Source: Gracilibacteraceae bacterium (GTDB lineage Bacteria; Bacillota; Desulfitobacteriia; Desulfitobacteriales; Syntrophobotulaceae). From it: 51,891 nucleotides of DNA. The stretch covers positions 1 to 51,891 of the forward strand of contig JAISAH010000134.1 in NCBI GenBank assembly GCA_031266805.1, given 5' to 3'. The position numbers and the translations under genes are program-made. Positions 1 through 51,891 of this stretch are shown here, piece by piece. Position 1 is the first letter of the stretch; the number at the start of each line of letters is the position of its first letter. The notes under the pieces were generated by a model. That model was not told where the DNA came from and did not search any database. It was given only the letters and a program-made list of their open reading frames with translations.

Positions 1-357
1 AAAAGCGCTGGAGTAACGGAGCTTGTCAAGGCGACCGTGGAATACCGGAACCGGCCTTCCAGGCCGGCGAGGATATGCCGCGAAAGCGCCTTGACAAGCA
101 CATCGACCCAATAAGCTGGTGTTTGCCCCTGCCAGACGTGGCAGGGGCTGCCCCGCGGCGAGCGACCGGTCCTTGTCACCAATGTATCAACAACAGAACA
201 AATATTTTGGGTAAGGGGGGTGACACTTTAAAGCGATAATTAACGGGCTTTGGGGGTGACATTTTCACTTGATCTTGACAGAATTTTTTGCCGCCGTCAT
301 TTCTCTCTCCTCTCTAGTAGTCTCTCTCCTCTCCCCACTCCCTCGTATCCACTCTGT
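1..357. repeat. Structured repeat / IS-end-like debris, no gene
   Basis: No supported gene. A 13-bp inverted repeat (GCTTGTCAAGGCG at 21-33 with its complement at 87-99) encloses a smaller GC hairpin, and a second hairpin (TGCCCCTGCC/GGCAGGGGC) lies near 124-149. At about 217-282 two imperfect copies of a motif beginning GGGGGTGACA are followed by TTGACA, a layout that resembles the multi-repeat ends of IS21-type elements. A strongly C/T-rich tract runs from about 300 to 350. In many Bacillota rplS follows trmD; here this debris occupies that place. The IS assignment is a guess from motif style. Confidence 0.35.
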
Positions 358-1170
358 TTAGCGCTGCCACAGCGGGCGGCAGCGGCGGATGATTTCTTCT
401 TCCGCCGCCAGTTCCTCTAATATGGCGTGATCACCCTCCTGCCAGAGGACTGTTTTCCCGAGTGGCGCTACCCTTCCGTCCCGCGTCAGCTCCAGGGCGC
501 CGGGGATGAGATCGGGCCGGCGTAAAAACGTGCGCCGTAGGCTCTCCTTACGCCGCCAGCGGGCGACGGTGGCGTGATGTCCGGAGAGAAGCACCTCCGG
601 CACGCTTTGTCCGGCAAAAACCGGCGGCCGCGTGTAATGCGGGTATTCCAGCCACCCGTCGCCGGCGTGCGAATCCGCGTCGGCCGCTTCTTTTTGCCCC
701 AGGACCCCAGGCACCAGGCGGGAGACGGCGTCGACCAGCACCAGGGCGGCCAATTCGCCCCCGGTCAGCACGTAATCGCCGATGGATATCTCCTCGTCCG
801 CCAGAGCGCGGACGCGTTCGTCAAAACCCTCATAATGTCCGCAAAAGAGGACTAGTTCGTCATAGGCGGCCAGAGCGGCGGCCCGGCGCTGCGTGAACAG
901 TTCGCCCTGAGGGGTGAGCAGCACCGTCCGCCTGACGCCGGCGGGCGGCGGCAAGGCGGCCAGCGCCGCGTAAAGCGGCTCCGGTTTCAAAATCATGCCG
1001 CCGCCACCGCCGTAAGGCGTGTCGTCGACGTTTTTGTGCCGGCTCACGGCATAGTCCCGGAAATTTATCAGCTCAAAGGAGATGAGACCGGCGTCCCGCC
1101 CCCTTTTCAGCATACTGACCTCCGTCGGGGCGAACATCTCCGGAAACAGCGTAAAAATCGTAAACTTCAT
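358..1170 (-). CDS. trmD: tRNA (guanine-N1)-methyltransferase TrmD
   Basis: Cytoplasmic enzyme that uses S-adenosylmethionine to methylate N1 of G37 in tRNAs, which prevents +1 frameshifting. The 270-residue product has the usual family length plus a short C-terminal tail. It shows the family signatures: a glycine run [10 protein letters not shown] at residues 54-63, [10 protein letters not shown] at 111-120, and the knot region [14 protein letters not shown] at 127-140, where SAM binds in the SPOUT trefoil-knot fold. The ATG start gives the canonical [14 protein letters not shown]-terminus. It lies 12 bases downstream of rimM on the same strand, the usual rimM-trmD order. The partner rplS, often next, is absent; IS-like debris follows instead. 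Confidence 0.97.
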
Positions 1171-1182
1171 CGCGGGCCTTTT

Positions 1183-1713
1183 TCAGCGCAAACCGGGCGG
1201 CAGATCCACATCCATGCGCCGTCCCGGCACGTCTACCCGCCGCACCACCGTCTTCAGCGCCGGCACGCAGATCTCCCCCGCTCCGCCCCGCACTATGTAA
1301 ACATCATTGGCCCCGGTCTCCAGGATCCGTTCCAGTTTGCCCAGCCAAACGCCGCCGTCGAAAACATCCATCCCCTCCAGCTCATAATAGTACCAGCGCC
1401 CCGGCGCGAGCGGCGCCGCCTGGGCGCGGGGGACGCGCACCTCAAAACCGCGGTATTTCGCCGCCGCTTCTTGGCTGCCGATACCGGCCAGCGTCAGGTA
1501 AACCATCTTGCCGTCTCCGGCCACCGCTTGCCGCACAGAGAGAACTTCCTCGGTCCCGCCGCCGCGGAGCGTGACTTCCCCCAGCGCCAAAAACCGCCGC
1601 GGATCGTCTGTCAGCGGATATACTTTCAGTTCCCCCTTGAGGCCTCGCGGTTTTAACACCTGGCCGATGAGGACCGTGGTCTCTGTGGTCTCCGGTTCGC
1701 TCTTATCACTCAC
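1183..1713 (-). CDS. rimM: Ribosome maturation factor RimM
   Basis: Assembly factor that binds ribosomal protein S19 and helps mature the 30S subunit head. The product is 176 residues, typical for RimM. The N-terminal barrel carries IGQVLKPRGLKGELKV (residues 16-31), the family hallmark, and the C-terminal PRC barrel begins near RWYYYELEGMDVF. The start is GTG, preceded by a GGAGGG ribosome site on the minus strand. About ten extra acidic residues precede the conserved core, so a slightly later start is possible. It is followed 12 bases later by trmD and probably shares a transcript with it. Confidence 0.95.
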   Translation of the reverse strand: MSDKSEPETTETTVLIGQVLKPRGLKGELKVYPLTDDPRRFLALGEVTLRGGGTEEVLSVRQAVAGDGKMVYLTLAGIGSQEAAAKYRGFEVRVPRAQAAPLAPGRWYYYELEGMDVFDGGVWLGKLERILETGANDVYIVRGGAGEICVPALKTVVRRVDVPGRRMDVDLPPGLR

Positions 1714-1740
1714 GCCGCCCTCCGCCGCTCTAAGCGCAAC

Positions 1741-1770
1741 AAACCCGGCGCTGGTGCAAGCGCCGGGTTT
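1741..1770 (-). terminator. Hairpin terminator after the glcD-like gene
   Basis: A perfect 12-bp stem (AAACCCGGCGCT with its complement, loop of six) lies between the minus-strand glcD-like stop at 1788 and the rimM start at 1713. The following T-run is poor, so it may act as a weak terminator or as a processing and stability element. Confidence 0.6.
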
Positions 1771-1787
1771 GCCGCATCCGCGGGATA

Positions 1788-3188
1788 TTACAGATCAAAG
1801 ATCTTCGTGGGATTCATCCGGTTGATCGGGTCAAACGCGCGCTTGATATTGCGGAAAGCGCCCATGGTCACCGGTTCGTACTCGTTGGGCAGCAGAGGTT
1901 TTTTCAAAAGTCCGACCCCGTGCTCGCCGCTCATCGTGCCGCCCAGATCCAGGGCCATCTTCACCAAAGCGGCTTCCGCCTTATGCACGCGCTCGCTCTG
2001 CTCCTTGTTCCTCTGATCAAAGAGGACGAGCGGATGGAAGTTGCCGTCGCCGGCATGAGCCAGAATACCGATGTCCAGGTCATAATCCTTGGATGTTTGC
2101 ACAATACCGGCCACGGCCTGCGGGAATTTGGAACGGGGCACCGTGATATCCTGCATGGAATACGACGGCGCTCTGTGCGCCACAGAACCGATAGCCACGC
2201 GGCGGGCCAGCCAGCAGGCGTCCACCTCGGCCGCTGTCGTCGCTATTTTGAATTGTTTCGGTTTGGCTTTTTTCACGACTTCCGTGATCGTTTTGACCTG
2301 ATCGTCCAAATCGCCGTAAGCCGGGCCGTCCACCTCGATGATCAGCATGGCGCCCGCGTCGCGCGGCAGTCCGGCGCCCGTGGCGTCCTCCGCCGTGTTG
2401 ATGATGAGATTGTCCATCATCTCCAGCGTGGTCGGCACGATGCCCGCCGCCACGATATCGGCCACGGACTGGGCCGCGTCGACCGGCTCGTTGTAAAAAG
2501 CCAGCATCGTGCGTTTGGCCGCAGGGATGGGTTCTATCCGGATGGCGAATTTAGTCATATAACCGAGGGTCCCCTCGGATCCGCACATGATGCGGGTGAG
2601 GTCATAAAACGGCTCGCTGCAAAAATCACGGCCGCCGACCCAGCGCACTTTGCCGTCGGAAGTGACAAACTCCATGCCGTAAATATAATCGCGGGTCACG
2701 CCGTATTTGAAGCATTTCGGTCCGCCGGAACACTCACCGACGTTGCCGCCCATGGTCGAGGCTTTATAGCTGGCCGGATCGGGCGGATAATAATACCCAT
2801 ATTTTGCCAACATCTCCTGGATATCATAATTAACGACGCCAGGCTCGATGATGGCCACATAGTTGTCGAGATCGACCTCGAGAACTTTTTTCATGCGACA
2901 GCAGTTCATGATGATACAGTTGTCCACGGGTATCGTGCCGCCGCTCTCATTGGTGCCCGCTCCGCGCGGAACGATGTTCACCCCGGTGGCGCGGCAGTAG
3001 TTGACGATATCCACAACTTCCTGGGTCGATTCCGGGAACACCACCGCGCGCGGCACGCCGAAAAGCAGCGTCGCGTCGTAGCCATAAGCGTACATGGCCA
3101 CCCGGCCGGTCACCACGTCTTGTTCGCCGGCAATATTGATCAAAGCTTCAACTAAAGTGTCCTGATCAGTTTTTTGCGCAACCGCCAT
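1788..3188 (-). CDS. glcD: FAD-linked 2-hydroxyacid (glycolate/lactate) oxidase, GlcD-like
   Basis: Predicted flavoprotein that oxidises a 2-hydroxyacid such as glycolate or D-lactate and passes electrons to iron-sulfur partners. The 466-residue product has the PCMH-type FAD-binding N-terminal half, with PRGAGTNESGG at residues 74-84 and STMGGNVGECSGGP at 144-157, and the FAD-oxidase C-terminal domain with HAGDGNFHP near 377. It ends with the family-typical PTKIFDL. The ATG start has an AGGAGG site. It is the last gene of a three-gene minus-strand operon, 39 bases after a GlcE-like gene, and a hairpin terminator follows. Substrate cannot be told from sequence: glycolate, D-lactate and other 2-hydroxyacids are all possible. 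Confidence 0.88.
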   Translation of the reverse strand: MAVAQKTDQDTLVEALINIAGEQDVVTGRVAMYAYGYDATLLFGVPRAVVFPESTQEVVDIVNYCRATGVNIVPRGAGTNESGGTIPVDNCIIMNCCRMKKVLEVDLDNYVAIIEPGVVNYDIQEMLAKYGYYYPPDPASYKASTMGGNVGECSGGPKCFKYGVTRDYIYGMEFVTSDGKVRWVGGRDFCSEPFYDLTRIMCGSEGTLGYMTKFAIRIEPIPAAKRTMLAFYNEPVDAAQSVADIVAAGIVPTTLEMMDNLIINTAEDATGAGLPRDAGAMLIIEVDGPAYGDLDDQVKTITEVVKKAKPKQFKIATTAAEVDACWLARRVAIGSVAHRAPSYSMQDITVPRSKFPQAVAGIVQTSKDYDLDIGILAHAGDGNFHPLVLFDQRNKEQSERVHKAEAALVKMALDLGGTMSGEHGVGLLKKPLLPNEYEPVTMGAFRNIKRAFDPINRMNPTKIFDL

Positions 3189-3227
3189 GTCAATTCCTCC
3201 TTCTTCAATCAGTCAGTCAAGCAATAC

Positions 3228-4505
3228 TCAGAATTTGACGCCGGGAGCCAATATCCCTTTCGGGTCAAACTCCTTACGTATATTATGCAGCAACTGCGTG
3301 ATGCTGTCAAACATCGCCGTGTCGCTGTATTCGTCGCAACGCAGTTTGCTGCCCAGAAGGCCGGACACGTTGCCGCCCAGTTTCATAGCGGCGTTATTCA
3401 GTTTAACGGCGTCCGCGTCCGGGTTGGCGGTGGCGACGGTGATTTTGCCAAGCTGCGCTTCGATGAGCGTGAATTCGTTTTCGTTCAGCGGGCCGACTAC
3501 GCCCTGGGCGGCGTCCAGACCTTTGACCACGTTGGAGGCGCCCACCGTGAACCGCACTTTGTTCGCGTTCAGGTTCACCGCCTCGCGCGCCTTGAGCCAG
3601 CCCAGCTCCGTGGCCGCGTATTCTTTCGGATCGGTGATGATCTTCGTCGTCGTCGCGCCGGCGATCTTCAGTTCCGCTTCCACGATCTTGGCATATTCCA
3701 CATTGGCCTTGGGGAATTCCTCGATATCCACAAAAGCTACCGCGCCTTTGGCCCCGCTCAAAATATTCTGGCCGAGTTTCGCCGTGATCGCGTTTTCCCG
3801 CACCACGAACAGGCGGCGTTTCTGGATGGCGAGGAACGCTTTCGCCGCCGCGGAGATATTGGGCAGATCGGCGACGACGGCGCTCTTGCACACGGGCGCC
3901 GGCAGGAGTTTTGTGAGGATCTTGGTGAGGATGCCGAGCGTCGCCCGCGTGCCGGAGATGAAGTGGATGAGATCAAGGCCGGAAACGCATTTGATGCATT
4001 TGGTGCCGATCTTCATGGTCTCGCCCGTGGGCAGCACCATCTCGTAAGCGATGATATAAGTGCGCGGCGGCATATACCTGAACGATTTGGAATCGGGGTC
4101 ACCGACGCCGAAACAGCCGGCGACGGAACTCGTGCCGACGGCGTAAGGCTCAGGCGGGAAATACAGCCCCTCTTTCAGCAGGCTGTCGCAAAAATCCTTG
4201 TGCAGCATACCCGGCTGCACCCAGCAGGTCAGGTTGTCCTTGTCGATTTCCAGTATCTGGTTCATGCGCTGGGTGACGACGGCGATCCCGCCAGCCAGCC
4301 CGGCCGTCTCGACGACTCTGCCGCCGACATTGACTTTGACGCCGGCTTCAGCGGCGGCTTTGACGATAGCGGCCACATCCTCGCCGGTTCCCGGGCACAC
4401 GACAGCGGCCGGCTGTTCGCCGCCCCGCAGATATTTCGCCATATCTTTCGTAACCACGTTCTCAGCGCCGAGCACGCTTTTTAATTGCTCCACGATTTGA
4501 CTCAT
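3228..4505 (-). CDS. glcE: FAD-binding oxidase subunit, GlcE-like
   Basis: Second flavin-binding subunit of the predicted glycolate/lactate oxidase. The 425-residue protein has an FAD-binding PCMH-type N-terminal half and a degenerate C-terminal half ending in KEFDPKGILAPGVKF, a signature of GlcD/GlcE proteins. It is shorter than GlcD proteins and lacks the HAGDGNFHP histidine motif, so it is probably the non-catalytic partner, like GlcE. It lies between the iron-sulfur gene (78 bases upstream) and the GlcD-like gene (39 bases downstream), so the operon reads FeS, E, D rather than the D-E-F order of Escherichia coli. Confidence 0.8.
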   Translation of the reverse strand: MSQIVEQLKSVLGAENVVTKDMAKYLRGGEQPAAVVCPGTGEDVAAIVKAAAEAGVKVNVGGRVVETAGLAGGIAVVTQRMNQILEIDKDNLTCWVQPGMLHKDFCDSLLKEGLYFPPEPYAVGTSSVAGCFGVGDPDSKSFRYMPPRTYIIAYEMVLPTGETMKIGTKCIKCVSGLDLIHFISGTRATLGILTKILTKLLPAPVCKSAVVADLPNISAAAKAFLAIQKRRLFVVRENAITAKLGQNILSGAKGAVAFVDIEEFPKANVEYAKIVEAELKIAGATTTKIITDPKEYAATELGWLKAREAVNLNANKVRFTVGASNVVKGLDAAQGVVGPLNENEFTLIEAQLGKITVATANPDADAVKLNNAAMKLGGNVSGLLGSKLRCDEYSDTAMFDSITQLLHNIRKEFDPKGILAPGVKF

Positions 4506-4583
4506 TTACTACCCGCCTTTCGTTATTAAAATCCCCGGCGCGGCAGGCGATCCGGCCCGCCCCGCCTAACATTGCGAGGTCGG

Positions 4584-5822
4584 CTAATCGCGCAGGGCCT
4601 CCGCCAGAACGTCCGCGACATGTTTGACCGGCACTTTTGAGCCTTTCAGTTTCAGACCGCTGTTGATTTTCAGCATACAGGCCGGACAGCTGGTGGCGAC
4701 TGTCTCCGCGCCGCTGCCGATGATGTTGGCCGCCTTGTCCGCCGTGATCTTGGTCGAGAGCTCCTGATAGAACGCCATGACGAGACCGGCGGCGCCGCAG
4801 CAGCGGTTGGCCTCAAACATTTCGTTGTATTGCAGGCGCGGCACGCTCTTCAGCAGTTTGCGCGGCTCATCCGTCACTTTCAGGTAACGGACCAGATGAC
4901 ATGGGTCGTGATAGGTGACGATCTGCGGGGAATCGCTGTGCAGTTTGTCCTCGATGCCGAGGGTGCTGACGAGTTCTGAAAATTCAAATACTTTAGCGGC
5001 GAAAGCCTTGACCGTCGGCAGATAACTGGGGTCGTCGTGGAAAAGTTCCACCATTTCCTTTTTGAGCATCGACGCGCAGGAACCGCAGGCCGTCACGACG
5101 GTGTCGTATTTGCCGAACGTGGCGATCACTTTTTTCGCCTGAGCCCGCGCCGCCTCGAAATCGCCGTAAACATACTGCGGCAGGCCGCAACATGGCTGAT
5201 CCCTGGGGACCGTCACTTCGCAGCCGGCTTTGGTCAGCACTTTCACCACGGAATGGGCCGAGGAAACGAAAGCGTAATTCATGAAACATCCCACGAAAAA
5301 GGCCACTCGTTTTTTCGGAGCGGAAACAGACACGACTTCGGGCACCTGCGCCACGAACGGGTTGTTGGAACTCGGCATCGTGTACATGTCGATGCCGCGG
5401 AAGAATTGCATGCCGTCCAGACGGCGCATCGCGTTTTTGCCGAAACCGTCAAAGAAGTTGAATACGAATTTCAGACGGCCGGGTTTGGTCATGCTGCTGA
5501 GGATAAGAGATTTTAAGAACGGCCGGATCCCTTTTTTCAGCTTGTAGTCGCGGCGGGCGGCCAGCACCAGCTCATGCGTTTTAACGCCGCTCGGACAGGC
5601 GATGGCACATTCCCCGCACAGCAGACAGCTGTTGATCACGTTCTCGTAATCGTGATCATCTTCGATCTTGCCGTCCGCGAGCGCCTTGATCAACTGCACC
5701 CTGCCCCGGGCCACAAAAAATTCCGCTCCGTCTTTCTTGTACGTTTTGCACGCCCCATGACAGAAACCGCAGCGTCCGCAGGTATTCAGCTTTTCATAGA
5801 TTTCGGCTAGAATATCCCCCAC
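4584..5822 (-). CDS. glcF: Iron-sulfur subunit of 2-hydroxyacid oxidase, GlcF/LutA-like
   Basis: Electron-transfer subunit that takes electrons from the two flavin subunits. Two ferredoxin-type [4Fe-4S] motifs are visible near the N-terminus (Cys15, 18, 21, 25 and Cys67, 70, 73, 77). Two CCG (DUF3400-type) cysteine-rich domains follow, with ACGSCASML, CCGLPQY, CCGAAG and TSCPACMLKI. The 412-residue length matches GlcF. There is no membrane segment, so its partner acceptor must be found elsewhere; the Etf-quinone branch at 15.7-19.8 kb is one candidate by analogy only. It is first in the operon, with a promoter just upstream at 5887-5916. Confidence 0.88.
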   Translation of the reverse strand: MGDILAEIYEKLNTCGRCGFCHGACKTYKKDGAEFFVARGRVQLIKALADGKIEDDHDYENVINSCLLCGECAIACPSGVKTHELVLAARRDYKLKKGIRPFLKSLILSSMTKPGRLKFVFNFFDGFGKNAMRRLDGMQFFRGIDMYTMPSSNNPFVAQVPEVVSVSAPKKRVAFFVGCFMNYAFVSSAHSVVKVLTKAGCEVTVPRDQPCCGLPQYVYGDFEAARAQAKKVIATFGKYDTVVTACGSCASMLKKEMVELFHDDPSYLPTVKAFAAKVFEFSELVSTLGIEDKLHSDSPQIVTYHDPCHLVRYLKVTDEPRKLLKSVPRLQYNEMFEANRCCGAAGLVMAFYQELSTKITADKAANIIGSGAETVATSCPACMLKINSGLKLKGSKVPVKHVADVLAEALRD

Positions 5823-5886
5823 TTCAATTCCCCCTTCTTGCCTTCATTTCAGGCCAATGTTGGTGTAACGGAAGTTACTTGCTCTT

Positions 5887-5916
5887 ATTATAGACTACAA
5901 CCAAGCTTGTTTACAA
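5887..5916 (-). promoter_or_regulatory. Promoter of the glcFED-like operon with palindrome
   Basis: On the minus strand TATAAT (5887-5892) is preceded by TTGTAA (5911-5916) with an 18-base spacer. The -35 box lies inside a 12-bp palindrome, CTTGTTTACAAG at 5906-5917, which could be an operator for a GntR/FadR-type regulator as is common for glycolate and lactate operons. No such regulator gene is nearby, so the operator role is inference. Confidence 0.5.
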
Positions 5917-5958
5917 GACTTTTTTCTACAAAATTTTCGGAAAAATATCGACAGTCGC

Positions 5959-6903
5959 TCAAATATCGCGCATAGAACAGGCTTTCTTCGCTTCTTCGAC
6001 AATTTTCGCGGCGGTCATGCCGAAAAACTCCTGTATATCCTCATAGGAAGCGCAGATGCCGAATATATCCCGCGAACCGACCATGCGCACGGGCACGGGA
6101 CAGCAGCCGGCCAAAAACTCCGCCACGGCGCTGCCCATGCCGGCGCGCGTGCTGTGCTCTTCCGCCGTGACCACGGCCCGCGTCTTGTGGGCTGTGGCCA
6201 GCAAAGTCTTCTCGTCCAGCGGTTTGATCGTGTGCAGATTGACGACCTCGGCCTCCAGACCGCCGGCGGCCAGCTCCGCCGCCGCCTCCAGCGCCTTGGC
6301 CGTCATGCAGCCGCAGGCGACGATCGTCACGTCCCGGCCCGGGCGAAGGATATTGGCCCGGCCAAGGACAAAAGGATCGTCCTCCCGGGTGACGAGCGGC
6401 GTCGGCATACGGCCGACGCGCATATAGACCGGCCCGGCATGGGCGGCGACGGCGCGGACGGCTTTTTTCATCTCTATGGCGTCCGCCGGCTCCAGCACGG
6501 TCAGGCCGGGGATGACGCGGGCCAGAGCGATGTCCTCCAGCGGCAGATGGGTAGGGCCGTCCTTGGCGGAGGAGGCGCCGATATTATGCCCGGCGACCTT
6601 GACGTTTTGCCCGGCGTAGCAGACGGACAGGCGGAGCTGCTCCCAGCCGTTGCCGAGGAGAAAATTAGCGTAAGCGTTGACAAAAGGGATCTTGCCGGCC
6701 ACGGCGAACCCGGCGCCCGTCGCCATGATGTCCGACTCGGCTATTCCCAGATCGAAGAAGCGGTCGGGGAAAGCTTCCTTGAACAGCACCGTCATCGACG
6801 CTTTGGCGACGTCGGCGTCCAGGACGACGATATCTTCGTTTTCCCGGCCCAGCTCCACTAGGGCGCGTCCGTAAGCTTCCCGGGGGGCGATTTTCATGGC
6901 CAA
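5959..6903 (-). CDS. Transketolase, C-terminal subunit
   Basis: Second half of a split transketolase, which moves two-carbon units between sugar phosphates in the pentose phosphate pathway. The 314-residue protein covers the pyrimidine-binding and C-terminal domains (DLGIAESDIMATGAGFAVAG, then an alpha/beta domain with EEHSTRAGMGSAVAEFL). In split transketolases of anaerobes and archaea the two halves are encoded by adjacent genes; here the N-terminal half ends one base before this one starts. A 1-deoxyxylulose-phosphate synthase is unlikely given the two-gene layout and length. Confidence 0.92.
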   Translation of the reverse strand: MAMKIAPREAYGRALVELGRENEDIVVLDADVAKASMTVLFKEAFPDRFFDLGIAESDIMATGAGFAVAGKIPFVNAYANFLLGNGWEQLRLSVCYAGQNVKVAGHNIGASSAKDGPTHLPLEDIALARVIPGLTVLEPADAIEMKKAVRAVAAHAGPVYMRVGRMPTPLVTREDDPFVLGRANILRPGRDVTIVACGCMTAKALEAAAELAAGGLEAEVVNLHTIKPLDEKTLLATAHKTRAVVTAEEHSTRAGMGSAVAEFLAGCCPVPVRMVGSRDIFGICASYEDIQEFFGMTAAKIVEEAKKACSMRDI

Positions 6904-6904
6904 T

Positions 6905-7729
6905 TCAGCTCAACTCCTTCATCGCGGCCGCGTATTCTTCGTCATCCGGCGCCGCCGCGTGCCAGCCGACTTCGTCTTCCATAAACGAGATCCCCTTGCC
7001 CTTGACCGTATGAGCGATAAGAACGGACGGGCCTTCCCGCCAGTCCCGCGCCGCGGCGAAGGCGTCGTAGATCGCGCTCAGATCATGCCCGTCTATTTCC
7101 AGGACGTGCCAGCCGAACCGGTCCCATTTGCCCCGCAGGTCGCCCAAAGTCTTGACCTCGTCGACCGGGCCGTCCAGCTGGAGTTTATTGTAATCGACTA
7201 TGGCGCAGACGTTGGCCAGCCGGAAATGCGCCGCCGTCATCATCGCTTCCCAGACCTGCCCCTCGTGCAGCTCGCCGTCTCCGAGCATGACATAGGCGCG
7301 CTGGTCGGTCCCGTTCAGGCGCGCGGCCAGAGCGGCGCCGTTGGCGACGGAGAGGCCCTGACCGAGCGAGCCGGAAGCGATGTCCACGCCCGGCGTGAGC
7401 TCACAGCTGGGGTAAGCCGGCAGGCGCCCGGTCTTGGCGCGAAAATCCGTGATTTCCTCGGGGTCGAGGAAGCCTTTTTCCATGAGAACAGCGTAGAGAG
7501 CGGGGGCGGCGTGCCCCTTGGAGAGAAAAAAATAGTCCCGGCCGCTCCGGCGCGGATCGCGCGGATCCACGCGCATAAAACCCTCGTACAGCGTCGCGAG
7601 CAGGTCCGTCGCGGAGAGGCAGCCGCCGGGATGACCGCCCTGAGCCAGATGCGTCATCCTGATGATGGCGCGGCGCATGTTTTTCGCCGTGCGCGCCGCC
7701 GCCGCCAGCACTTGTTCCTTGTCGGGCAT
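6905..7729 (-). CDS. Transketolase, N-terminal subunit
   Basis: Thiamine-diphosphate-binding half of the split transketolase. Within 274 residues it has GGHPGGCLSATDLL (31-44), SKGHAAPALYA (70-80) and the TPP/Mg motif GDGELHEGQ at 150-158 followed by NK at 181-182. It is read just before the C-terminal subunit with one base between them, which favours translational coupling and equal amounts of each subunit. The ATG start has a GGAGG site. It is divergent from hpt across 97 bases. Confidence 0.93.
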   Translation of the reverse strand: MPDKEQVLAAAARTAKNMRRAIIRMTHLAQGGHPGGCLSATDLLATLYEGFMRVDPRDPRRSGRDYFFLSKGHAAPALYAVLMEKGFLDPEEITDFRAKTGRLPAYPSCELTPGVDIASGSLGQGLSVANGAALAARLNGTDQRAYVMLGDGELHEGQVWEAMMTAAHFRLANVCAIVDYNKLQLDGPVDEVKTLGDLRGKWDRFGWHVLEIDGHDLSAIYDAFAAARDWREGPSVLIAHTVKGKGISFMEDEVGWHAAAPDDEEYAAAMKELS

Positions 7730-7756
7730 GGCGTTAGGTCCTCCGGTAATTTTTTC

Positions 7757-7785
7757 TTGTTATTGGCGCTGAATGATGATAGAAT
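7757..7785 (+). promoter_or_regulatory. Promoter of hpt-rpe
   Basis: TTGTTA (7757-7762), a 17-base spacer and TAGAAT (7780-7785), about 40 bases before the hpt start. Close match to the housekeeping sigma consensus. Confidence 0.65.
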
Positions 7786-7826
7786 TTAAGCGCGGGTAGT
7801 CAACGAATAGGAAAGGTGATACAGAT

Positions 7827-8384
7827 TTGGAAAATTTATTTCAACCGGCGGAAATAGCTTCCATAGTGCTGCCTGAGGAAAAAATCAAAAGCCGGGTCGC
7901 CGCGCTCGGCCGGCAGATCACCCGGGATTACGCGGGCAAACGCCTGATAATGGTAGGCGTGCTCAAAGGCGCCGTTCCTTTTCTCGCGGATCTGATCCGC
8001 TGCGTGGCCCTGCCGCTCCAATATGATTTCATCGCGGTGGCCAGTTACGGCGCTTCTACGGTTTCCTCCGGCGCGGTGCGTATGCTCAAAGACTTGGAAC
8101 TGAGCGTCGAGGGTTTTGACGTGCTGCTGGTGGAGGATATCATCGACACCGGTCTGACGCTGCGTTATCTGCGCGAAAATCTGTATAACCGCCGTCCGGC
8201 CAGCCTGAAAATAGCCGCCTTACTGAATAAGCCGTCCCGGCGCGGCGCGGAGATCACTGCGGACTACTGCGGCTTCACCGTGCCGGATGAGTTTTTGGTC
8301 GGTTACGGGTTGGACTATAACCAGAATTTCCGCAACCTGCCTTATGTCGGCGCGCTCAGGCGGGAAGTCTGGCAGGAGCGCTGA
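7827..8384 (+). CDS. hpt: Hypoxanthine phosphoribosyltransferase
   Basis: Purine salvage enzyme that joins hypoxanthine or guanine to PRPP, giving IMP or GMP. The product is 185 residues, normal for bacterial Hpt. The PRPP-binding loop VLLVEDIIDTGLTL lies at 99-112, GVLKGAVPFLADL near 44-56, and the base-binding segment PDEFLVGYGLDYN near the C-terminus. The start is TTG with an AGGTG site 10 bases upstream; no better ATG exists nearby. It begins a short plus-strand unit with rpe, 17 bases downstream. Confidence 0.93.
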   Translation: MENLFQPAEIASIVLPEEKIKSRVAALGRQITRDYAGKRLIMVGVLKGAVPFLADLIRCVALPLQYDFIAVASYGASTVSSGAVRMLKDLELSVEGFDVLLVEDIIDTGLTLRYLRENLYNRRPASLKIAALLNKPSRRGAEITADYCGFTVPDEFLVGYGLDYNQNFRNLPYVGALRREVWQER

Positions 8385-8401
8385 GTGTTAAAGGAGAGCG
8401 C

Positions 8402-9067
8402 ATGGATATCATGATCGCCCCGTCCATCCTCGCCGCCGATTTCGCGCGGCTGGGCGAGGAAATAGCGCGCGTGGAGGCGGCGGGCTGCGAGTTGCTGCAT
8501 ATCGACGTGATGGACGGGCATTTCGTGCCCAATCTGACCATAGGCCCCGACGCGGTCAAGGCGCTGCGCGGCGTTACTGGGCTGCCGTTTGACGTGCATT
8601 TGATGGTGGAAAACCCGGAGGATCATATTGAGCGTTTTGCCGCGGCCGGCGCGGACTATATCACCGTGCACGCTGAAGCGGCGCGGCATCTGCACCGTCT
8701 GCTCGCGCAGATAAGAGCCTGCGGCGCGCGGGCGGGGGCGGCTCTGAATCCGGCCACGCCGTGGGAAAATCTGCGCCATGTGGCGGGGGATCTGGATCTG
8801 GTACTCCTGATGACGGTGGATCCCGGTTTTGGCGGGCAATCGTTCATCGGCGCCATGCTACCAAAAATAGCCGCCTGCGCCAAGTGGCTGCACGCGGAAA
8901 ACCCGGCCTGCCGGCTGGAAGTGGACGGCGGAATCAACACCGCGACGGCGCCGGCGGCGCTGGCGGCCGGCGCCGATATTTTGGTGGCCGGAGCCGCCGT
9001 GTTCGGACAGGCCGACCCGGCGGCGGCGCTGCGGGCCTTGCAAGAACTGGCGCACCGGCAGTCCTAA
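8402..9067 (+). CDS. rpe: Ribulose-phosphate 3-epimerase
   Basis: Interconverts ribulose 5-phosphate and xylulose 5-phosphate, feeding the adjacent split transketolase. The 221-residue TIM barrel shows IAPSILAADFARLGEE, HIDVMDGHFVPNLTIGP, HLMVENPEDHI, MTVDPGFGGQSFI and DGGINTATAPAALAAGADILVAG, which together hold the metal-binding His and Asp residues and the phosphate site. The ATG has a GGAG site. It is co-directional with hpt and close enough to share its transcript. Downstream it meets the minus-strand DUF1292 gene tail to tail. Confidence 0.96.
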   Translation: MDIMIAPSILAADFARLGEEIARVEAAGCELLHIDVMDGHFVPNLTIGPDAVKALRGVTGLPFDVHLMVENPEDHIERFAAAGADYITVHAEAARHLHRLLAQIRACGARAGAALNPATPWENLRHVAGDLDLVLLMTVDPGFGGQSFIGAMLPKIAACAKWLHAENPACRLEVDGGINTATAPAALAAGADILVAGAAVFGQADPAAALRALQELAHRQS

Positions 9068-9093
9068 GAATTCTTGATCAAGCCGTTTTCGGT

Positions 9094-9438
9094 TCACTCA
9101 TCGTCGTCGTCATCGTCGTCCAACTCATCCCAGGCGTCGGATACTTTTTCCCATTCTTCATCGTCTTCGATATCCACGAGGACTTCTTCGCCCTTCTCAT
9201 TTTTTTCCAGCTTCAAAATGATGGCTTCCATTTCCTCGTCTTCTTCGTCTTCCTCGTCGTCTTCATCTTCGGCGTCGACCGGCAGCAGCACGAAATATGT
9301 GCCGCCGTCAACTTGGAGCGTCTCCAGATGCATAAATTCATGCTCGACGCCCTCTTCGTCAGTCAACAGCACACTGTCAATCAATTGTTCCTCTTCGTCC
9401 GTTTCTTCAGTCAGCTCCGGCTTGATCTTGTCAGCCAT
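9094..9438 (-). CDS. DUF1292 (YrzB-like) acidic protein, internal start
   Basis: Likely independent translation start inside the ruvX reading frame. A strong GGGGGAGGT site on the minus strand sits six bases before the ATG at 9438. The resulting 114 residues ([17 protein letters not shown] onward) match DUF1292 proteins in length and make-up: an acidic N-terminus, a beta-rich core around [18 protein letters not shown], and a poly-aspartate tail. DUF1292 genes commonly follow ireB and ruvX in Bacillota. Function is unknown. This start is the conventional one; the longer fusion product is the alternative. Confidence 0.8.
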   Translation of the reverse strand: MADKIKPELTEETDEEEQLIDSVLLTDEEGVEHEFMHLETLQVDGGTYFVLLPVDAEDEDDEEDEEDEEMEAIILKLEKNEKGEEVLVDIEDDEEWEKVSDAWDELDDDDDDDE

Positions 9439-9963
9439 GCCCGTACCTCCCCCGCATATTGCGTTTTCTGGCATCATCATACTCTTTTTAAGCGGCAAAG
9501 TCAACTCATTTCGCCGGGGGCGCGCCCTTTTCCCGCCCGGGCCGGAGAGGCTGTCCAGATAGCCCTGCAAGATCATAGCCGCCGCTGTTTTATCGATCAC
9601 CTGTTTCCGTTTGGCCCGCGACAAATCCGCTTCCAGGAGGGCGCGTTCCGCCGCGACGGTGCTGAGACGCTCGTCCCAAAAAAGCACGGGCAGCGAAAAT
9701 TTTTTCCGCAACAAAGCGGCGAATTCCTCCGTCTCCCTGACGCGGGGGCCGGAAGTTCCGTTCATATTACGGGGATAGCCGAGCAAAAACCGGGCCGCCC
9801 CGTAGCGAGCGGCCAGCGCCGCCAATTCGCTCATTTCCCGCGGCCCGCGCCGGATCACGCAGACAGGCTGAGCCGTCCAGCCGAAAACATCGCTGACCGC
9901 CACGCCTATGGTTTTTGTTCCCAAATCAAGCCCCAGGACGCGCGGCTGCGGCTCCGCCGTCAA
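9094..9963 (-). CDS. ruvX: RuvX/YqgF Holliday-junction resolvase read in frame into a DUF1292 protein
   Basis: One open frame of 289 residues holds two proteins that are normally separate. Residues 1 to about 140 are a complete RuvX/YqgF RNase H-fold protein: [16 protein letters not shown] near 10-25, [29 protein letters not shown] and [15 protein letters not shown]. It acts in 16S rRNA 5' processing and possibly in Holliday junction resolution. About 35 low-complexity residues follow, translated from what looks like a spacer, then an acidic DUF1292 (YrzB-type) protein. No stop separates them. A ribosome site and an ATG lie inside at 9438, so the second protein can also be made alone. The gene overlaps ireB by four bases, as in other Bacillota. 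Confidence 0.85.
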
Positions 9964-10220
9964 TCCTGCCTCAATTCGCGCAAATAACTGCGCACCAGCT
10001 CCTCCAGCAGTTCGTGCCGCTCTATCTTGCGGATCCGCGCCCGGGCCTGCTTATGGCTGGTAATATAGGCCGGATCGCCGGACATCAGATAGCCGACCAC
10101 TTGATTGATCGGATCGTAGCCTTTTTCCAGCAGCGAATTATAGACTTCGCTCAGGATCTCGCCGGGCGACGCTTCCTCTTTGTTTTTGCGAAACAGTTTT
10201 GTCTCCTCAAAATCACTCAA
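9960..10220 (-). CDS. ireB: IreB family regulator (UPF0297)
   Basis: Small 86-residue protein of the IreB/UPF0297 family. In Enterococcus faecalis IreB is a substrate of the Ser/Thr kinase IreK, phosphorylated on N-terminal threonines, and affects cephalosporin resistance. Here the N-terminus [10 protein letters not shown] keeps one threonine, Thr7. The conserved core [33 protein letters not shown] is complete (described here by its ends: SEVYNSL and AYITSH). It overlaps alaS by four bases upstream and ruvX by four bases downstream, the typical alaS-ireB-ruvX order. No IreK homologue is in the window. Confidence 0.95.
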
Positions 10221-12865
10221 TTCAACCCTCCCGCTAAATGCCGCGCCACGATGTCCGGCGCTTTGAGCAGCGCTTCCACCAGCTTCGCCGGGTCTTTGCC
10301 GCCGGCCTGCGCCATATCCGCGCGGCCGCCGCCGCCGCCGCCGGTGAGCGCGGCTACTTCCTTGATCAGTTTCCCGGCGTGCAGACCGCGCAGTCCTTCC
10401 GGCAGCACGGCCGTCACCAAATTGACCTTGCCGCCTTCCGCCGCGCCCAAGACGATAACTCCGCTCTGCCGGGCGGCGCGCCAGCGGTCTTTCAGCATAT
10501 CGGCCGTTTTGCGCAAAGTTTCCATGTCGCGGGCCTGGGCGCGGGCCGCCAGCACCGTGACGCCGCCCACATCTTTCGTCTGCCCCAGAAGCGCGTCCGC
10601 TTCCTGCCCAGTCAGCCGGGCCTGCAGGCGCTGCACCTCCCGCTCCAGCTCCTTGATCTCCGCGACGGCGGCCAGCGCCCTTTTTCCCAGCTCGCGCGGC
10701 CCGGCCTTCAGTATCTGCTCCGCTTCCGCGATCTCCCGCTCCATTTTTTCCGCGTATTCAAGCGTCCCAAACCCGGTCGCCGCCTCGATCCGGCGCAATC
10801 CGGCCCCTACGCCGCTTTCGCTCAATATTTTTAAAATACCGATCTCGCCGGTGTTGGTGACATGGGTGCCGCCGCACAGTTCCTTGCTGTAGCCGCCGGC
10901 GCACACGACCCGCACGGTTTCCCCGTATTTTTCGCCGAACAGCGCCGCCGCGCCCTGAGCCTTAGCTTCCGCCAGCGGCATCTCCCGCGTGCGCACGGAC
11001 ATCGCCCGCAGCAGGACGTCGTTGACCCGTGTTTCCACGGCGCGCAGTTCCTCCGGCGTCAGCGCGGCGAAATGCGTGAAATCAAAGCGCAGACGCTCCG
11101 GAGTCACGAGCGAGCCGGCCTGCCGCACATGATCGCCCAGCACTTCCCGCAAGGCCCGGTGCAAGAGATGCGTGGCCGTGTGGTTGCGGGATACCGCCCG
11201 CCGCTCCCGCTCGTCCACCTGCGCGGTCGCCTTGTCGCCGGCGCGCAGTTTTCCCGCCTGTACGGCGATCTTATGCAAAACCGTCCCGGACGGCAGCCGG
11301 CGCAATTCCGTCACCTCCGCCACAGTTTCGCCGGCGGTGATCACGCCCGTATCCGAAATCTGGCCGCCGCTTTCCGCGAAAAACGGCGTCTGCCGCAGCA
11401 CGCACCAGGCCGTTTCCCCCTCCCGCAGCTCGGTCAGCTCGCTCTGGTCAAACAGGGCTTCTATTTCCGTGTCCGCCTTATACAGCGCGTACCCGACAAA
11501 AGGGGTCGCCTTGAACCGGAGTGAATTTTCGAGCAAGACGGGGTCTTCCTCCGCGGCCCGCATTTGTTTGGACTGATCCCGCGCCTGCCGGCGATGCTCC
11601 TCCGCCGCGGCGTGAAATCCCTCCATGTCCGCGGTCAAATTTTGCTCCTCCAGCATTTCCGCCGTTAATTCCGGCGGGAATCCGTAAGTTTCATACAGAT
11701 TGAACATGTCCGCGCCGCTCAGGGCCGCCCCGCCGCCGGCCTGCAATTCCCGCATTTTCTGCTGCAAAATGGCCGTTCCCTGTTCGAGCGTGGCCTGAAA
11801 ATTCTTTTCCTCCATGCGCAAATGATTGAGGATAAAATCCCCGTTTTCCCGCAGTTCGCCGTAGTAACCGCCGTAGCCGTCCAAGACGACTTGGTACAGC
11901 CGTTCGAGAAAAGGCCCAGCGACGCCGAGCAGTTTGGCGTAGCGGACGGCGCGGCGCAGGATCCGCCGCAGAACGTAACCGCGCCCCTCGCTGGAGGGAT
12001 AGATGCCGTCCGCCAGCATGAAACACACGGCCCGCGCGTGGTCGGCCACCACTTTCAGCGCCATGTCCGTCTGTTTGTCCGCTTTGTAGCGCGTTCCCGC
12101 CAGCGCCGCCGTTTCTTGGATGAGGGGCTGGAACAGATCGGTGTCGAAATTCGTGTCCGCGTTTTGCATGACGGAAGCGATGCGCTCCAGCCCCATGCCC
12201 GTATCGATATTCTGCTTGGGCAGCGGCGTCAGTTTTCCCTGCTCGTCGCGGCTGTACTGCATGAACACCAGATTCCATATTTCCAGATAGCGGTCACATT
12301 CGCAGCCGACGGCGCATTCCGGCCGGCCGCAGCCCCGCGCCTCGCCCTGATCCACATATATTTCCGAGCAGGGTCCGCAAGGCCCGGTCGGCCCCGCCGC
12401 CCAAAAATTCGTCTCATCCGTCAGCACGCGCTCCGGCCGGATCGAGGTTTCGCTCAGCCAAAAAGCGCGGGCGTCCTCGTCTCCGGGGTAAATAGTCACC
12501 CACAGGCGCTCCGGCGCTATGCGCAGCACAGCAGTCACATACTCCCAGGCCCAGTGGATCGCGTCTTTTTTGAAATAATCCCCGAAGGAAAAATTTCCCA
12601 ACATCTCGAAAAAGGTGTGATGACGCGCTGTTTTCCCAACTATTTCCAGATCGGGGGTCCGCACGCATTTCTGACTCGTGGCGGCGCGGTTGAACGGCGG
12701 TTCCACTTTCCGCATAAAATACGGTTTGAACGGAACCATGCCGGCCACGGTCAAAAGCAAAGTCGGGTCGTCCCGCGGTATCAGCGAAGCGCTTGGCTGC
12801 CGCGTATGCGCTTTGCTCTCGAAAAATCGCAGAAACATTTCTCTCAGTTCGCTGCCCGTAAACAT
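10217..12865 (-). CDS. alaS: Alanyl-tRNA synthetase
   Basis: Charges tRNA-Ala. The 882-residue length is standard. The class II catalytic core begins at the N-terminus ([20 protein letters not shown]), the editing domain carries HTATHLLH near residue 555-562 and the zinc-binding [13 protein letters not shown] near 660, and the C-Ala domain ends with a glycine stretch and [12 protein letters not shown]. The ATG has a GGAGGGG site. A promoter lies at 12913-12941. The leader is about 50 bases, with a small GAGC hairpin but no T-box, so tRNA-dependent attenuation is not supported. Confidence 0.98.
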
Positions 12866-12912
12866 TTTATCCCCTCCGCCACGCTGTCGTCAGAGCTTTC
12901 GCTCTTTACCAT

Positions 12913-12941
12913 ATTGTACACGCGAAACGGCGAATTGTAAA
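12913..12941 (-). promoter_or_regulatory. alaS promoter
   Basis: Minus strand TTTACA (12936-12941), 17-base spacer, TACAAT (12913-12918), about 48 bases before the alaS start. Confidence 0.65.
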
Positions 12942-12986
12942 GCAAAGGTAATTGCCAAAAATATTCGTCCTATCCTCTTCCGGCTA

Positions 12987-13015
12987 TTGCGCAAGCGGGA
13001 AAAGCGTGATACACT
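12987..13015 (+). promoter_or_regulatory. Promoter of the tRNA-Asn/tRNA-Met pair
   Basis: TTGCGC (12987-12992), 17-base spacer, TACACT (13010-13015), ending 10 bases before the mature tRNA-Asn 5' end. Confidence 0.6.
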
Positions 13016-13025
13016 ATGTAAAGTT

Positions 13026-13100
13026 TCCTCGATAGCTCAATGGTAGAGCAACCGGCTGTTAACCGGTAGGTTGCAGGTTCGAGTCCTGCTCGGGGAGCCA
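13026..13100 (+). tRNA. tRNA-Asn (GTT)
   Basis: 75 bases with encoded CCA. The acceptor stem TCCTCGA pairs with TCGGGGA (one G-U), the anticodon loop CTGTTAA gives GTT, and the T arm has GGTTCGAGTCC. It is followed one base later by a tRNA-Met. Confidence 0.96.
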
Positions 13101-13101
13101 T

Positions 13102-13177
13102 GGCAGGGTAGCCAAGCGGTTAAGGCAAGTGGTTCATACCCGCTCATCCGAGGGTTCGATTCCCTCCCCTGCTACCA
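13102..13177 (+). tRNA. tRNA-Met (CAT), elongator type
   Basis: 76 bases with encoded CCA. The acceptor GGCAGGG pairs with CCCTGCT (terminal G-U), the anticodon loop TTCATAC gives CAT, and the T arm is GGGTTCGATTCCC. It lacks the three G-C pairs in the anticodon stem and the C1-A72 mismatch of initiator tRNA. An Ile2 (lysidine) identity is not excluded by sequence alone. Confidence 0.93.
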
Positions 13178-13214
13178 TATTTAAAACGCGCGAGCCATAC
13201 AGCTCGTTATGAGA

Positions 13215-13240
13215 AAGAACCCTTGATGATCAGGGTTCTT
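13215..13240. terminator. Convergent hairpin between tRNAs and vapB
   Basis: Perfect 9-bp stem AAGAACCCT/AGGGTTCTT with an 8-base loop, between the plus-strand tRNAs and the minus-strand vapB-like gene. Short T/C-rich tract after it on the plus strand. It may serve both directions. Confidence 0.55.
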
Positions 13241-13246
13241 CTTCGT

Positions 13247-13444
13247 TTATCGCCGCCTCGCTTCCTTGTAATCATAGTCGTTGTCATATTTTATTGTGCC
13301 GAACAAGGTTAAAATTTCCGCTGTTTTACGTTTTCTAATGAACTCCTTCAACGCGAGGTTTACCGTGTCCTTCTTTGTTTTCAATCCGCCGGCTTTTAAA
13401 GCGGTGTCCAACAACTCCGTGTCAATTGATAAATTAGTGGCCAT
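13247..13444 (-). CDS. Orphan VapB-type antitoxin (DUF2191-like)
   Basis: 65-residue protein resembling VapB/DUF2191 antitoxins: MATNLSIDTELLDTALKAGG with the ribbon-helix-helix-like start, then KTKKDTVNLALKEFIRKRK, and an acidic/aromatic tail GTIKYDNDYDYKEARRR that in VapB proteins binds the toxin. A PIN-domain VapC would normally follow directly, but the downstream sequence is the terminator and tRNAs, so the toxin is missing. It has its own promoter and operator-like palindrome. Role now unknown: a silencing relic, or a partner for a toxin elsewhere. Confidence 0.75.
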   Translation of the reverse strand: MATNLSIDTELLDTALKAGGLKTKKDTVNLALKEFIRKRKTAEILTLFGTIKYDNDYDYKEARRR

Positions 13445-13463
13445 ATCAACAGCCTCCTCTCTA

Positions 13464-13500
13464 TGTGTGATATTCTACACAATTACATGTGTGAAGTCAA
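13464..13500 (-). promoter_or_regulatory. Promoter and palindromic operator of the vapB-like gene
   Basis: Minus strand TTGACT (13495-13500), 17-base spacer, TAGAAT (13472-13477). The -10 box lies in an 18-bp palindrome TGTGTAGAATATCACACA (13464-13481), and an ACACAT/TTGTGT pair sits in the spacer. Such operators are typical of autoregulated antitoxins. Confidence 0.65.
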
Positions 13501-13558
13501 CAGCGATGCAAAAACGGGTGCGACAAATTTGTGTCATTCCGGCTTCATGCTGGGCCGC

Positions 13559-13587
13559 TTGACAAAGGCGGGGGTATTTGCTAAAGT
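13559..13587 (+). promoter_or_regulatory. rex promoter
   Basis: TTGACA (13559-13564), 17-base spacer, TAAAGT (13582-13587). The arrangement and part of the flanking sequence (CCGCTTGACAA, TTTGCTA) are shared with the hydS promoter at 27504. Confidence 0.7.
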
Positions 13588-13591
13588 GTTA

Positions 13592-13609
13592 TTGATAAAA
13601 TATTATCGA
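13592..13609. promoter_or_regulatory. Rex-type operator upstream of rex
   Basis: TTGATAAAATATTATCGA is an 18-bp near-perfect palindrome of the form TTGATAA-N4-TTATCGA, close to the known clostridial Rex site TTGTTAA-N4-TTAACAA. It starts five bases after the -10 box, so bound Rex would block transcription: probable autoregulation. Confidence 0.65.
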
Positions 13610-13652
13610 TAATTTTTATCATAAGAACACCGAAAAAAGGTTGTGATCATTT

Positions 13653-14288
13653 TTGAAAGAAACGCCTATTTCCCTGCCTGCGTACAATCGCCTGACCCGA
13701 TACCTGAACTATCTGCAGCAGCTGCCGGAAGGCGGGCCCCTTAATGTTTCCGCCGCCGGCATCGCTGCGGAATTGGCGTTAAGCGACATTCAGGTGCGCA
13801 AGGATCTGGCCGCCGTCAGCCGCGGCGGGCGGCCCCGCGTCGGCTATGTCACACGGGAGCTCGTCGCCGATCTGGAACATTTTCTCGGCCGCGACAACTC
13901 CTCGGACGCGGCGCTGGTCGGAGCGGGACATCTGGGGCAGGCGCTGCTCTCTTATGAAAATTTTGCCAGTTACGGACTGAAGATCGTCGTCGCCTTTGAC
14001 AACGATCCGCGGCTCATCGGCCGGACGATCAACGGCAAAGCGGTCATGGACGCGGCAAAAATGGCGAATCTGTGCCGCCGTCTCAGCATCCGCATCGGCA
14101 TCATCACCGTGCCGTCCGCTTTTGCTCAGGGCGTCTGCGACACTCTGATCGCGGGCGGCATTCTCGCCGTCTGGAATTTTGCCCCGGTCAACCTGAAAAC
14201 ACCGGAGCGGATCGTGGTAAAAAACGAGGATATGGCCGCTTCGCTAGCTGTTTTGACCAAGCGGATGCGCCTTGATCAACCTTTATGA
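13653..14288 (+). CDS. rex: Redox-sensing transcriptional repressor Rex
   Basis: NADH/NAD+-sensing repressor that controls fermentation and hydrogenase genes. The 211 residues show the two Rex domains: an N-terminal winged helix (ALSDIQVRKDLAAVS near 42-56) that contacts DNA, and a Rossmann domain with GAGHLG at 90-95 that binds NAD(H), then a C-terminal swap helix. The start is TTG with a modest AAGG site. The stop overlaps the next gene (ATGA). Its own promoter carries a Rex-like operator, and similar operators lie before the hydS-like gene at 27.5 kb, which points to regulon membership. Confidence 0.95.
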   Translation: MKETPISLPAYNRLTRYLNYLQQLPEGGPLNVSAAGIAAELALSDIQVRKDLAAVSRGGRPRVGYVTRELVADLEHFLGRDNSSDAALVGAGHLGQALLSYENFASYGLKIVVAFDNDPRLIGRTINGKAVMDAAKMANLCRRLSIRIGIITVPSAFAQGVCDTLIAGGILAVWNFAPVNLKTPERIVVKNEDMAASLAVLTKRMRLDQPL

Positions 14289-15445
14289 ACAGTAAAACGG
14301 TCATGAATTTTTTTCAGGACTACCTCAGTCAGGAGGCGAAAACCGGCCAGAGCGTCTGCGGCGACGTCTGCGCCTGTGAACGGACGGCCGCGGGCACGTA
14401 TTTTATTCTCTGCGACGGGATCGGTTCGGGGGTTTACGCGAATATTGCCGCTATCACCTGTCTGAGCCGGATAAAAGAACTTCTGCGCCGCGGCGTGACC
14501 GCCCGCCGGACAAGCGAGACCGTCGCCGATTCCATGCATTTGGCCCGGAGGGAAGACATCCCTTTTTCCGCTTTTATCATCACGGCGATCCTGCCGGACG
14601 GGCATTTTACCGTCTACACCTATGAAGCGCCCGGCGCGGTCCTCTTGCGCGCCGCCGGGGCCGTCCTCCTGCCGCCGCGGGTCTGCGCGGCGGGGGCGGA
14701 AACTATTGGGGAAGCGGCGGGCAGGCTGCGCTTAGGCGAGGCGCTGCTGCTCTTTTCTGACGGCGTCACGCAGGCCGGCATGGGACGCGGCTGGGGGACG
14801 GGCATCGGAGCGGAGGGGGCGGCGAGTTATATCAGCCGCGTCTGTAAAAGAGGGTTCGATCCGCGGGAATTGCCGGAAAAAATCGTGGCCATGTGCCGCG
14901 GTCTTGATCAGGAGCGCTGCGAGGACGACACGACTTGCGCCCTCCTGCATTGCCGCGAGGCGCGGGAGCTGACCATGCTGACCGGCCCTCCTTCCCGGCC
15001 GGGCCTGGACCGTGACTGCGCGGCGGCTTTTTGGGCCGCGCCGGGGCAAAAAGTGATCTGCGGCTCCACCACCGCCGAGATCGTGGCGCGGGAATCCGGG
15101 CGCCGGATCGACGTGCTGAGAGCCGGCTCATCTTTTGCCAGCCCGCCGGAGTATTCCGTCGCCGGCGTGGATCTGGCGGCGGAAGGCGCCGTCACGCTGA
15201 ATCAGGTTTACAATATTATTGATGAACCGGAGGAGGCGCTGGGCGAGGATTCTGTCGTGGAACGGTTTTGCCTGATGCTGAACAGGGCGGACGTGATCCA
15301 TCTCATGATCGGCAAGGCGGTGAACGACGCTCATGAAGAGATCCTGTTCAAACAGATCGGCGTGCGGGCGCGCCAGACGGCGGTCGCTCTGATCGCGGAA
15401 AAATTGCGGGCCAAAGGGAAACTGGTGACGGAAAAATACTGGTGA
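14285..15445 (+). CDS. SpoIIE-family protein phosphatase
   Basis: 386-residue PP2C-type (SpoIIE) serine phosphatase. Metal-binding aspartates are visible in GDVCACE (Asp27), CDGIGSG (Asp44), LFSDGVTQ near 157 and DDTTCALL near 218. After the phosphatase domain comes an extra region of about 150 residues of unknown role. In many clostridial hydrogenase operons a gene of this type sits beside the sensory hydrogenase hydS and hydA. Here it follows rex with a four-base overlap, so both are made together. Its last about 57 bases have a near copy at 29301, downstream of the hydS-like gene. Confidence 0.85.
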   Translation: MNSKTVMNFFQDYLSQEAKTGQSVCGDVCACERTAAGTYFILCDGIGSGVYANIAAITCLSRIKELLRRGVTARRTSETVADSMHLARREDIPFSAFIITAILPDGHFTVYTYEAPGAVLLRAAGAVLLPPRVCAAGAETIGEAAGRLRLGEALLLFSDGVTQAGMGRGWGTGIGAEGAASYISRVCKRGFDPRELPEKIVAMCRGLDQERCEDDTTCALLHCREARELTMLTGPPSRPGLDRDCAAAFWAAPGQKVICGSTTAEIVARESGRRIDVLRAGSSFASPPEYSVAGVDLAAEGAVTLNQVYNIIDEPEEALGEDSVVERFCLMLNRADVIHLMIGKAVNDAHEEILFKQIGVRARQTAVALIAEKLRAKGKLVTEKYW

Positions 15446-15496
15446 GACGACAGGTTTAAGATTTAAGGTTTGTGAAAGATTAAATAATCACAAATA

Positions 15497-15525
15497 TTCA
15501 CAAATTATCATGGCAGTGATATACT
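15497..15525 (+). promoter_or_regulatory. Promoter of the etfBA operon
   Basis: TTCACA (15497-15502), 17-base spacer, TATACT (15520-15525). AT-rich half-sites TTTGTGAA and TCACAAATATTCACAAA surround the -35 box and might bind a Rex- or Crp-type regulator, but spacing does not match a standard site. The remaining leader up to 15683 has no gene. Confidence 0.55.
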
Positions 15526-15578
15526 GTAGAAGGTTAAAATCGCAATGTCACACGCATATGAGAAAAAAGTAACATAAT

Positions 15579-15599
15579 AATTTTCAAAATTTGAAAATT
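15579..15599. promoter_or_regulatory. Perfect palindrome in the etfB leader
   Basis: AATTTTCAAA and TTTGAAAATT flank a single A: a perfect 10-bp inverted repeat about 55 bases after the predicted -10 box and 85 bases before etfB. Too little loop for an RNA hairpin, so a protein-binding operator is more likely. Confidence 0.45.
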
Positions 15600-15683
15600 G
15601 CCGGCGTAACATGCACGCTCTCATTGTCGGCGCGGTTTTGCCTGAAGTTCTAATTAAAAATCATTTTAGCAGGAGGATAATCT

Positions 15684-16469
15684 ATGCGGATCGTGGTATG
15701 CGTCAAACAAGTGCCGGATACGACCGAAGTAAAGATTGATCCGGTGAAGAACACCTTGATTCGGGACGGGGTGCCCAGCATCGTCAATCCCTTTGACGAA
15801 TGCGCCGTCGAAGCCGCTTTGCGCTTCCGGGAGGAACACGGCGGCCGGGTGACGGCGCTGAGCATGGGCCCGCCCCAGGCGGAGACGGCTCTGCGCAAAT
15901 GCCTGGCCATGGGCGCCGACGCGGCCGTGCTGATCAGCGACCGGGCATTTGCCGGCGCGGATACGCTCGCCACTTCCTTCGCTTTGGCCCGGGCCGTCGC
16001 GAAAATCGGCGCCGATCTCATCTTTTGCGGCAAAATGGCTATCGACGGAGACACGGCTCAGGTCGGGCCGGGCATCGCCGAACATCTCTCGCTGACGCAG
16101 GTCACGAACGTGCAGAAAATCAAAGAGGTCCACGCGGATCATCTGCTGGTGGAACGCGTCTGCGACGGCGGTTACGAACTGGTGCGCGCGAAAACGCCGG
16201 CGCTGCTGGCCGTGGAAAAGACGGTCGGCGAGCCCCGCTATCCCAGCGTCCGTGGTTCCGTGCTGGCGCAGCAGACGGAAATTACGAAATGGAGCGCCGC
16301 GGATATCGAAGCGCCGGAGGAAAAGATCGGCCTGAACGGCTCGCCCACTCAGGTGATGCAGATCTTCACCCCGGAAACCCAATTGCACAGCGAAATGCTT
16401 GAGGCCCCAAGCGAGGACGCCCTGTGCGACCTCCTGATCGGTAAATTGCGGCAGGCGGAAATTCTATAA
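15684..16469 (+). CDS. etfB: Electron transfer flavoprotein beta subunit
   Basis: EtfB partner of the adjacent EtfA; carries AMP or a second FAD and receives electrons from acyl-CoA or hydroxyacid dehydrogenases. The 261 residues start MRIVVCVKQVPDT, the family hallmark, followed by NPFDECAVEAALRFRE, ALSMGPPQAETALRKCLAMGAD and GDTAQVGPGIAEHL. AGGAGG precedes the ATG. It begins a three-gene operon with etfA and a membrane iron-sulfur oxidoreductase. Whether it is a bifurcating Etf cannot be read with certainty; the context favours electron delivery to the membrane. Confidence 0.95.
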   Translation: MRIVVCVKQVPDTTEVKIDPVKNTLIRDGVPSIVNPFDECAVEAALRFREEHGGRVTALSMGPPQAETALRKCLAMGADAAVLISDRAFAGADTLATSFALARAVAKIGADLIFCGKMAIDGDTAQVGPGIAEHLSLTQVTNVQKIKEVHADHLLVERVCDGGYELVRAKTPALLAVEKTVGEPRYPSVRGSVLAQQTEITKWSAADIEAPEEKIGLNGSPTQVMQIFTPETQLHSEMLEAPSEDALCDLLIGKLRQAEIL

Positions 16470-16475
16470 AAACTG

Positions 16476-16508
16476 GACTGCCACGGCGCTACGCGCCTCG
16501 CAGTGACG
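16476..16508. repeat. Small dispersed palindromic repeat in the etfB-etfA gap
   Basis: GGACTGCCACGGCGCTACGC followed by GCCTCGCAGTGACGAG resembles the common short interspersed repeat built on GATTGCCACG...CTCGCAATGACG. Related fragments lie at about 21932 and 35375-35420. Confidence 0.5.
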
Positions 16509-16522
16509 AGGGAGGTCGAAAT

Positions 16523-17749
16523 ATGAGTTTGAAAATCCGGGCGGAATTATGCGACGGCTGCGGCAATTGCTTGGAGCGGTGCCCGTTCGGCGCGCTGGAA
16601 ATAAAGGGCGGTCTGGCCACGGTGCTGGAAACATGCACCAGCTGCGGCGCCTGCGTGCGCGTTTGTCCGCATAAAGCCATCGAATTGATCCGCCAGCCGC
16701 GCAAGGCCGCGCCGGTCAAAATCCAGGATTACCGGGGAGTATGGGTCTTTATCGAGCAGCATGAAGGCCGGATCGACCAGGTTGCGCTGGAACTGCTGAG
16801 CGAAGGCCGCAAACTGGCCGATGAGCGCGGGGCGGAACTGGCGGGCGTACTTCTGGGCAGCGGCGTGGAAGCGCTGACCGCCGAGTGTTTCGCTTACGGG
16901 GCGGACAAGGTTTATCTGGCGGACGCTCCCCTGTATGAACACTATCGCACCGACGCTTACACGGATGTCCTCGTTCAGCTGATCCGGCGCTACAAGCCGG
17001 AGATCATTTTATACGGCGCGACGAACAACGGCCGGGACTTCGCCGCCCGCATCGCTGTCCGCGTCAACACCGGCCTGACGGCGGACTGCACGGGCCTGTC
17101 CATCGACCCGGAAACGGGGCTCTTGCGCCAGACGCGGCCGGCTTTTGGCGGCAACGTCATGGCGACGATCCTTTGTCCGAATCACCGGCCTCAGATGGCG
17201 ACCGTGCGGCCTAAGGTGATGAAGACCGCGGCGCCGGATCCTGAGCGGAGCGGGGAGATCATCCGTTTCACCGGCCGCCTGAGCGAAGAACAGATCGGCA
17301 CGCGCGTACTCGACATCGTGCGCGGCGCCGTATCGGGCGTGAATCTGCAGGACGCGGAGATTATCGTCTCCGGCGGACGCGGTCTCGGCGGGCCGGAGCA
17401 TTATCATCTGATCGAGGAATTGGCGGAGGCGCTGGGCGGCGTAGCCGGGGCTTCCCGCGCCGCGGTCGACGCCGGCTGGGTCCCGCAGTACCGCCAGGTC
17501 GGGCAGACCGGTAAAACCGTGGCGCCGCGCCTTTACGTCGCCTGCGGCATTTCCGGCGCCATCCAGCATCTGGCCGGCATGAACACCTCCGAGATCATCG
17601 TCGCCGTCAACAACGACCCCGCCGCCCCGATTTTTAACATCGCCACCTTTGGTCTGGTCGGCGATCTGCATACCATCCTGCCGCTGCTCACGCAAAAGAT
17701 CCGGGCGCTGAAACAAAGCGGCCCCGCGGAAAAGAAAGTAGGTGCTTGA
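16523..17749 (+). CDS. etfA: Electron transfer flavoprotein alpha subunit with N-terminal 2[4Fe-4S] ferredoxin domain
   Basis: FAD-binding EtfA with an N-terminal ferredoxin extension. Two [4Fe-4S] motifs lie at Cys10, 13, 16, 20 and Cys38, 41, 44, 48. The Etf N-domain begins near [12 protein letters not shown], and the FAD domain ends with [16 protein letters not shown] and [19 protein letters not shown]. The 408-residue length equals a normal EtfA plus about 70 residues. Such fused forms occur in anaerobes where the extra clusters probably wire the flavin to a redox partner. The next gene encodes a membrane iron-sulfur protein that overlaps its stop, so that partner is likely. Confidence 0.94.
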
Positions 17750-19799
17750 ATTGCTCATGCCACAGGGAATCATCTTTCTGCTTCTGGCCGCGCTGGCCGC
17801 AGGGATTTTCATCCGGGCCCTGCGTCATAAATGGCGGATCCTCACGCTGGGCGCGCCGGAAAACCGCTTCGATCAACCCGGGCGGCGCCTGAAGAATTTC
17901 GCCGCTCTCATCCTGATGCAAGGCAAGATGGTGCGGGAATTTTACGGCGTCATTCATCTCTTTATCTTTTGGGGCTTCATCTTCATCTTGCTCGGCGAGA
18001 TTCCTCTGCTTCTGGAGGGTATTTTTCCAAATTTTACCGTGCCGCTGCTCGGCGATAACCCATATTTTTACCTGATCAAAGACGTCCTGTCCTTGCTCGT
18101 GACCGTCGGGCTTTTCGTCGGGATCATCCGGCGCTGGGTCATGCGCCCTCGCCGCCTGTACCGCACCGCGGAAGCCGCTCTCGTCGTCGCGCTCGTACTG
18201 GCGGTCATTGTGAGCGACTGGCTGATCGGGGCGGCTAAACTGGCTCTGGCCGGCGGCGTGCTGCCCGCTTTTCGCCTGACTGTCGTCTATCCGCTGCTGG
18301 TCCCGCTGTTTGCCGGCCTTAGCCCGGACGGGATCGCCGTCTTCCAGTCGACGATGTGGTGGCTGCACGTACTCGTCTTCCTGGGGTTTTTCGTCTACAT
18401 CCCCAATTCCAAGCATCTGCATGTGCTGGCCGCGCCGCTGAACGGGTATTTTGCCTCGCTGACGCCGCCCGGCGCTCAGATCAAGCCGCTGGATCCGCTG
18501 GCCGCCGCCGGAAAAGAATACGGCGTGGGCCGCATAGAAAACTTCACCTGGAAACAGCTTCTGGACAGTTTTGCCTGCGGGGAATGCGGGCGCTGCCTGG
18601 AGGTCTGCCCGGCCAACCTCAGCGGCAAGCCGCTCAACCCCAAACAGATGATCTGCCGCACCTTGAAAGAACATCTGCTAGAAAAAGGAGAAGTCATGCG
18701 CCGGCACGACCTGAGTTCGACGGAAGACCTCTCGCCGGAAAAACTCTCGGCTTTGCTGCGCGAGGATCCGGAGGCGGCGGTCCTCGGCAAAAGTCTGCTC
18801 GGCGACGTTTTCAGCGAAGACGCCCTCTGGGCCTGCACGACCTGCGGCGCCTGCCAGGAGGTGTGCCCCGTTTCCAATGAGCATGTGGGCAAGATCATCG
18901 ACATGCGCCGTTTTGCGGTGATGAACGAAGATCGCTACGCGCCGGAGCTGCGCCTCGCTTTTCGCAACGTGGAGAGCAAGTTCAATCCCTGGGGAGTCAG
19001 CTGGAGTGAACGGGCGGCCTGGGCCAAGCAGCTGGACGTCCCGCTCTGGAAGGACGCCGGGGAAGTAGAATACCTGTTTTGGGTCGGCTGCGCCGGTTCT
19101 TTTGACAACAGCGCGAAGCGGGTCAGCGAAGCGGTCGTTCGTCTGTTGCAGGCGGCCGGCGTGCGTTTCGCCATTTTGGGCCGGGAGGAAAAATGCTGCG
19201 GGGATTTCATCCGCCGGGCCGGCAACGAATACCTGTTCCGTCTCATGGCCCAAGAGAACGTGGCTCTGCTGAACCGATACGGCGTGCGTAAGATAGTGAC
19301 GGCCTGCCCGCATTGCCTGAACACGCTGAAAAACGAATACCCGGATCTGGGCGGGCGCTTCGAGGTGATTCATCACACGCAGCTCCTCTGGCAACTGGTG
19401 AAAGAGGGCCGGCTCAAGCTGCGGCCGCCGGAGACTACCGCGCCCGCGCGCCGGATCGCCGTCCACGATTCCTGTTATCTGGGGCGCTGCCAGAATGAGT
19501 ACGAGGCGCCGCGCGCTCTGCTCAGCATGATCCCCGGCACTCAGATCCTTGAGATGGAGCGCCGGAAGGACCGGAGCTTTTGCTGCGGCGCGGGAGGAGC
19601 CCGCATGTGGCTGGAGGAGCATCTGGGCGAGCGCATCAACCTCATGCGCGTCCGGCAGGCGCTGGAGACGGAGCCCACGACTATCGGCGTGAACTGCCCC
19701 TACTGCCTGACGATGATGGAGGACGGCGTCAAGGATCTGGCCCCCGACCGGGGTGTCGAGGTGGCGGATCCGGCTGTGCTGCTCGCTCAGCTGCTGTGA
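17742..19799 (+). CDS. Membrane iron-sulfur oxidoreductase, EtfAB:menaquinone oxidoreductase (EMO)-like
   Basis: 685-residue protein combining an N-terminal membrane domain with a cytoplasmic HdrD/GlpC-like part. Five or so hydrophobic segments ([32 protein letters not shown] and others up to about residue 220) resemble the NarI-type cytochrome b fold. Two [4Fe-4S] motifs follow (Cys279-type [12 protein letters not shown] and Cys365-type [12 protein letters not shown]), then two CCG domains with [27 protein letters not shown] and [13 protein letters not shown]. Proteins of this design next to etfBA in Syntrophomonas and relatives pass electrons from Etf to menaquinone. The GTG start overlaps etfA; TTG at 17751 or ATG at 17757 are alternatives. 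Confidence 0.85.
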
Positions 19800-19926
19800 A
19801 CCGGTTTTCTAAAGTTGACCTCATTCCGAGCCCTGCCTGTCTCTGACAAATTTCAAGCTTTCTTTTCCCTCATTTTTATAGTATAATTTCAAATATGGAT
19901 TAAACGACGAGGGTGGTTGTAAGGCA

Positions 19927-20151
19927 ATGAACGAACGCGTTATGAACACAGACGCTTTGCAAGCGTACTTTGCGGCGGTAATACCGACCCAAAAAGTGAG
20001 GGTGCGTGAGAGCGGCCGTATTGTAACGGTTGAGCCTGTTGCGGAAAGCAAGGCAGGCTCTCGTGTGCGCGGACTACTTGCGGACTGCCCTGAAATGTCC
20101 GTGGCTAAATTTTTGGAGCGCAAACAAGTCGATAAGGAACTTGATCTATGA
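19927..20151 (+). CDS. Small antitoxin-like protein, toxin partner truncated
   Basis: 74-residue acidic protein (MNERVMNTDALQAYFAAVIP, then VRVRESGRIVTVEPVAE and a C-terminus ending SVAKFLERKQVDKELDL). This layout, a short beta-rich half then an acidic helical tail with MSVAKFLERK, resembles antitoxins that pair with PIN or RelE toxins. The stop overlaps an ATG (ATGA at 20148) in the usual antitoxin-toxin manner, but the next frame ends after 17 codons (MTEFTAQNFARKFTKRY) at the promoter of the riboswitch unit. So the toxin seems deleted. A second start, MNTDALQ, is possible six codons in. Confidence 0.5.
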   Translation: MNERVMNTDALQAYFAAVIPTQKVRVRESGRIVTVEPVAESKAGSRVRGLLADCPEMSVAKFLERKQVDKELDL

Positions 20152-20197
20152 CCGAATTTACTGCTCAAAATTTTGCGCGTAAATTCACAAAAAGGTA

Positions 20198-20226
20198 TTG
20201 ACTTTCAGGGAGAAGCGGAATATACT
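20198..20226 (+). promoter_or_regulatory. Promoter of riboswitch unit 1
   Basis: TTGACT (20198-20203), 17-base spacer, TATACT (20221-20226). It starts an approximately 670-base leader that carries the cobalamin riboswitch. Confidence 0.7.
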
Positions 20227-20289
20227 GGGTGTCAGAACCCGGAATGATCCACTATTTACTGTTTCCGGTCATACTCGAATAATTTAACA

Positions 20290-20495
20290 GACTGTGGTAT
20301 TGGATTTCCGCTGAGGCGATGTCCAATCACTGAGGGAATCGGGTCAAGCCCGAACTGCGTAGCGTAAACCGCTGCCAACTGTGAGCGCATGAGGCTGTGT
20401 TTTGAGGCGAAAGCCTGTCATTGACGAGAGTCGAGAAGACAGAAGCACAGACGCGGGAGAAATCCCGGAAGCGCAAGTCAGGAGACCGACAGGAC
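20290..20495 (+). promoter_or_regulatory. Cobalamin riboswitch 1
   Basis: The conserved core is readable: a P2 stem (ATTGGA/TCCAAT), GAGGGAATCGGGTCAAGCCC then GAACTGCG, the CCGCTGCCAACTGTGAG block, peripheral hairpins, and the 3' B12 box AAGTCAGGAGACCGAC at 20475-20490. This order matches the AdoCbl/cobalamin riboswitch family. A CTGT/ACAG closing helix joins 20292-20295 and 20489-20492. A terminator-like hairpin follows at 20542, which suggests control of transcript elongation by corrinoid. The genes below encode secreted DUF4430 proteins. Confidence 0.88.
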
Positions 20496-20541
20496 CGGTA
20501 TCTCTCCGCTATAGGGCGGGAGACCGGAATGCCGTCCTCAT

Positions 20542-20572
20542 AAACCGCAGTCGTTCTCGTCGGCGGTTTTTT
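20542..20572 (+). terminator. Riboswitch 1 terminator
   Basis: AAACCGC pairs with GCGGTTT and is followed at once by a T-run (TTTTTTG). The inner part of the stem is imperfect. Its position about 50 bases after the B12 box fits an expression platform that stops transcription when cobalamin is bound. Confidence 0.65.
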
Positions 20573-20639
20573 GTTATCCCGCCGCCGGCGACCGAGCAGC
20601 CGAAAACGAATCGGGCGGGTTTCAGGCCCGCGGAGGAGG

Positions 20640-20815
20640 TGGGAGCGTAAAGGGTAAAACACTTGTAATGACAGCGCCAGCGGCGCCAATGTAACATTTT
20701 ATCTAAAATGTTACATTACGCCCGAAAGCCTTGACGCGCCAGGCTACAGAAGGTCTGCTCCGGGGCGTTCAGGCGGAAAAAGGTCAAAAGAAGAAGTCGG
20801 CAAGGCCGGGAAACT
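20640..20815 (+). other. Possible degenerate second cobalamin aptamer in the leader
   Basis: This leader segment repeats, weakly, the order of the upstream riboswitch: GGGAG, then AAAGGGTAAAACACTT, then CAGCGCCAGC, a CGAAAGCC block, and GAAGTCGGCAAGGCCGGG as a poor B12 box, with similar distances. Only about half of the B12-box positions agree. It could be a decayed tandem aptamer or unrelated structured RNA. A covariance-model search would settle it. Confidence 0.25.
20688..20717. repeat. 30-bp palindrome, copy 1
   Basis: Perfect 14-bp inverted repeat (AATGTAACATTTTA, two central bases, complement) preceded by CGCC. A second copy lies 143 bases downstream, also after CGCC. Confidence 0.75.
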
Positions 20816-20830
20816 CAACACAAAAACGCC

Positions 20831-20860
20831 AATGTAACAGTTTAGATAAAGTGTTACATT
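20831..20860. repeat. 30-bp palindrome, copy 2
   Basis: AATGTAACAGTTTA, GA, TAAAGTGTTACATT: the same palindrome as at 20688 with one mismatched pair. It lies 46 bases before the start of the next gene, so it could be a repressor site or an RNA hairpin affecting translation. Confidence 0.7.
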
Positions 20861-20906
20861 AGACCGGCCGGTTATCGCGTCAAGGACGCGGGAAGGAGTC
20901 ATAAAA

Positions 20907-21878
20907 ATGGCTATTCAGCGAAACAAAAGCAAAAACAGAATCGTTGTTCTCACGACATTGGCCCTTGTGGCCGTACTGTTTCTGGGTCCCGGCTGCGCAA
21001 CTCAGGCGGCCACAGACGACCCGAACATGACGGCGTATGATAATCAGTTCAGCTTCACCGCCGATGTTTCGGATGTTTCGAGTTCATCGTATACCGAGTA
21101 TTTAGGGGCGCTTCCGGCTGACGCGAGTTATGTGGCTACAGGGTATACAAATACAGGCGACGCCATTCCGCCGAACACCGTTTGGAGTATCGCATCGGCC
21201 AGCGGCGGTTTGTCCGCTGACGGTGTTCTCACCTTTGGCACGGCGGAAGGCGTGAATGACGGTTCCGTGATTTACAGCGAACAACCCGTCACCATTTCCG
21301 AGGGTGCGACGCCCGGCGTCGCCAGTATCTTGGCGACAAACACTCAGGCGTCAGGTAGCCCCGGAGTTAATATCACACTGATTTTAGATGATGAAGACAA
21401 CTATGACTCGTCGGGAACGACCGTAAGCAATATCGTTTTCCAGGTTTTCGAGCCGACGACGGACGGGACTCCCAGTTCCGCCGGGGTGGTGACTTTGCAC
21501 AGCGGCACCCTCCCCTCGGTCAGCGCCGACTTAAACACGGATAGCCACGCCTATGTGACGGCGTATGACGCGGTGCAAGAAGCGCAGGCCCTGTCCGTCG
21601 TCACCAGCGCCACCATCACTTCGACAGACACCGGTCCCTATCTCCAGACACTGGCGGTCAACGGCCACACCTACACGGCGACGGGCAACTATACCGATCC
21701 CGGCTGGCTCTACCAGGTCTACGAGCTTTCCGGCTCTGATTATGTCACGGTGGAATTGTCCGAGCTGGTAGGCGCCGGCGACTTCCCTCTGAGCGACGGC
21801 CAATTGATCCAGTGGCGGTTCGGCCTCTATGGCGAAGTGGAATTCCCCGAGACCTTCCCTAATCCAAACATTTTCTAA
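20907..21878 (+). CDS. Secreted DUF4430 (transcobalamin-like) protein, riboswitch-controlled
   Basis: 323-residue exported protein. A basic N-terminus and hydrophobic segment (VVLTTLALVAVLFLG) end in GPGCATQA, a possible but atypical lipobox, so lipoprotein or Sec-cleaved forms are both possible. A serine/threonine/aspartate-rich middle follows, and residues about 229-310 resemble DUF4430: the DPGWLYQVY and LSDGQLIQWRFG segments match the SGWMYTVNG...GDQIIWHY pattern of the larger neighbour. DUF4430 is related to the C-terminal domain of transcobalamin and intrinsic factor. Placement below a cobalamin riboswitch supports a role in catching corrinoids outside the cell. GGAAGGAG precedes the ATG. 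Confidence 0.75.
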   Translation: MAIQRNKSKNRIVVLTTLALVAVLFLGPGCATQAATDDPNMTAYDNQFSFTADVSDVSSSSYTEYLGALPADASYVATGYTNTGDAIPPNTVWSIASASGGLSADGVLTFGTAEGVNDGSVIYSEQPVTISEGATPGVASILATNTQASGSPGVNITLILDDEDNYDSSGTTVSNIVFQVFEPTTDGTPSSAGVVTLHSGTLPSVSADLNTDSHAYVTAYDAVQEAQALSVVTSATITSTDTGPYLQTLAVNGHTYTATGNYTDPGWLYQVYELSGSDYVTVELSELVGAGDFPLSDGQLIQWRFGLYGEVEFPETFPNPNIF

Positions 21879-21892
21879 ACCGTAATATTTCA

Positions 21893-21925
21893 GGAGGGAG
21901 GCCCGCGGTCGCGGGCTTTCCCTCC
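21893..21925 (+). terminator. Strong hairpin after the small DUF4430 gene
   Basis: GGAGGGAG and GCCCGCG pair with CGCGGGC and TTCCCTCC around a two-base loop, one bulge. There is no T-run, so it may cap the upstream mRNA or partly terminate, lowering expression of the large gene below. Confidence 0.6.
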
Positions 21926-22279
21926 CTCTCCGTCATTGCGAGCGAAGCAAAGCAGTTCGGTTCCAAACAGCTTATCTGCGCGGCTTGGCGCCGGACTAAG
22001 CCGCCCTAAGTCCGCCTATATAAACGGTGTCAAGGGCGGACTAAGTCCGACATGGACTCGACTAACCTTCGGCTGATTTTAGCGCCGGTCATAATCCCGC
22101 CGAAGGAGTCTTGTTCGATAATTCCCGTCATTCCGGACTTGTTCCGGAATCCAAGCACTGTTGGCAAGACCGCCTAACGGGGATAGATTCCGGCATAAAG
22201 CCGGAATGACGGCGGGGGAGAGACCATCTCCGAACAGTAATATTATTATTTTATTTATATTTAATAGGGAGGTATCGCG
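21926..22279. repeat. Gap filled with dispersed repeats
   Basis: No gene seen. It holds a CGTCATTGCGAGCGAAGC repeat at about 21931, two copies of a GGCGGACTAAGTCCG-type palindrome near 22000-22050, and an inverted repeat CGTCATTCCGGACTTGTTCC...GCCGGAATGACG at about 22127-22212. Bases 22156-22177 recur in inverted orientation at 35496-35517. An AT-rich stretch at 22230-22265 precedes the AGGGAGGT site of the next gene and may hold its promoter. Confidence 0.6.
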
Positions 22280-25200
22280 ATGCCCGCAAAACGTCATATG
22301 CCCCTGATTTTGCTCATGCTGCTCACACTTGTGGTCAGCGGTTTTTCTTTTTCTAAAGCCGCCGCTCCCGTTTACGCGGACGACAAGACGTTTGACGCTT
22401 ATATATATATTCCCACCAGTACTACTGTGCTTTGGGGCAGTTACAATATTGAGCGCAAGCCCTTGACTGACGCAAAACTCATCGTAAAGGATTCCGCGGG
22501 GAGCGACGTCCCGCTTGAGACATGGGAAGTGACCGAAGGCTACTTAAACATAACCAATAAGCTGTCCGGCGTCACCGAAGGCGAATATGATTACGAACTT
22601 TACTATAAGCCAAAGGAAAATGAGCCGGAAATCCTGGCCAGCTATGGCCGTTTTCTTATCACTGAAAAAAATAATGAATTCAAAATTGGCACCGCCCAGA
22701 TTAAAGTTTGGAATAGCAATCAGAGCTCGGCGATACCAAACGATCAATTCGAGGCGGACTTTATCATACTGGACCAATACAGCCAGCAAATGATTCCACT
22801 GCAAGTAAAGAAAATCGGTGCTACTTATGAAGAAAACTACGTCTTGTTAAGTGGACAGACATATACGTATTCACTAGTTTCAAACTGCCTGGACTATAAC
22901 ATTTTAGAGGGCAATTTTACTACTTTTCGCGGCACAACTCATTATATAGCTGATGACCTAGCCAAAGCAGCGACAATGCGCTTCGGATTTAACACGACCA
23001 CGACTTTCCGAATCACCAAAGGCGCGGATTTCGGCGTATATAAAAAAATAAAGCATTTTACCCAGTTTTACGAATACCCGCTGGATCTTGTGCAAAGCGA
23101 CGGCGATTACGACGTCTACACAGGCAAGATTCCGCAGAACGCTCAGCTCCACTATGAGGCCAGCCTGCCGGACGCCGGCTCTTTCCCCGCCCCCCTCAAA
23201 GAGAGCCGCCTGTTCACTTTGCCGACAAGCGCCGCTGACACGACAGTGACTTTTGATCTGAGCGATTGGCAATATACAGGCTACAGCGCCGACCCCACCA
23301 GGCAGGAAGCCAATCTGTACACGAATCTCGGACCGACAGGCAGCGTCAACCTTTCGAACGGCGAGAGCTTCGACCTTGACCTCATCCGCGTCTGGCAGGC
23401 CATGTTCGGCGTGGTGGCCAATTATTTCATCGAGCCCAACTACGAGCTGACCGTCTACGGCGACAGCGTCGGCGGGCTGGAGGAGATCGGGGCCCCCGGC
23501 CGCTTGCAGACCCGGATAACCGCTGAGGGGCCCGGCGTCAGCGTCGTCAAGATCGTCTACGGCCCGCAGATTTATAAGAACGCCGGCATGTACAGCTTGG
23601 AGATTTCCGAGATGGTCTATTTCGATCCGATCATGGCGCAGAACACAGGGGTGGCGGTGATCAACGTGGACGGGGGGCCGGACTTTGAGACCGGGATCGA
23701 CGCCCGTCACGAGTTTGACACCTATTATTTCGACCGGGAGCAGACCGACCGCGCCCTCTATACCTTCACTCCGGCGCAGGGCACGAGCGTGCGCGTTCAT
23801 GACCCGCTCCACGTCTCCGAATGGGGCGAAGCCTGGACAGATTATGAAGCGGCGGAGGACGGCAGTTTCACCGTCGGCCTGAAAGAGGGGCGCAATATTG
23901 TCGAGCTGAAAAACGGCGAATCGACCCGCTATCATGTCATCGAAGGCCGCGGCCTGGAATTCGTCATTGAGAACGTAGACCGCCCGGGCGAAGTCATAGC
24001 CGTGGGCGATACGGCCCGCGTATCTTTCAAGGGTCTGCGCTCGCCCATTCAGAAGATCGGCGGCGTCTATAACCCCGGTTTTGGCGGCACCACCTGGGTG
24101 GAGTATACGAATATTGATGAAGCCACTGTGCGGAGCGCAGGCAACCAGTACGGGATCGGCTGGCAGGAGGCCAACTATTTTGACTATACCGTCACCGCTG
24201 CCAATCTCGGCGTCCTCACCGGCGGGCAGATCCATCAGGGCGGGCTCGGCAGTTCGCTTTACACCCATATCAATATCTCCCTCTCCGGCGTCGGGATCAA
24301 TATGACCGCCGGGGCCATCCCCAGCACCGGCTATTTCAGCGCGCTGCCGGATATCACGCTGATACCGCAGGTCCCGCCGGCCACGGATATCGACGTGGTC
24401 TTCGATCCGGCGGCGGAGACGAAGCTGACCGTCCGCGCCGCGAATGGCGAGACCCAGATCCCGAAAGAGGGAGAGCCGAATGTTTACAGTCTGGCTTTTG
24501 CCGAAGGCTATCGCTATATCTACGAGAAACCGGGCTATCTGACCAAGACCGGCGAGTTCGCTGTGACCGCCGAGACGGCGAGTTTCACGCTGCCGCTTTT
24601 CACCGACGCGGATAAGATCGCTCAGAGCGCCGGGACGGCCCGGGTGACGGTCGTCGGCCCGGACAGCTATCTGGCGGACGGGGCGCCGGTCAGCTATGAC
24701 GCCGTCTCCGCGCCGAATCTGATGCCCAACCGCTGGGTCGAGTACAATTACGGCGGCTACACGGTGCTGCACGCTCTGATCGACGCCCTCGGCCCGGGGA
24801 ATTTCAGCGCCGCCGCCGGGGAGCTGACGCCGCACACTCTGACCGCGCCGCCGGCTGGCGCCGTCTGGTACTGCGAAGTGAACGGGCGGGTAGTGGCGGA
24901 CTACTGGCGGACGCATGTGCATGACGGCGACGAGATCCGTTTCTACTTGGGCGCGCCCGGCCAGACTCTGGCCTGGTTCAGCCCGGCCGCGAGCGAGATC
25001 CGTCTGGGTGAGAGCGCGACCCTCACTCTGCTGGGCAAGCCGGTCGGCGCGGACGGAGACGGCGAGGCGGTCGCCGGGGCCAGAGTGCTGGTCAACAACA
25101 CGGACTACGGCCTCGTGACCGACGCCGCCGGACAAGTGGAGATCTCTCCCGCCGCGCTCGGCGCCGGTCTCCCTCTCGGCCCCAATTATCTCCGGGCCGC

Positions 25201-27397
25201 GCGGGCGGACGCGCTCACCTTCAACCGGGCGGCGATCAACGTTCTGCCGGCGCAGACGCCGCCTCAGAGTTCCGTGACTTTCCGCCTGATCGGCGCGGTG
25301 AAACACCCGTCGCCGGACGGATACGGCCCGTTCACCGAGTATCAGAACTGGATCAGGACTTTGACCTATGATTTTACCGGCGCGGAGACGACGGTCTTTG
25401 AAGTGTTCGACTGGGCTCTGGCCCAGAAGGGCCTGGACTATGTCGAGAGCATGGAAGGCTATATCTCCACCATTCAGGCCCCGGAGGCTCTCGGCAGCGG
25501 ATATCTGGAGGAAACGGATAACGGCCCGAACTCCGGCTGGATGTACACGGTAAACGGCGTCCACGGCGATAATAGCCTGCGCCAGCAAAAACTGAGCGAC
25601 GGCGACCAGATCATCTGGCATTATGTGGACGATTATATTCTGGAAACCGACTATGAGGGCAGCCCGGCCCGCTACCCGAACCGCTGGCTGGAGGCGGAGG
25701 ACGTAGACCCGGAGACTTACGGACCGCCGGCCCCCCCGGCTCTGGAAGACGGAACAGCGGTGGGGCGGACAGAGCAGCCGGCGGAAATAGTGGAGACTAA
25801 CAGCGGCGTCCCGGCTGCCGCCGTGACCGTTGACGCGCAGGCTGTGGCGGACGCGGTGACGGAAGCGCTGGAGCGGGCCGCGGCGGAAACCGAGAGCGGC
25901 GCGGACGCCGTAGCGACGGCTGTGGAGATCCGTGTGGAAATAATTGGCAATGAAGACGTGCCGGCGAACGAGGTGAAGGAAGTCTATGTCACGCTGCCGG
26001 CCGCGGCGGTGGGGATCATCACCGGGCAGGACGGCGGCGTGGACAATGTGCGGATAGCGTCCGATCTGGGCGATATCAGCCTGGACCGGGAAGCCATCCT
26101 GACAGCCGCGCGGGTCGGGGAAGATCTGAGTTTTGTCCTCGGCGGCCTGAACGCTGGGGCGGCGGCGGAGAAGGAACTGCGGCTGCCGGCGCTTGACGGC
26201 GGCGGGATTCCCCTGGTTTATGAGATCAGCCTTTACAGCGTGAGAAGCGACACTGCTAAAATAACACAGATAACAAATCTCGGCGACGGACGGGCGACGG
26301 TCTCTCTGCCCTACGTTCTGCCGTCCGGCGGAAACCCGCTTTGGGTCGCTGTCTGGTATATCCAGCCCGGCGCTCCGGCCGAGAAGCTGAATGGCGTGAC
26401 CTATGATCAGGAAAACTCAAGAGCCGTCTTTATGCCGAACCACTTTTCTTATTACGCGGTGGGCTACGATCCGGTAGTGGTTCCGGATGTTCCGAAACCT
26501 CACGCGCCTAACGGCGGCAGCGCGGTCTCAAATGTAACGCCGCCGGTCACGCCGGCTGACCCCGCCGCGCCCATCACGGTCAGCCGGGCCAGTCTCAGCT
26601 ATATCAGCGGCGCGGATCGGGTCCTCACCTCCGTCGCCATCTCCCGTCAGGGCTGGGAGAGCGCCGAGACGGTAATCCTCGCCCCGGGCGGCCAGAATAA
26701 TCTGATCGACGCCCTGGCCGTGGCCCCGCTGGCCGGGCAGGAGGACGCGCCGATACTGCTCAGTACAGGTAGTCTTGACCCGGCGGTGATCGCGGAGATC
26801 CAGCGGCTGGGCGCGAAGAAAGTCTATGCCGTCGGCGCGTTGAGCGGGGCGGTGATTGAAGCGCTGGAGGCGGCGCTGCCCGGTCTCGCGGTTGAGACTT
26901 TGCGCGGGGCGAGCCGGTTTGAGACGGCGGCCCTGATCGGGGCGAAACTGAGCGAGCCGCAGGGCACGTTTGTCGTCGGCTATAACGCCGTGGCGGACGC
27001 TGTAAGCGCCGCCTCCTTCGCCGCGGCCCACGGTTATCTGATCCAAATTGCTGATCCGGATGGCACGGTCAGCGTGGCCGCGGGTACGCCGGCCACGGGC
27101 GCGCCGGTCTATATTCTGGGCGGCCCAGCCCTCGTGCGTGACATTCCCGGGGCGACGCGGCTCTACGGGGCGACGCGCTACGAGACGAACAAGGCCATCC
27201 GCGACGCCCTGCCTTTTGAGTACGCGAATATCTATACCGCGGACGGCGGCACTTTGGTCGACGCCCTGACCGGTTCGGCTCTCGCCGCCAGAAGCGGCGC
27301 CGCCATAGTTCTCACCCCGGGTAACGACCCCGCGGGCACGGACTTCGGAGGCATCACGGCGGAAACCAAGGTTTACGCTTTCGGCGCCGCGAAGTAA
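22280..27397 (+). CDS. Giant wall-anchored surface protein with two DUF4430 domains and CWB2 repeats
   Basis: 1705-residue secreted protein. A signal peptide (LILLMLLTLVVSGFSFSKAAAPVYA) is followed by about 780 residues of beta-rich, Ig-like sequence I cannot classify. A first DUF4430-like domain spans about 816-892, and a second, better one spans about 997-1120 with ETDNGPNSGWMYTVNG and LSDGDQIIWHYV. A ZU5-like beta region follows (about 1170-1390), then a proline linker and three cell-wall-binding type 2 repeats (about 1432-1705: SGADRVLTSVAISRQGW, GASRFETAALIGAKL, GATRYETNKAIRDAL). CWB2 repeats tether proteins to wall polymers in Clostridia. A corrinoid-binding role is inferred from DUF4430 and the riboswitch upstream. 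The C-terminal 600 residues have a close paralogue at 41.2-43.0 kb. Confidence 0.85.
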   Translation: MPAKRHMPLILLMLLTLVVSGFSFSKAAAPVYADDKTFDAYIYIPTSTTVLWGSYNIERKPLTDAKLIVKDSAGSDVPLETWEVTEGYLNITNKLSGVTEGEYDYELYYKPKENEPEILASYGRFLITEKNNEFKIGTAQIKVWNSNQSSAIPNDQFEADFIILDQYSQQMIPLQVKKIGATYEENYVLLSGQTYTYSLVSNCLDYNILEGNFTTFRGTTHYIADDLAKAATMRFGFNTTTTFRITKGADFGVYKKIKHFTQFYEYPLDLVQSDGDYDVYTGKIPQNAQLHYEASLPDAGSFPAPLKESRLFTLPTSAADTTVTFDLSDWQYTGYSADPTRQEANLYTNLGPTGSVNLSNGESFDLDLIRVWQAMFGVVANYFIEPNYELTVYGDSVGGLEEIGAPGRLQTRITAEGPGVSVVKIVYGPQIYKNAGMYSLEISEMVYFDPIMAQNTGVAVINVDGGPDFETGIDARHEFDTYYFDREQTDRALYTFTPAQGTSVRVHDPLHVSEWGEAWTDYEAAEDGSFTVGLKEGRNIVELKNGESTRYHVIEGRGLEFVIENVDRPGEVIAVGDTARVSFKGLRSPIQKIGGVYNPGFGGTTWVEYTNIDEATVRSAGNQYGIGWQEANYFDYTVTAANLGVLTGGQIHQGGLGSSLYTHINISLSGVGINMTAGAIPSTGYFSALPDITLIPQVPPATDIDVVFDPAAETKLTVRAANGETQIPKEGEPNVYSLAFAEGYRYIYEKPGYLTKTGEFAVTAETASFTLPLFTDADKIAQSAGTARVTVVGPDSYLADGAPVSYDAVSAPNLMPNRWVEYNYGGYTVLHALIDALGPGNFSAAAGELTPHTLTAPPAGAVWYCEVNGRVVADYWRTHVHDGDEIRFYLGAPGQTLAWFSPAASEIRLGESATLTLLGKPVGADGDGEAVAGARVLVNNTDYGLVTDAAGQVEISPAALGAGLPLGPNYLRAARADALTFNRAAINVLPAQTPPQSSVTFRLIGAVKHPSPDGYGPFTEYQNWIRTLTYDFTGAETTVFEVFDWALAQKGLDYVESMEGYISTIQAPEALGSGYLEETDNGPNSGWMYTVNGVHGDNSLRQQKLSDGDQIIWHYVDDYILETDYEGSPARYPNRWLEAEDVDPETYGPPAPPALEDGTAVGRTEQPAEIVETNSGVPAAAVTVDAQAVADAVTEALERAAAETESGADAVATAVEIRVEIIGNEDVPANEVKEVYVTLPAAAVGIITGQDGGVDNVRIASDLGDISLDREAILTAARVGEDLSFVLGGLNAGAAAEKELRLPALDGGGIPLVYEISLYSVRSDTAKITQITNLGDGRATVSLPYVLPSGGNPLWVAVWYIQPGAPAEKLNGVTYDQENSRAVFMPNHFSYYAVGYDPVVVPDVPKPHAPNGGSAVSNVTPPVTPADPAAPITVSRASLSYISGADRVLTSVAISRQGWESAETVILAPGGQNNLIDALAVAPLAGQEDAPILLSTGSLDPAVIAEIQRLGAKKVYAVGALSGAVIEALEAALPGLAVETLRGASRFETAALIGAKLSEPQGTFVVGYNAVADAVSAASFAAAHGYLIQIADPDGTVSVAAGTPATGAPVYILGGPALVRDIPGATRLYGATRYETNKAIRDALPFEYANIYTADGGTLVDALTGSALAARSGAAIVLTPGNDPAGTDFGGITAETKVYAFGAAK
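26566..27390 (+). repeat. CWB2-coding direct repeat, copy 1
   Basis: About 820 bp coding for the CWB2 region are nearly identical to 42151-42975, including runs of more than 100 identical bases. Same orientation, 15.6 kb apart. Confidence 0.85.
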
Positions 27398-27422
27398 AGC
27401 GGGTTCACTCTTTCATCATAAA

Positions 27423-27461
27423 CACAGGGAACGGGCGGCTGGCAACCGCCCGTTCCCTGTG
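27423..27461 (+). terminator. Terminator of the DUF4430/CWB2 unit
   Basis: Perfect 16-bp stem CACAGGGAACGGGCGG/complement with a seven-base loop, 25 bases after the stop codon, followed by CTTTC. Confidence 0.8.
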
Positions 27462-27503
27462 CTTTCAGGAATTCGCGCCTTTTTTCGGATTCTATTGGAC
27501 CGC

Positions 27504-27532
27504 TTGACAAGGACTGGAATGTTTGCTAGAAT
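27504..27532 (+). promoter_or_regulatory. hydS-like gene promoter
   Basis: TTGACA (27504-27509), 17-base spacer, TAGAAT (27527-27532). Shares architecture and flanks with the rex promoter (CGCTTGACAA, TTTGCTA). Confidence 0.75.
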
Positions 27533-27536
27533 AATA

Positions 27537-27568
27537 TTGATAAAATATTATTGATAAATTTTTATCAA
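27537..27568. promoter_or_regulatory. Two overlapping Rex-type operators
   Basis: TTGATAAAATATTATTGA (27537-27554) and the perfect palindrome TTGATAAATTTTTATCAA (27551-27568) share four bases. Both fit TTGATAA-N4-TTATCAA and lie just after the -10 box. Rex bound here would repress the hydrogen-sensor gene at low NADH. Confidence 0.7.
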
Positions 27569-27622
27569 TAATAATCCAATCCGGAGCTTCACTGAGGGCG
27601 CGAACGACAGGAGGGGAGTTTC

Positions 27623-30185
<2,563 letters not shown>

Positions 30186-30193
<8 letters not shown>

Positions 30194-30524
30194 TTACAGC
30201 AGACCTTGCCAAAATCCCAATTACACCGTTGCGAGCATACGCCGCCTGCAAATCAATAATGTCGTCAAACCTTTTGCAGCGTTTAAACGTTTCTGCGTCC
30301 AGCAGAGCATATATTAAAGGCTCTGCCATGAAACAGTATTTTTTCTCATATGCCCGAAGTCCCAAAACTTCCAAATCATTCATTGTTATTTCGCAGGAAC
30401 CAACGGACAATAAAAATTTTTTTAATGCTTCGTTCCTATGTTGATCCCCGGCTTGAACCAGAGCTTTCCTGGCCAGCGCGGAACGGCGGCCGGCATTGTC
30501 TAAAAATTCTTTTGTGATTATCAT
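30186..30524 (-). CDS. Small partner of the nucleotidyltransferase-like gene, unknown
   Basis: About 112 residues beginning MIITKEFLDNAGRRSALARK. Mostly helical, no recognised domain. The ATG at 30524 is preferred because a GAGGG site stands 11 bases before it; a GTG four codons earlier overlaps that site. It overlaps the next gene by eight bases, which suggests co-translation as in toxin-antitoxin pairs. The antitoxin or co-factor role is inference from size and pairing. Low GC content marks both genes as acquired. Confidence 0.45.
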
Positions 30525-30611
30525 AAATAGACGCACCCTCTTTTGTCACGGTTTCCTAGACGTGGATTCGTCAGGCTGCCGCCTCTCTCCTGCTTCTCAA
30601 AGCCGCCGTCA

Positions 30612-30640
30612 TTGATTTTTTGCGGGGACGGGTATATAAT
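30612..30640 (+). promoter_or_regulatory. Promoter of the nitrogenase-like operon
   Basis: TTGATT (30612-30617), 17-base spacer, TATAAT (30635-30640), 50 bases before the GTG start. No riboswitch or Rex-type site is seen in the leader. Confidence 0.7.
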
Positions 30641-30689
30641 CAAAGCACATAATGCTTATTTTCACATATTCTGAAAGAAGTGGATCACT

Positions 30690-32882
30690 GTGAATAAAAT
30701 CGCTGTTTACGGTAAAGGCGGCATCGGAAAATCCACGGTCAGCGCCAACTTGTCCGCGGCTCTGGCCCAGGCGGGCGTCCGCGTACTCCAGATCGGCTGC
30801 GACCCCAAACACGATTCCACCCGCTTGCTCACGCATGGGCGGCGGATCACGACGGTGCTGGATTACACGCGCGTGACCGGACACGCGGACCGCCGGCTGG
30901 AGGACGTGCTTTTTCCGGGATACGCGGGCGTGGGCTGCGTGGAGGCGGGCGGCCCGAAACCGGGCGTCGGCTGCGCGGGCAGGGGTATCATCACCGCCTT
31001 TGAGCTGCTGGAGCGGTTTCACGCCGAGGATGATTACGACGCCGTGATTTACGACGTGCTGGGCGACGTGGTCTGCGGCGGTTTTGCCGTCCCGATCCGG
31101 CGGGAATACGCGAATTTGATACTCATAGTCACCTCCGGCGAATTCATGGCCCTGTACGCGGCCAACAACATTCTGCGCGGGATACGGAATTACGACGGCG
31201 AAAAACGGCGCGTGGCGGGCATCGTTTTCAACCGGCGCGATATCGCCGGCGAGGACGGACGCGTCGCCCGTTTTGCCGAAGCCGCCGGACTCCCGGTTTG
31301 CGCGGTCGTACCCCGAAGCGGGGTCTTCGCTCGCTGCGAGGCGGAAAACAGGACGGTGGTCGAAGCGGGCTATGAATTGGCTGGAATTTTCAGGGATTTA
31401 GCGCGGGCGCTGACGGAAGGAATCAGCCTTTACGAAGCCGCGCCCCTGACGGACGACGACTTGGAGCACGCCGTCTTTGGCCCGGACCGGCCCGCCGCGC
31501 CGGAACCGGCCGCCGCGCTCCCTCCCGTCCGGAGACCCGCCGGGCCGGCCGCTGAGTCGACGCGCGCCGCCGCCGCTGAAGAATTGGTATCCGTCAATAT
31601 CTTATACGACGATCCCTTGCACGGCTGCGCTTTCAATGGCGCGGTCGGGACGGGCGTCCACCTGACGGACGCGGTGATCCTCGCCCACTCGCCGCAAAGC
31701 TGCGCCTATATCTCCTATCAGACGATCAGTTCGGCGGGCAGACGCGGCCTGTTCGAGCGCGGCGCCCTTTTGCCGAACTCCGTGTCGCCCAATCTGGAGT
31801 GCAGTTTCATGGATGAAAACGACGTTATTTTCGGCGGCGCCGACAAGCTGGAGGCCAAAGTGCTGGAAATAAAGAAAAAGCGCCCCCGGGCGATCGTCGT
31901 CGTCACCTCCTGCCCCTCCGGCATCATCGGCGACGACGTCAGCCGCGTCCTGCGCCACGCCGAGCCGGATCTGCCCATCATCGCGGTCAGGGCCGACGGC
32001 AATCTCAGCGGCGATTATTTGCAGGGGATGCTGGAAATGTATGTATCCTTGGCGCGCGAGATCATAAAGCGGGACATCGCGCCTATGCCGGACACGGTCA
32101 ACATAGTTTTTGAAAAAGTGGCGGCCAAAAGCACCGGCCCCAATTTCAAAATCGTGGAAGAATTTCTGCACCGGCTCGGTCTTCGGGTGAACTGCCGTTT
32201 TTTATGCGAAACGACGTTTGACCGGTTGCGGGATTTCCTCGCCGCGCCGCTCAATCTGCTGGCCAGCGACGATTATACGGGCAGGCTGCTTCGGCGTTTT
32301 TTCACGGACGAATACGGCTGCGTTTTTTTGGACGGCGGTTTCCCCGTCGGTTTTGACGAGACCAAAGAGTGGCTGCTAAAAGTCGCGGATTTTTTCGGCC
32401 GGCGCGGCGCGGCGGAGTGTCTGATCCGGGAGCAGGAAAGCGGTTACCGCCGGCGAGTGGAGGCGCTGCGCCCGGCGCTGCGCGGGCGTAAGCTGATGAT
32501 CGTCACCTTCAACCATAACGTGGACTGGATACTCAGAGTGGCGCTGGACGCCGGCATGGAGATCGTGAAGCTCGGCATACTGCGCTTCTCGCAGGACGCC
32601 GGGTTCGTGACCCGGCTCGGCGCGCCGCTGAACGTCGAGGAAAATTACGACGACGCGGGGCGCGGGGCCGACACGCTGAAATATCGGCCGGATGTGCTGC
32701 TGACCAATTACAACTCCGCGGACGAGCCGGCGGGCGTTCTGGCGGACACGATCCCCATGTGCCCCGACGCCGGTTTTTATTCCGGGCTGAACATGGTCAG
32801 CCGCTGGGCCGCTTTGCTGGAAAAAAATTTGCGCGGGGAGTGGATGGACGATAAAAAATTCGTTGACAAATATTACGCCTGA
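30690..32882 (+). CDS. Nitrogenase-like NifH-NifD fusion protein
   Basis: 730 residues joining two proteins normally separate. Residues 1 to about 260 are a NifH/BchL-type ATPase: P-loop GKGGIGKST at 8-16, and both [4Fe-4S] cysteines, Cys95 (GVGCAGRG) and Cys129 (DVVCGG). A Pro/Ala linker (about 265-300) leads to a NifD-like domain with P-cluster-type cysteines Cys313, Cys338 and Cys408, spaced much as in NifD (62, 88, 154). The FeMo-cofactor His442 region is replaced by [12 protein letters not shown], so normal dinitrogen reduction is not expected. No nifEN, nifB or ABC transporter is nearby. It is likely an uncharacterised group IV-type reductase acting on an unknown substrate. GTG start with GAAAGAAGTGG. 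Confidence 0.85.
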
Positions 32883-34140
32883 CAGCCTTTCGGGAATCAT
32901 TTTCGCGCTGGAGGGCGTCGCGCGCGGGGTGGTGCTGCTCAACGGCCCCACGGGATGCAAGTTTTACCACAGCGCGATCTCCGGCAATCAAATGGTCAGG
33001 CAAGGCGATTTCGACCCGCTGCGTTTCCCCGGCATATGGGGTTTCGGTCAGCCGCGGGTGCCCTGCACCTATCTGGCCGGCCGCGATTATGTATACGGCA
33101 GCCGCGACAAGCTGGCGGAAGCGCTGCCTTGGCTGCAGGGCCACGCGAGAGACGGCCTGATCTGCGTCGTGAACTCGCCGGGCGCCGCGCTCATCGGCGA
33201 CGATCTGCAGGGCATCGTGCAAGAGGTCTTGCCGGATACGCCCTGTATCGCCATCGAGACGCCGGGTTTTTCGGAAAACATCTTCGCCGGCTATGACAGC
33301 GCCGCTCAGGCCCTTTTCCGCCAGCTCGACATCCCCCCGCAGCCGGTGCGGCCCGCTTCGGTCAATCTGCTGGGGCTGTCTATTTTTAACAGAAATTTCC
33401 AGGGAGACTTGGCCGAGACGACGCGGCTGCTGGATCTTTGCGGCGTCAGGACGAACTGCGCTCTTTTCGCCGGCTCGGATCTCGGCGCCATCCGGGCCAT
33501 ACAGAGCGCGGCGCTGAATATAGCGCTCTATCCCGAATCCGGGCTGACCGCCGCCCGTCTGCTGGAGGAAAAATACGGCACGCCTTATATCGTCTGCGAC
33601 GGCCCGCCTGTCGGTTTCGCGGCGACCGAAGCCTTGATGGCGGCCGTATGCGCCAAGCTGGGGACCGATATCTCCGCTTTCATGGAAGAAAGCGGCCGGG
33701 CCCGCGCCCGCGCCTATACGCATATCTCCCGCGTCCACACGCTCACCGGCCTGCCGAAAGGCGCGAAATTCGCGCTGGAAGGGACCTATTCCGAGCTTTA
33801 CGCCTACACCAAATTCCTCACGGGCTATTTTGGCATGATCCCGGACGGGGCAGCGGTATTTTGCCCGGAGCGTGACGAGTACAAGGAAAAATACCTGGCC
33901 CTGCTCGACTCCCTGGGCGCATCCGCCGCTCTGAGCCGCGGCCTGACGGAAACGGACGCGGAGCTGATATTCGCCAGCGGCGGGAGCATAGCGGCCCTGA
34001 AGCTGCGCAAACGTGAATTCACCGGCGTGGAGATCTCGCTCCCCACCCTCGGTTACATCGACGTGCTGCCCAAAGCGAATTTCGGCCTGACCGGCGCTCT
34101 GCTGCTAACGGAACAGGTGTTAAACGGCTTGCTGTTTTGA
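32863..34140 (+). CDS. Divergent NifD/NifK-like nitrogenase component 1 subunit
   Basis: 425-residue nitrogenase component 1-like protein, partner of the fusion upstream and overlapping it by 20 bases (TTG start). It opens abruptly at [20 protein letters not shown], so the first P-cluster cysteine region of NifK is missing or reads Ser. Cys32 in [10 protein letters not shown] matches the second ligand. The third ligand site reads [12 protein letters not shown], with no cysteine. A P-cluster would thus be bound mainly by the partner subunit, or be a simple [4Fe-4S] cluster as in BchNB and CfbD-type enzymes. Function unknown. It is followed directly by the promoter of the second riboswitch unit. 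Confidence 0.8.
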
Positions 34141-34184
34141 CCACTTTTTTTGTCATATTTTTCACAAAATGAGCGGAAAACGTA

Positions 34185-34213
34185 TTGACACGGTATAAGG
34201 GAAGTGCTATGAT
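34185..34213 (+). promoter_or_regulatory. Promoter of riboswitch unit 2
   Basis: TTGACA (34185-34190), 17-base spacer, TATGAT (34208-34213), 37 bases before the aptamer. Confidence 0.75.
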
Positions 34214-34250
34214 GTAGTCAGAGCGGCAATATTTTGACAATTTCATATGA

Positions 34251-34512
34251 CCCTGTGTTCCGAGGTGTCTACAGCACGCGCGCGTTGCGCGGGCCATGCG
34301 CCGAGGATTAAAAAAGGAATTGGGTGAGAACCCCTTGCAGGCCGAGCCGTGGCGCCCGTCTTTTCAGGCGGAGCTGTGGCCGGCGCCACCGCTGCCGTAT
34401 GCGCAACAGTCATGTTTCACGCGAAAGCGGCCACCGGAGTTATCCGGGAAGGCCACGACATGACGCCGGGACGAAAGTCCCTGAACGCGCGAGCCGGAAG
34501 ACTGACACAGGG
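34251..34512 (+). promoter_or_regulatory. Cobalamin riboswitch 2
   Basis: The closing P1 helix CCCTGTGT (34251-34258) pairs perfectly with ACACAGGG (34505-34512). Between them are AAAAAAGGAATTGGGTGAG then AACCCCTTGCAGGCCGAGCC, peripheral hairpins, and the B12 box GAGCCGGAAGACTGAC at 34491-34506. The order matches the cobalamin riboswitch family. Downstream, a TTGCCGC/GCGGCAA hairpin (about 34598-34626) ends just before a GGGGGGGG ribosome site, so control may act on translation rather than termination. Confidence 0.87.
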
Positions 34513-34749
34513 CGTTTTAGGTGGGAGTTTGCGGCGGAGTGATCCGCGCGGACAGCGTCATGAGAATACGGTCGTGGCATCCATAGGGATTGCCGCGGCT
34601 ATATTGTTTAGCGGCGGGCGGCAAAAAAGAAAGGGGGGGGTGAAAAAATCAATACCTTCGCGGACTGGGAGACGCGGCTGTGGCAAGCGCGCGAGCGAAA
34701 AGAGGAAACCAAAGCTTTTGTAGAAAAGCTTTGGGCGGCGGATTATCTT

Positions 34750-35355
34750 GTGCCGGAAAAACCGGGCGGCAAAGGGTTTGCCTTGCTGGCGGCGCAGGAA
34801 GAAACCCTTTTCCTGCCGGCTTACACGTCGGAAAAGGAGATCGCCCGGCGGCAAGGGCCGCGGGGACGCCGCGCCGTCCTGCGTCTGGCCATGCTGCACC
34901 ATATCGTCGTGGACGATCCGCGGCTGAGCGGCGTCGTGATCAATCCTTTCGGCGTCTCGCTCGTTTTGCGCCGCGCCGACCTTCTGACGATAGAGCAGAC
35001 CGTTACCGGCATGACGCACGCGCGTGTGGAGCATAGAGGTCAGGCCTTCCTCTCGCCGGCCCGCTGCTCCCCGGCTCTCACCGAGGCTTTTACCGCCGCG
35101 CTGGAGAATAGCGGCATGAACGTGGCCGAGGGTTATATCCTGACCGCGCGGGCCCAGGAAGAAACGCCGCATTTGCTCTTTCTCATTGATTTCCGCGGCG
35201 ACAGAAAACTGCTGTTCCCGCGTATCGCCGACGCCCTGCGCCCGCACATGCCGCCGGGCGCGATGTTTGAGCTGCGGCAGGCGAGCCCCGCCCTGCTGGG
35301 GGCCGCGCGGCAAGTAGCGCTGCCGGTTTACAAGCGGGATACCCTTTACCATTAG
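34750..35355 (+). CDS. SseB-like protein, 5' end uncertain
   Basis: 201 residues from a GTG start; resembles SseB family proteins (LFLPAYTSEKEI, GVVINPFGVSLVLRRADL, and a C-terminal SseB domain with GYILTARAQEETPHLLFLIDF). Role in bacteria is unclear; overexpression in E. coli gave serine sensitivity. The same frame stays open and protein-like upstream to 34648 (INTFADWETRLWQARERKEE) but has no ATG, GTG or TTG. A GTG at 34640 with a good ribosome site lies one base out of frame, separated by an A6 run (34643-34648); one more A would join them. So the true start is probably 34640 with a homopolymer frameshift. First gene below riboswitch 2. Confidence 0.7.
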   Translation: MPEKPGGKGFALLAAQEETLFLPAYTSEKEIARRQGPRGRRAVLRLAMLHHIVVDDPRLSGVVINPFGVSLVLRRADLLTIEQTVTGMTHARVEHRGQAFLSPARCSPALTEAFTAALENSGMNVAEGYILTARAQEETPHLLFLIDFRGDRKLLFPRIADALRPHMPPGAMFELRQASPALLGAARQVALPVYKRDTLYH

Positions 35356-35614
35356 GAAGCGTTGATTAATTCTCGTCATTGCGAGCAGCGAAAGAATTCG
35401 TCTCGTCGTCATTGCGAGCAGGTACGAGACTGCCGCCTTAGCGGCATAGCCGAGTCCGCACTGTGGCCTAGAGCGCCTTGCGCCGCAGGCGCTTATTAGG
35501 CGGTCTTGCCAACAGTGGAACGAAGTGACGAAGCAATCCAGCCACACGGGAACTCATCTGTCAAGCCGCTGACGGTCAGACGGTCAGACCGGCGGCCAAT
35601 CAAAAGGAGGGTAC
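35356..35614. repeat. Gap with dispersed repeats
   Basis: No gene. Two CGTCATTGCGAGCAG copies (about 35375 and 35409), a CGCCTTGCGCCGCAGGCGCT hairpin region, and a 22-base segment at 35496-35517 that recurs inverted at 22156-22177. A GACGGTCA direct repeat lies near 35570, and AAAAGGAGGG at about 35601 serves the next gene. Confidence 0.6.
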
Positions 35615-36019
35615 ATGAGCCAGGAAAAACACCGGAAAGAACTGAGCGAGATTTTAGAAGGCAAAGTTATTCATTATCATGTGAATAACCTGAAAATCGG
35701 ACACAAAGGCCGGCGTGTCACGCATGAGCCGGCCGCGGCGATAGCCCCGACCACAGGCGAAGATGAAGTCGAAGTGAAATTGCATCTGGCCAAGAGGGGG
35801 CCTACGGGCGGCTATGTGGCGCTTCCCGACGGTGACCCTAATTATTTCGGCACTCCTTTAACAGTCAGCATTGATCCAGAGAAAACGCTGATGGAATTGC
35901 TTTACCAGGTGGCTTCGACTGCCGGAACGCATATCACAGGCCTCGTCACCGCCGATTCCAGCGGCGTGGATCAGGTTCCAGTCGGCTGGACGGATTCGGT
36001 TTTCATGAGAGCGAACTAG
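35615..36019 (+). CDS. Unknown protein, N-terminal part of a frameshifted gene
   Basis: 134 residues starting MSQEKHRKELSEILEGKVIH with a good AAAGGAGGG site. No recognised domain; beta-rich with DEVEVKLHLAKRGPTGGYVA. The frame ends MRAN shortly after a T4 run at 36000-36003. Adding one T there continues the protein as DSVFHESELEDPPKYYEDGE into the frame that ends at 36375, giving about 253 residues. So this is the first half of one gene. It has no signal peptide. It lies directly before the giant LRR surface protein and probably shares its transcript from riboswitch 2. Confidence 0.6.
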   Translation: MSQEKHRKELSEILEGKVIHYHVNNLKIGHKGRRVTHEPAAAIAPTTGEDEVEVKLHLAKRGPTGGYVALPDGDPNYFGTPLTVSIDPEKTLMELLYQVASTAGTHITGLVTADSSGVDQVPVGWTDSVFMRAN

Positions 36020-36375
36020 AAGACCCTCCCAAGTATTACGAAGACGGGGAGTATGATCCTCCGCTTCCCCCGCACCCTCCGGCGGGAACGCCCGGCAGGT
36101 GGACGGGCTATGAATGGGAGTATTTCCTCGGCACGCCGCAGAATCCGATGTCCACGCCGGCGCATATGGAATACAACCAGCTTTACGGCTTGGCTTATCC
36201 CGCCCTCAGGATGGACGAGTTTAAGGTCGGGGATATACCTGCAGATGAAAACGGGGAAAGACACATCACTTTTTGTTATGAATATACGGACTTCAATTTC
36301 GTGGTCGAGACCACAGAGGAAGAAGGCGAGATCACGCATACGATCACGCCCAAAACAGACAAGAAGGAGAAATAA
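36004..36375 (+). pseudogene. C-terminal part of the frameshifted unknown gene
   Basis: Open frame reading HESELEDPPKYYEDGEYDPP, a proline-rich stretch, then GYEWEYFLGTPQNPMSTP and a charged end ITPKTDKKEK. It has no proper start of its own until an internal ATG at 36148. It continues the product of 35615-36019 after a one-base shift. A ribosome site for the next gene (AAGGAG) overlaps its end, which shows that the operon was translated through here. Confidence 0.6.
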
Positions 36376-36382
36376 TTCCATT

Positions 36383-37138
36383 ATGATAATAAAGCGTCTC
36401 AGCGGCAGGAGGGGCGCCGCCCTTTTGCTCATATTTGCTATGCTCTTGTCGCTCTTGCCGGTATTCAGCGGCCCGGCGCGGGCGGCGGAATTTACAGACG
36501 GGACTTTCACCGTTAACGACGCCGGGGAGATCACGGTCTACGCCGGTCTGGGGGGCGCGGTGACAATCCCGGGTACAGTGGACGGCGTAACAGTTAAAAG
36601 TATTAACATAGCAAGTAAACCGTTCGTTGGAAAGACAGAGATCACAAAAGTTGTTTTTCCCGCGCAGTTTGAATCTATTCCCAGCGGCACATCGGAATCG
36701 ACCGGCGCTTTTTCCAATTGTACCAATTTGACGGAAATTGAGTTTATGAACACGGACACAACGATTGGCAATAATGCTTTCGCGAACTGCACAAGCCTAG
36801 AAAGCGTTGATTTGCCGGAGAACTTAATGGCCATAGGCGGTAACGCCTTTTTTGCCTGTCACGCCTTGGAAAGCATTAAATGGCCTGTGAACTTGGAATC
36901 CCTGGGAACTGCCGCTTTCTTGAATTGTACAAGTCTGAAAAGTATTGTTCTGCCCAACAGCGTAAAAACCTTGGGAGGTAGTGTTTTCGCGCACTGTACA
37001 GGTCTGGAAGAAGTGATTTTGCCCGCGGGCTTAACGAGTGCGGGCACGGGCGTCTTTATGGGCTGTGCTCTGGAAAGCATTGACTTGCCGAACGGCTTGG
37101 AGACATTGGATGATAATTTTTTTCCAAAATTGCACTAA
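36383..37138 (+). CDS. BspA-type leucine-rich-repeat surface protein, N-terminal fragment before a frameshift
   Basis: About 251 residues: a signal peptide (GAALLLIFAMLLSLLPVFSGPARA) and then BspA-type LRR_5 repeats, each close to AFxNCTxLExVxLPxxLxxIG. The frame breaks at a T7 run (37117-37123): reading ends FFPKLH, but with six T it would continue FFQNCTNLTDVQLPANLQ, a perfect next repeat, into the frame ending at 42998. So this and the next feature are one gene of about 2204 residues. BspA-type repeats mediate surface adhesion in anaerobes. ATG start with AAGGAG. Confidence 0.8.
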   Translation: MIIKRLSGRRGAALLLIFAMLLSLLPVFSGPARAAEFTDGTFTVNDAGEITVYAGLGGAVTIPGTVDGVTVKSINIASKPFVGKTEITKVVFPAQFESIPSGTSESTGAFSNCTNLTEIEFMNTDTTIGNNAFANCTSLESVDLPENLMAIGGNAFFACHALESIKWPVNLESLGTAAFLNCTSLKSIVLPNSVKTLGGSVFAHCTGLEEVILPAGLTSAGTGVFMGCALESIDLPNGLETLDDNFFPKLH

Positions 37139-40100
37139 TTTAACTGATGTCCAATTGCCGGCGAATCTGCAAACAATAGGCATGTTTGCTTTTTCGGGCT
37201 GTACGAATTTAGAAACTATAGATCTGCCGCTTAACCTGACGACTATTAACAATGCTGCTTTTTCGGGATGTACGAAACTAGAAAGCATAGTCTTGCCGCC
37301 GAATCTGACGACTATACAAAACACTATTTTTGATGACACCGGTTTGAGTTCCGTGAATTGGGAGGACTGGCCGGCCGGACTGACGACGGCGGGAGGCTTT
37401 GGGAACGCCCCCATACCTGCCGAAGCCATAAACGGGATATTGCAAAAAGAGACTGTGACTGCCATAGGTGCTAACGCCTTTAGAGGCAACACCACGCTGG
37501 AGAAGCTCACCATCCCGGCAAACATCACATCTATAGGAAATTCAGCGTTTAGGGAAAGTAACATACAGAGTTTAACGGTATTATCGCCTAAAATTACAAC
37601 TACCACCGCTGCGTTTAACAGCTGCGCTCAGCTGACAAGCGTCGATATTTACTCGGCTGATGCTACAATAGCCGCCTCGACGTTTGCGAACTGTTCTAAG
37701 CTGACGAGCGTATCGATTCCAGGCTGGCAGGGCACGGTTGCCGGCAATACGTTTAACGGCTGTTCGGCTTTGGAAAATATCCTCCTGCCCGAAGGCGTTA
37801 AGGAAATTGGCACATCGCCTTTTGCCGGCACAAAAATAAAAGAATTAGTTTTCCCCTCGACCTTAAAAACTTTCGGCAACAATGTCATTAACAACAGCGG
37901 CAGCGTGGAAACCGTCGTCATTTTGGCCGAAGATTTTACGACGGCGGCCGGCGTGTCCGCTAATCTGGGCGCTAGCGTTTTCACAATCGCCGCCGGGCAG
38001 GCGCCTGTGGACATATACGCCTTACCCGGCACGGTCGCCTGGAACAAACTCCAGGCGAACACGACCGCGGCGACCAAGCATAAGATCAAATCCCTCGCTC
38101 CCGCAGTCCGGGCGACGATCCAGCAGCCGGACGGGACGCTGCTGTACGCGAACCCGGCCTTGAGGGCGCCTTATGATAACGCGGGCGCGGAGGACGGCGA
38201 GACGGTCGAGAGCTTCTATCTCGCCACCGCGCTGGACGCTTGGATCGCCGCGGTCGCGGATGGCGACCTCGGCAATGATATCACGCCGCCCGCGGCTTTC
38301 GCCCTGAACGGCGTGAAGCACGATTTCGGCGAAGCGGGCGCTTTTTCCCTCATTGAGGGGGACGAGCTGCACTTTTTCTCGGAAACAAGCCGGTTCATCT
38401 GGTTCGAGCGCGAGGACGCGCTGATCAACGAGATGTACGCCGCTCCGGGCCTCAACTACACAGTGACCCTGTGGGACGAGAACGGGTCGGTCGAGGATAC
38501 GCCGGTCTACGCGGCGAAATTCGCCGATATGGCCGATTACGCCGCGCGTTTTAGCACGGGGACTGTGTGGTCGCCTGTCGGCCAAAGCTCCCTGCCGGAC
38601 GCCGGCGGCCGGATTACGCTTAATTTTCCGGAGAACGGGGTATATCTCCTGACGGCCTACGACCCTAACGGCACGGGCCGCGTCGCTTACAACTTCCTCA
38701 CCGTCACAGTTTATGCCCCCGATAACAAACTCATCGCCGGCGCTCCCGTGGGCGAGCCTGAGCTGGATACGGGCACGGAACTCTCGTCCGGCTATCAGGC
38801 CGGAGATTTTGTCCAGATCGGCGACGGAGGGGCGCAGCTGGGCGCCGGCTTTGACCCTGACCACTTGAAATACACTCTCTACGTCAATGCCGAAACACAG
38901 AAACTGACTTTGCCGCTGGCGCGCTACTCGCTTGATTATCAGGGCAGCCTGACCCTCACCGCCGCGCTGGACGGCCAGACGGTTTTCGGCCCCGAGGCCG
39001 CGGACGGCGAGGGGCGTTGGGAGGGCCTTGGCCTCGACCTGAGCGCGGTGGGCGCCAGCGCCAAGCTCCTGCTGACGGCTTCATGCGAGGAAGCGGGAGA
39101 GACTTTTGAGCGCGTTTATGAGATCACCGTCACGCGCGACGCCAACATCGCCTACGCCGGGATACGCCATCTGGAGGGCGCTCTCGGTCTGGGCATCGGC
39201 CAGAGCGCGACGCTGTACGACGTTTTTGCCCGCGGCGCGGACTCTTATACTTTCTATATCCATCCCGGACAGACCGAAGCGGTGCTGGATGTGACCGTCG
39301 ACGGCGGCACGATCCTGTTTGCCGGCGGCGTGCAGCAAACAGAGACCGCCGCTCCAAACGTCTTCCGCGTGACTTTGGATTGCGAGAACGTCAATACCAC
39401 GCACACGCTGCGAACCTATCGCGGTGATACTAATACTACCGCAGAATATACCATAAAATTCCTGCCCCGTTCTTCGCGCGCCGGCGTGTTCACCCCTGAC
39501 CGCGTATATGACTACCGCGCCGCCGAAGGCCAGTTCGCCGGCCCGCTGTCCTACGCCCTCTGGGCTCTCGTCGCCCAGACCCACTATTATAAGTTCGTCT
39601 CGCTGGGGGGATTCGGCGGTTACGCCACCTACTATTACGACGATCCGATAGTCAACGACCCGCGCAACCCCTACGGCGTGGATTTCATCGTCTACGGCAA
39701 CGCCTTTGAGGGCGGTACGGCCGGCGAACCGGCCGGAGCGCAGGTCTCCTATGACGGCGAAACCTGGTACGATCTGGCCGGGCAGCGGCATTATGAACTC
39801 AACACCCGCTATGTACAGAACGTGCCGCTCTTGGACGGCGGGACGACGGAGAGCTTGCTGCTCTATAAGACAGGCGATTCCGGCAACCGCGATAAGACCA
39901 CCTGGGGCTACGCCGACGTGGCCAACAGCTCGGAGGTACTCTACGCCGAAAAACTCTGGTCGGTGAGAGCCACGCCATATAACCCTTACGGCGAGAACGC
40001 CGGCAAACCCTATATTACCATGCGCTATGACCCCTTTCCAACTGTGGTGTACGAATATCCGGGCGGCAACGTCGGCGATATGTTCGACCTGAGCTGGGCG

Positions 40101-42998
40101 GTGGACAAAGAAGGCCGGCCCGTCGAACTACCGGACGGCATCCGCTATATCCGCCTGCAGAACGTCATTGACGTGAAAAACCCAAGCACTGGCGAGGTCT
40201 CCCCGGAGATCGGGACGATCACCCGCGTGAACCCCGCGAGCGTCAGTTCCGCGGCGGTGGGTCTGACGGCCGCCCCGACCGCGCTGACCGTCAACGGCAT
40301 GAGTTTTGACGATTTTACCGGCGAAGTCATAACCAACAACGGCCAGACCACCTATTATGACCTCGACCTGAAAAAACTCGGCTCCAGCGTCGAAGTCGTC
40401 GTTAAAGGCGCCGAGGACGACAATATCTTCATCAATATGGAAGGCTACTACGGCGGCGAGGCCAAGTACACCGGCCTGCTGGACGAAAACTCCAGCCGCG
40501 TCGTCCGCGTCGTCGTCCAAAACGGTGAAGCGGAGCCGCGCATCTATGTTATCAACTGCGTAAACGGCGGCGACCCGGCGGCTAACGCCGATATCGACTC
40601 CATTTTGCTCGCGCCCGCCGAGGGCGACCCCAAGCTGCCGTTGGGCGACAGCGGCGCGTTTACGGCCTCCGTCGCTTCCAATGTGGAGCGCGTGACGCTT
40701 CAGGTCAGGGCGCTCAATCCCCAGGCCCGGATCGAGCTGCAGGCGGGCGGCGGCGAATATGCCCCCGTCAGTCACGATACCCAGACCGATTTTCTGGATC
40801 TGGCCGTAGGGGAGAACCGTTTTAACGTCAAAATCACCTCCGTAAACGGCGATGTTATCCAGACCTATCCGGTGGTGATCACCAGAGCCGAGACGCGCCC
40901 GGCCGATGAGATCACCGTGCGGTTCGCCCTGCGCGGCGACGATAAGCACGGGGAAGAAGGCGCGCACAATGCAAAATATTGGATCGGAACGGAAACAGTG
41001 TATGAAAAAGCGGTCGTTCCGGCGGAATCCACCGCCAAGTATCTGACCGATATGACGCTCATCAACCATGATTTACGCTTTGTGACCGTTGAAGGATTGT
41101 ATATCAGCCAAATTCAGATCCCCGGCAGCGACCCGGCCGAATATCTGGGCGAAAGGGATAACGGGCCTCAGTCCGGCTGGATGTACCGAGTCAACGGCGA
41201 ACTGGCCCCGGTCGGTTACGCTGACCTGATTCTACAAGACAGCGATATGGTGCTGTGGTTTTACTCGGACGACGGGGAGCTGGAAAAGGAGTATGAAGCG
41301 CCTCCCGCACCGCCGGCCGCCAATGTCGTCGTTACAGCCCCCGCCGGGGATGTGGAGATAATTGAAGATGAAACAACCGGCGCAGTCGCCGCCGCCGTCA
41401 CCGCGGACACGGCAGTTGTTGAAAGCGCGGTAGCCGACGCTCTCAATCAGGCGAACGCGGCGCGTGAAGACGGGGAAGAAAACGTCGTTACGACGGTGGA
41501 ACTGACAGTAGATGAATTTGAACAACAAGTGGACGCGGTCTACGTCGCCCTGCCGGCAGCGGCGGTCACGGCCCTGCTGGAAGTGGACGAGGTAACGCTT
41601 TTCACCCCGGTGGGTGAGATCAGTTTGGACCGGAAAGCTCTTGAAACCGCCGCCCGGGACGAGGAAACTCTGAATTTTGTCCTCGGCGGCCTGAACGAGG
41701 ACGCGGCGGCGGCGGAAGGTCTGCGGCTGCCGGAGACTGACAAGGCCCCGCGGGTCTATGAAATCAGGCTTTACAGCGTGGGAAGCGATACGGATGAAAC
41801 TATAATCACAAATCTTGGCGCCGGGCGGGCGAGACTCTCTCTGCCCTACGATCTGCCGTCTGGCGGGAATCAGGATTGGGTCGCCGTCTGGCATGTTCAA
41901 TCCGGCGCCGAAGCCGAAAAGCTGGACAAAGTGAGAAACCGGGTGGCCTATGCCAACTCCAGAGTCACCTTTACGCCAGACCATTTTTCTTATTACGCGG
42001 TCGGCTATGACCCGGTAACGGAGGTCGAGCCGCCTGAGCAGACTGATCCGGAGGATCCGCCTCCACCGCCCAAGCGGCCTATACCGAACGGCGGCAGCGG
42101 CCCGGTCTCGAATGTAACGCCGCCGACAGCCGTCCCGGTTGACCCCGCCGCGCCTGTCACGGTCAGCCGAGCCACCCTCTCTTATATCAGCGGCGCGGAC
42201 CGGGTCCTCACCTCCGTCGCCATATCCCGTCAGGGCTGGGAGAGCGCCGATACGGTGATCCTTGCCCCGGGTGGACAGAATAATTTGATCGACGCCCTGG
42301 CCGTAGCCCCGCTGGCCGGGCAGGAGGACGCGCCGATCTTACTCAGCACCGGCGGGCTTGACCCGGCGGTGGTCGCGGAGATCCAGCGCCTCGGCGCGAA
42401 GAAAGTCTATGCCGTCGGCGCTCTGAGCCAGGCGGTGATCGAGGCGCTACGGGCGGCGCTGCCCGGTCTCACGGTTGAGACTTTGCGCGGGGCGAGCCGG
42501 TTTGAGACGGCGGCCCTGATCGGGGCGAAACTGACCGAGCCGCAGGGCACGTTTGTCGTCGGCTATAACGCCGTGGCGGACGCTGTAAGCGCCGCCTCCT
42601 TCGCCGCTGCCCACGGTTATCTGATCCAGATCGCCGATCCCAGCGGCAATGTCACTGTGGCCGCGGGCACGCCGGCTACGGGCGCTCCGGTCTATATTCT
42701 GGGCGGCCCGGCCTTAGTGCGTGACATCTCCGGGGCGACGCGGCTCTACGGGGCGACGCGCTACGAGACGAACAAGGCCATCCGCGACGCTTTGCCCTTT
42801 GAGTACGCGAATATCTACACCGCGGACGGCGGCACCTTGGTCGACGCCCTGACCGGCTCGGCTCTCGCCGCCAAGAGCGGCGCCGCCATCGTCCTCACCC
42901 CGGGGAACGACCCGGCGGGCGTGGACTTCGGAGGCATCACCGCTGAGACTAAAGTTTACGCTTTTGGGGGTAACCGCGCGAGCGCACAGAGTGATTGA
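37038..42998 (+). CDS. Giant surface protein: LRR continuation, DUF4430 and CWB2 repeats (after frameshift)
   Basis: Protein-like translation starts at about 37117. LRR repeats continue to about 37950. Ig-like domains follow, then a domain with SLGGFGGYATYYYDDPIVND and VDFIVYGNAFEGG (about 39590-39960), a style I associate with surface proteins of anaerobes, possibly corrinoid-related. A DUF4430 domain lies at about 40905-41275 (YLGERDNGPQSGWMYRVNG, SDMVLWFYSDDG), then the ZU5-like region, proline linker and three CWB2 repeats (42157-42970). The last 600 residues are paralogous to the 22280-27397 protein. The end differs: the frame runs into an inverted repeat and stops at FGGNRASAQSD. Predicted wall-anchored, corrinoid-linked by riboswitch 2 and DUF4430. 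Confidence 0.82.
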   Translation: MRARASLWAVLWKALTCRTAWRHWMIIFFQNCTNLTDVQLPANLQTIGMFAFSGCTNLETIDLPLNLTTINNAAFSGCTKLESIVLPPNLTTIQNTIFDDTGLSSVNWEDWPAGLTTAGGFGNAPIPAEAINGILQKETVTAIGANAFRGNTTLEKLTIPANITSIGNSAFRESNIQSLTVLSPKITTTTAAFNSCAQLTSVDIYSADATIAASTFANCSKLTSVSIPGWQGTVAGNTFNGCSALENILLPEGVKEIGTSPFAGTKIKELVFPSTLKTFGNNVINNSGSVETVVILAEDFTTAAGVSANLGASVFTIAAGQAPVDIYALPGTVAWNKLQANTTAATKHKIKSLAPAVRATIQQPDGTLLYANPALRAPYDNAGAEDGETVESFYLATALDAWIAAVADGDLGNDITPPAAFALNGVKHDFGEAGAFSLIEGDELHFFSETSRFIWFEREDALINEMYAAPGLNYTVTLWDENGSVEDTPVYAAKFADMADYAARFSTGTVWSPVGQSSLPDAGGRITLNFPENGVYLLTAYDPNGTGRVAYNFLTVTVYAPDNKLIAGAPVGEPELDTGTELSSGYQAGDFVQIGDGGAQLGAGFDPDHLKYTLYVNAETQKLTLPLARYSLDYQGSLTLTAALDGQTVFGPEAADGEGRWEGLGLDLSAVGASAKLLLTASCEEAGETFERVYEITVTRDANIAYAGIRHLEGALGLGIGQSATLYDVFARGADSYTFYIHPGQTEAVLDVTVDGGTILFAGGVQQTETAAPNVFRVTLDCENVNTTHTLRTYRGDTNTTAEYTIKFLPRSSRAGVFTPDRVYDYRAAEGQFAGPLSYALWALVAQTHYYKFVSLGGFGGYATYYYDDPIVNDPRNPYGVDFIVYGNAFEGGTAGEPAGAQVSYDGETWYDLAGQRHYELNTRYVQNVPLLDGGTTESLLLYKTGDSGNRDKTTWGYADVANSSEVLYAEKLWSVRATPYNPYGENAGKPYITMRYDPFPTVVYEYPGGNVGDMFDLSWAVDKEGRPVELPDGIRYIRLQNVIDVKNPSTGEVSPEIGTITRVNPASVSSAAVGLTAAPTALTVNGMSFDDFTGEVITNNGQTTYYDLDLKKLGSSVEVVVKGAEDDNIFINMEGYYGGEAKYTGLLDENSSRVVRVVVQNGEAEPRIYVINCVNGGDPAANADIDSILLAPAEGDPKLPLGDSGAFTASVASNVERVTLQVRALNPQARIELQAGGGEYAPVSHDTQTDFLDLAVGENRFNVKITSVNGDVIQTYPVVITRAETRPADEITVRFALRGDDKHGEEGAHNAKYWIGTETVYEKAVVPAESTAKYLTDMTLINHDLRFVTVEGLYISQIQIPGSDPAEYLGERDNGPQSGWMYRVNGELAPVGYADLILQDSDMVLWFYSDDGELEKEYEAPPAPPAANVVVTAPAGDVEIIEDETTGAVAAAVTADTAVVESAVADALNQANAAREDGEENVVTTVELTVDEFEQQVDAVYVALPAAAVTALLEVDEVTLFTPVGEISLDRKALETAARDEETLNFVLGGLNEDAAAAEGLRLPETDKAPRVYEIRLYSVGSDTDETIITNLGAGRARLSLPYDLPSGGNQDWVAVWHVQSGAEAEKLDKVRNRVAYANSRVTFTPDHFSYYAVGYDPVTEVEPPEQTDPEDPPPPPKRPIPNGGSGPVSNVTPPTAVPVDPAAPVTVSRATLSYISGADRVLTSVAISRQGWESADTVILAPGGQNNLIDALAVAPLAGQEDAPILLSTGGLDPAVVAEIQRLGAKKVYAVGALSQAVIEALRAALPGLTVETLRGASRFETAALIGAKLTEPQGTFVVGYNAVADAVSAASFAAAHGYLIQIADPSGNVTVAAGTPATGAPVYILGGPALVRDISGATRLYGATRYETNKAIRDALPFEYANIYTADGGTLVDALTGSALAAKSGAAIVLTPGNDPAGVDFGGITAETKVYAFGGNRASAQSD
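42151..42975 (+). repeat. CWB2-coding direct repeat, copy 2
   Basis: Nearly identical to 26566-27390 and in the same orientation. Homologous recombination between the copies would remove 15.6 kb carrying hydS, the nitrogenase-like genes and riboswitch 2. Confidence 0.85.
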
Positions 42999-43077
42999 GC
43001 GAAGCGTGGTTACCGGCAGGAACACGCCGCCATGAGAAAGACTGAAAGTGATAACTCGCGTATGGCGGCGATGTTCC
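42969..43077. repeat. Two adjacent inverted repeats at the 3' end of the giant gene
   Basis: GGTAACCGCGC (42969-42979) pairs with GCGTGGTTACC (43004-43014). A second hairpin pairs GGAACACGCCGCCAT (43019-43033) with the segment at 43062-43077, one bulge. The first starts inside the coding region and supplies its final residues, so it may be a small inserted element. Confidence 0.6.
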
Positions 43078-43155
43078 AACGAACAGTCCCTTACTGTCCC
43101 AGCGAGACTGGATTGCCGCGGTAATCCCGCTTAACCTTTCCCTCCTTGTTACAGC

Positions 43156-43197
43156 GGAGAAAAAGGCCACGCCATGGCCTTTTTCTCCGTTTTTTTA
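43156..43197. terminator. Bidirectional terminator
   Basis: Perfect 14-bp stem GGAGAAAAAGGCCA/complement with a five-base loop and a T-run on the plus strand; the A-run on the left would give a U-tract for the convergent cobO transcript too. Confidence 0.85.
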
Positions 43198-43258
43198 TGT
43201 ATGGCGAATGACGACAACAAGAGCCGCCAAGGCCCTGCAGCGTGTTCCTGATTTTCTT

Positions 43259-43774
43259 CTACATTTCAATTCCTTCTCTGGCCAGCACGCCTTCATTGTA
43301 ATAATGCCTGACCTCTTTCATTTCGGTGACCAGGTCGGCGGCGTCAATAATTTCCCGCGGCGCCCTGCGTCCGGTCAGGATCAATTCGGTCCCCTCGGCG
43401 CGGCTGTTAAGTATATCGAGCGCGTCACGCACTGAAAACAGCTTGTAATACAGCGCTATGTTGATTTCGTCGGCAATCACGACGTCATACTCGCCGGAGG
43501 AGGCCGCCTCGCGGAGACGGGCGAGACCTTTGACCGCGCAGTCGATATCCGCCTGCTCCGGAGCCCTGTTTATAAAGCAGTCGCGTCCGTGCTGCTCGAT
43601 CCGGAAGCCGGGCAGAAATTCAGGCGCCCGCAGCTCGCTGTACGCCATGCCTTTGATAAACTGGATCATGATGACTTTTTTGCCCGCGCACACGGCCCGA
43701 AGCGCCAAACCCATAGCGGCGGTGGTTTTGCCCTTGCCGTCGCCCGTATATACCTGCACATAACCTTTTATCAT
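43259..43774 (-). CDS. cobO: Cob(I)yrinic acid a,c-diamide adenosyltransferase CobO/BtuR
   Basis: Transfers the adenosyl group from ATP to the cobalt of corrinoids, making adenosylcobalamin. The 171 residues carry the P-loop GDGKGKTTAAMGLALRA near the N-terminus, IQFIKG, DVVIADEINIAL and LILTGRRAP, all typical of CobA/BtuR/CobO. It overlaps pgsA by four bases and is last in the minus-strand rimO-pgsA-cobO group. It faces the riboswitch-2 unit tail to tail. No riboswitch precedes it, but adenosylcobalamin is the ligand of many cobalamin riboswitches, which links it in function to its neighbours. Confidence 0.95.
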   Translation of the reverse strand: MIKGYVQVYTGDGKGKTTAAMGLALRAVCAGKKVIMIQFIKGMAYSELRAPEFLPGFRIEQHGRDCFINRAPEQADIDCAVKGLARLREAASSGEYDVVIADEINIALYYKLFSVRDALDILNSRAEGTELILTGRRAPREIIDAADLVTEMKEVRHYYNEGVLAREGIEM

Positions 43775-44394
43775 TTTGTTATCCCCTCATTCGCGTTCAT
43801 CTGCGGACTTGACTCAGCCTCCGGCGTTTCTTCCTCCGGCCGTCCGGTCAGAGCGCCGCGGGCCCGCAGGAGATAATCCGCTCCGGACCAGAGGGTGAGG
43901 ATCGCGGCCAGATAAAGCAGGAGCGCGCCCGGTTCGCGGGACAGCCAGGTAAAAGGCGGCGGCGGCAAGAGCAGGATAAAAACCGCGGCCATCTGGCTGA
44001 CCGTTTTCGCTTTGCCTAAAACGCTGGCGGCGATCACCGTTCCGCCGGCGGCGGCAATGGCGCGCAGGCCGGTGACCGCGAATTCCCGGGCCAAAATGAG
44101 CCAGACCAGCCAGGCTTCCGCCCGCTGCAGCTGCACCAGACCGATCAGCGCCGCGGAGACCAGCAATTTATCGGCGAGCGGGTCGAGGAATTTGCCCAGA
44201 TTGGTCACCAGACCGCGTGAACGCGCGAGATAGCCGTCTAGGGCGTCCGTCGCCGCTATGAGCAAAAACAGCCCGGCCGGCAAAAAATCACGTCCGGGCC
44301 AGAGCGGGGCGGCTTCCGGCCGCCAGAGCATTGCCGCCAGAAAAAACGGCGTCAGCATGATACGCGCCAGCGTGATCATGTTCGGCGCGTTCAC
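43771..44394 (-). CDS. pgsA: CDP-diacylglycerol-glycerol-3-phosphate 3-phosphatidyltransferase
   Basis: Membrane enzyme making phosphatidylglycerol phosphate, the first step to phosphatidylglycerol. 207 residues with several hydrophobic helices. The CDP-alcohol phosphotransferase signature D-x2-DG-x2-AR-x8-G-x3-D-x3-D is complete in DALDGYLARSRGLVTNLG followed by KFLDPLAD. The N-terminus MNAPNMITLARIMLTPFF is typical. It overlaps rimO and cobO by four bases on each side, so the three are translationally coupled. The rimO-pgsA order is common in Bacillota. The C-terminal tail of about 25 charged residues is longer than usual. Confidence 0.95.
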   Translation of the reverse strand: MNAPNMITLARIMLTPFFLAAMLWRPEAAPLWPGRDFLPAGLFLLIAATDALDGYLARSRGLVTNLGKFLDPLADKLLVSAALIGLVQLQRAEAWLVWLILAREFAVTGLRAIAAAGGTVIAASVLGKAKTVSQMAAVFILLLPPPPFTWLSREPGALLLYLAAILTLWSGADYLLRARGALTGRPEEETPEAESSPQMNANEGITK

Positions 44395-45719
44395 GCTTCC
44401 CGCTCCGCTGCGCTCCCGTATAGATCATAAACGTCGCTGGTCTCAATCAGGGCGGCGATCATATCGCCGGGTCGCCGTTTTCCCGGCGCCCGGACAAAGA
44501 CCTGCCCGTCGATCTCCGGCGCGTCGCCGGCGGAGCGCCCCTGCCAGCAGCCGTCGGCCATTTCTTCCTCCAGCAGCACCGTCATCACCGTGCCCACCCG
44601 CTCCGCCTGCCGAGCCGCGGCGATATCCTCCTGCCGGCGCATCAGCGCGTCGCGCCGCGCCTCCCGGAGAGCCGGCGGCGTCTGATCGGCGCGGGCGGCG
44701 GCCGGAGTGCCGTCTTCCTCGGAATAGGCGAAAACGCCCAGCCTGTCAAAGCGCGTATTTTGCACAAAATTTTCTAAAATATGGAAGTCCTCGTCGCTTT
44801 CGCCGGGAAACCCGGTGATGAAGGTCGTGCGCAGCACGATATCCGGCATGGCGGCCCGCAGACGCTCTATCAGCGCCGCCGCCTCCCGCGCCGTGCCGCG
44901 CCGGTTCATGGCGGCGAGGATCCGGTCGCTGGCGTGTTGGAGCGGCAGATCCACATAACGGCAGACGGCCGGTTCCTCCTTCATGACCGCGATGAGTTCA
45001 TCGGTAAAAAATTCCGGATAGCAGTACAGCAAACGGAGCCAAGGCGCCCCGACCCGGGCCAGCGCCCGCAAAAGCGCCGGCAGTTTCAGCTCGCCGTACA
45101 GATCCAGTCCGTAGCGGGTCGTGTCCTGAGCCACCAAAATGAGTTCCCGCGCGCCGCCGCGCGTCAAATCCTCCGCTTCCGCCAGCACCGAAGGCAGGGG
45201 CCGGCTGCGGTAAGGGCCCTTGATCGCGGGAATCGCGCAGTAAGCGCAGCGGTTATCGCAGCCGTCCGCTATTTTGATGTAGGCGGTATATGGCCGCGCG
45301 CGCAGACGGGGCAGATCATGCGAATACAAAAAACGCCGCCCCGTCTGCCGGGTCAGCTTGCCGGGCGCGGCCGCCGCTTTGATGGCCGCCGCGGCGCGCG
45401 GGATATCGTCGTCCGCGACGACGCCGTCCAGCTCCGGCACGGACGCGCACAGCTCGTCGCCGTAACGCTGGGCCAGACAGCCGGCGGCGACGACTTTTAC
45501 GCCGGGGTTTATTTTTTTAAACTCCAGCATCTGAAAGATAGCGTCAATGGATTCTTCTTTGGCCGCGGCGATGAAACCGCAGGTGTTGATAACTATGACG
45601 TCGGCCTCGGCCGGATCGGCGACGATAGAGTACCGGTCAGCCAGACAACCGGCCAGCACCTCGCCGTCCACTTGGTTTTTCGGACAGCCGAGCTGAATGA
45701 CGGCCAGTTTTTCCATCAA
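44391..45719 (-). CDS. rimO: Ribosomal protein S12 methylthiotransferase RimO
   Basis: Radical-SAM enzyme that adds a methylthio group to the conserved aspartate of ribosomal protein S12. 442 residues. The N-terminal UPF0004 domain provides three cysteines (LGCPKNQVDGE, NTCGFIAAAKEESID, AAGCLAQRYG) for one cluster. The radical-SAM motif CDNRCAYCAIP binds the second, and a TRAM domain closes the protein. The motif set fits RimO better than MiaB, as does the pgsA neighbourhood. It overlaps the upstream small gene by four bases. Confidence 0.94.
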   Translation of the reverse strand: MMEKLAVIQLGCPKNQVDGEVLAGCLADRYSIVADPAEADVIVINTCGFIAAAKEESIDAIFQMLEFKKINPGVKVVAAGCLAQRYGDELCASVPELDGVVADDDIPRAAAAIKAAAAPGKLTRQTGRRFLYSHDLPRLRARPYTAYIKIADGCDNRCAYCAIPAIKGPYRSRPLPSVLAEAEDLTRGGARELILVAQDTTRYGLDLYGELKLPALLRALARVGAPWLRLLYCYPEFFTDELIAVMKEEPAVCRYVDLPLQHASDRILAAMNRRGTAREAAALIERLRAAMPDIVLRTTFITGFPGESDEDFHILENFVQNTRFDRLGVFAYSEEDGTPAAARADQTPPALREARRDALMRRQEDIAAARQAERVGTVMTVLLEEEMADGCWQGRSAGDAPEIDGQVFVRAPGKRRPGDMIAALIETSDVYDLYGSAAEREA

Positions 45720-46012
45720 TGCGGTTTTTTAGCTTCCAATTCGGCGATTTCGCTTTCGCAGAGCGCTATGAGCTTGCACAGACTGACGGCCTGCTCGTCC
45801 GCCAGATCGCCTTCCGCCTTAAATTTGAGCCAATAATGCTCCGCCAGTTCCTCTTTAATCTCCGTTATTTTTTTGCGCTGGTCGCCGATTTGCGAGTTGA
45901 TTTTAACGACTTCCGCCAGATCGCCCGCTTTTTCCCCCGCGGATTTAGCCAGGGCGCCCGCTTTTTCCCCCGTGTTTTTCGCCAGTTCCCCTAATTTGTC
46001 AAAAAGAGCCAT
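45716..46012 (-). CDS. Small helical protein of unknown function upstream of rimO
   Basis: 98 residues starting MALFDKLGELAKNTGEKAGA, with two AKxxGEKAG repeats and a coiled-coil-like charged middle (KITEIKEELAEHYWLKFKAE), then one or two cysteines near the end. The ATG at 46012 is chosen because AGGAGGCGCGAGG stands just before it; the frame is open further but those residues look untranslated. Similar short proteins, sometimes with a zinc ribbon, occur in Bacillota. It overlaps rimO by four bases and heads that operon. Its promoter is in the first 99-bp repeat. Confidence 0.7.
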   Translation of the reverse strand: MALFDKLGELAKNTGEKAGALAKSAGEKAGDLAEVVKINSQIGDQRKKITEIKEELAEHYWLKFKAEGDLADEQAVSLCKLIALCESEIAELEAKKPH

Positions 46013-46040
46013 TTCCTCGCGCCTCCTTTGCTTTTCCTGC

Positions 46041-46139
46041 ATTATATCATCACCCGGATAAATTCTCAATAAAATATCTTGTCCCGTTTTGTAATTTATT
46101 ATATAATGTAGACAATGAAAATAAGGACGGGTCTACTTT
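46041..46139. repeat. 99-bp direct repeat copy 1 with divergent promoters
   Basis: Identical over 99 bases to 46933-47031. It carries a leftward promoter (TTGAGA 46064-46069, 17-base spacer, TATAAT 46041-46046) for the rimO operon, and a rightward one (TTGTCC 46079-46084, 17-base spacer, TATAAT 46102-46107). The rightward promoter now points into the antisense of the HEPN-MNT genes. Confidence 0.9.
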
Positions 46140-46173
46140 TCGCAGCCGGCCGCTGTGATGTTAATAACTCCGC

Positions 46174-46590
46174 TTACTGCTGTTCCTGCACGGATTGACG
46201 CAGCTTCTGAACCTGATCGGCACAGCGCGTATAGATATCGCCGGCGTCTTTGACCGCTTTTTGCGCTTGAGATTCCACGATTTCGATCTCATCAGGATAG
46301 CGTACAATCACGGCATAAGGCGTCAAATATCCGCAGGCGCCTATGAACTCATGGAAAGAATCATCACAGTCTTCACACATTTGGCACAACCTGATGAGAT
46401 CATGCGTTTTTGGCGGTTCTATGTTGTGATATGACAAAAAAGCTTTCAATGCTTTTTCCGCTGATTGTTGGGCGTGAAAGCACGCCGCCTCCAATTCTTT
46501 GGGGTAAAAATCCTCAAGCAAACGCTTGGCAACGCGCAAATCGACGGTTGCTTTCTCAAACCACTTGCTGACTAAATCCGTTCCGCTCAT
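46174..46590 (-). CDS. HEPN-domain protein of a HEPN-MNT module
   Basis: 138-residue HEPN protein: KWFEKATVDLRVAKRLLED, ACFHAQQSAEKALKAFL and KTHDLIRLC are the family signatures. HEPN proteins of these pairs are RNases or toxins restrained by an MNT nucleotidyltransferase. The catalytic R-x4-6-H motif is not clearly present: the site reads VRYPDEIE, the RYP form seen in a subgroup. It overlaps the MNT gene by 35 bases and is translated after it. The module lies between two perfect 99-bp repeats and is lower in GC, consistent with recent gain. Confidence 0.85.
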   Translation of the reverse strand: MSGTDLVSKWFEKATVDLRVAKRLLEDFYPKELEAACFHAQQSAEKALKAFLSYHNIEPPKTHDLIRLCQMCEDCDDSFHEFIGACGYLTPYAVIVRYPDEIEIVESQAQKAVKDAGDIYTRCADQVQKLRQSVQEQQ

Positions 46591-46906
46591 ACAGCACGAC
46601 CCCCTCCCTCACAATTTTTCGTTGCATAGTAGGCTGTGTACTCAAATCCGCGAAGCGAGCCGCATGGTTAGCCAGTATGTCGATCGGCAAAACTCTTTTT
46701 GTTTTTCCGAGGTTTCGGTATATCTGCTGCATGACTTCCAGCGGCTGCTCGCTATCGTCCGGCAGCACCACATAGAAATCTAAATCGCTGTCCGCAGTCG
46801 GCTCACCATAGGCATAAGAGCCGAAGAGGTATATTTTTTCACAGTCCACAGTCTCTTTGATGACATCGGTTATCGCTTTAATTTCATCCTCTACTTGCCT
46901 TCTCAT
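46556..46906 (-). CDS. MNT-type nucleotidyltransferase antitoxin
   Basis: 116-residue minimal nucleotidyltransferase. The motif GSYAYGEPTADSDLDFYVV has the full G-S-x10-D-x-D pattern for metal and nucleotide binding. In studied HEPN-MNT pairs (MntA-HepT of Shewanella and Aphanizomenon) it AMPylates the HEPN toxin on a tyrosine and so silences it. The start is ATG. The leftward promoter in the second 99-bp repeat (TTGAGA 46956-46961, TATAAT 46933-46938) drives both genes. Confidence 0.88.
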   Translation of the reverse strand: MRRQVEDEIKAITDVIKETVDCEKIYLFGSYAYGEPTADSDLDFYVVLPDDSEQPLEVMQQIYRNLGKTKRVLPIDILANHAARFADLSTQPTMQRKIVREGVVLYERNGFSQQVV

Positions 46907-46932
46907 TCGCTCCGCCTCCCTATCTGATTCAT

Positions 46933-47031
46933 ATTATATCATCACCCGGATAAATTCTCAATAAAATATCTTGTCCCGTTTTGTAATTTATTATATAATG
47001 TAGACAATGAAAATAAGGACGGGTCTACTTT
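46933..47031. repeat. 99-bp direct repeat copy 2 with divergent promoters
   Basis: Exact copy of 46041-46139. Leftward promoter serves MNT-HEPN; rightward promoter (TTGTCC 46971-46976, TATAAT 46994-46999) serves citD. Before the insertion one copy would have been the shared divergent promoter of the rimO and cit operons. Confidence 0.9.
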
Positions 47032-47082
47032 CGACTGAATATTCCGTATTTTCAGAAAATAATAAGCGAAGGGGTTGTACGC

Positions 47083-47352
47083 ATGAAATTGGTACGAGAA
47101 GCGACAGCGGGCACAACTGACGCCGGCGACATTGTGGTCACGGTGCTGCCGGGCGACAAACCGGGCATAACGGTGGATCTTAAAGGTAAATCCGTGGTAC
47201 TGAAGCAGTTCGGCGAACAGATGAAGGCCGTCATCCAGAAAACGGCGGAAGACTTGGGAGTGGAATCCGCAATTATCAAGGCGCAGGACAACGCCGCTCT
47301 TGATTACACGATTCGCGCCCGGACGCGCTGCGCCATCGAGCGGGCTAACTGA
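47083..47352 (+). CDS. citD: Citrate lyase acyl carrier (gamma) subunit CitD-like, lacking the prosthetic-group serine
   Basis: 89 residues aligning along their length with CitD: AGTTDAGD at 9-16, VVLKQFGEQMKAVIQKTAED, and DNAALDYTIRARTRCAIERA. In known CitD the stretch reads AGTLESSD or AGTLESGD and Ser14 carries the phosphoribosyl-dephospho-CoA arm. Here residue 14 is alanine (codon GCC), so the usual attachment is impossible unless a neighbouring threonine is used. The ATG has an AAGGGG site and follows the 99-bp repeat promoter. It is first in a citD-citE-citF operon that lacks citC, citX and citG. Confidence 0.85.
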   Translation: MKLVREATAGTTDAGDIVVTVLPGDKPGITVDLKGKSVVLKQFGEQMKAVIQKTAEDLGVESAIIKAQDNAALDYTIRARTRCAIERAN

Positions 47353-47369
47353 AAGGAGCGGAATAGATT

Positions 47370-48056
47370 ATGAAAAGCCTTATGATCGTGAATGCCAATA
47401 ACCCGAAAATTTTGCTGGACGCGGTATTATACGGCGCCGACGGCATAATGTTCGACCTAGCGGACTCCGTGCCGGATACGGAACAAGACGCCGCCCGTCT
47501 TCTGCTGGCGGAAGCTCTCGCTTTCCTTGACTATTCGGCGGTGGAAGTGGTCGTGCGCCCGAATTGCCCCTGCCAGAAGGATTTTGAGCTCGACATCCTA
47601 ACGGTCGGACCGAGTAAACCGTGTGATTTCGTCGTGCCCATGGCGACACCGGAGTTCGTGGCTCAGGCCGCCGCTTTGCTCGACCGGGTGGAAGCGGAAA
47701 ACGATTTGCCCGCCGGCGGCATTCGCCTGATCCCCTCCATTGACTCCGCGGTCGGCGTGGAAAACGTCGCCGCCGTCATCGCGGCTTCCCCGCGCGTGCG
47801 CGCCGTCATGTTTAACGCCAAGGAGTTTCTGGCCGATCTGGGCGCGGCGGCGGTCGGAGCGGAACAGCTCGTTTACGCCCGCAGCAAAATAGCGGTGGCC
47901 TGCCACGTCGCCGGGATCGATTCGCTGGACACGCCTTATACCGGCAAACCGGACGGACTGGCCGCCGACGCCGGCGCGGCGAAAGCGCTTGGTTTTACCG
48001 GCAAAGTCGCTTCCGACGGCAAGCAGGTCAAGACCATCAACGCCGTTTTTGCCTGA
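47370..48056 (+). CDS. citE: Citrate lyase beta subunit CitE-like, short and divergent
   Basis: 228 residues against about 290 for usual CitE. It keeps the start MKSLMIVNANNPKILLDAVL, YGADGIMFDL, VVVRPN and the end YARSKIAVACHVAGIDSLDT. Several residues tied to metal and substrate binding are changed: FDLEDAV reads FDLADSV, the IES motif reads IDS, and the GAEDY region reads NAKEF. So lyase activity is uncertain. It lies 17 bases after citD and 31 bases before citF. It could be an altered lyase acting on another acyl-CoA, or a decaying gene, though the frame is intact. Confidence 0.8.
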   Translation: MKSLMIVNANNPKILLDAVLYGADGIMFDLADSVPDTEQDAARLLLAEALAFLDYSAVEVVVRPNCPCQKDFELDILTVGPSKPCDFVVPMATPEFVAQAAALLDRVEAENDLPAGGIRLIPSIDSAVGVENVAAVIAASPRVRAVMFNAKEFLADLGAAAVGAEQLVYARSKIAVACHVAGIDSLDTPYTGKPDGLAADAGAAKALGFTGKVASDGKQVKTINAVFA

Positions 48057-48087
48057 GAATTTTTAAGAAAGTGGGGAAAATAATACG

Positions 48088-49650
48088 ATGAAAAATGTTC
48101 TCGGACGGGAATTTCCGGAATATATCGAGGGCTACGGTCAGGTAAAGCCCTTTATCGGCGCTTTTAGCAGCTATGGAGAGCGGAAGACGGTCGGCGCCAG
48201 ACGCCAAAGCGTAAAACCGGCGAGCCAGACGCCGCCCGGCGAGGCCAAGCTTTGCCAGAGCATAGAAGAAGTTTTTGACCGCGTCGGCGCCAGAGACGGC
48301 ATGACTTTTGGTTTTCATCATCATCTGCGCAACGGGGACTATGTCCTGAATCTCGTGATGAAAGCCGCGGCGGAGCGGGGGCTCAAGGATCTGCACGTGG
48401 CGGCCACAGGCATCTTCGGCTGTCACGGCCCCATAGTCGAATACATCAAATCCGGCGTCATCACCCAGATCTCCTGCAGCTACATCTCGCCCGGCCCGGT
48501 GGCCAAAGCCATCACGACCGGCCTTTTGCAAAAACCGGCCATCTTCCGCAGCCACGGCGGGCGGCCTCGCGCGATCGAAAGCGGCGACATGCACATAGAC
48601 GTGGCTTTTGCCGCCTCTCCCACCTGCGATCCTTACGGCAACGTCAACGGCACGCACGGCAAATCTGCCTGCGGCGTGCTTTCCTATATTTTCCCCGACA
48701 CGGAATACGCCGATTATGTGGTCGCCGTCACGGATAATCTCGTCGAGTACCCCGCGCCGCCGCCCATACAGATAACGCAGGAAAAAGTGGATTTTGTCCT
48801 CGTCGTCGACAGCATCGGCGACCCGGCCGGCATCGCCTCGGGAACGACGCGCGTGACCACGGATCCCATCGGGCTGCGCATCGCCGAGTCGGCCGCCGCG
48901 CTCTTGGACGAGGCCGGTTATATCAAAAACGGCATGTCGCTGCAAACGGGGGCGGGCGGCGCGTCGCTGGCCGTGGCCGCTTTTGTGCGGGAGCGTATGC
49001 TGGCCAATGGCGTGGTCGGCGCTTTCGGCGCGGGCGGCATAACGTCTTATTTTGTCCAAATGCTGAAAGAAGGGCTGCTCCGGGCGTTGTTCGACGTGCA
49101 GTGCTTTGATCTGGATTCGGTCAAATCCGCTGGGGAAAACCCCGCCCATATGCTGATGAGCGGTTCGCTTTACGGCAACCCACACAGCCGCGGCGCCGTC
49201 GTCAATAACCTCGACATCATGATCCTCGGCGCGACCGAGGTGGATCTGGATTTCAACGTCAACGTCGTCACCGGTTCCGACGGGACGATCATGGGCGCGT
49301 CCGGCGGGCATAACGACTGCTCGGCCGGCTCGAAGATCGCCATAGTCGTGTCCAATCTGCTGAAAGGCCGGCTCTGCATGGTGCGCGACCGCGTGACCAC
49401 TATCACTTCCCCCGGCGAAACGATCGACGTGCTGGTAACAGACCGCGGCATAGCCATAAACCCGCTGCGCAAGGATCTGTTGGAAAAATTAAAAGACTCG
49501 GATCTGCCCCTCACGGATATAAAAACGCTGAAGGAATTCGGGGAAAACCTGACCGGCAAACCCGACACGATCGAGTTCACGGATAAAATCGTCGCCGTGG
49601 TCGAATACCGCGACGGCACAGTGATAGACGTAGTGCGCCAGCCCAAGTAA
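48088..49650 (+). CDS. citF: Citrate lyase alpha subunit (CoA/ACP transferase) CitF
   Basis: 520-residue CitF, near the family length and apparently complete. Conserved stretches include TFGFHHHLRNGDYVLNLVM, AATGIFGCHGPIVEYI, SHGGRPRAIESGDMHIDVAF, NVNGTHGKSACG, LQTGAGGASLAVAAFV and TGSDGTIMGASGGHND. The protein swaps citrate for acetate on the acyl carrier arm in normal citrate lyase. As the partner CitD lacks its arm-bearing serine, CitF may instead work as a free CoA transferase. Last gene of the operon, with a hairpin terminator 27 bases after the stop. Confidence 0.92.
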   Translation: MKNVLGREFPEYIEGYGQVKPFIGAFSSYGERKTVGARRQSVKPASQTPPGEAKLCQSIEEVFDRVGARDGMTFGFHHHLRNGDYVLNLVMKAAAERGLKDLHVAATGIFGCHGPIVEYIKSGVITQISCSYISPGPVAKAITTGLLQKPAIFRSHGGRPRAIESGDMHIDVAFAASPTCDPYGNVNGTHGKSACGVLSYIFPDTEYADYVVAVTDNLVEYPAPPPIQITQEKVDFVLVVDSIGDPAGIASGTTRVTTDPIGLRIAESAAALLDEAGYIKNGMSLQTGAGGASLAVAAFVRERMLANGVVGAFGAGGITSYFVQMLKEGLLRALFDVQCFDLDSVKSAGENPAHMLMSGSLYGNPHSRGAVVNNLDIMILGATEVDLDFNVNVVTGSDGTIMGASGGHNDCSAGSKIAIVVSNLLKGRLCMVRDRVTTITSPGETIDVLVTDRGIAINPLRKDLLEKLKDSDLPLTDIKTLKEFGENLTGKPDTIEFTDKIVAVVEYRDGTVIDVVRQPK

Positions 49651-49677
49651 GACAGTTCCCATTTAATGGGAATAAGT

Positions 49678-49719
49678 AACCCGCGTGAACACTGTGTTTA
49701 CGCGGGTTTGCTCTTTTAC
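49678..49719 (+). terminator. cit operon terminator
   Basis: 14-bp stem (AACCCGCGTGAACA with TGTTTACGCGGGTT, one G-U pair) and three-base loop, followed by TGCTCTTTT. A smaller TTCCCATTTAATGGGAA hairpin precedes it. Confidence 0.85.
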
Positions 49720-49747
49720 AGACCTGTTATACGAAGTTGCCCCCGTT

Positions 49748-50365
49748 CTATACTTTTATACCAGTTAATGAAATAATATTTTCTTTAAAATCCTGGTATT
49801 CAGTTCCTTTTGTTGAAACCAGTTGGGACATTATATAGAATTTATTAGTTGTAGGTGATTCCTTTTTTGCTGTTTCTATATCCATACGATCCACATTTAC
49901 AACTGTCCAACATTCTACATAACCGTTTTGTTTTGCTTTTTGATGACTTTTTTCTGCTTCTCCAACACGATTGTGTATGTTTGAAAAATCTTTACCACCT
50001 TTTACTTCGATGGCGACAATATTTCTATAATGATTTTTACCAATTTCTTCTCGTATTACAATATCCGGGTCTGATGCAAATTCTATTAAGACTTTTCTAT
50101 CAGCCGCGTTTGTGATAGTAATTTTACTTTTATTAGACTCTGAAGCGGTTATTGATTTTTCCACAATGGTATGTATAATATTAAAAACATCTATAATTCC
50201 GGCAGTACCTTTTTCTACATTGGCAGCACCTCTTAATTGAGGTCCAATGGTTAATAGAGTAAGATCATCAATGAATTTACTGTTTAGGTTTTCTGAAGAT
50301 AATTCTTCCGCTAGCGGGAGTTTACAAGTTAACCCATCGCAAATCCACATAAACCTTGCAATCAA
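49748..50365 (-). CDS. XcyI-like type II restriction endonuclease, N-terminally truncated by an IS
   Basis: 205 residues, AT-rich. The region ASDPDIVIREE followed by IVAIEVKGGKDFSNIHN fits a PD-(D/E)xK nuclease core (Asp, then Glu-x-Lys), and NRVGEAEKSHQKAKQNG and ECWTVVNV resemble XcyI/Cfr9I-type enzymes that cut CCCGGG. Such enzymes are over 300 residues, so about a third is missing. The first about 15 residues (MIARFMWICDGLTCK) are coded by sequence that looks like the end of the adjacent IS. No methyltransferase partner is in the window; it may lie beyond the IS. Probably inactive. Confidence 0.6.
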   Translation of the reverse strand: MIARFMWICDGLTCKLPLAEELSSENLNSKFIDDLTLLTIGPQLRGAANVEKGTAGIIDVFNIIHTIVEKSITASESNKSKITITNAADRKVLIEFASDPDIVIREEIGKNHYRNIVAIEVKGGKDFSNIHNRVGEAEKSHQKAKQNGYVECWTVVNVDRMDIETAKKESPTTNKFYIMSQLVSTKGTEYQDFKENIISLTGIKV

Positions 50366-51891
50366 AGGGATTCAGAGGCTATATCCCTGATTACCTAACT
50401 GTATTTTTGTTTGAGATCATAGGCTGCCTCAATAGCCTGAGCAATCTCACTGCCACGGATAAAAGATTCTATCTTTTCAGGATGTTCAATATCCCCTAAA
50501 AAAGTTGTTACCTTCTTGATCCTTGACATCTCATTGATCAATTGATCAATAGTTATCCGGATGCTCTTTGCCGAAAGCTCTTTCACGAGAAGGCAGCACA
50601 AACGATATGCCAAGACGCAAGTGAACATATGAATCCGGATTTGAGTGTCTGTCCAATGAAAAATTGGTCTTACAGTCAAATGCTTGGAGTCTTTCATTTG
50701 CCGAAACGCATGTTCCACATGCCATGCGCTGCGATATGCGCATATAATTTCTTCATTGGAAAAATCGTCTCGATCTGTAAACAAAGCCGTCTTACCCAGA
50801 GTTTCCTCTCGGATACGCTCCAAGACCTCGCAAGATGCCCCGAAAGTTAAATATAACTTATTGTCACTTTCAATAACCTCATAGCTGAAGATATTCTTCA
50901 TATATTCCACTTTCAAAATGTCCTCCACTGCCTTTGTTACACTATCGCATGTTGGCTTCCTCCCCTTTACGATCTCGCCTCTGGCGCGTTTCATCAGTTT
51001 CTCCTGAAGCTCCAACAACTTGCCTGCCGTCTTTTCGCGGTTAAGCAAAATCCCCTGCATTTGCCCTTTCTCAAGTTCCGGATTGTACACTATGACGGCA
51101 CTTACCTTTTGCCCATAAACGTCAACGCTCATGCGGTAAGCGGATTGACCAGCCAAGGAATCGCCTGATAACGGAGTATATTCTGTTTTGCTGATCGCCC
51201 ACAATTCAGATGCTTGATTCTTCTTTAGTCCGCCAACGTAATGTAAAGGACAATCACCGGACGTCAACAGTTCGATATTATCTTCTGAATTATTACCACG
51301 GTCGAATATCACCGTTACATCAGTCCTTTTACCAGTCAAAGCTTGACAACGGGTCTTTAACCTCTTCATCATGACGGCAAACTCCTTTGTGTCGTGCATG
51401 TTTCCGGGATAAGTCTCATGAATAAGCGGAATAGAGAAGTCCGGGGATACCATGAGGGACATGGCGACAATGCGCAGGTCGTTCCGTTTCTCCTTGTTGT
51501 GTCCACGTTTGGGGAGTTCACAGTTCTGCATTGTATCAATAAAAGTGAAAAAGTTCGTAGCATCATAGATCAAATGGGAAGTATCTATATCATAGACATC
51601 AAGCATTTTTGACAAGATTGCGTCTTCTATCGCCTCAATGTTCGCTTCTGAAATTTTGCTGGTATTATTCCAGAAATTCTGGGGAGTGAAACTTGTCGGT
51701 CTTATCCCCGTCAAGCATGGAAGACATGTATTGGCGTACCACTCCCCGAGTCCCTTAGTAGAAGACGGAGCGACAGCACGGTTTATAGGGGTGTAGATAT
51801 TTTTAGCTGGTAAAATGGGAACGCATGAATTGTAAATCTCTGGGAGGAATTGCACATCATTTTGGTATTTGCCTGCAACTGTTGTAATACC
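50330..51891 (-). mobile_element. IS1634-like insertion sequence, partial at window edge
   Basis: A single transposase gene fills the element; the left boundary lies between about 50300 and 50394, where the truncated endonuclease sequence gives way to non-coding DNA (GGATTTGCGATGGGTTAA on the minus strand is a candidate end). The right end lies beyond the window, so terminal repeats and target duplication cannot be checked. Confidence 0.7.
50395..51891 (-). CDS. IS1634-family (IS4 group) DDE transposase, 5' end outside window
   Basis: At least 498 residues. The catalytic triad regions are visible: LIYDATNFFTFID (first Asp), VTVIFDRGNNSEDN (second Asp), and YRSAWHVEHAFRQMKDSKHL (Glu with the Y-x-R/K pattern), followed by VRPIFHWTDTQIRIHMFTCV, as in IS1634-type transposases. 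The frame stays open to the last base of the window (GITTVAGKYQNDVQFLPE), so the GTG at 51855 is not the true start. No frameshift seen; the element may be active. It interrupts the XcyI-like gene. Confidence 0.88.
   Translation of the reverse strand, partial: GITTVAGKYQNDVQFLPEIYNSCVPILPAKNIYTPINRAVAPSSTKGLGEWYANTCLPCLTGIRPTSFTPQNFWNNTSKISEANIEAIEDAILSKMLDVYDIDTSHLIYDATNFFTFIDTMQNCELPKRGHNKEKRNDLRIVAMSLMVSPDFSIPLIHETYPGNMHDTKEFAVMMKRLKTRCQALTGKRTDVTVIFDRGNNSEDNIELLTSGDCPLHYVGGLKKNQASELWAISKTEYTPLSGDSLAGQSAYRMSVDVYGQKVSAVIVYNPELEKGQMQGILLNREKTAGKLLELQEKLMKRARGEIVKGRKPTCDSVTKAVEDILKVEYMKNIFSYEVIESDNKLYLTFGASCEVLERIREETLGKTALFTDRDDFSNEEIICAYRSAWHVEHAFRQMKDSKHLTVRPIFHWTDTQIRIHMFTCVLAYRLCCLLVKELSAKSIRITIDQLINEMSRIKKVTTFLGDIEHPEKIESFIRGSEIAQAIEAAYDLKQKYS

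Follow-up and report, generated by a model that had tools for sequence, protein, structure and literature searches.

Many anaerobes possess at least two Rex proteins, and the second one is often located on hydrogenase or ethanol operons. To our knowledge, no operator is known for such second Rex proteins. Canonical Rex operators follow TTGTGAAnnnnTTCACAA in Streptomyces and Bacillus and TTGTTAAnnnnTTAACAA in clostridia, with TTGTGAA or TTGTTAA as half-sites, and the proteins carry xRG or xQG in the wing and an alanine before the QVRKD motif. In the mode of action described in PMC8457756, NAD-bound Rex binds DNA and NADH releases it. The same source reports that the second Rex of Clostridium thermocellum, Rex_1799 (Cthe_0422), shares 36 and 34% identity with Rex proteins that have been characterised. 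The region Cthe_0422-0432, which includes genes for Rex, AdhE, a phosphotransferase, an Fe-S domain protein, SpoIIE, a 24-kDa NADH dehydrogenase and an Fe-hydrogenase, is described as the most down-regulated region under furfural (PMC3848806), and in a tolerant mutant, maintained expression of the second rex and adhE (Cthe_0422-3) is reported to be linked to a mutation in the non-coding DNA preceding these genes (PMC3804516, PMC4236516). In Caldithrix abyssi, rex heads an operon for a bifurcating-type hydrogenase and has a Rex site upstream, as here, but that site is the canonical cTGTGAATCAATTCACAt (PMC5317091). Finally, hydS of Ruminococcus albus and hfsABCD of Thermoanaerobacterium involve a sensor-type [FeFe]-hydrogenase with PAS domains that is tied to Rex and to ethanol/H2 control (PMC5707799).

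The window, that is, the whole analysed stretch of 51,891 nucleotides, contains a putative sensor of the latter type. Unlike the arrangements in R. albus and Thermoanaerobacterium, its sensor, phosphatase and rex genes lie apart, and of the partner hydA just a fragment is left. The features concerned are collected in Table 1. They are probably two fragments of one NADH/H2-responsive operon, namely rex-spoIIE and hydS followed by a spoIIE scar and a hydA scar, with the same promoter and the same tiled operator array, which is most likely bound by the divergent Rex encoded next to it.

Table 1. Genes, promoters, predicted operators and gene remnants of the rex and hydS loci (positions in the window).
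Feature	Position	Strand	Basis
rex promoter: TTGACA 13559-13564, 17-bp spacer, TAAAGT 13582-13587	13559-13587	+	sequence; homologous to hydS promoter
predicted operator array at the rex promoter: weak site 13578-13595 (over the -10 box), followed by a good one at 13592-13609 (TTGATAAAATATTATCGA) and a degenerate one from 13606	13578-13622	+	
rex of the divergent clade, starting with TTG; wing GGRPRVGY, isoleucine before QVRKD	13653-14288	+	Pfam, NCBIfam, structure match, tree
HydS-operon phosphatase of SpoIIE type; its start overlaps the rex stop	14285-15445	+	PF07228; 41% to the copy in the G009 operon
phosphatase gene 3' end, homologous to the scar after hydS	15390-15447	+	alignment
hydS promoter: TTGACA 27504-27509, 17-bp spacer, TAGAAT 27527-27532	27504-27532	+	sequence; homologous to rex promoter
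predicted operator array at the hydS promoter: weak site at 27523, sites 27537-27554 and 27551-27568 (perfect palindrome TTGATAAATTTTTATCAA)	27523-27568	+	
hydS: putative H2-sensing [FeFe]-hydrogenase with H-cluster, 4Fe-4S and PAS domains	27623-29302	+	PF02906, PF04060, PF13188; 50% to G009 HydS
frameshifted scar at the hydS stop: terminal portion of another spoIIE copy	29300-29358	+	alignment
scar: hydA fragment (QFTSCCPGW motif region); nearest HydA of NADH-dependent bifurcating type	29377-29484	+	PF02906 positions 46-81

The identification of the regulator gene as rex in the original prediction is borne out. Its product matches PF06971 and PF02629, both above the Pfam cut-offs, and scores 257.7 bits against NCBIfam NF003994, where the cut-off is 130. 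The closest solved structures are Rex proteins, the best being 3wg9 (E 6e-35), and the conserved GxGxLG motif and the acidic strand-end residues are kept. The genome holds one other Rex, on contig C114, with 39% identity. In a tree built with a quick method and SH-aLRT support, 82 rows of a divergent clade and 42 rows of other Rex proteins separate at 99. The window Rex lies within a 42-row subset of this clade, also at 99 and together with L092, L103 and L104, on a long end branch of 0.94. The clade resembles canonical Rex in domain layout, in operator length and symmetry, in its predicted autoregulation, and in having its likely targets in NADH and H2 metabolism. In place of the canonical half-sites it has TCGATAW, tiled every 14 bp, and its wing reads [KR]P[KR], with isoleucine or valine before QVRKD. 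Position 61 of the wing is proline in 97% of the 82 clade members, against arginine in all 28 canonical proteins with xRG (100%). Isoleucine before QVRKD also reaches 97% in the clade, as opposed to the canonical alanine, but this figure is inflated because IQVRKDL[QA] was one of the two search patterns with which clade loci were fetched.

The promoters of rex and hydS had been predicted to share their -35/-10 layout and to be duplicates of one another. The layout is indeed the same, with identical -35 boxes and equal spacers, and alignment shows the two to be homologous. Local alignment of 13540-13627 with 27486-27574 gives a score of 80, whereas the best of 1000 shuffled pairs reaches 33; with the operator excluded the score is 31, and the best of 2000 shuffles reaches 23. 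In a BLAST search of the whole genome with 13540-13660, the best non-self match is 27496-27567 (82%, E 7.4e-13).

The predicted Rex-type palindromes after the -10 box are present, although not in the expected form. Their half-site is TYGATAW and not the canonical TTGTGAA or TTGTTAA, and the sites overlap the -10 box. At both promoters, the palindromes are overlapping 18-bp sites placed 14 bp apart, so that window rex has on its own promoter the 14-bp tiled operators that are typical of the divergent clade. The rex array is poor, with one good site. The sites at 13578 and 13592 match at 11/14 and 13/14 positions and are weaker than in most clade members, while that at 13606 is weak and looks 1 bp short. 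The best match upstream of window rex is 14/14 for TYGATAA and 11/14 for each canonical form, and this region does not carry a canonical operator of either the Streptomyces/Bacillus or the clostridial type. A canonical Rex operator was rejected as improbable for the window sites, since upstream of clade genes TCGATAW half-sites are common and canonical forms are rare. An FNR-type box (TTGAT-N4-ATCAA) is ruled out from the sequence, as the spacing here is N8. Elsewhere in the genome, a perfect lone TTGATAATAATTTATCAA at C89:25565 is probably due to chance, having neither array nor promoter context, and a perfect canonical site at C5:2768 presumably belongs to the other Rex. Within the window, TTGTGAA/TTCACAA-type repeats with a spacing not canonical for Rex occur at 15460-15525, within the etfBA leader.

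The motif was derived from the window and its g6 relatives and then tested upstream of rex genes chosen by Rex protein similarity; the named loci of this first set are the best 80 of 309 relatives. Matches of at least 12/14 occur upstream of 51 of 82 clade rex genes, against 2 of 246 shuffled sequences. In the same 82 regions and at the same threshold, canonical half-sites are found in 7 (TTGTTAA) and 3 (TTGTGAA). When genes located by tblastn are sorted by Rex type, counting 20 rows that fail the wing regular expression as other, the TCGATAW motif lies upstream of 50/82 clade genes and 0/42 other Rex genes; Rex paralogues with an LQG wing have the operator in 0/10 cases. The control Rex genes all come from one order and a canonical site was found upstream of none of them, so that these comparisons lack a positive control for the canonical operator. 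In the first set, some 40% of members have no site upstream of rex, and in some of these loci rex sits inside an operon. At the other extreme, the relative Flexilinea flocculi (L136) has three sites that each match at 14/14. At four clade loci (L097, L102, L106, L145), a near-canonical TTGTTAA-type site (13/14) is also found upstream of rex, which hints at cross-control by an ordinary Rex.

From 108 sites at 45 loci, the positional consensus is TCGATAW-NNNN-WTATCGA, an 18-bp palindrome of 7-4-7 layout. Among 104 site-pair distances of up to 60 bp, 66 are 14 bp, 27 are 28 bp, 4 are 42 bp and 7 have other values. With a period of 14 bp, neighbouring sites overlap by 4 bp and have TCGA in common. 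A search of 1.36 Mb of loci for strict arrays returned 53, of which 45 lie directly before rex and 6 before genes leading into rex; one precedes window hydS, and one (L127) is unexplained. The six arrays leading into rex precede iron-dependent alcohol dehydrogenase genes (L094, L098, L099, L103), an nfn-like pair (L101) and a 901-aa frame (L134). The motif counts, the pair distances and the strict-array search took in L108 and L118, which apparently correspond to G017 and G021; the later analyses other than the strict-array search used L072 and L074 instead. Of 44 arrays, 26 are overlapped by a -35/-10 pair, as opposed to 16% of shuffled sequences; in 11 of these 26 the -10 box starts at phase 4 mod 14. 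The arrays are thus placed where a repressor should sit.

A second set comprised 29 non-own loci from 398 genomes. Under a loose clade definition, sites were present in 7/22 clade loci versus 0/7 others, which is not significant (Fisher p 0.15). A post hoc split gave 5/5 for isoleucine with [KR]P[KR], 2/4 for valine with [KR]P[KR], 0/2 for alanine with [KR]P[KR] and 0/18 for all others; the operator consequently characterises a smaller group of proteins than the loosely defined family. The third valine case, L195, belongs to G151, whose array precedes hydC. As a free-standing genome-wide signature, the two-site array (up to 3 mismatches) was rejected, since the real and the reversed pattern each occur in 12/398 genomes. 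Besides the window's own genome, 11 genomes have the two-site pattern, in 3 of them (G151, G381, G422) beside a clade rex or hydCB. Taken together, there appears to be a divergent Rex branch, spread over several phyla, with TCGATAWnnnnWTATCGA operators tiled every 14 bp. In the literature searched, no description of TCGATAW operators or of 14-bp tiling for Rex was met, which does not establish their absence from print.

These data also bear on three other readings. Ordinary Rex autoregulation, with slightly degenerate canonical operators and a tiling without meaning, would suit a protein that Pfam and NCBIfam class as Rex, operators of canonical length and 7-4-7 symmetry, and window sites with the canonical T at position 2. 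It is nevertheless improbable, given that upstream of clade genes the canonical half-sites are rare and TCGATAW is common, as the 108-site consensus confirms, that the period is strict, and that the residues of the recognition region differ. Just as little probability is assigned to another regulator binding the array while rex merely belongs to the regulated operon. A LysR-family gene does adjoin either the array or rex itself in L094, L101, L103, L178 (G151) and L173 (G217), but the gene common to most of the array loci listed is rex and not LysR, and across phyla the arrays go with this clade of Rex and are missing from other Rex types.

The last of these readings concerns the promoters, which might have converged on the same operator and on a sigma-70 core common in this organism. 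A third promoter with the same -35 to -10 sequence exists at C147:15165-15194 (L041, about 9966), upstream of an AAA-ATPase gene and free of operators; its presence makes the likeness of the promoter cores alone weaker evidence than it first appeared. The homology between the rex and hydS regions also ends in the 5' leader. Convergence is still an unlikely account, because only three promoters of this type occur in the genome (up to 3 mismatches), and the likeness between rex and hydS reaches 5' of the -35 box and continues across the array without losing register. Both loci moreover have the spoIIE 3' end in common, and their genes form one operon in relatives. On sequence grounds, the preferred interpretation of the twin promoters is as relics of a single redox/H2 operon.

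The remains downstream of the two genes point the same way. The 3' ends of the phosphatase, one intact and one in the scar, are identical in 53/60 columns and align with a score of 82, the best of 1000 shuffles reaching 30. The predicted similarity of these ends stands, with the qualification that after hydS only the 3' end remains, joined to a 36-position hydA fragment. This fragment is 83% identical to hydA of L144 over 35 aa. No second intact SpoIIE-type phosphatase of the kind following rex and no intact hydA of bifurcating type were found in the genome, which has further hydrogenases on contigs C87, C113 and C30. The stronger statement that the genome has lost its bifurcating hydrogenase was softened in view of a NuoE-like gene and a partial NuoF match on C68. 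A shared GATCAnnCTTTATGA, equalled in 8/2000 shuffles, is only suggestive of an origin of the 3' end of window rex from the end of hydS. Directly after the hydA scar, at 29594-30536 on the minus strand, lie two small frames without a Pfam match, which may mark an operon-ending insertion.

Comparison of operon order in related genomes shows relatives in which rex, hydS, spoIIE and hydA are kept in one operon. In G009, a genome of the same family, the order is rex-hydC-hydB-hydA-hydS-spoIIE, headed by a Rex 50% identical to the window Rex and accompanied by a divergent hcp gene. The operon start is the same in G017 and G021, and among the best 80 of 309 loci the G009 order recurs, for example, in L123, L124, L135, L140, L143, L144, L147, L153, L158 and L159. 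An alternative order, rex-(small 2Fe-2S protein)-hydS-spoIIE-hydA, is found in L092, and in L103 without the small gene. The hydS and spoIIE genes of the window are nearest to those of L140, L104 and L073, where the G009-type operon is intact in L140 and L073 and probably in L104.

Splitting of one ancestral operon, or its duplication followed by loss, is accordingly a well-supported interpretation, and to that extent the original prediction can be retained. Its proposed ancestral order, rex-hydS-phosphatase-hydA, agrees less well with the comparison, as the nearest relatives have rex-hydC-hydB-hydA-hydS-spoIIE and the claimed order occurs in other relatives, L092 and L103. It keeps some plausibility because the hydA scar comes after the spoIIE scar, a position that would fit either tandem duplication or an operon that ended in hydA. 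The simplest history would be one in which an operon running from rex to hydS-spoIIE was split or duplicated, after which one copy lost its middle, leaving rex-spoIIE, and the other lost rex, spoIIE and most of hydA.

The mechanism proposed for this system starts from results at the level of the sequence, namely the homology of the loci, the gene families, the array and its period, the association with the clade and the overlap with promoters. At low NADH, Rex dimers would bind cooperatively all along the array, covering the -10 box and the transcription start, and keep rex, spoIIE and hydS off. Rising NADH would release Rex and open both rex-spoIIE and hydS. In relatives, the same switch would also drive hydCBA, alcohol dehydrogenase or nfn-like genes. 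The window HydS contains PF02906 and PAS_8, and its CTACP, GPCxxKK and C-x3-C motifs align with those of HydS from G009; it is a putative H2 sensor and signalling protein. By analogy with R. albus, it may report H2 and act together with the phosphatase; for R. albus itself, the H2 signal step that has been proposed involves a kinase (PMC5707799).

The 14-bp step implies, by arithmetic and not from a structure, that adjacent dimers are about 120 degrees apart, three per four helical turns. A more tentative generalization, and one rather doubtful at present, is that the widespread Rex branch acts as a ladder repressor. Dimers stacked every 14 bp would make the response of hydrogenase and alcohol dehydrogenase operons to NADH cooperative, with a steep threshold, and the KPK/RPR wing, which resembles an AT-hook core, would alter specificity and so insulate the branch from canonical Rex in the same cell.

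The divergent clade probably includes Rex_1799 of C. thermocellum. This prediction draws on published gene order and identity, the order at Cthe_0422 resembling that of L094, L102 and L106. The furfural data on Cthe_0422-0432 fit the proposed switch. With the predicted operator and the geometry of the array, the regulon of the divergent branch becomes directly testable, including in the biofuel organism C. thermocellum, and the twin promoters of the window genome find an explanation as the probable remains of one redox operon.

Other features of the window include a 730-aa frame at 30690-32882 with NifH (PF00142) followed by nitrogenase component 1 (PF00148), which looks like a NifH-NifD-like fusion belonging to a nitrogenase-like enzyme. 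A second PF00148 gene follows it at 32863-34140. Very large proteins of cell-surface type are encoded at 22280-27397 and 37038-42998, the latter with leucine-rich and cell-wall-binding repeats.

Follow-up and report, generated by a model that had tools for sequence, protein, structure and literature searches.

The citrate lyase-like operon and its gene models

The window, the whole stretch of 51,891 nucleotides that was analysed, contained three citrate lyase genes, citDEF only, in the order citD-citE-citF. The carrier protein of this operon lacked the serine that bears the prosthetic group. The citDEF variant very probably no longer splits citrate and is instead a related enzyme that moves CoA between acids. 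The first gene (47083..47352, + strand) encoded a CitD-like protein of 89 residues, which matched PF06857 with 84.6 bits and TIGR01608 with 77.3 bits (cut-off 63.5). It was separated by 17 bases from the gene of a short CitE-like protein of 228 residues (47370..48056, + strand; PF03328, 111 bits; TIGR01588, 135.8 bits, cut-off 443.4). A gap of 31 bases led to the gene of a CitF-like protein of 520 residues, an acyl transferase with a CoA-transferase fold (48088..49650, + strand; PF04223, 575 bits; TIGR01584, 627 bits, cut-off 501). CitD and CitF were above the cut-offs of the curated family models and CitE was far below.

Beside the short operon, no conserved neighbour genes hinting at a substrate were found beyond close relatives. 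Directly upstream of citD, on the opposite strand, was a HEPN (PF05168) and MNT-type nucleotidyltransferase (PF18765) pair (46174–46906, − strand), a typical HEPN/MNT toxin-antitoxin pair. In the stretch 49748–51855 (− strand), an XcyI-type restriction endonuclease (PF09571) covered profile positions 123–304 of 305, without the N-terminal part. A DDE transposase gene (PF01609) was located immediately upstream of the endonuclease gene, which was probably interrupted by this insertion element. An open frame of 1986 residues (37038–42995, + strand) with BspA-type leucine-rich repeats, Cadherin-like and DUF4430 regions, and three CWB2 cell-wall-binding stretches encoded a large surface protein.

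Carrier protein and prosthetic-group genes

The window CitD (MKLVREATAGTTDAGD...) carried Ala14, within the sequence GTTDAGD, at the site of the prosthetic-group serine, and thus lacked the residue required in the citrate lyase holo-enzyme (EC 4.1.3.6). A serine occupied position 14 in 34 of 34 canonical CitDs compared, and the Ala14 described in the first-pass annotation was confirmed. Alanine was found at this position in all five species of the window's genus. Across the 20 operons with a short CitE, position 14 was Ser in ten, Ala in six, Thr in two, and Asn and Lys in one each, and the tree required three or more switches between Ser and another residue. Half of the short-CitE operons thus kept Ser14. 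Other hydroxyl residues were present near the site: position 12 was Thr or Ser in the genus of the window, and several relatives had Ser15. The window CitD also contained a two-residue insertion (KxV), which was typical of the clade in the alignment.

The genes required for the prosthetic group of the holo-enzyme, citX (PF03802) and citG (PF01874), and the ligase gene citC (TIGR00124), required for acetylation of the carrier thiol, gave no match in the window's genome (3.38 Mb, 95% complete), and the E. coli control was positive for all three profiles. Their absence, first noted around the operon, thus extended to the whole genome. The search for citC covered the window's genome, and that for citX and citG covered all 19 genomes with the short-type operon only (the window's genome and 18 others) and 23 genomes with a full-length CitE. 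CitX and CitG were each found in 0 of the 19 short-only genomes, and both genes were found in 23 of the 23 full-length genomes, among which G054 was counted although it carries both operon types. The association with CitE type gave a Fisher p of 2e-12, which is descriptive because the genomes are related and kinship was not corrected for. Several of the short-only genomes were single-contig assemblies, so the absence of citX and citG is not explained by MAG incompleteness. The same contrast was observed within a single genus (g15), where three genomes (G032, G033, and G049) had the short type only and neither citX nor citG, whereas congeners with full-length operons had both. The CitG/MdcB family, the source of the substrate for MdcG-type transferases, was absent as well. 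In one canonical operon (G052:C239), the CitG match was split over two open frames, which is a possible frameshift or assembly error.

A carrier without its prosthetic group, as the first-pass annotation had suggested, was strongly supported by this distribution. The prosthetic-group genes were missing even in the members with Ser14; therefore, Ala14 looks like a late symptom of the loss of the prosthetic group and not its cause.

Structure and active site of the short CitE

The window CitE was composed of 228 residues, compared with about 290–304 in full-length CitE, and contained FDLADSV for FDLEDAV, IDSA for IETA, and NAKEFLADLG for GAEDLTADLG; the deficit of about 60 residues and the altered motifs reported at first sight were both upheld. 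At the positions of the Mg2+ ligands, Glu was replaced by Asp and Asp by Glu, and DLED was changed to DLAD. A frameshift or assembly error in citE was considered and rejected, since the end point was identical in 20 genomes; moreover, no lid remnant fits into the 31-base gap to citF, which also argues against a frameshift.

The AlphaFold model of the short CitE (pLDDT 91.4) had eight strands and a complete TIM barrel. The best Foldseek matches were malyl-CoA lyase (E 3e-16), CitE, and CLYBL, with TM-scores of 0.78–0.91 by query length. The HpcH/HpaI (CitE-like) TIM barrel fold was thus assigned by PF03328, AlphaFold, and Foldseek. In malyl-CoA lyases, Mg2+ is coordinated by two barrel residues, a Glu and an Asp, and a bend formed by a Phe-Ser/Thr-Pro linker is the hinge to a C-terminal lid, which gives a presumed catalytic Asp, with a presumed role in the first catalytic step, to the neighbouring subunit (PMC3832036). 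The short CitE ended at the hinge phenylalanine, and the lid with the catalytic Asp was gone.

The lid Asp was kept in none of the 20 short CitEs. The Mg2+ Asp was kept in two and the Mg2+ Glu in 11, never both together, so that at least one ligand was changed in each protein; the DLED motif was changed in all 20. The position of the Mg2+ Asp is unconstrained in the window's genus, where Glu, Glu, Asn, Lys, and Lys were found instead. Among the strictly conserved columns of canonical CitE, 16 of 49 were fully kept in the short clade. The most degenerate short CitE (L107, genome G030) had Val in place of the Arg of the VRIN motif and Arg in place of the Mg2+ Glu.

The lid Asp and the Mg2+ Glu and Asp required in the citrate lyase holo-enzyme (EC 4.1.3.6) were therefore missing from the window CitE. 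The first-pass annotation had proposed that the complex might work on free CoA esters. Because the truncation removes the lid with the catalytic Asp and the Mg2+ ligand set is gone, a working lyase on such esters is unlikely, and only the transferase step of CitF is likely to survive.

Conservation of CitF

The impression that CitF was intact was corroborated by the curated model, and the protein belongs by sequence to the class II ACP (CoA) transferase family, on the basis of both the curated cut-off and the conserved columns. Across the short-CitE clade, 71 of the 86 strictly conserved columns of canonical CitF were fully kept, and the GGHxD region was aligned with that of other CoA-transferases; by sequence, CitF is intact. 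Solved structures are available for the homologues 2hj0 and 1xr4. In addition, 17 positions of CitF were fixed or nearly so in the clade and rare in canonical CitF, and one of them was inside the GGH-x-D motif; N409, G359, L361, G363, R264, and A223 (numbered as in the window CitF) are examples. These clade-specific residues make a new substrate, the other proposal made at first sight, possible. The isolated alpha subunit of citrate lyase accepts free CoA esters (EC 2.8.3.10).

Origin, distribution, and selection

The short-CitE operon was present in 20 genomes of the order, a group of anaerobic bacteria. In the CitF tree (52 sequences), the 20 short-CitE operons were placed on one side of a single branch with support of 100/100, and the short clade was recovered with support of 99 in a CitE tree calculated from the barrel columns only, with the lid trait left out. 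The short type thus has a single origin. Its sister group in the CitF tree comprised the canonical operons from Clostridium ljungdahlii and C. ragsdalei (L029 and L030), which, unlike the short clade, have a full-length CitE and Ser14 (GTLESND). A citE-citF pair from Phycisphaerae (L052), with no clear CitD by BLAST, had a very long CitF branch.

Four more species of the window's genus had the same operon, with Ala14 and a short CitE, and their CitE proteins were 85–95% identical. Short CitEs of 228–250 residues were also found in relatives from the same family and from a sister family. Beyond the order, none was found among the remaining genomes of the class or among 398 genomes sampled from the phylum. 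Outside the family, a contig search with the short CitE profile gave full-length relatives and no short ones; its patterns missed the sister-family members, so this search by itself is no proof that the short form is absent from other groups.

Within the window's genus, pairwise dN/dS was 0.07–0.20 for citD, 0.11–0.21 for citE, and 0.02–0.07 for citF, so that all three genes were under purifying selection. All frames in the genus were open, with no stops or frameshifts, so that none of the signs of a pseudogene (dN/dS near 1, stops, frameshifts) was observed. Clade-specific conserved residues were present in CitF, CitE, and CitD. Simple decay had been envisaged for the case that close relatives kept Ser14 and selection was relaxed; some relatives do combine Ser14 with a short CitE, but selection was not relaxed.

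Proposed function and alternative explanations

In classical citrate lyase, as outlined in PMC6232273, the alpha subunit exchanges the acetyl-carrier for the citryl-carrier and the beta subunit cleaves. With no carrier, lid, or metal site, this cleavage cycle cannot run as known, and the sequences strongly support the view that classical citrate lyase activity has been lost. The transferase half is intact and its family accepts free CoA thioesters, so a CoA-transferase acting on free acyl-CoA is proposed. The operon probably encodes a prosthetic-group-free complex, in which free CoA esters would be substrates of CitF, working as a CoA-transferase, and CitD and CitE would be non-catalytic partners. 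Such a complex would be derived from citrate lyase but would now do without the phosphoribosyl-dephospho-CoA prosthetic group, and it would have given up C–C cleavage. CitF would exchange CoA between two partners, a free acyl-CoA (probably acetyl-CoA) and a carboxylic acid that is citrate or closely resembles it. Apo-CitD and the CitE barrel without its lid would persist next to CitF in a structural or regulatory role. Sequence comparison shows that the genes for the prosthetic group, the lid, and the metal ligands have been lost, that the short type arose once, that all three genes are under purifying selection, and that CitF is intact; the activity of CitF on free CoA esters, the persistence of a three-protein complex, and the acid used are inferred. 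Several observations weigh against this reading: Ser14 is kept by half of the clade, in which another modification of CitD is conceivable; CitD and CitE are still under purifying selection and hence have some role; and the gene neighbourhood gives no conserved hint of a substrate.

A tentative variant of the CoA-transferase reading, which is possible but doubtful, combines it with a lyase encoded elsewhere. The complex would be a carrier-free descendant with CitD and CitE as non-catalytic partners and a changed acid substrate, and its free acyl-CoA would be fed to a stand-alone lyase, so that an ACP-bound two-step enzyme would have become a soluble CoA pathway. A two-part cleavage of citrate (or citramalate or malate) on free CoA, in which the acyl-CoA made by CitF is cleaved by a full-length CitE-like lyase from another locus, is unlikely. 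The window's genome, like most in the order, has a separate gene for a full-length CitE-like or malyl-CoA-lyase-like protein, as such a pathway would require. In the window's genome this gene adjoins a malic enzyme gene (L109:2887–5179), with no ligase pair there, and at two further loci (L110:4457–9419 and L113:4706–9810) an apparent operon comprises succinate/malate-CoA ligase-like beta and alpha subunits, a full-length CitE-like lyase, and a malic enzyme. However, the stand-alone lyase also occurs in genomes without citDEF, the two loci are unlinked, and its pairing with malic enzyme suggests a malyl-CoA metabolism in which CitF has no part.

It is improbable that CitDEF as a whole is no longer enzymatic and instead senses or regulates citrate or acyl-CoA. 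Such a role would suit an isolated operon in which two subunits out of three seem to have lost catalysis, but in CitF nearly every column that is strictly conserved in the family is kept, the GGHxD region included. A working citrate lyase with a carrier charged by an unrecognised route, through another CitD residue, an unrelated transferase, or 4'-phosphopantetheine, is somewhat less probable still: an attachment site could be offered by the Thr or Ser at position 12 of the genus members, by the Ser15 of several relatives, or by Ser14 in half of the clade, whereas the absence of CitX and CitG from every short-only genome argues against charging, and cleavage by a CitE without the lid and metal ligand set should fail whatever the carrier. 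Finally, a decaying, non-functional leftover of a citrate lyase operon, which the lost CitE active-site residues and CitD serine, the missing activation genes, and the unconserved context might suggest, was rejected as highly improbable on account of the dN/dS values in the genus (0.02–0.21, with each of the three genes far under 0.25), one ancient origin, persistence across several genera, the clade-specific conserved residues, and the uninterrupted frames.

Comparison with known systems and implications

The open-access literature, to which the search was confined, contained no description of a short-CitE variant and no experiment on any member of the clade. The operon resembles classical citrate lyase (CitDEF with CitC, CitX, and CitG; EC 4.1.3.6) in gene order, subunit folds, and the scores of CitD and CitF above the curated cut-offs. 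It differs in the missing citC, citX, and citG, in CitD position 14, which is free to vary, and in a CitE without the lid and Mg2+ ligand set.

Malonate decarboxylase uses the same kind of prosthetic group, and its MdcA is a class II ACP transferase that shares with CitF the CoA-transferase-type fold and the logic of direct transfer; its MdcC belongs to the same carrier family as CitD, PF06857 (PMC5534430). MdcA was not among the CitF profile matches. MdcC keeps its modified Ser25 and is charged (PMC5534430), whereas the carrier of the short clade is not chargeable by the known route. Stand-alone CitE-like lyases acting on free CoA, such as RipC, CLYBL, and malyl-CoA lyase, share the HpcH/HpaI TIM barrel with the short CitE; unlike it, they keep the lid, the catalytic Asp, and both Mg2+ ligands (PMC3832036).

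Two of the three genes pass the curated citrate lyase models, and genome papers infer a reductive TCA cycle from such annotation, as for Desulfitobacterium hafniense (PMC3306737), in which the gene may or may not be of the short type. These reductive TCA inferences would fail in the order if citrate is not cleaved by the short type. The clade is also a natural experiment, in which a swinging-arm enzyme complex would have survived the loss of its arm. With carrier and lyase subunits still under selection after their chemistry has gone, the structural roles of CitD and CitE would be directly testable.
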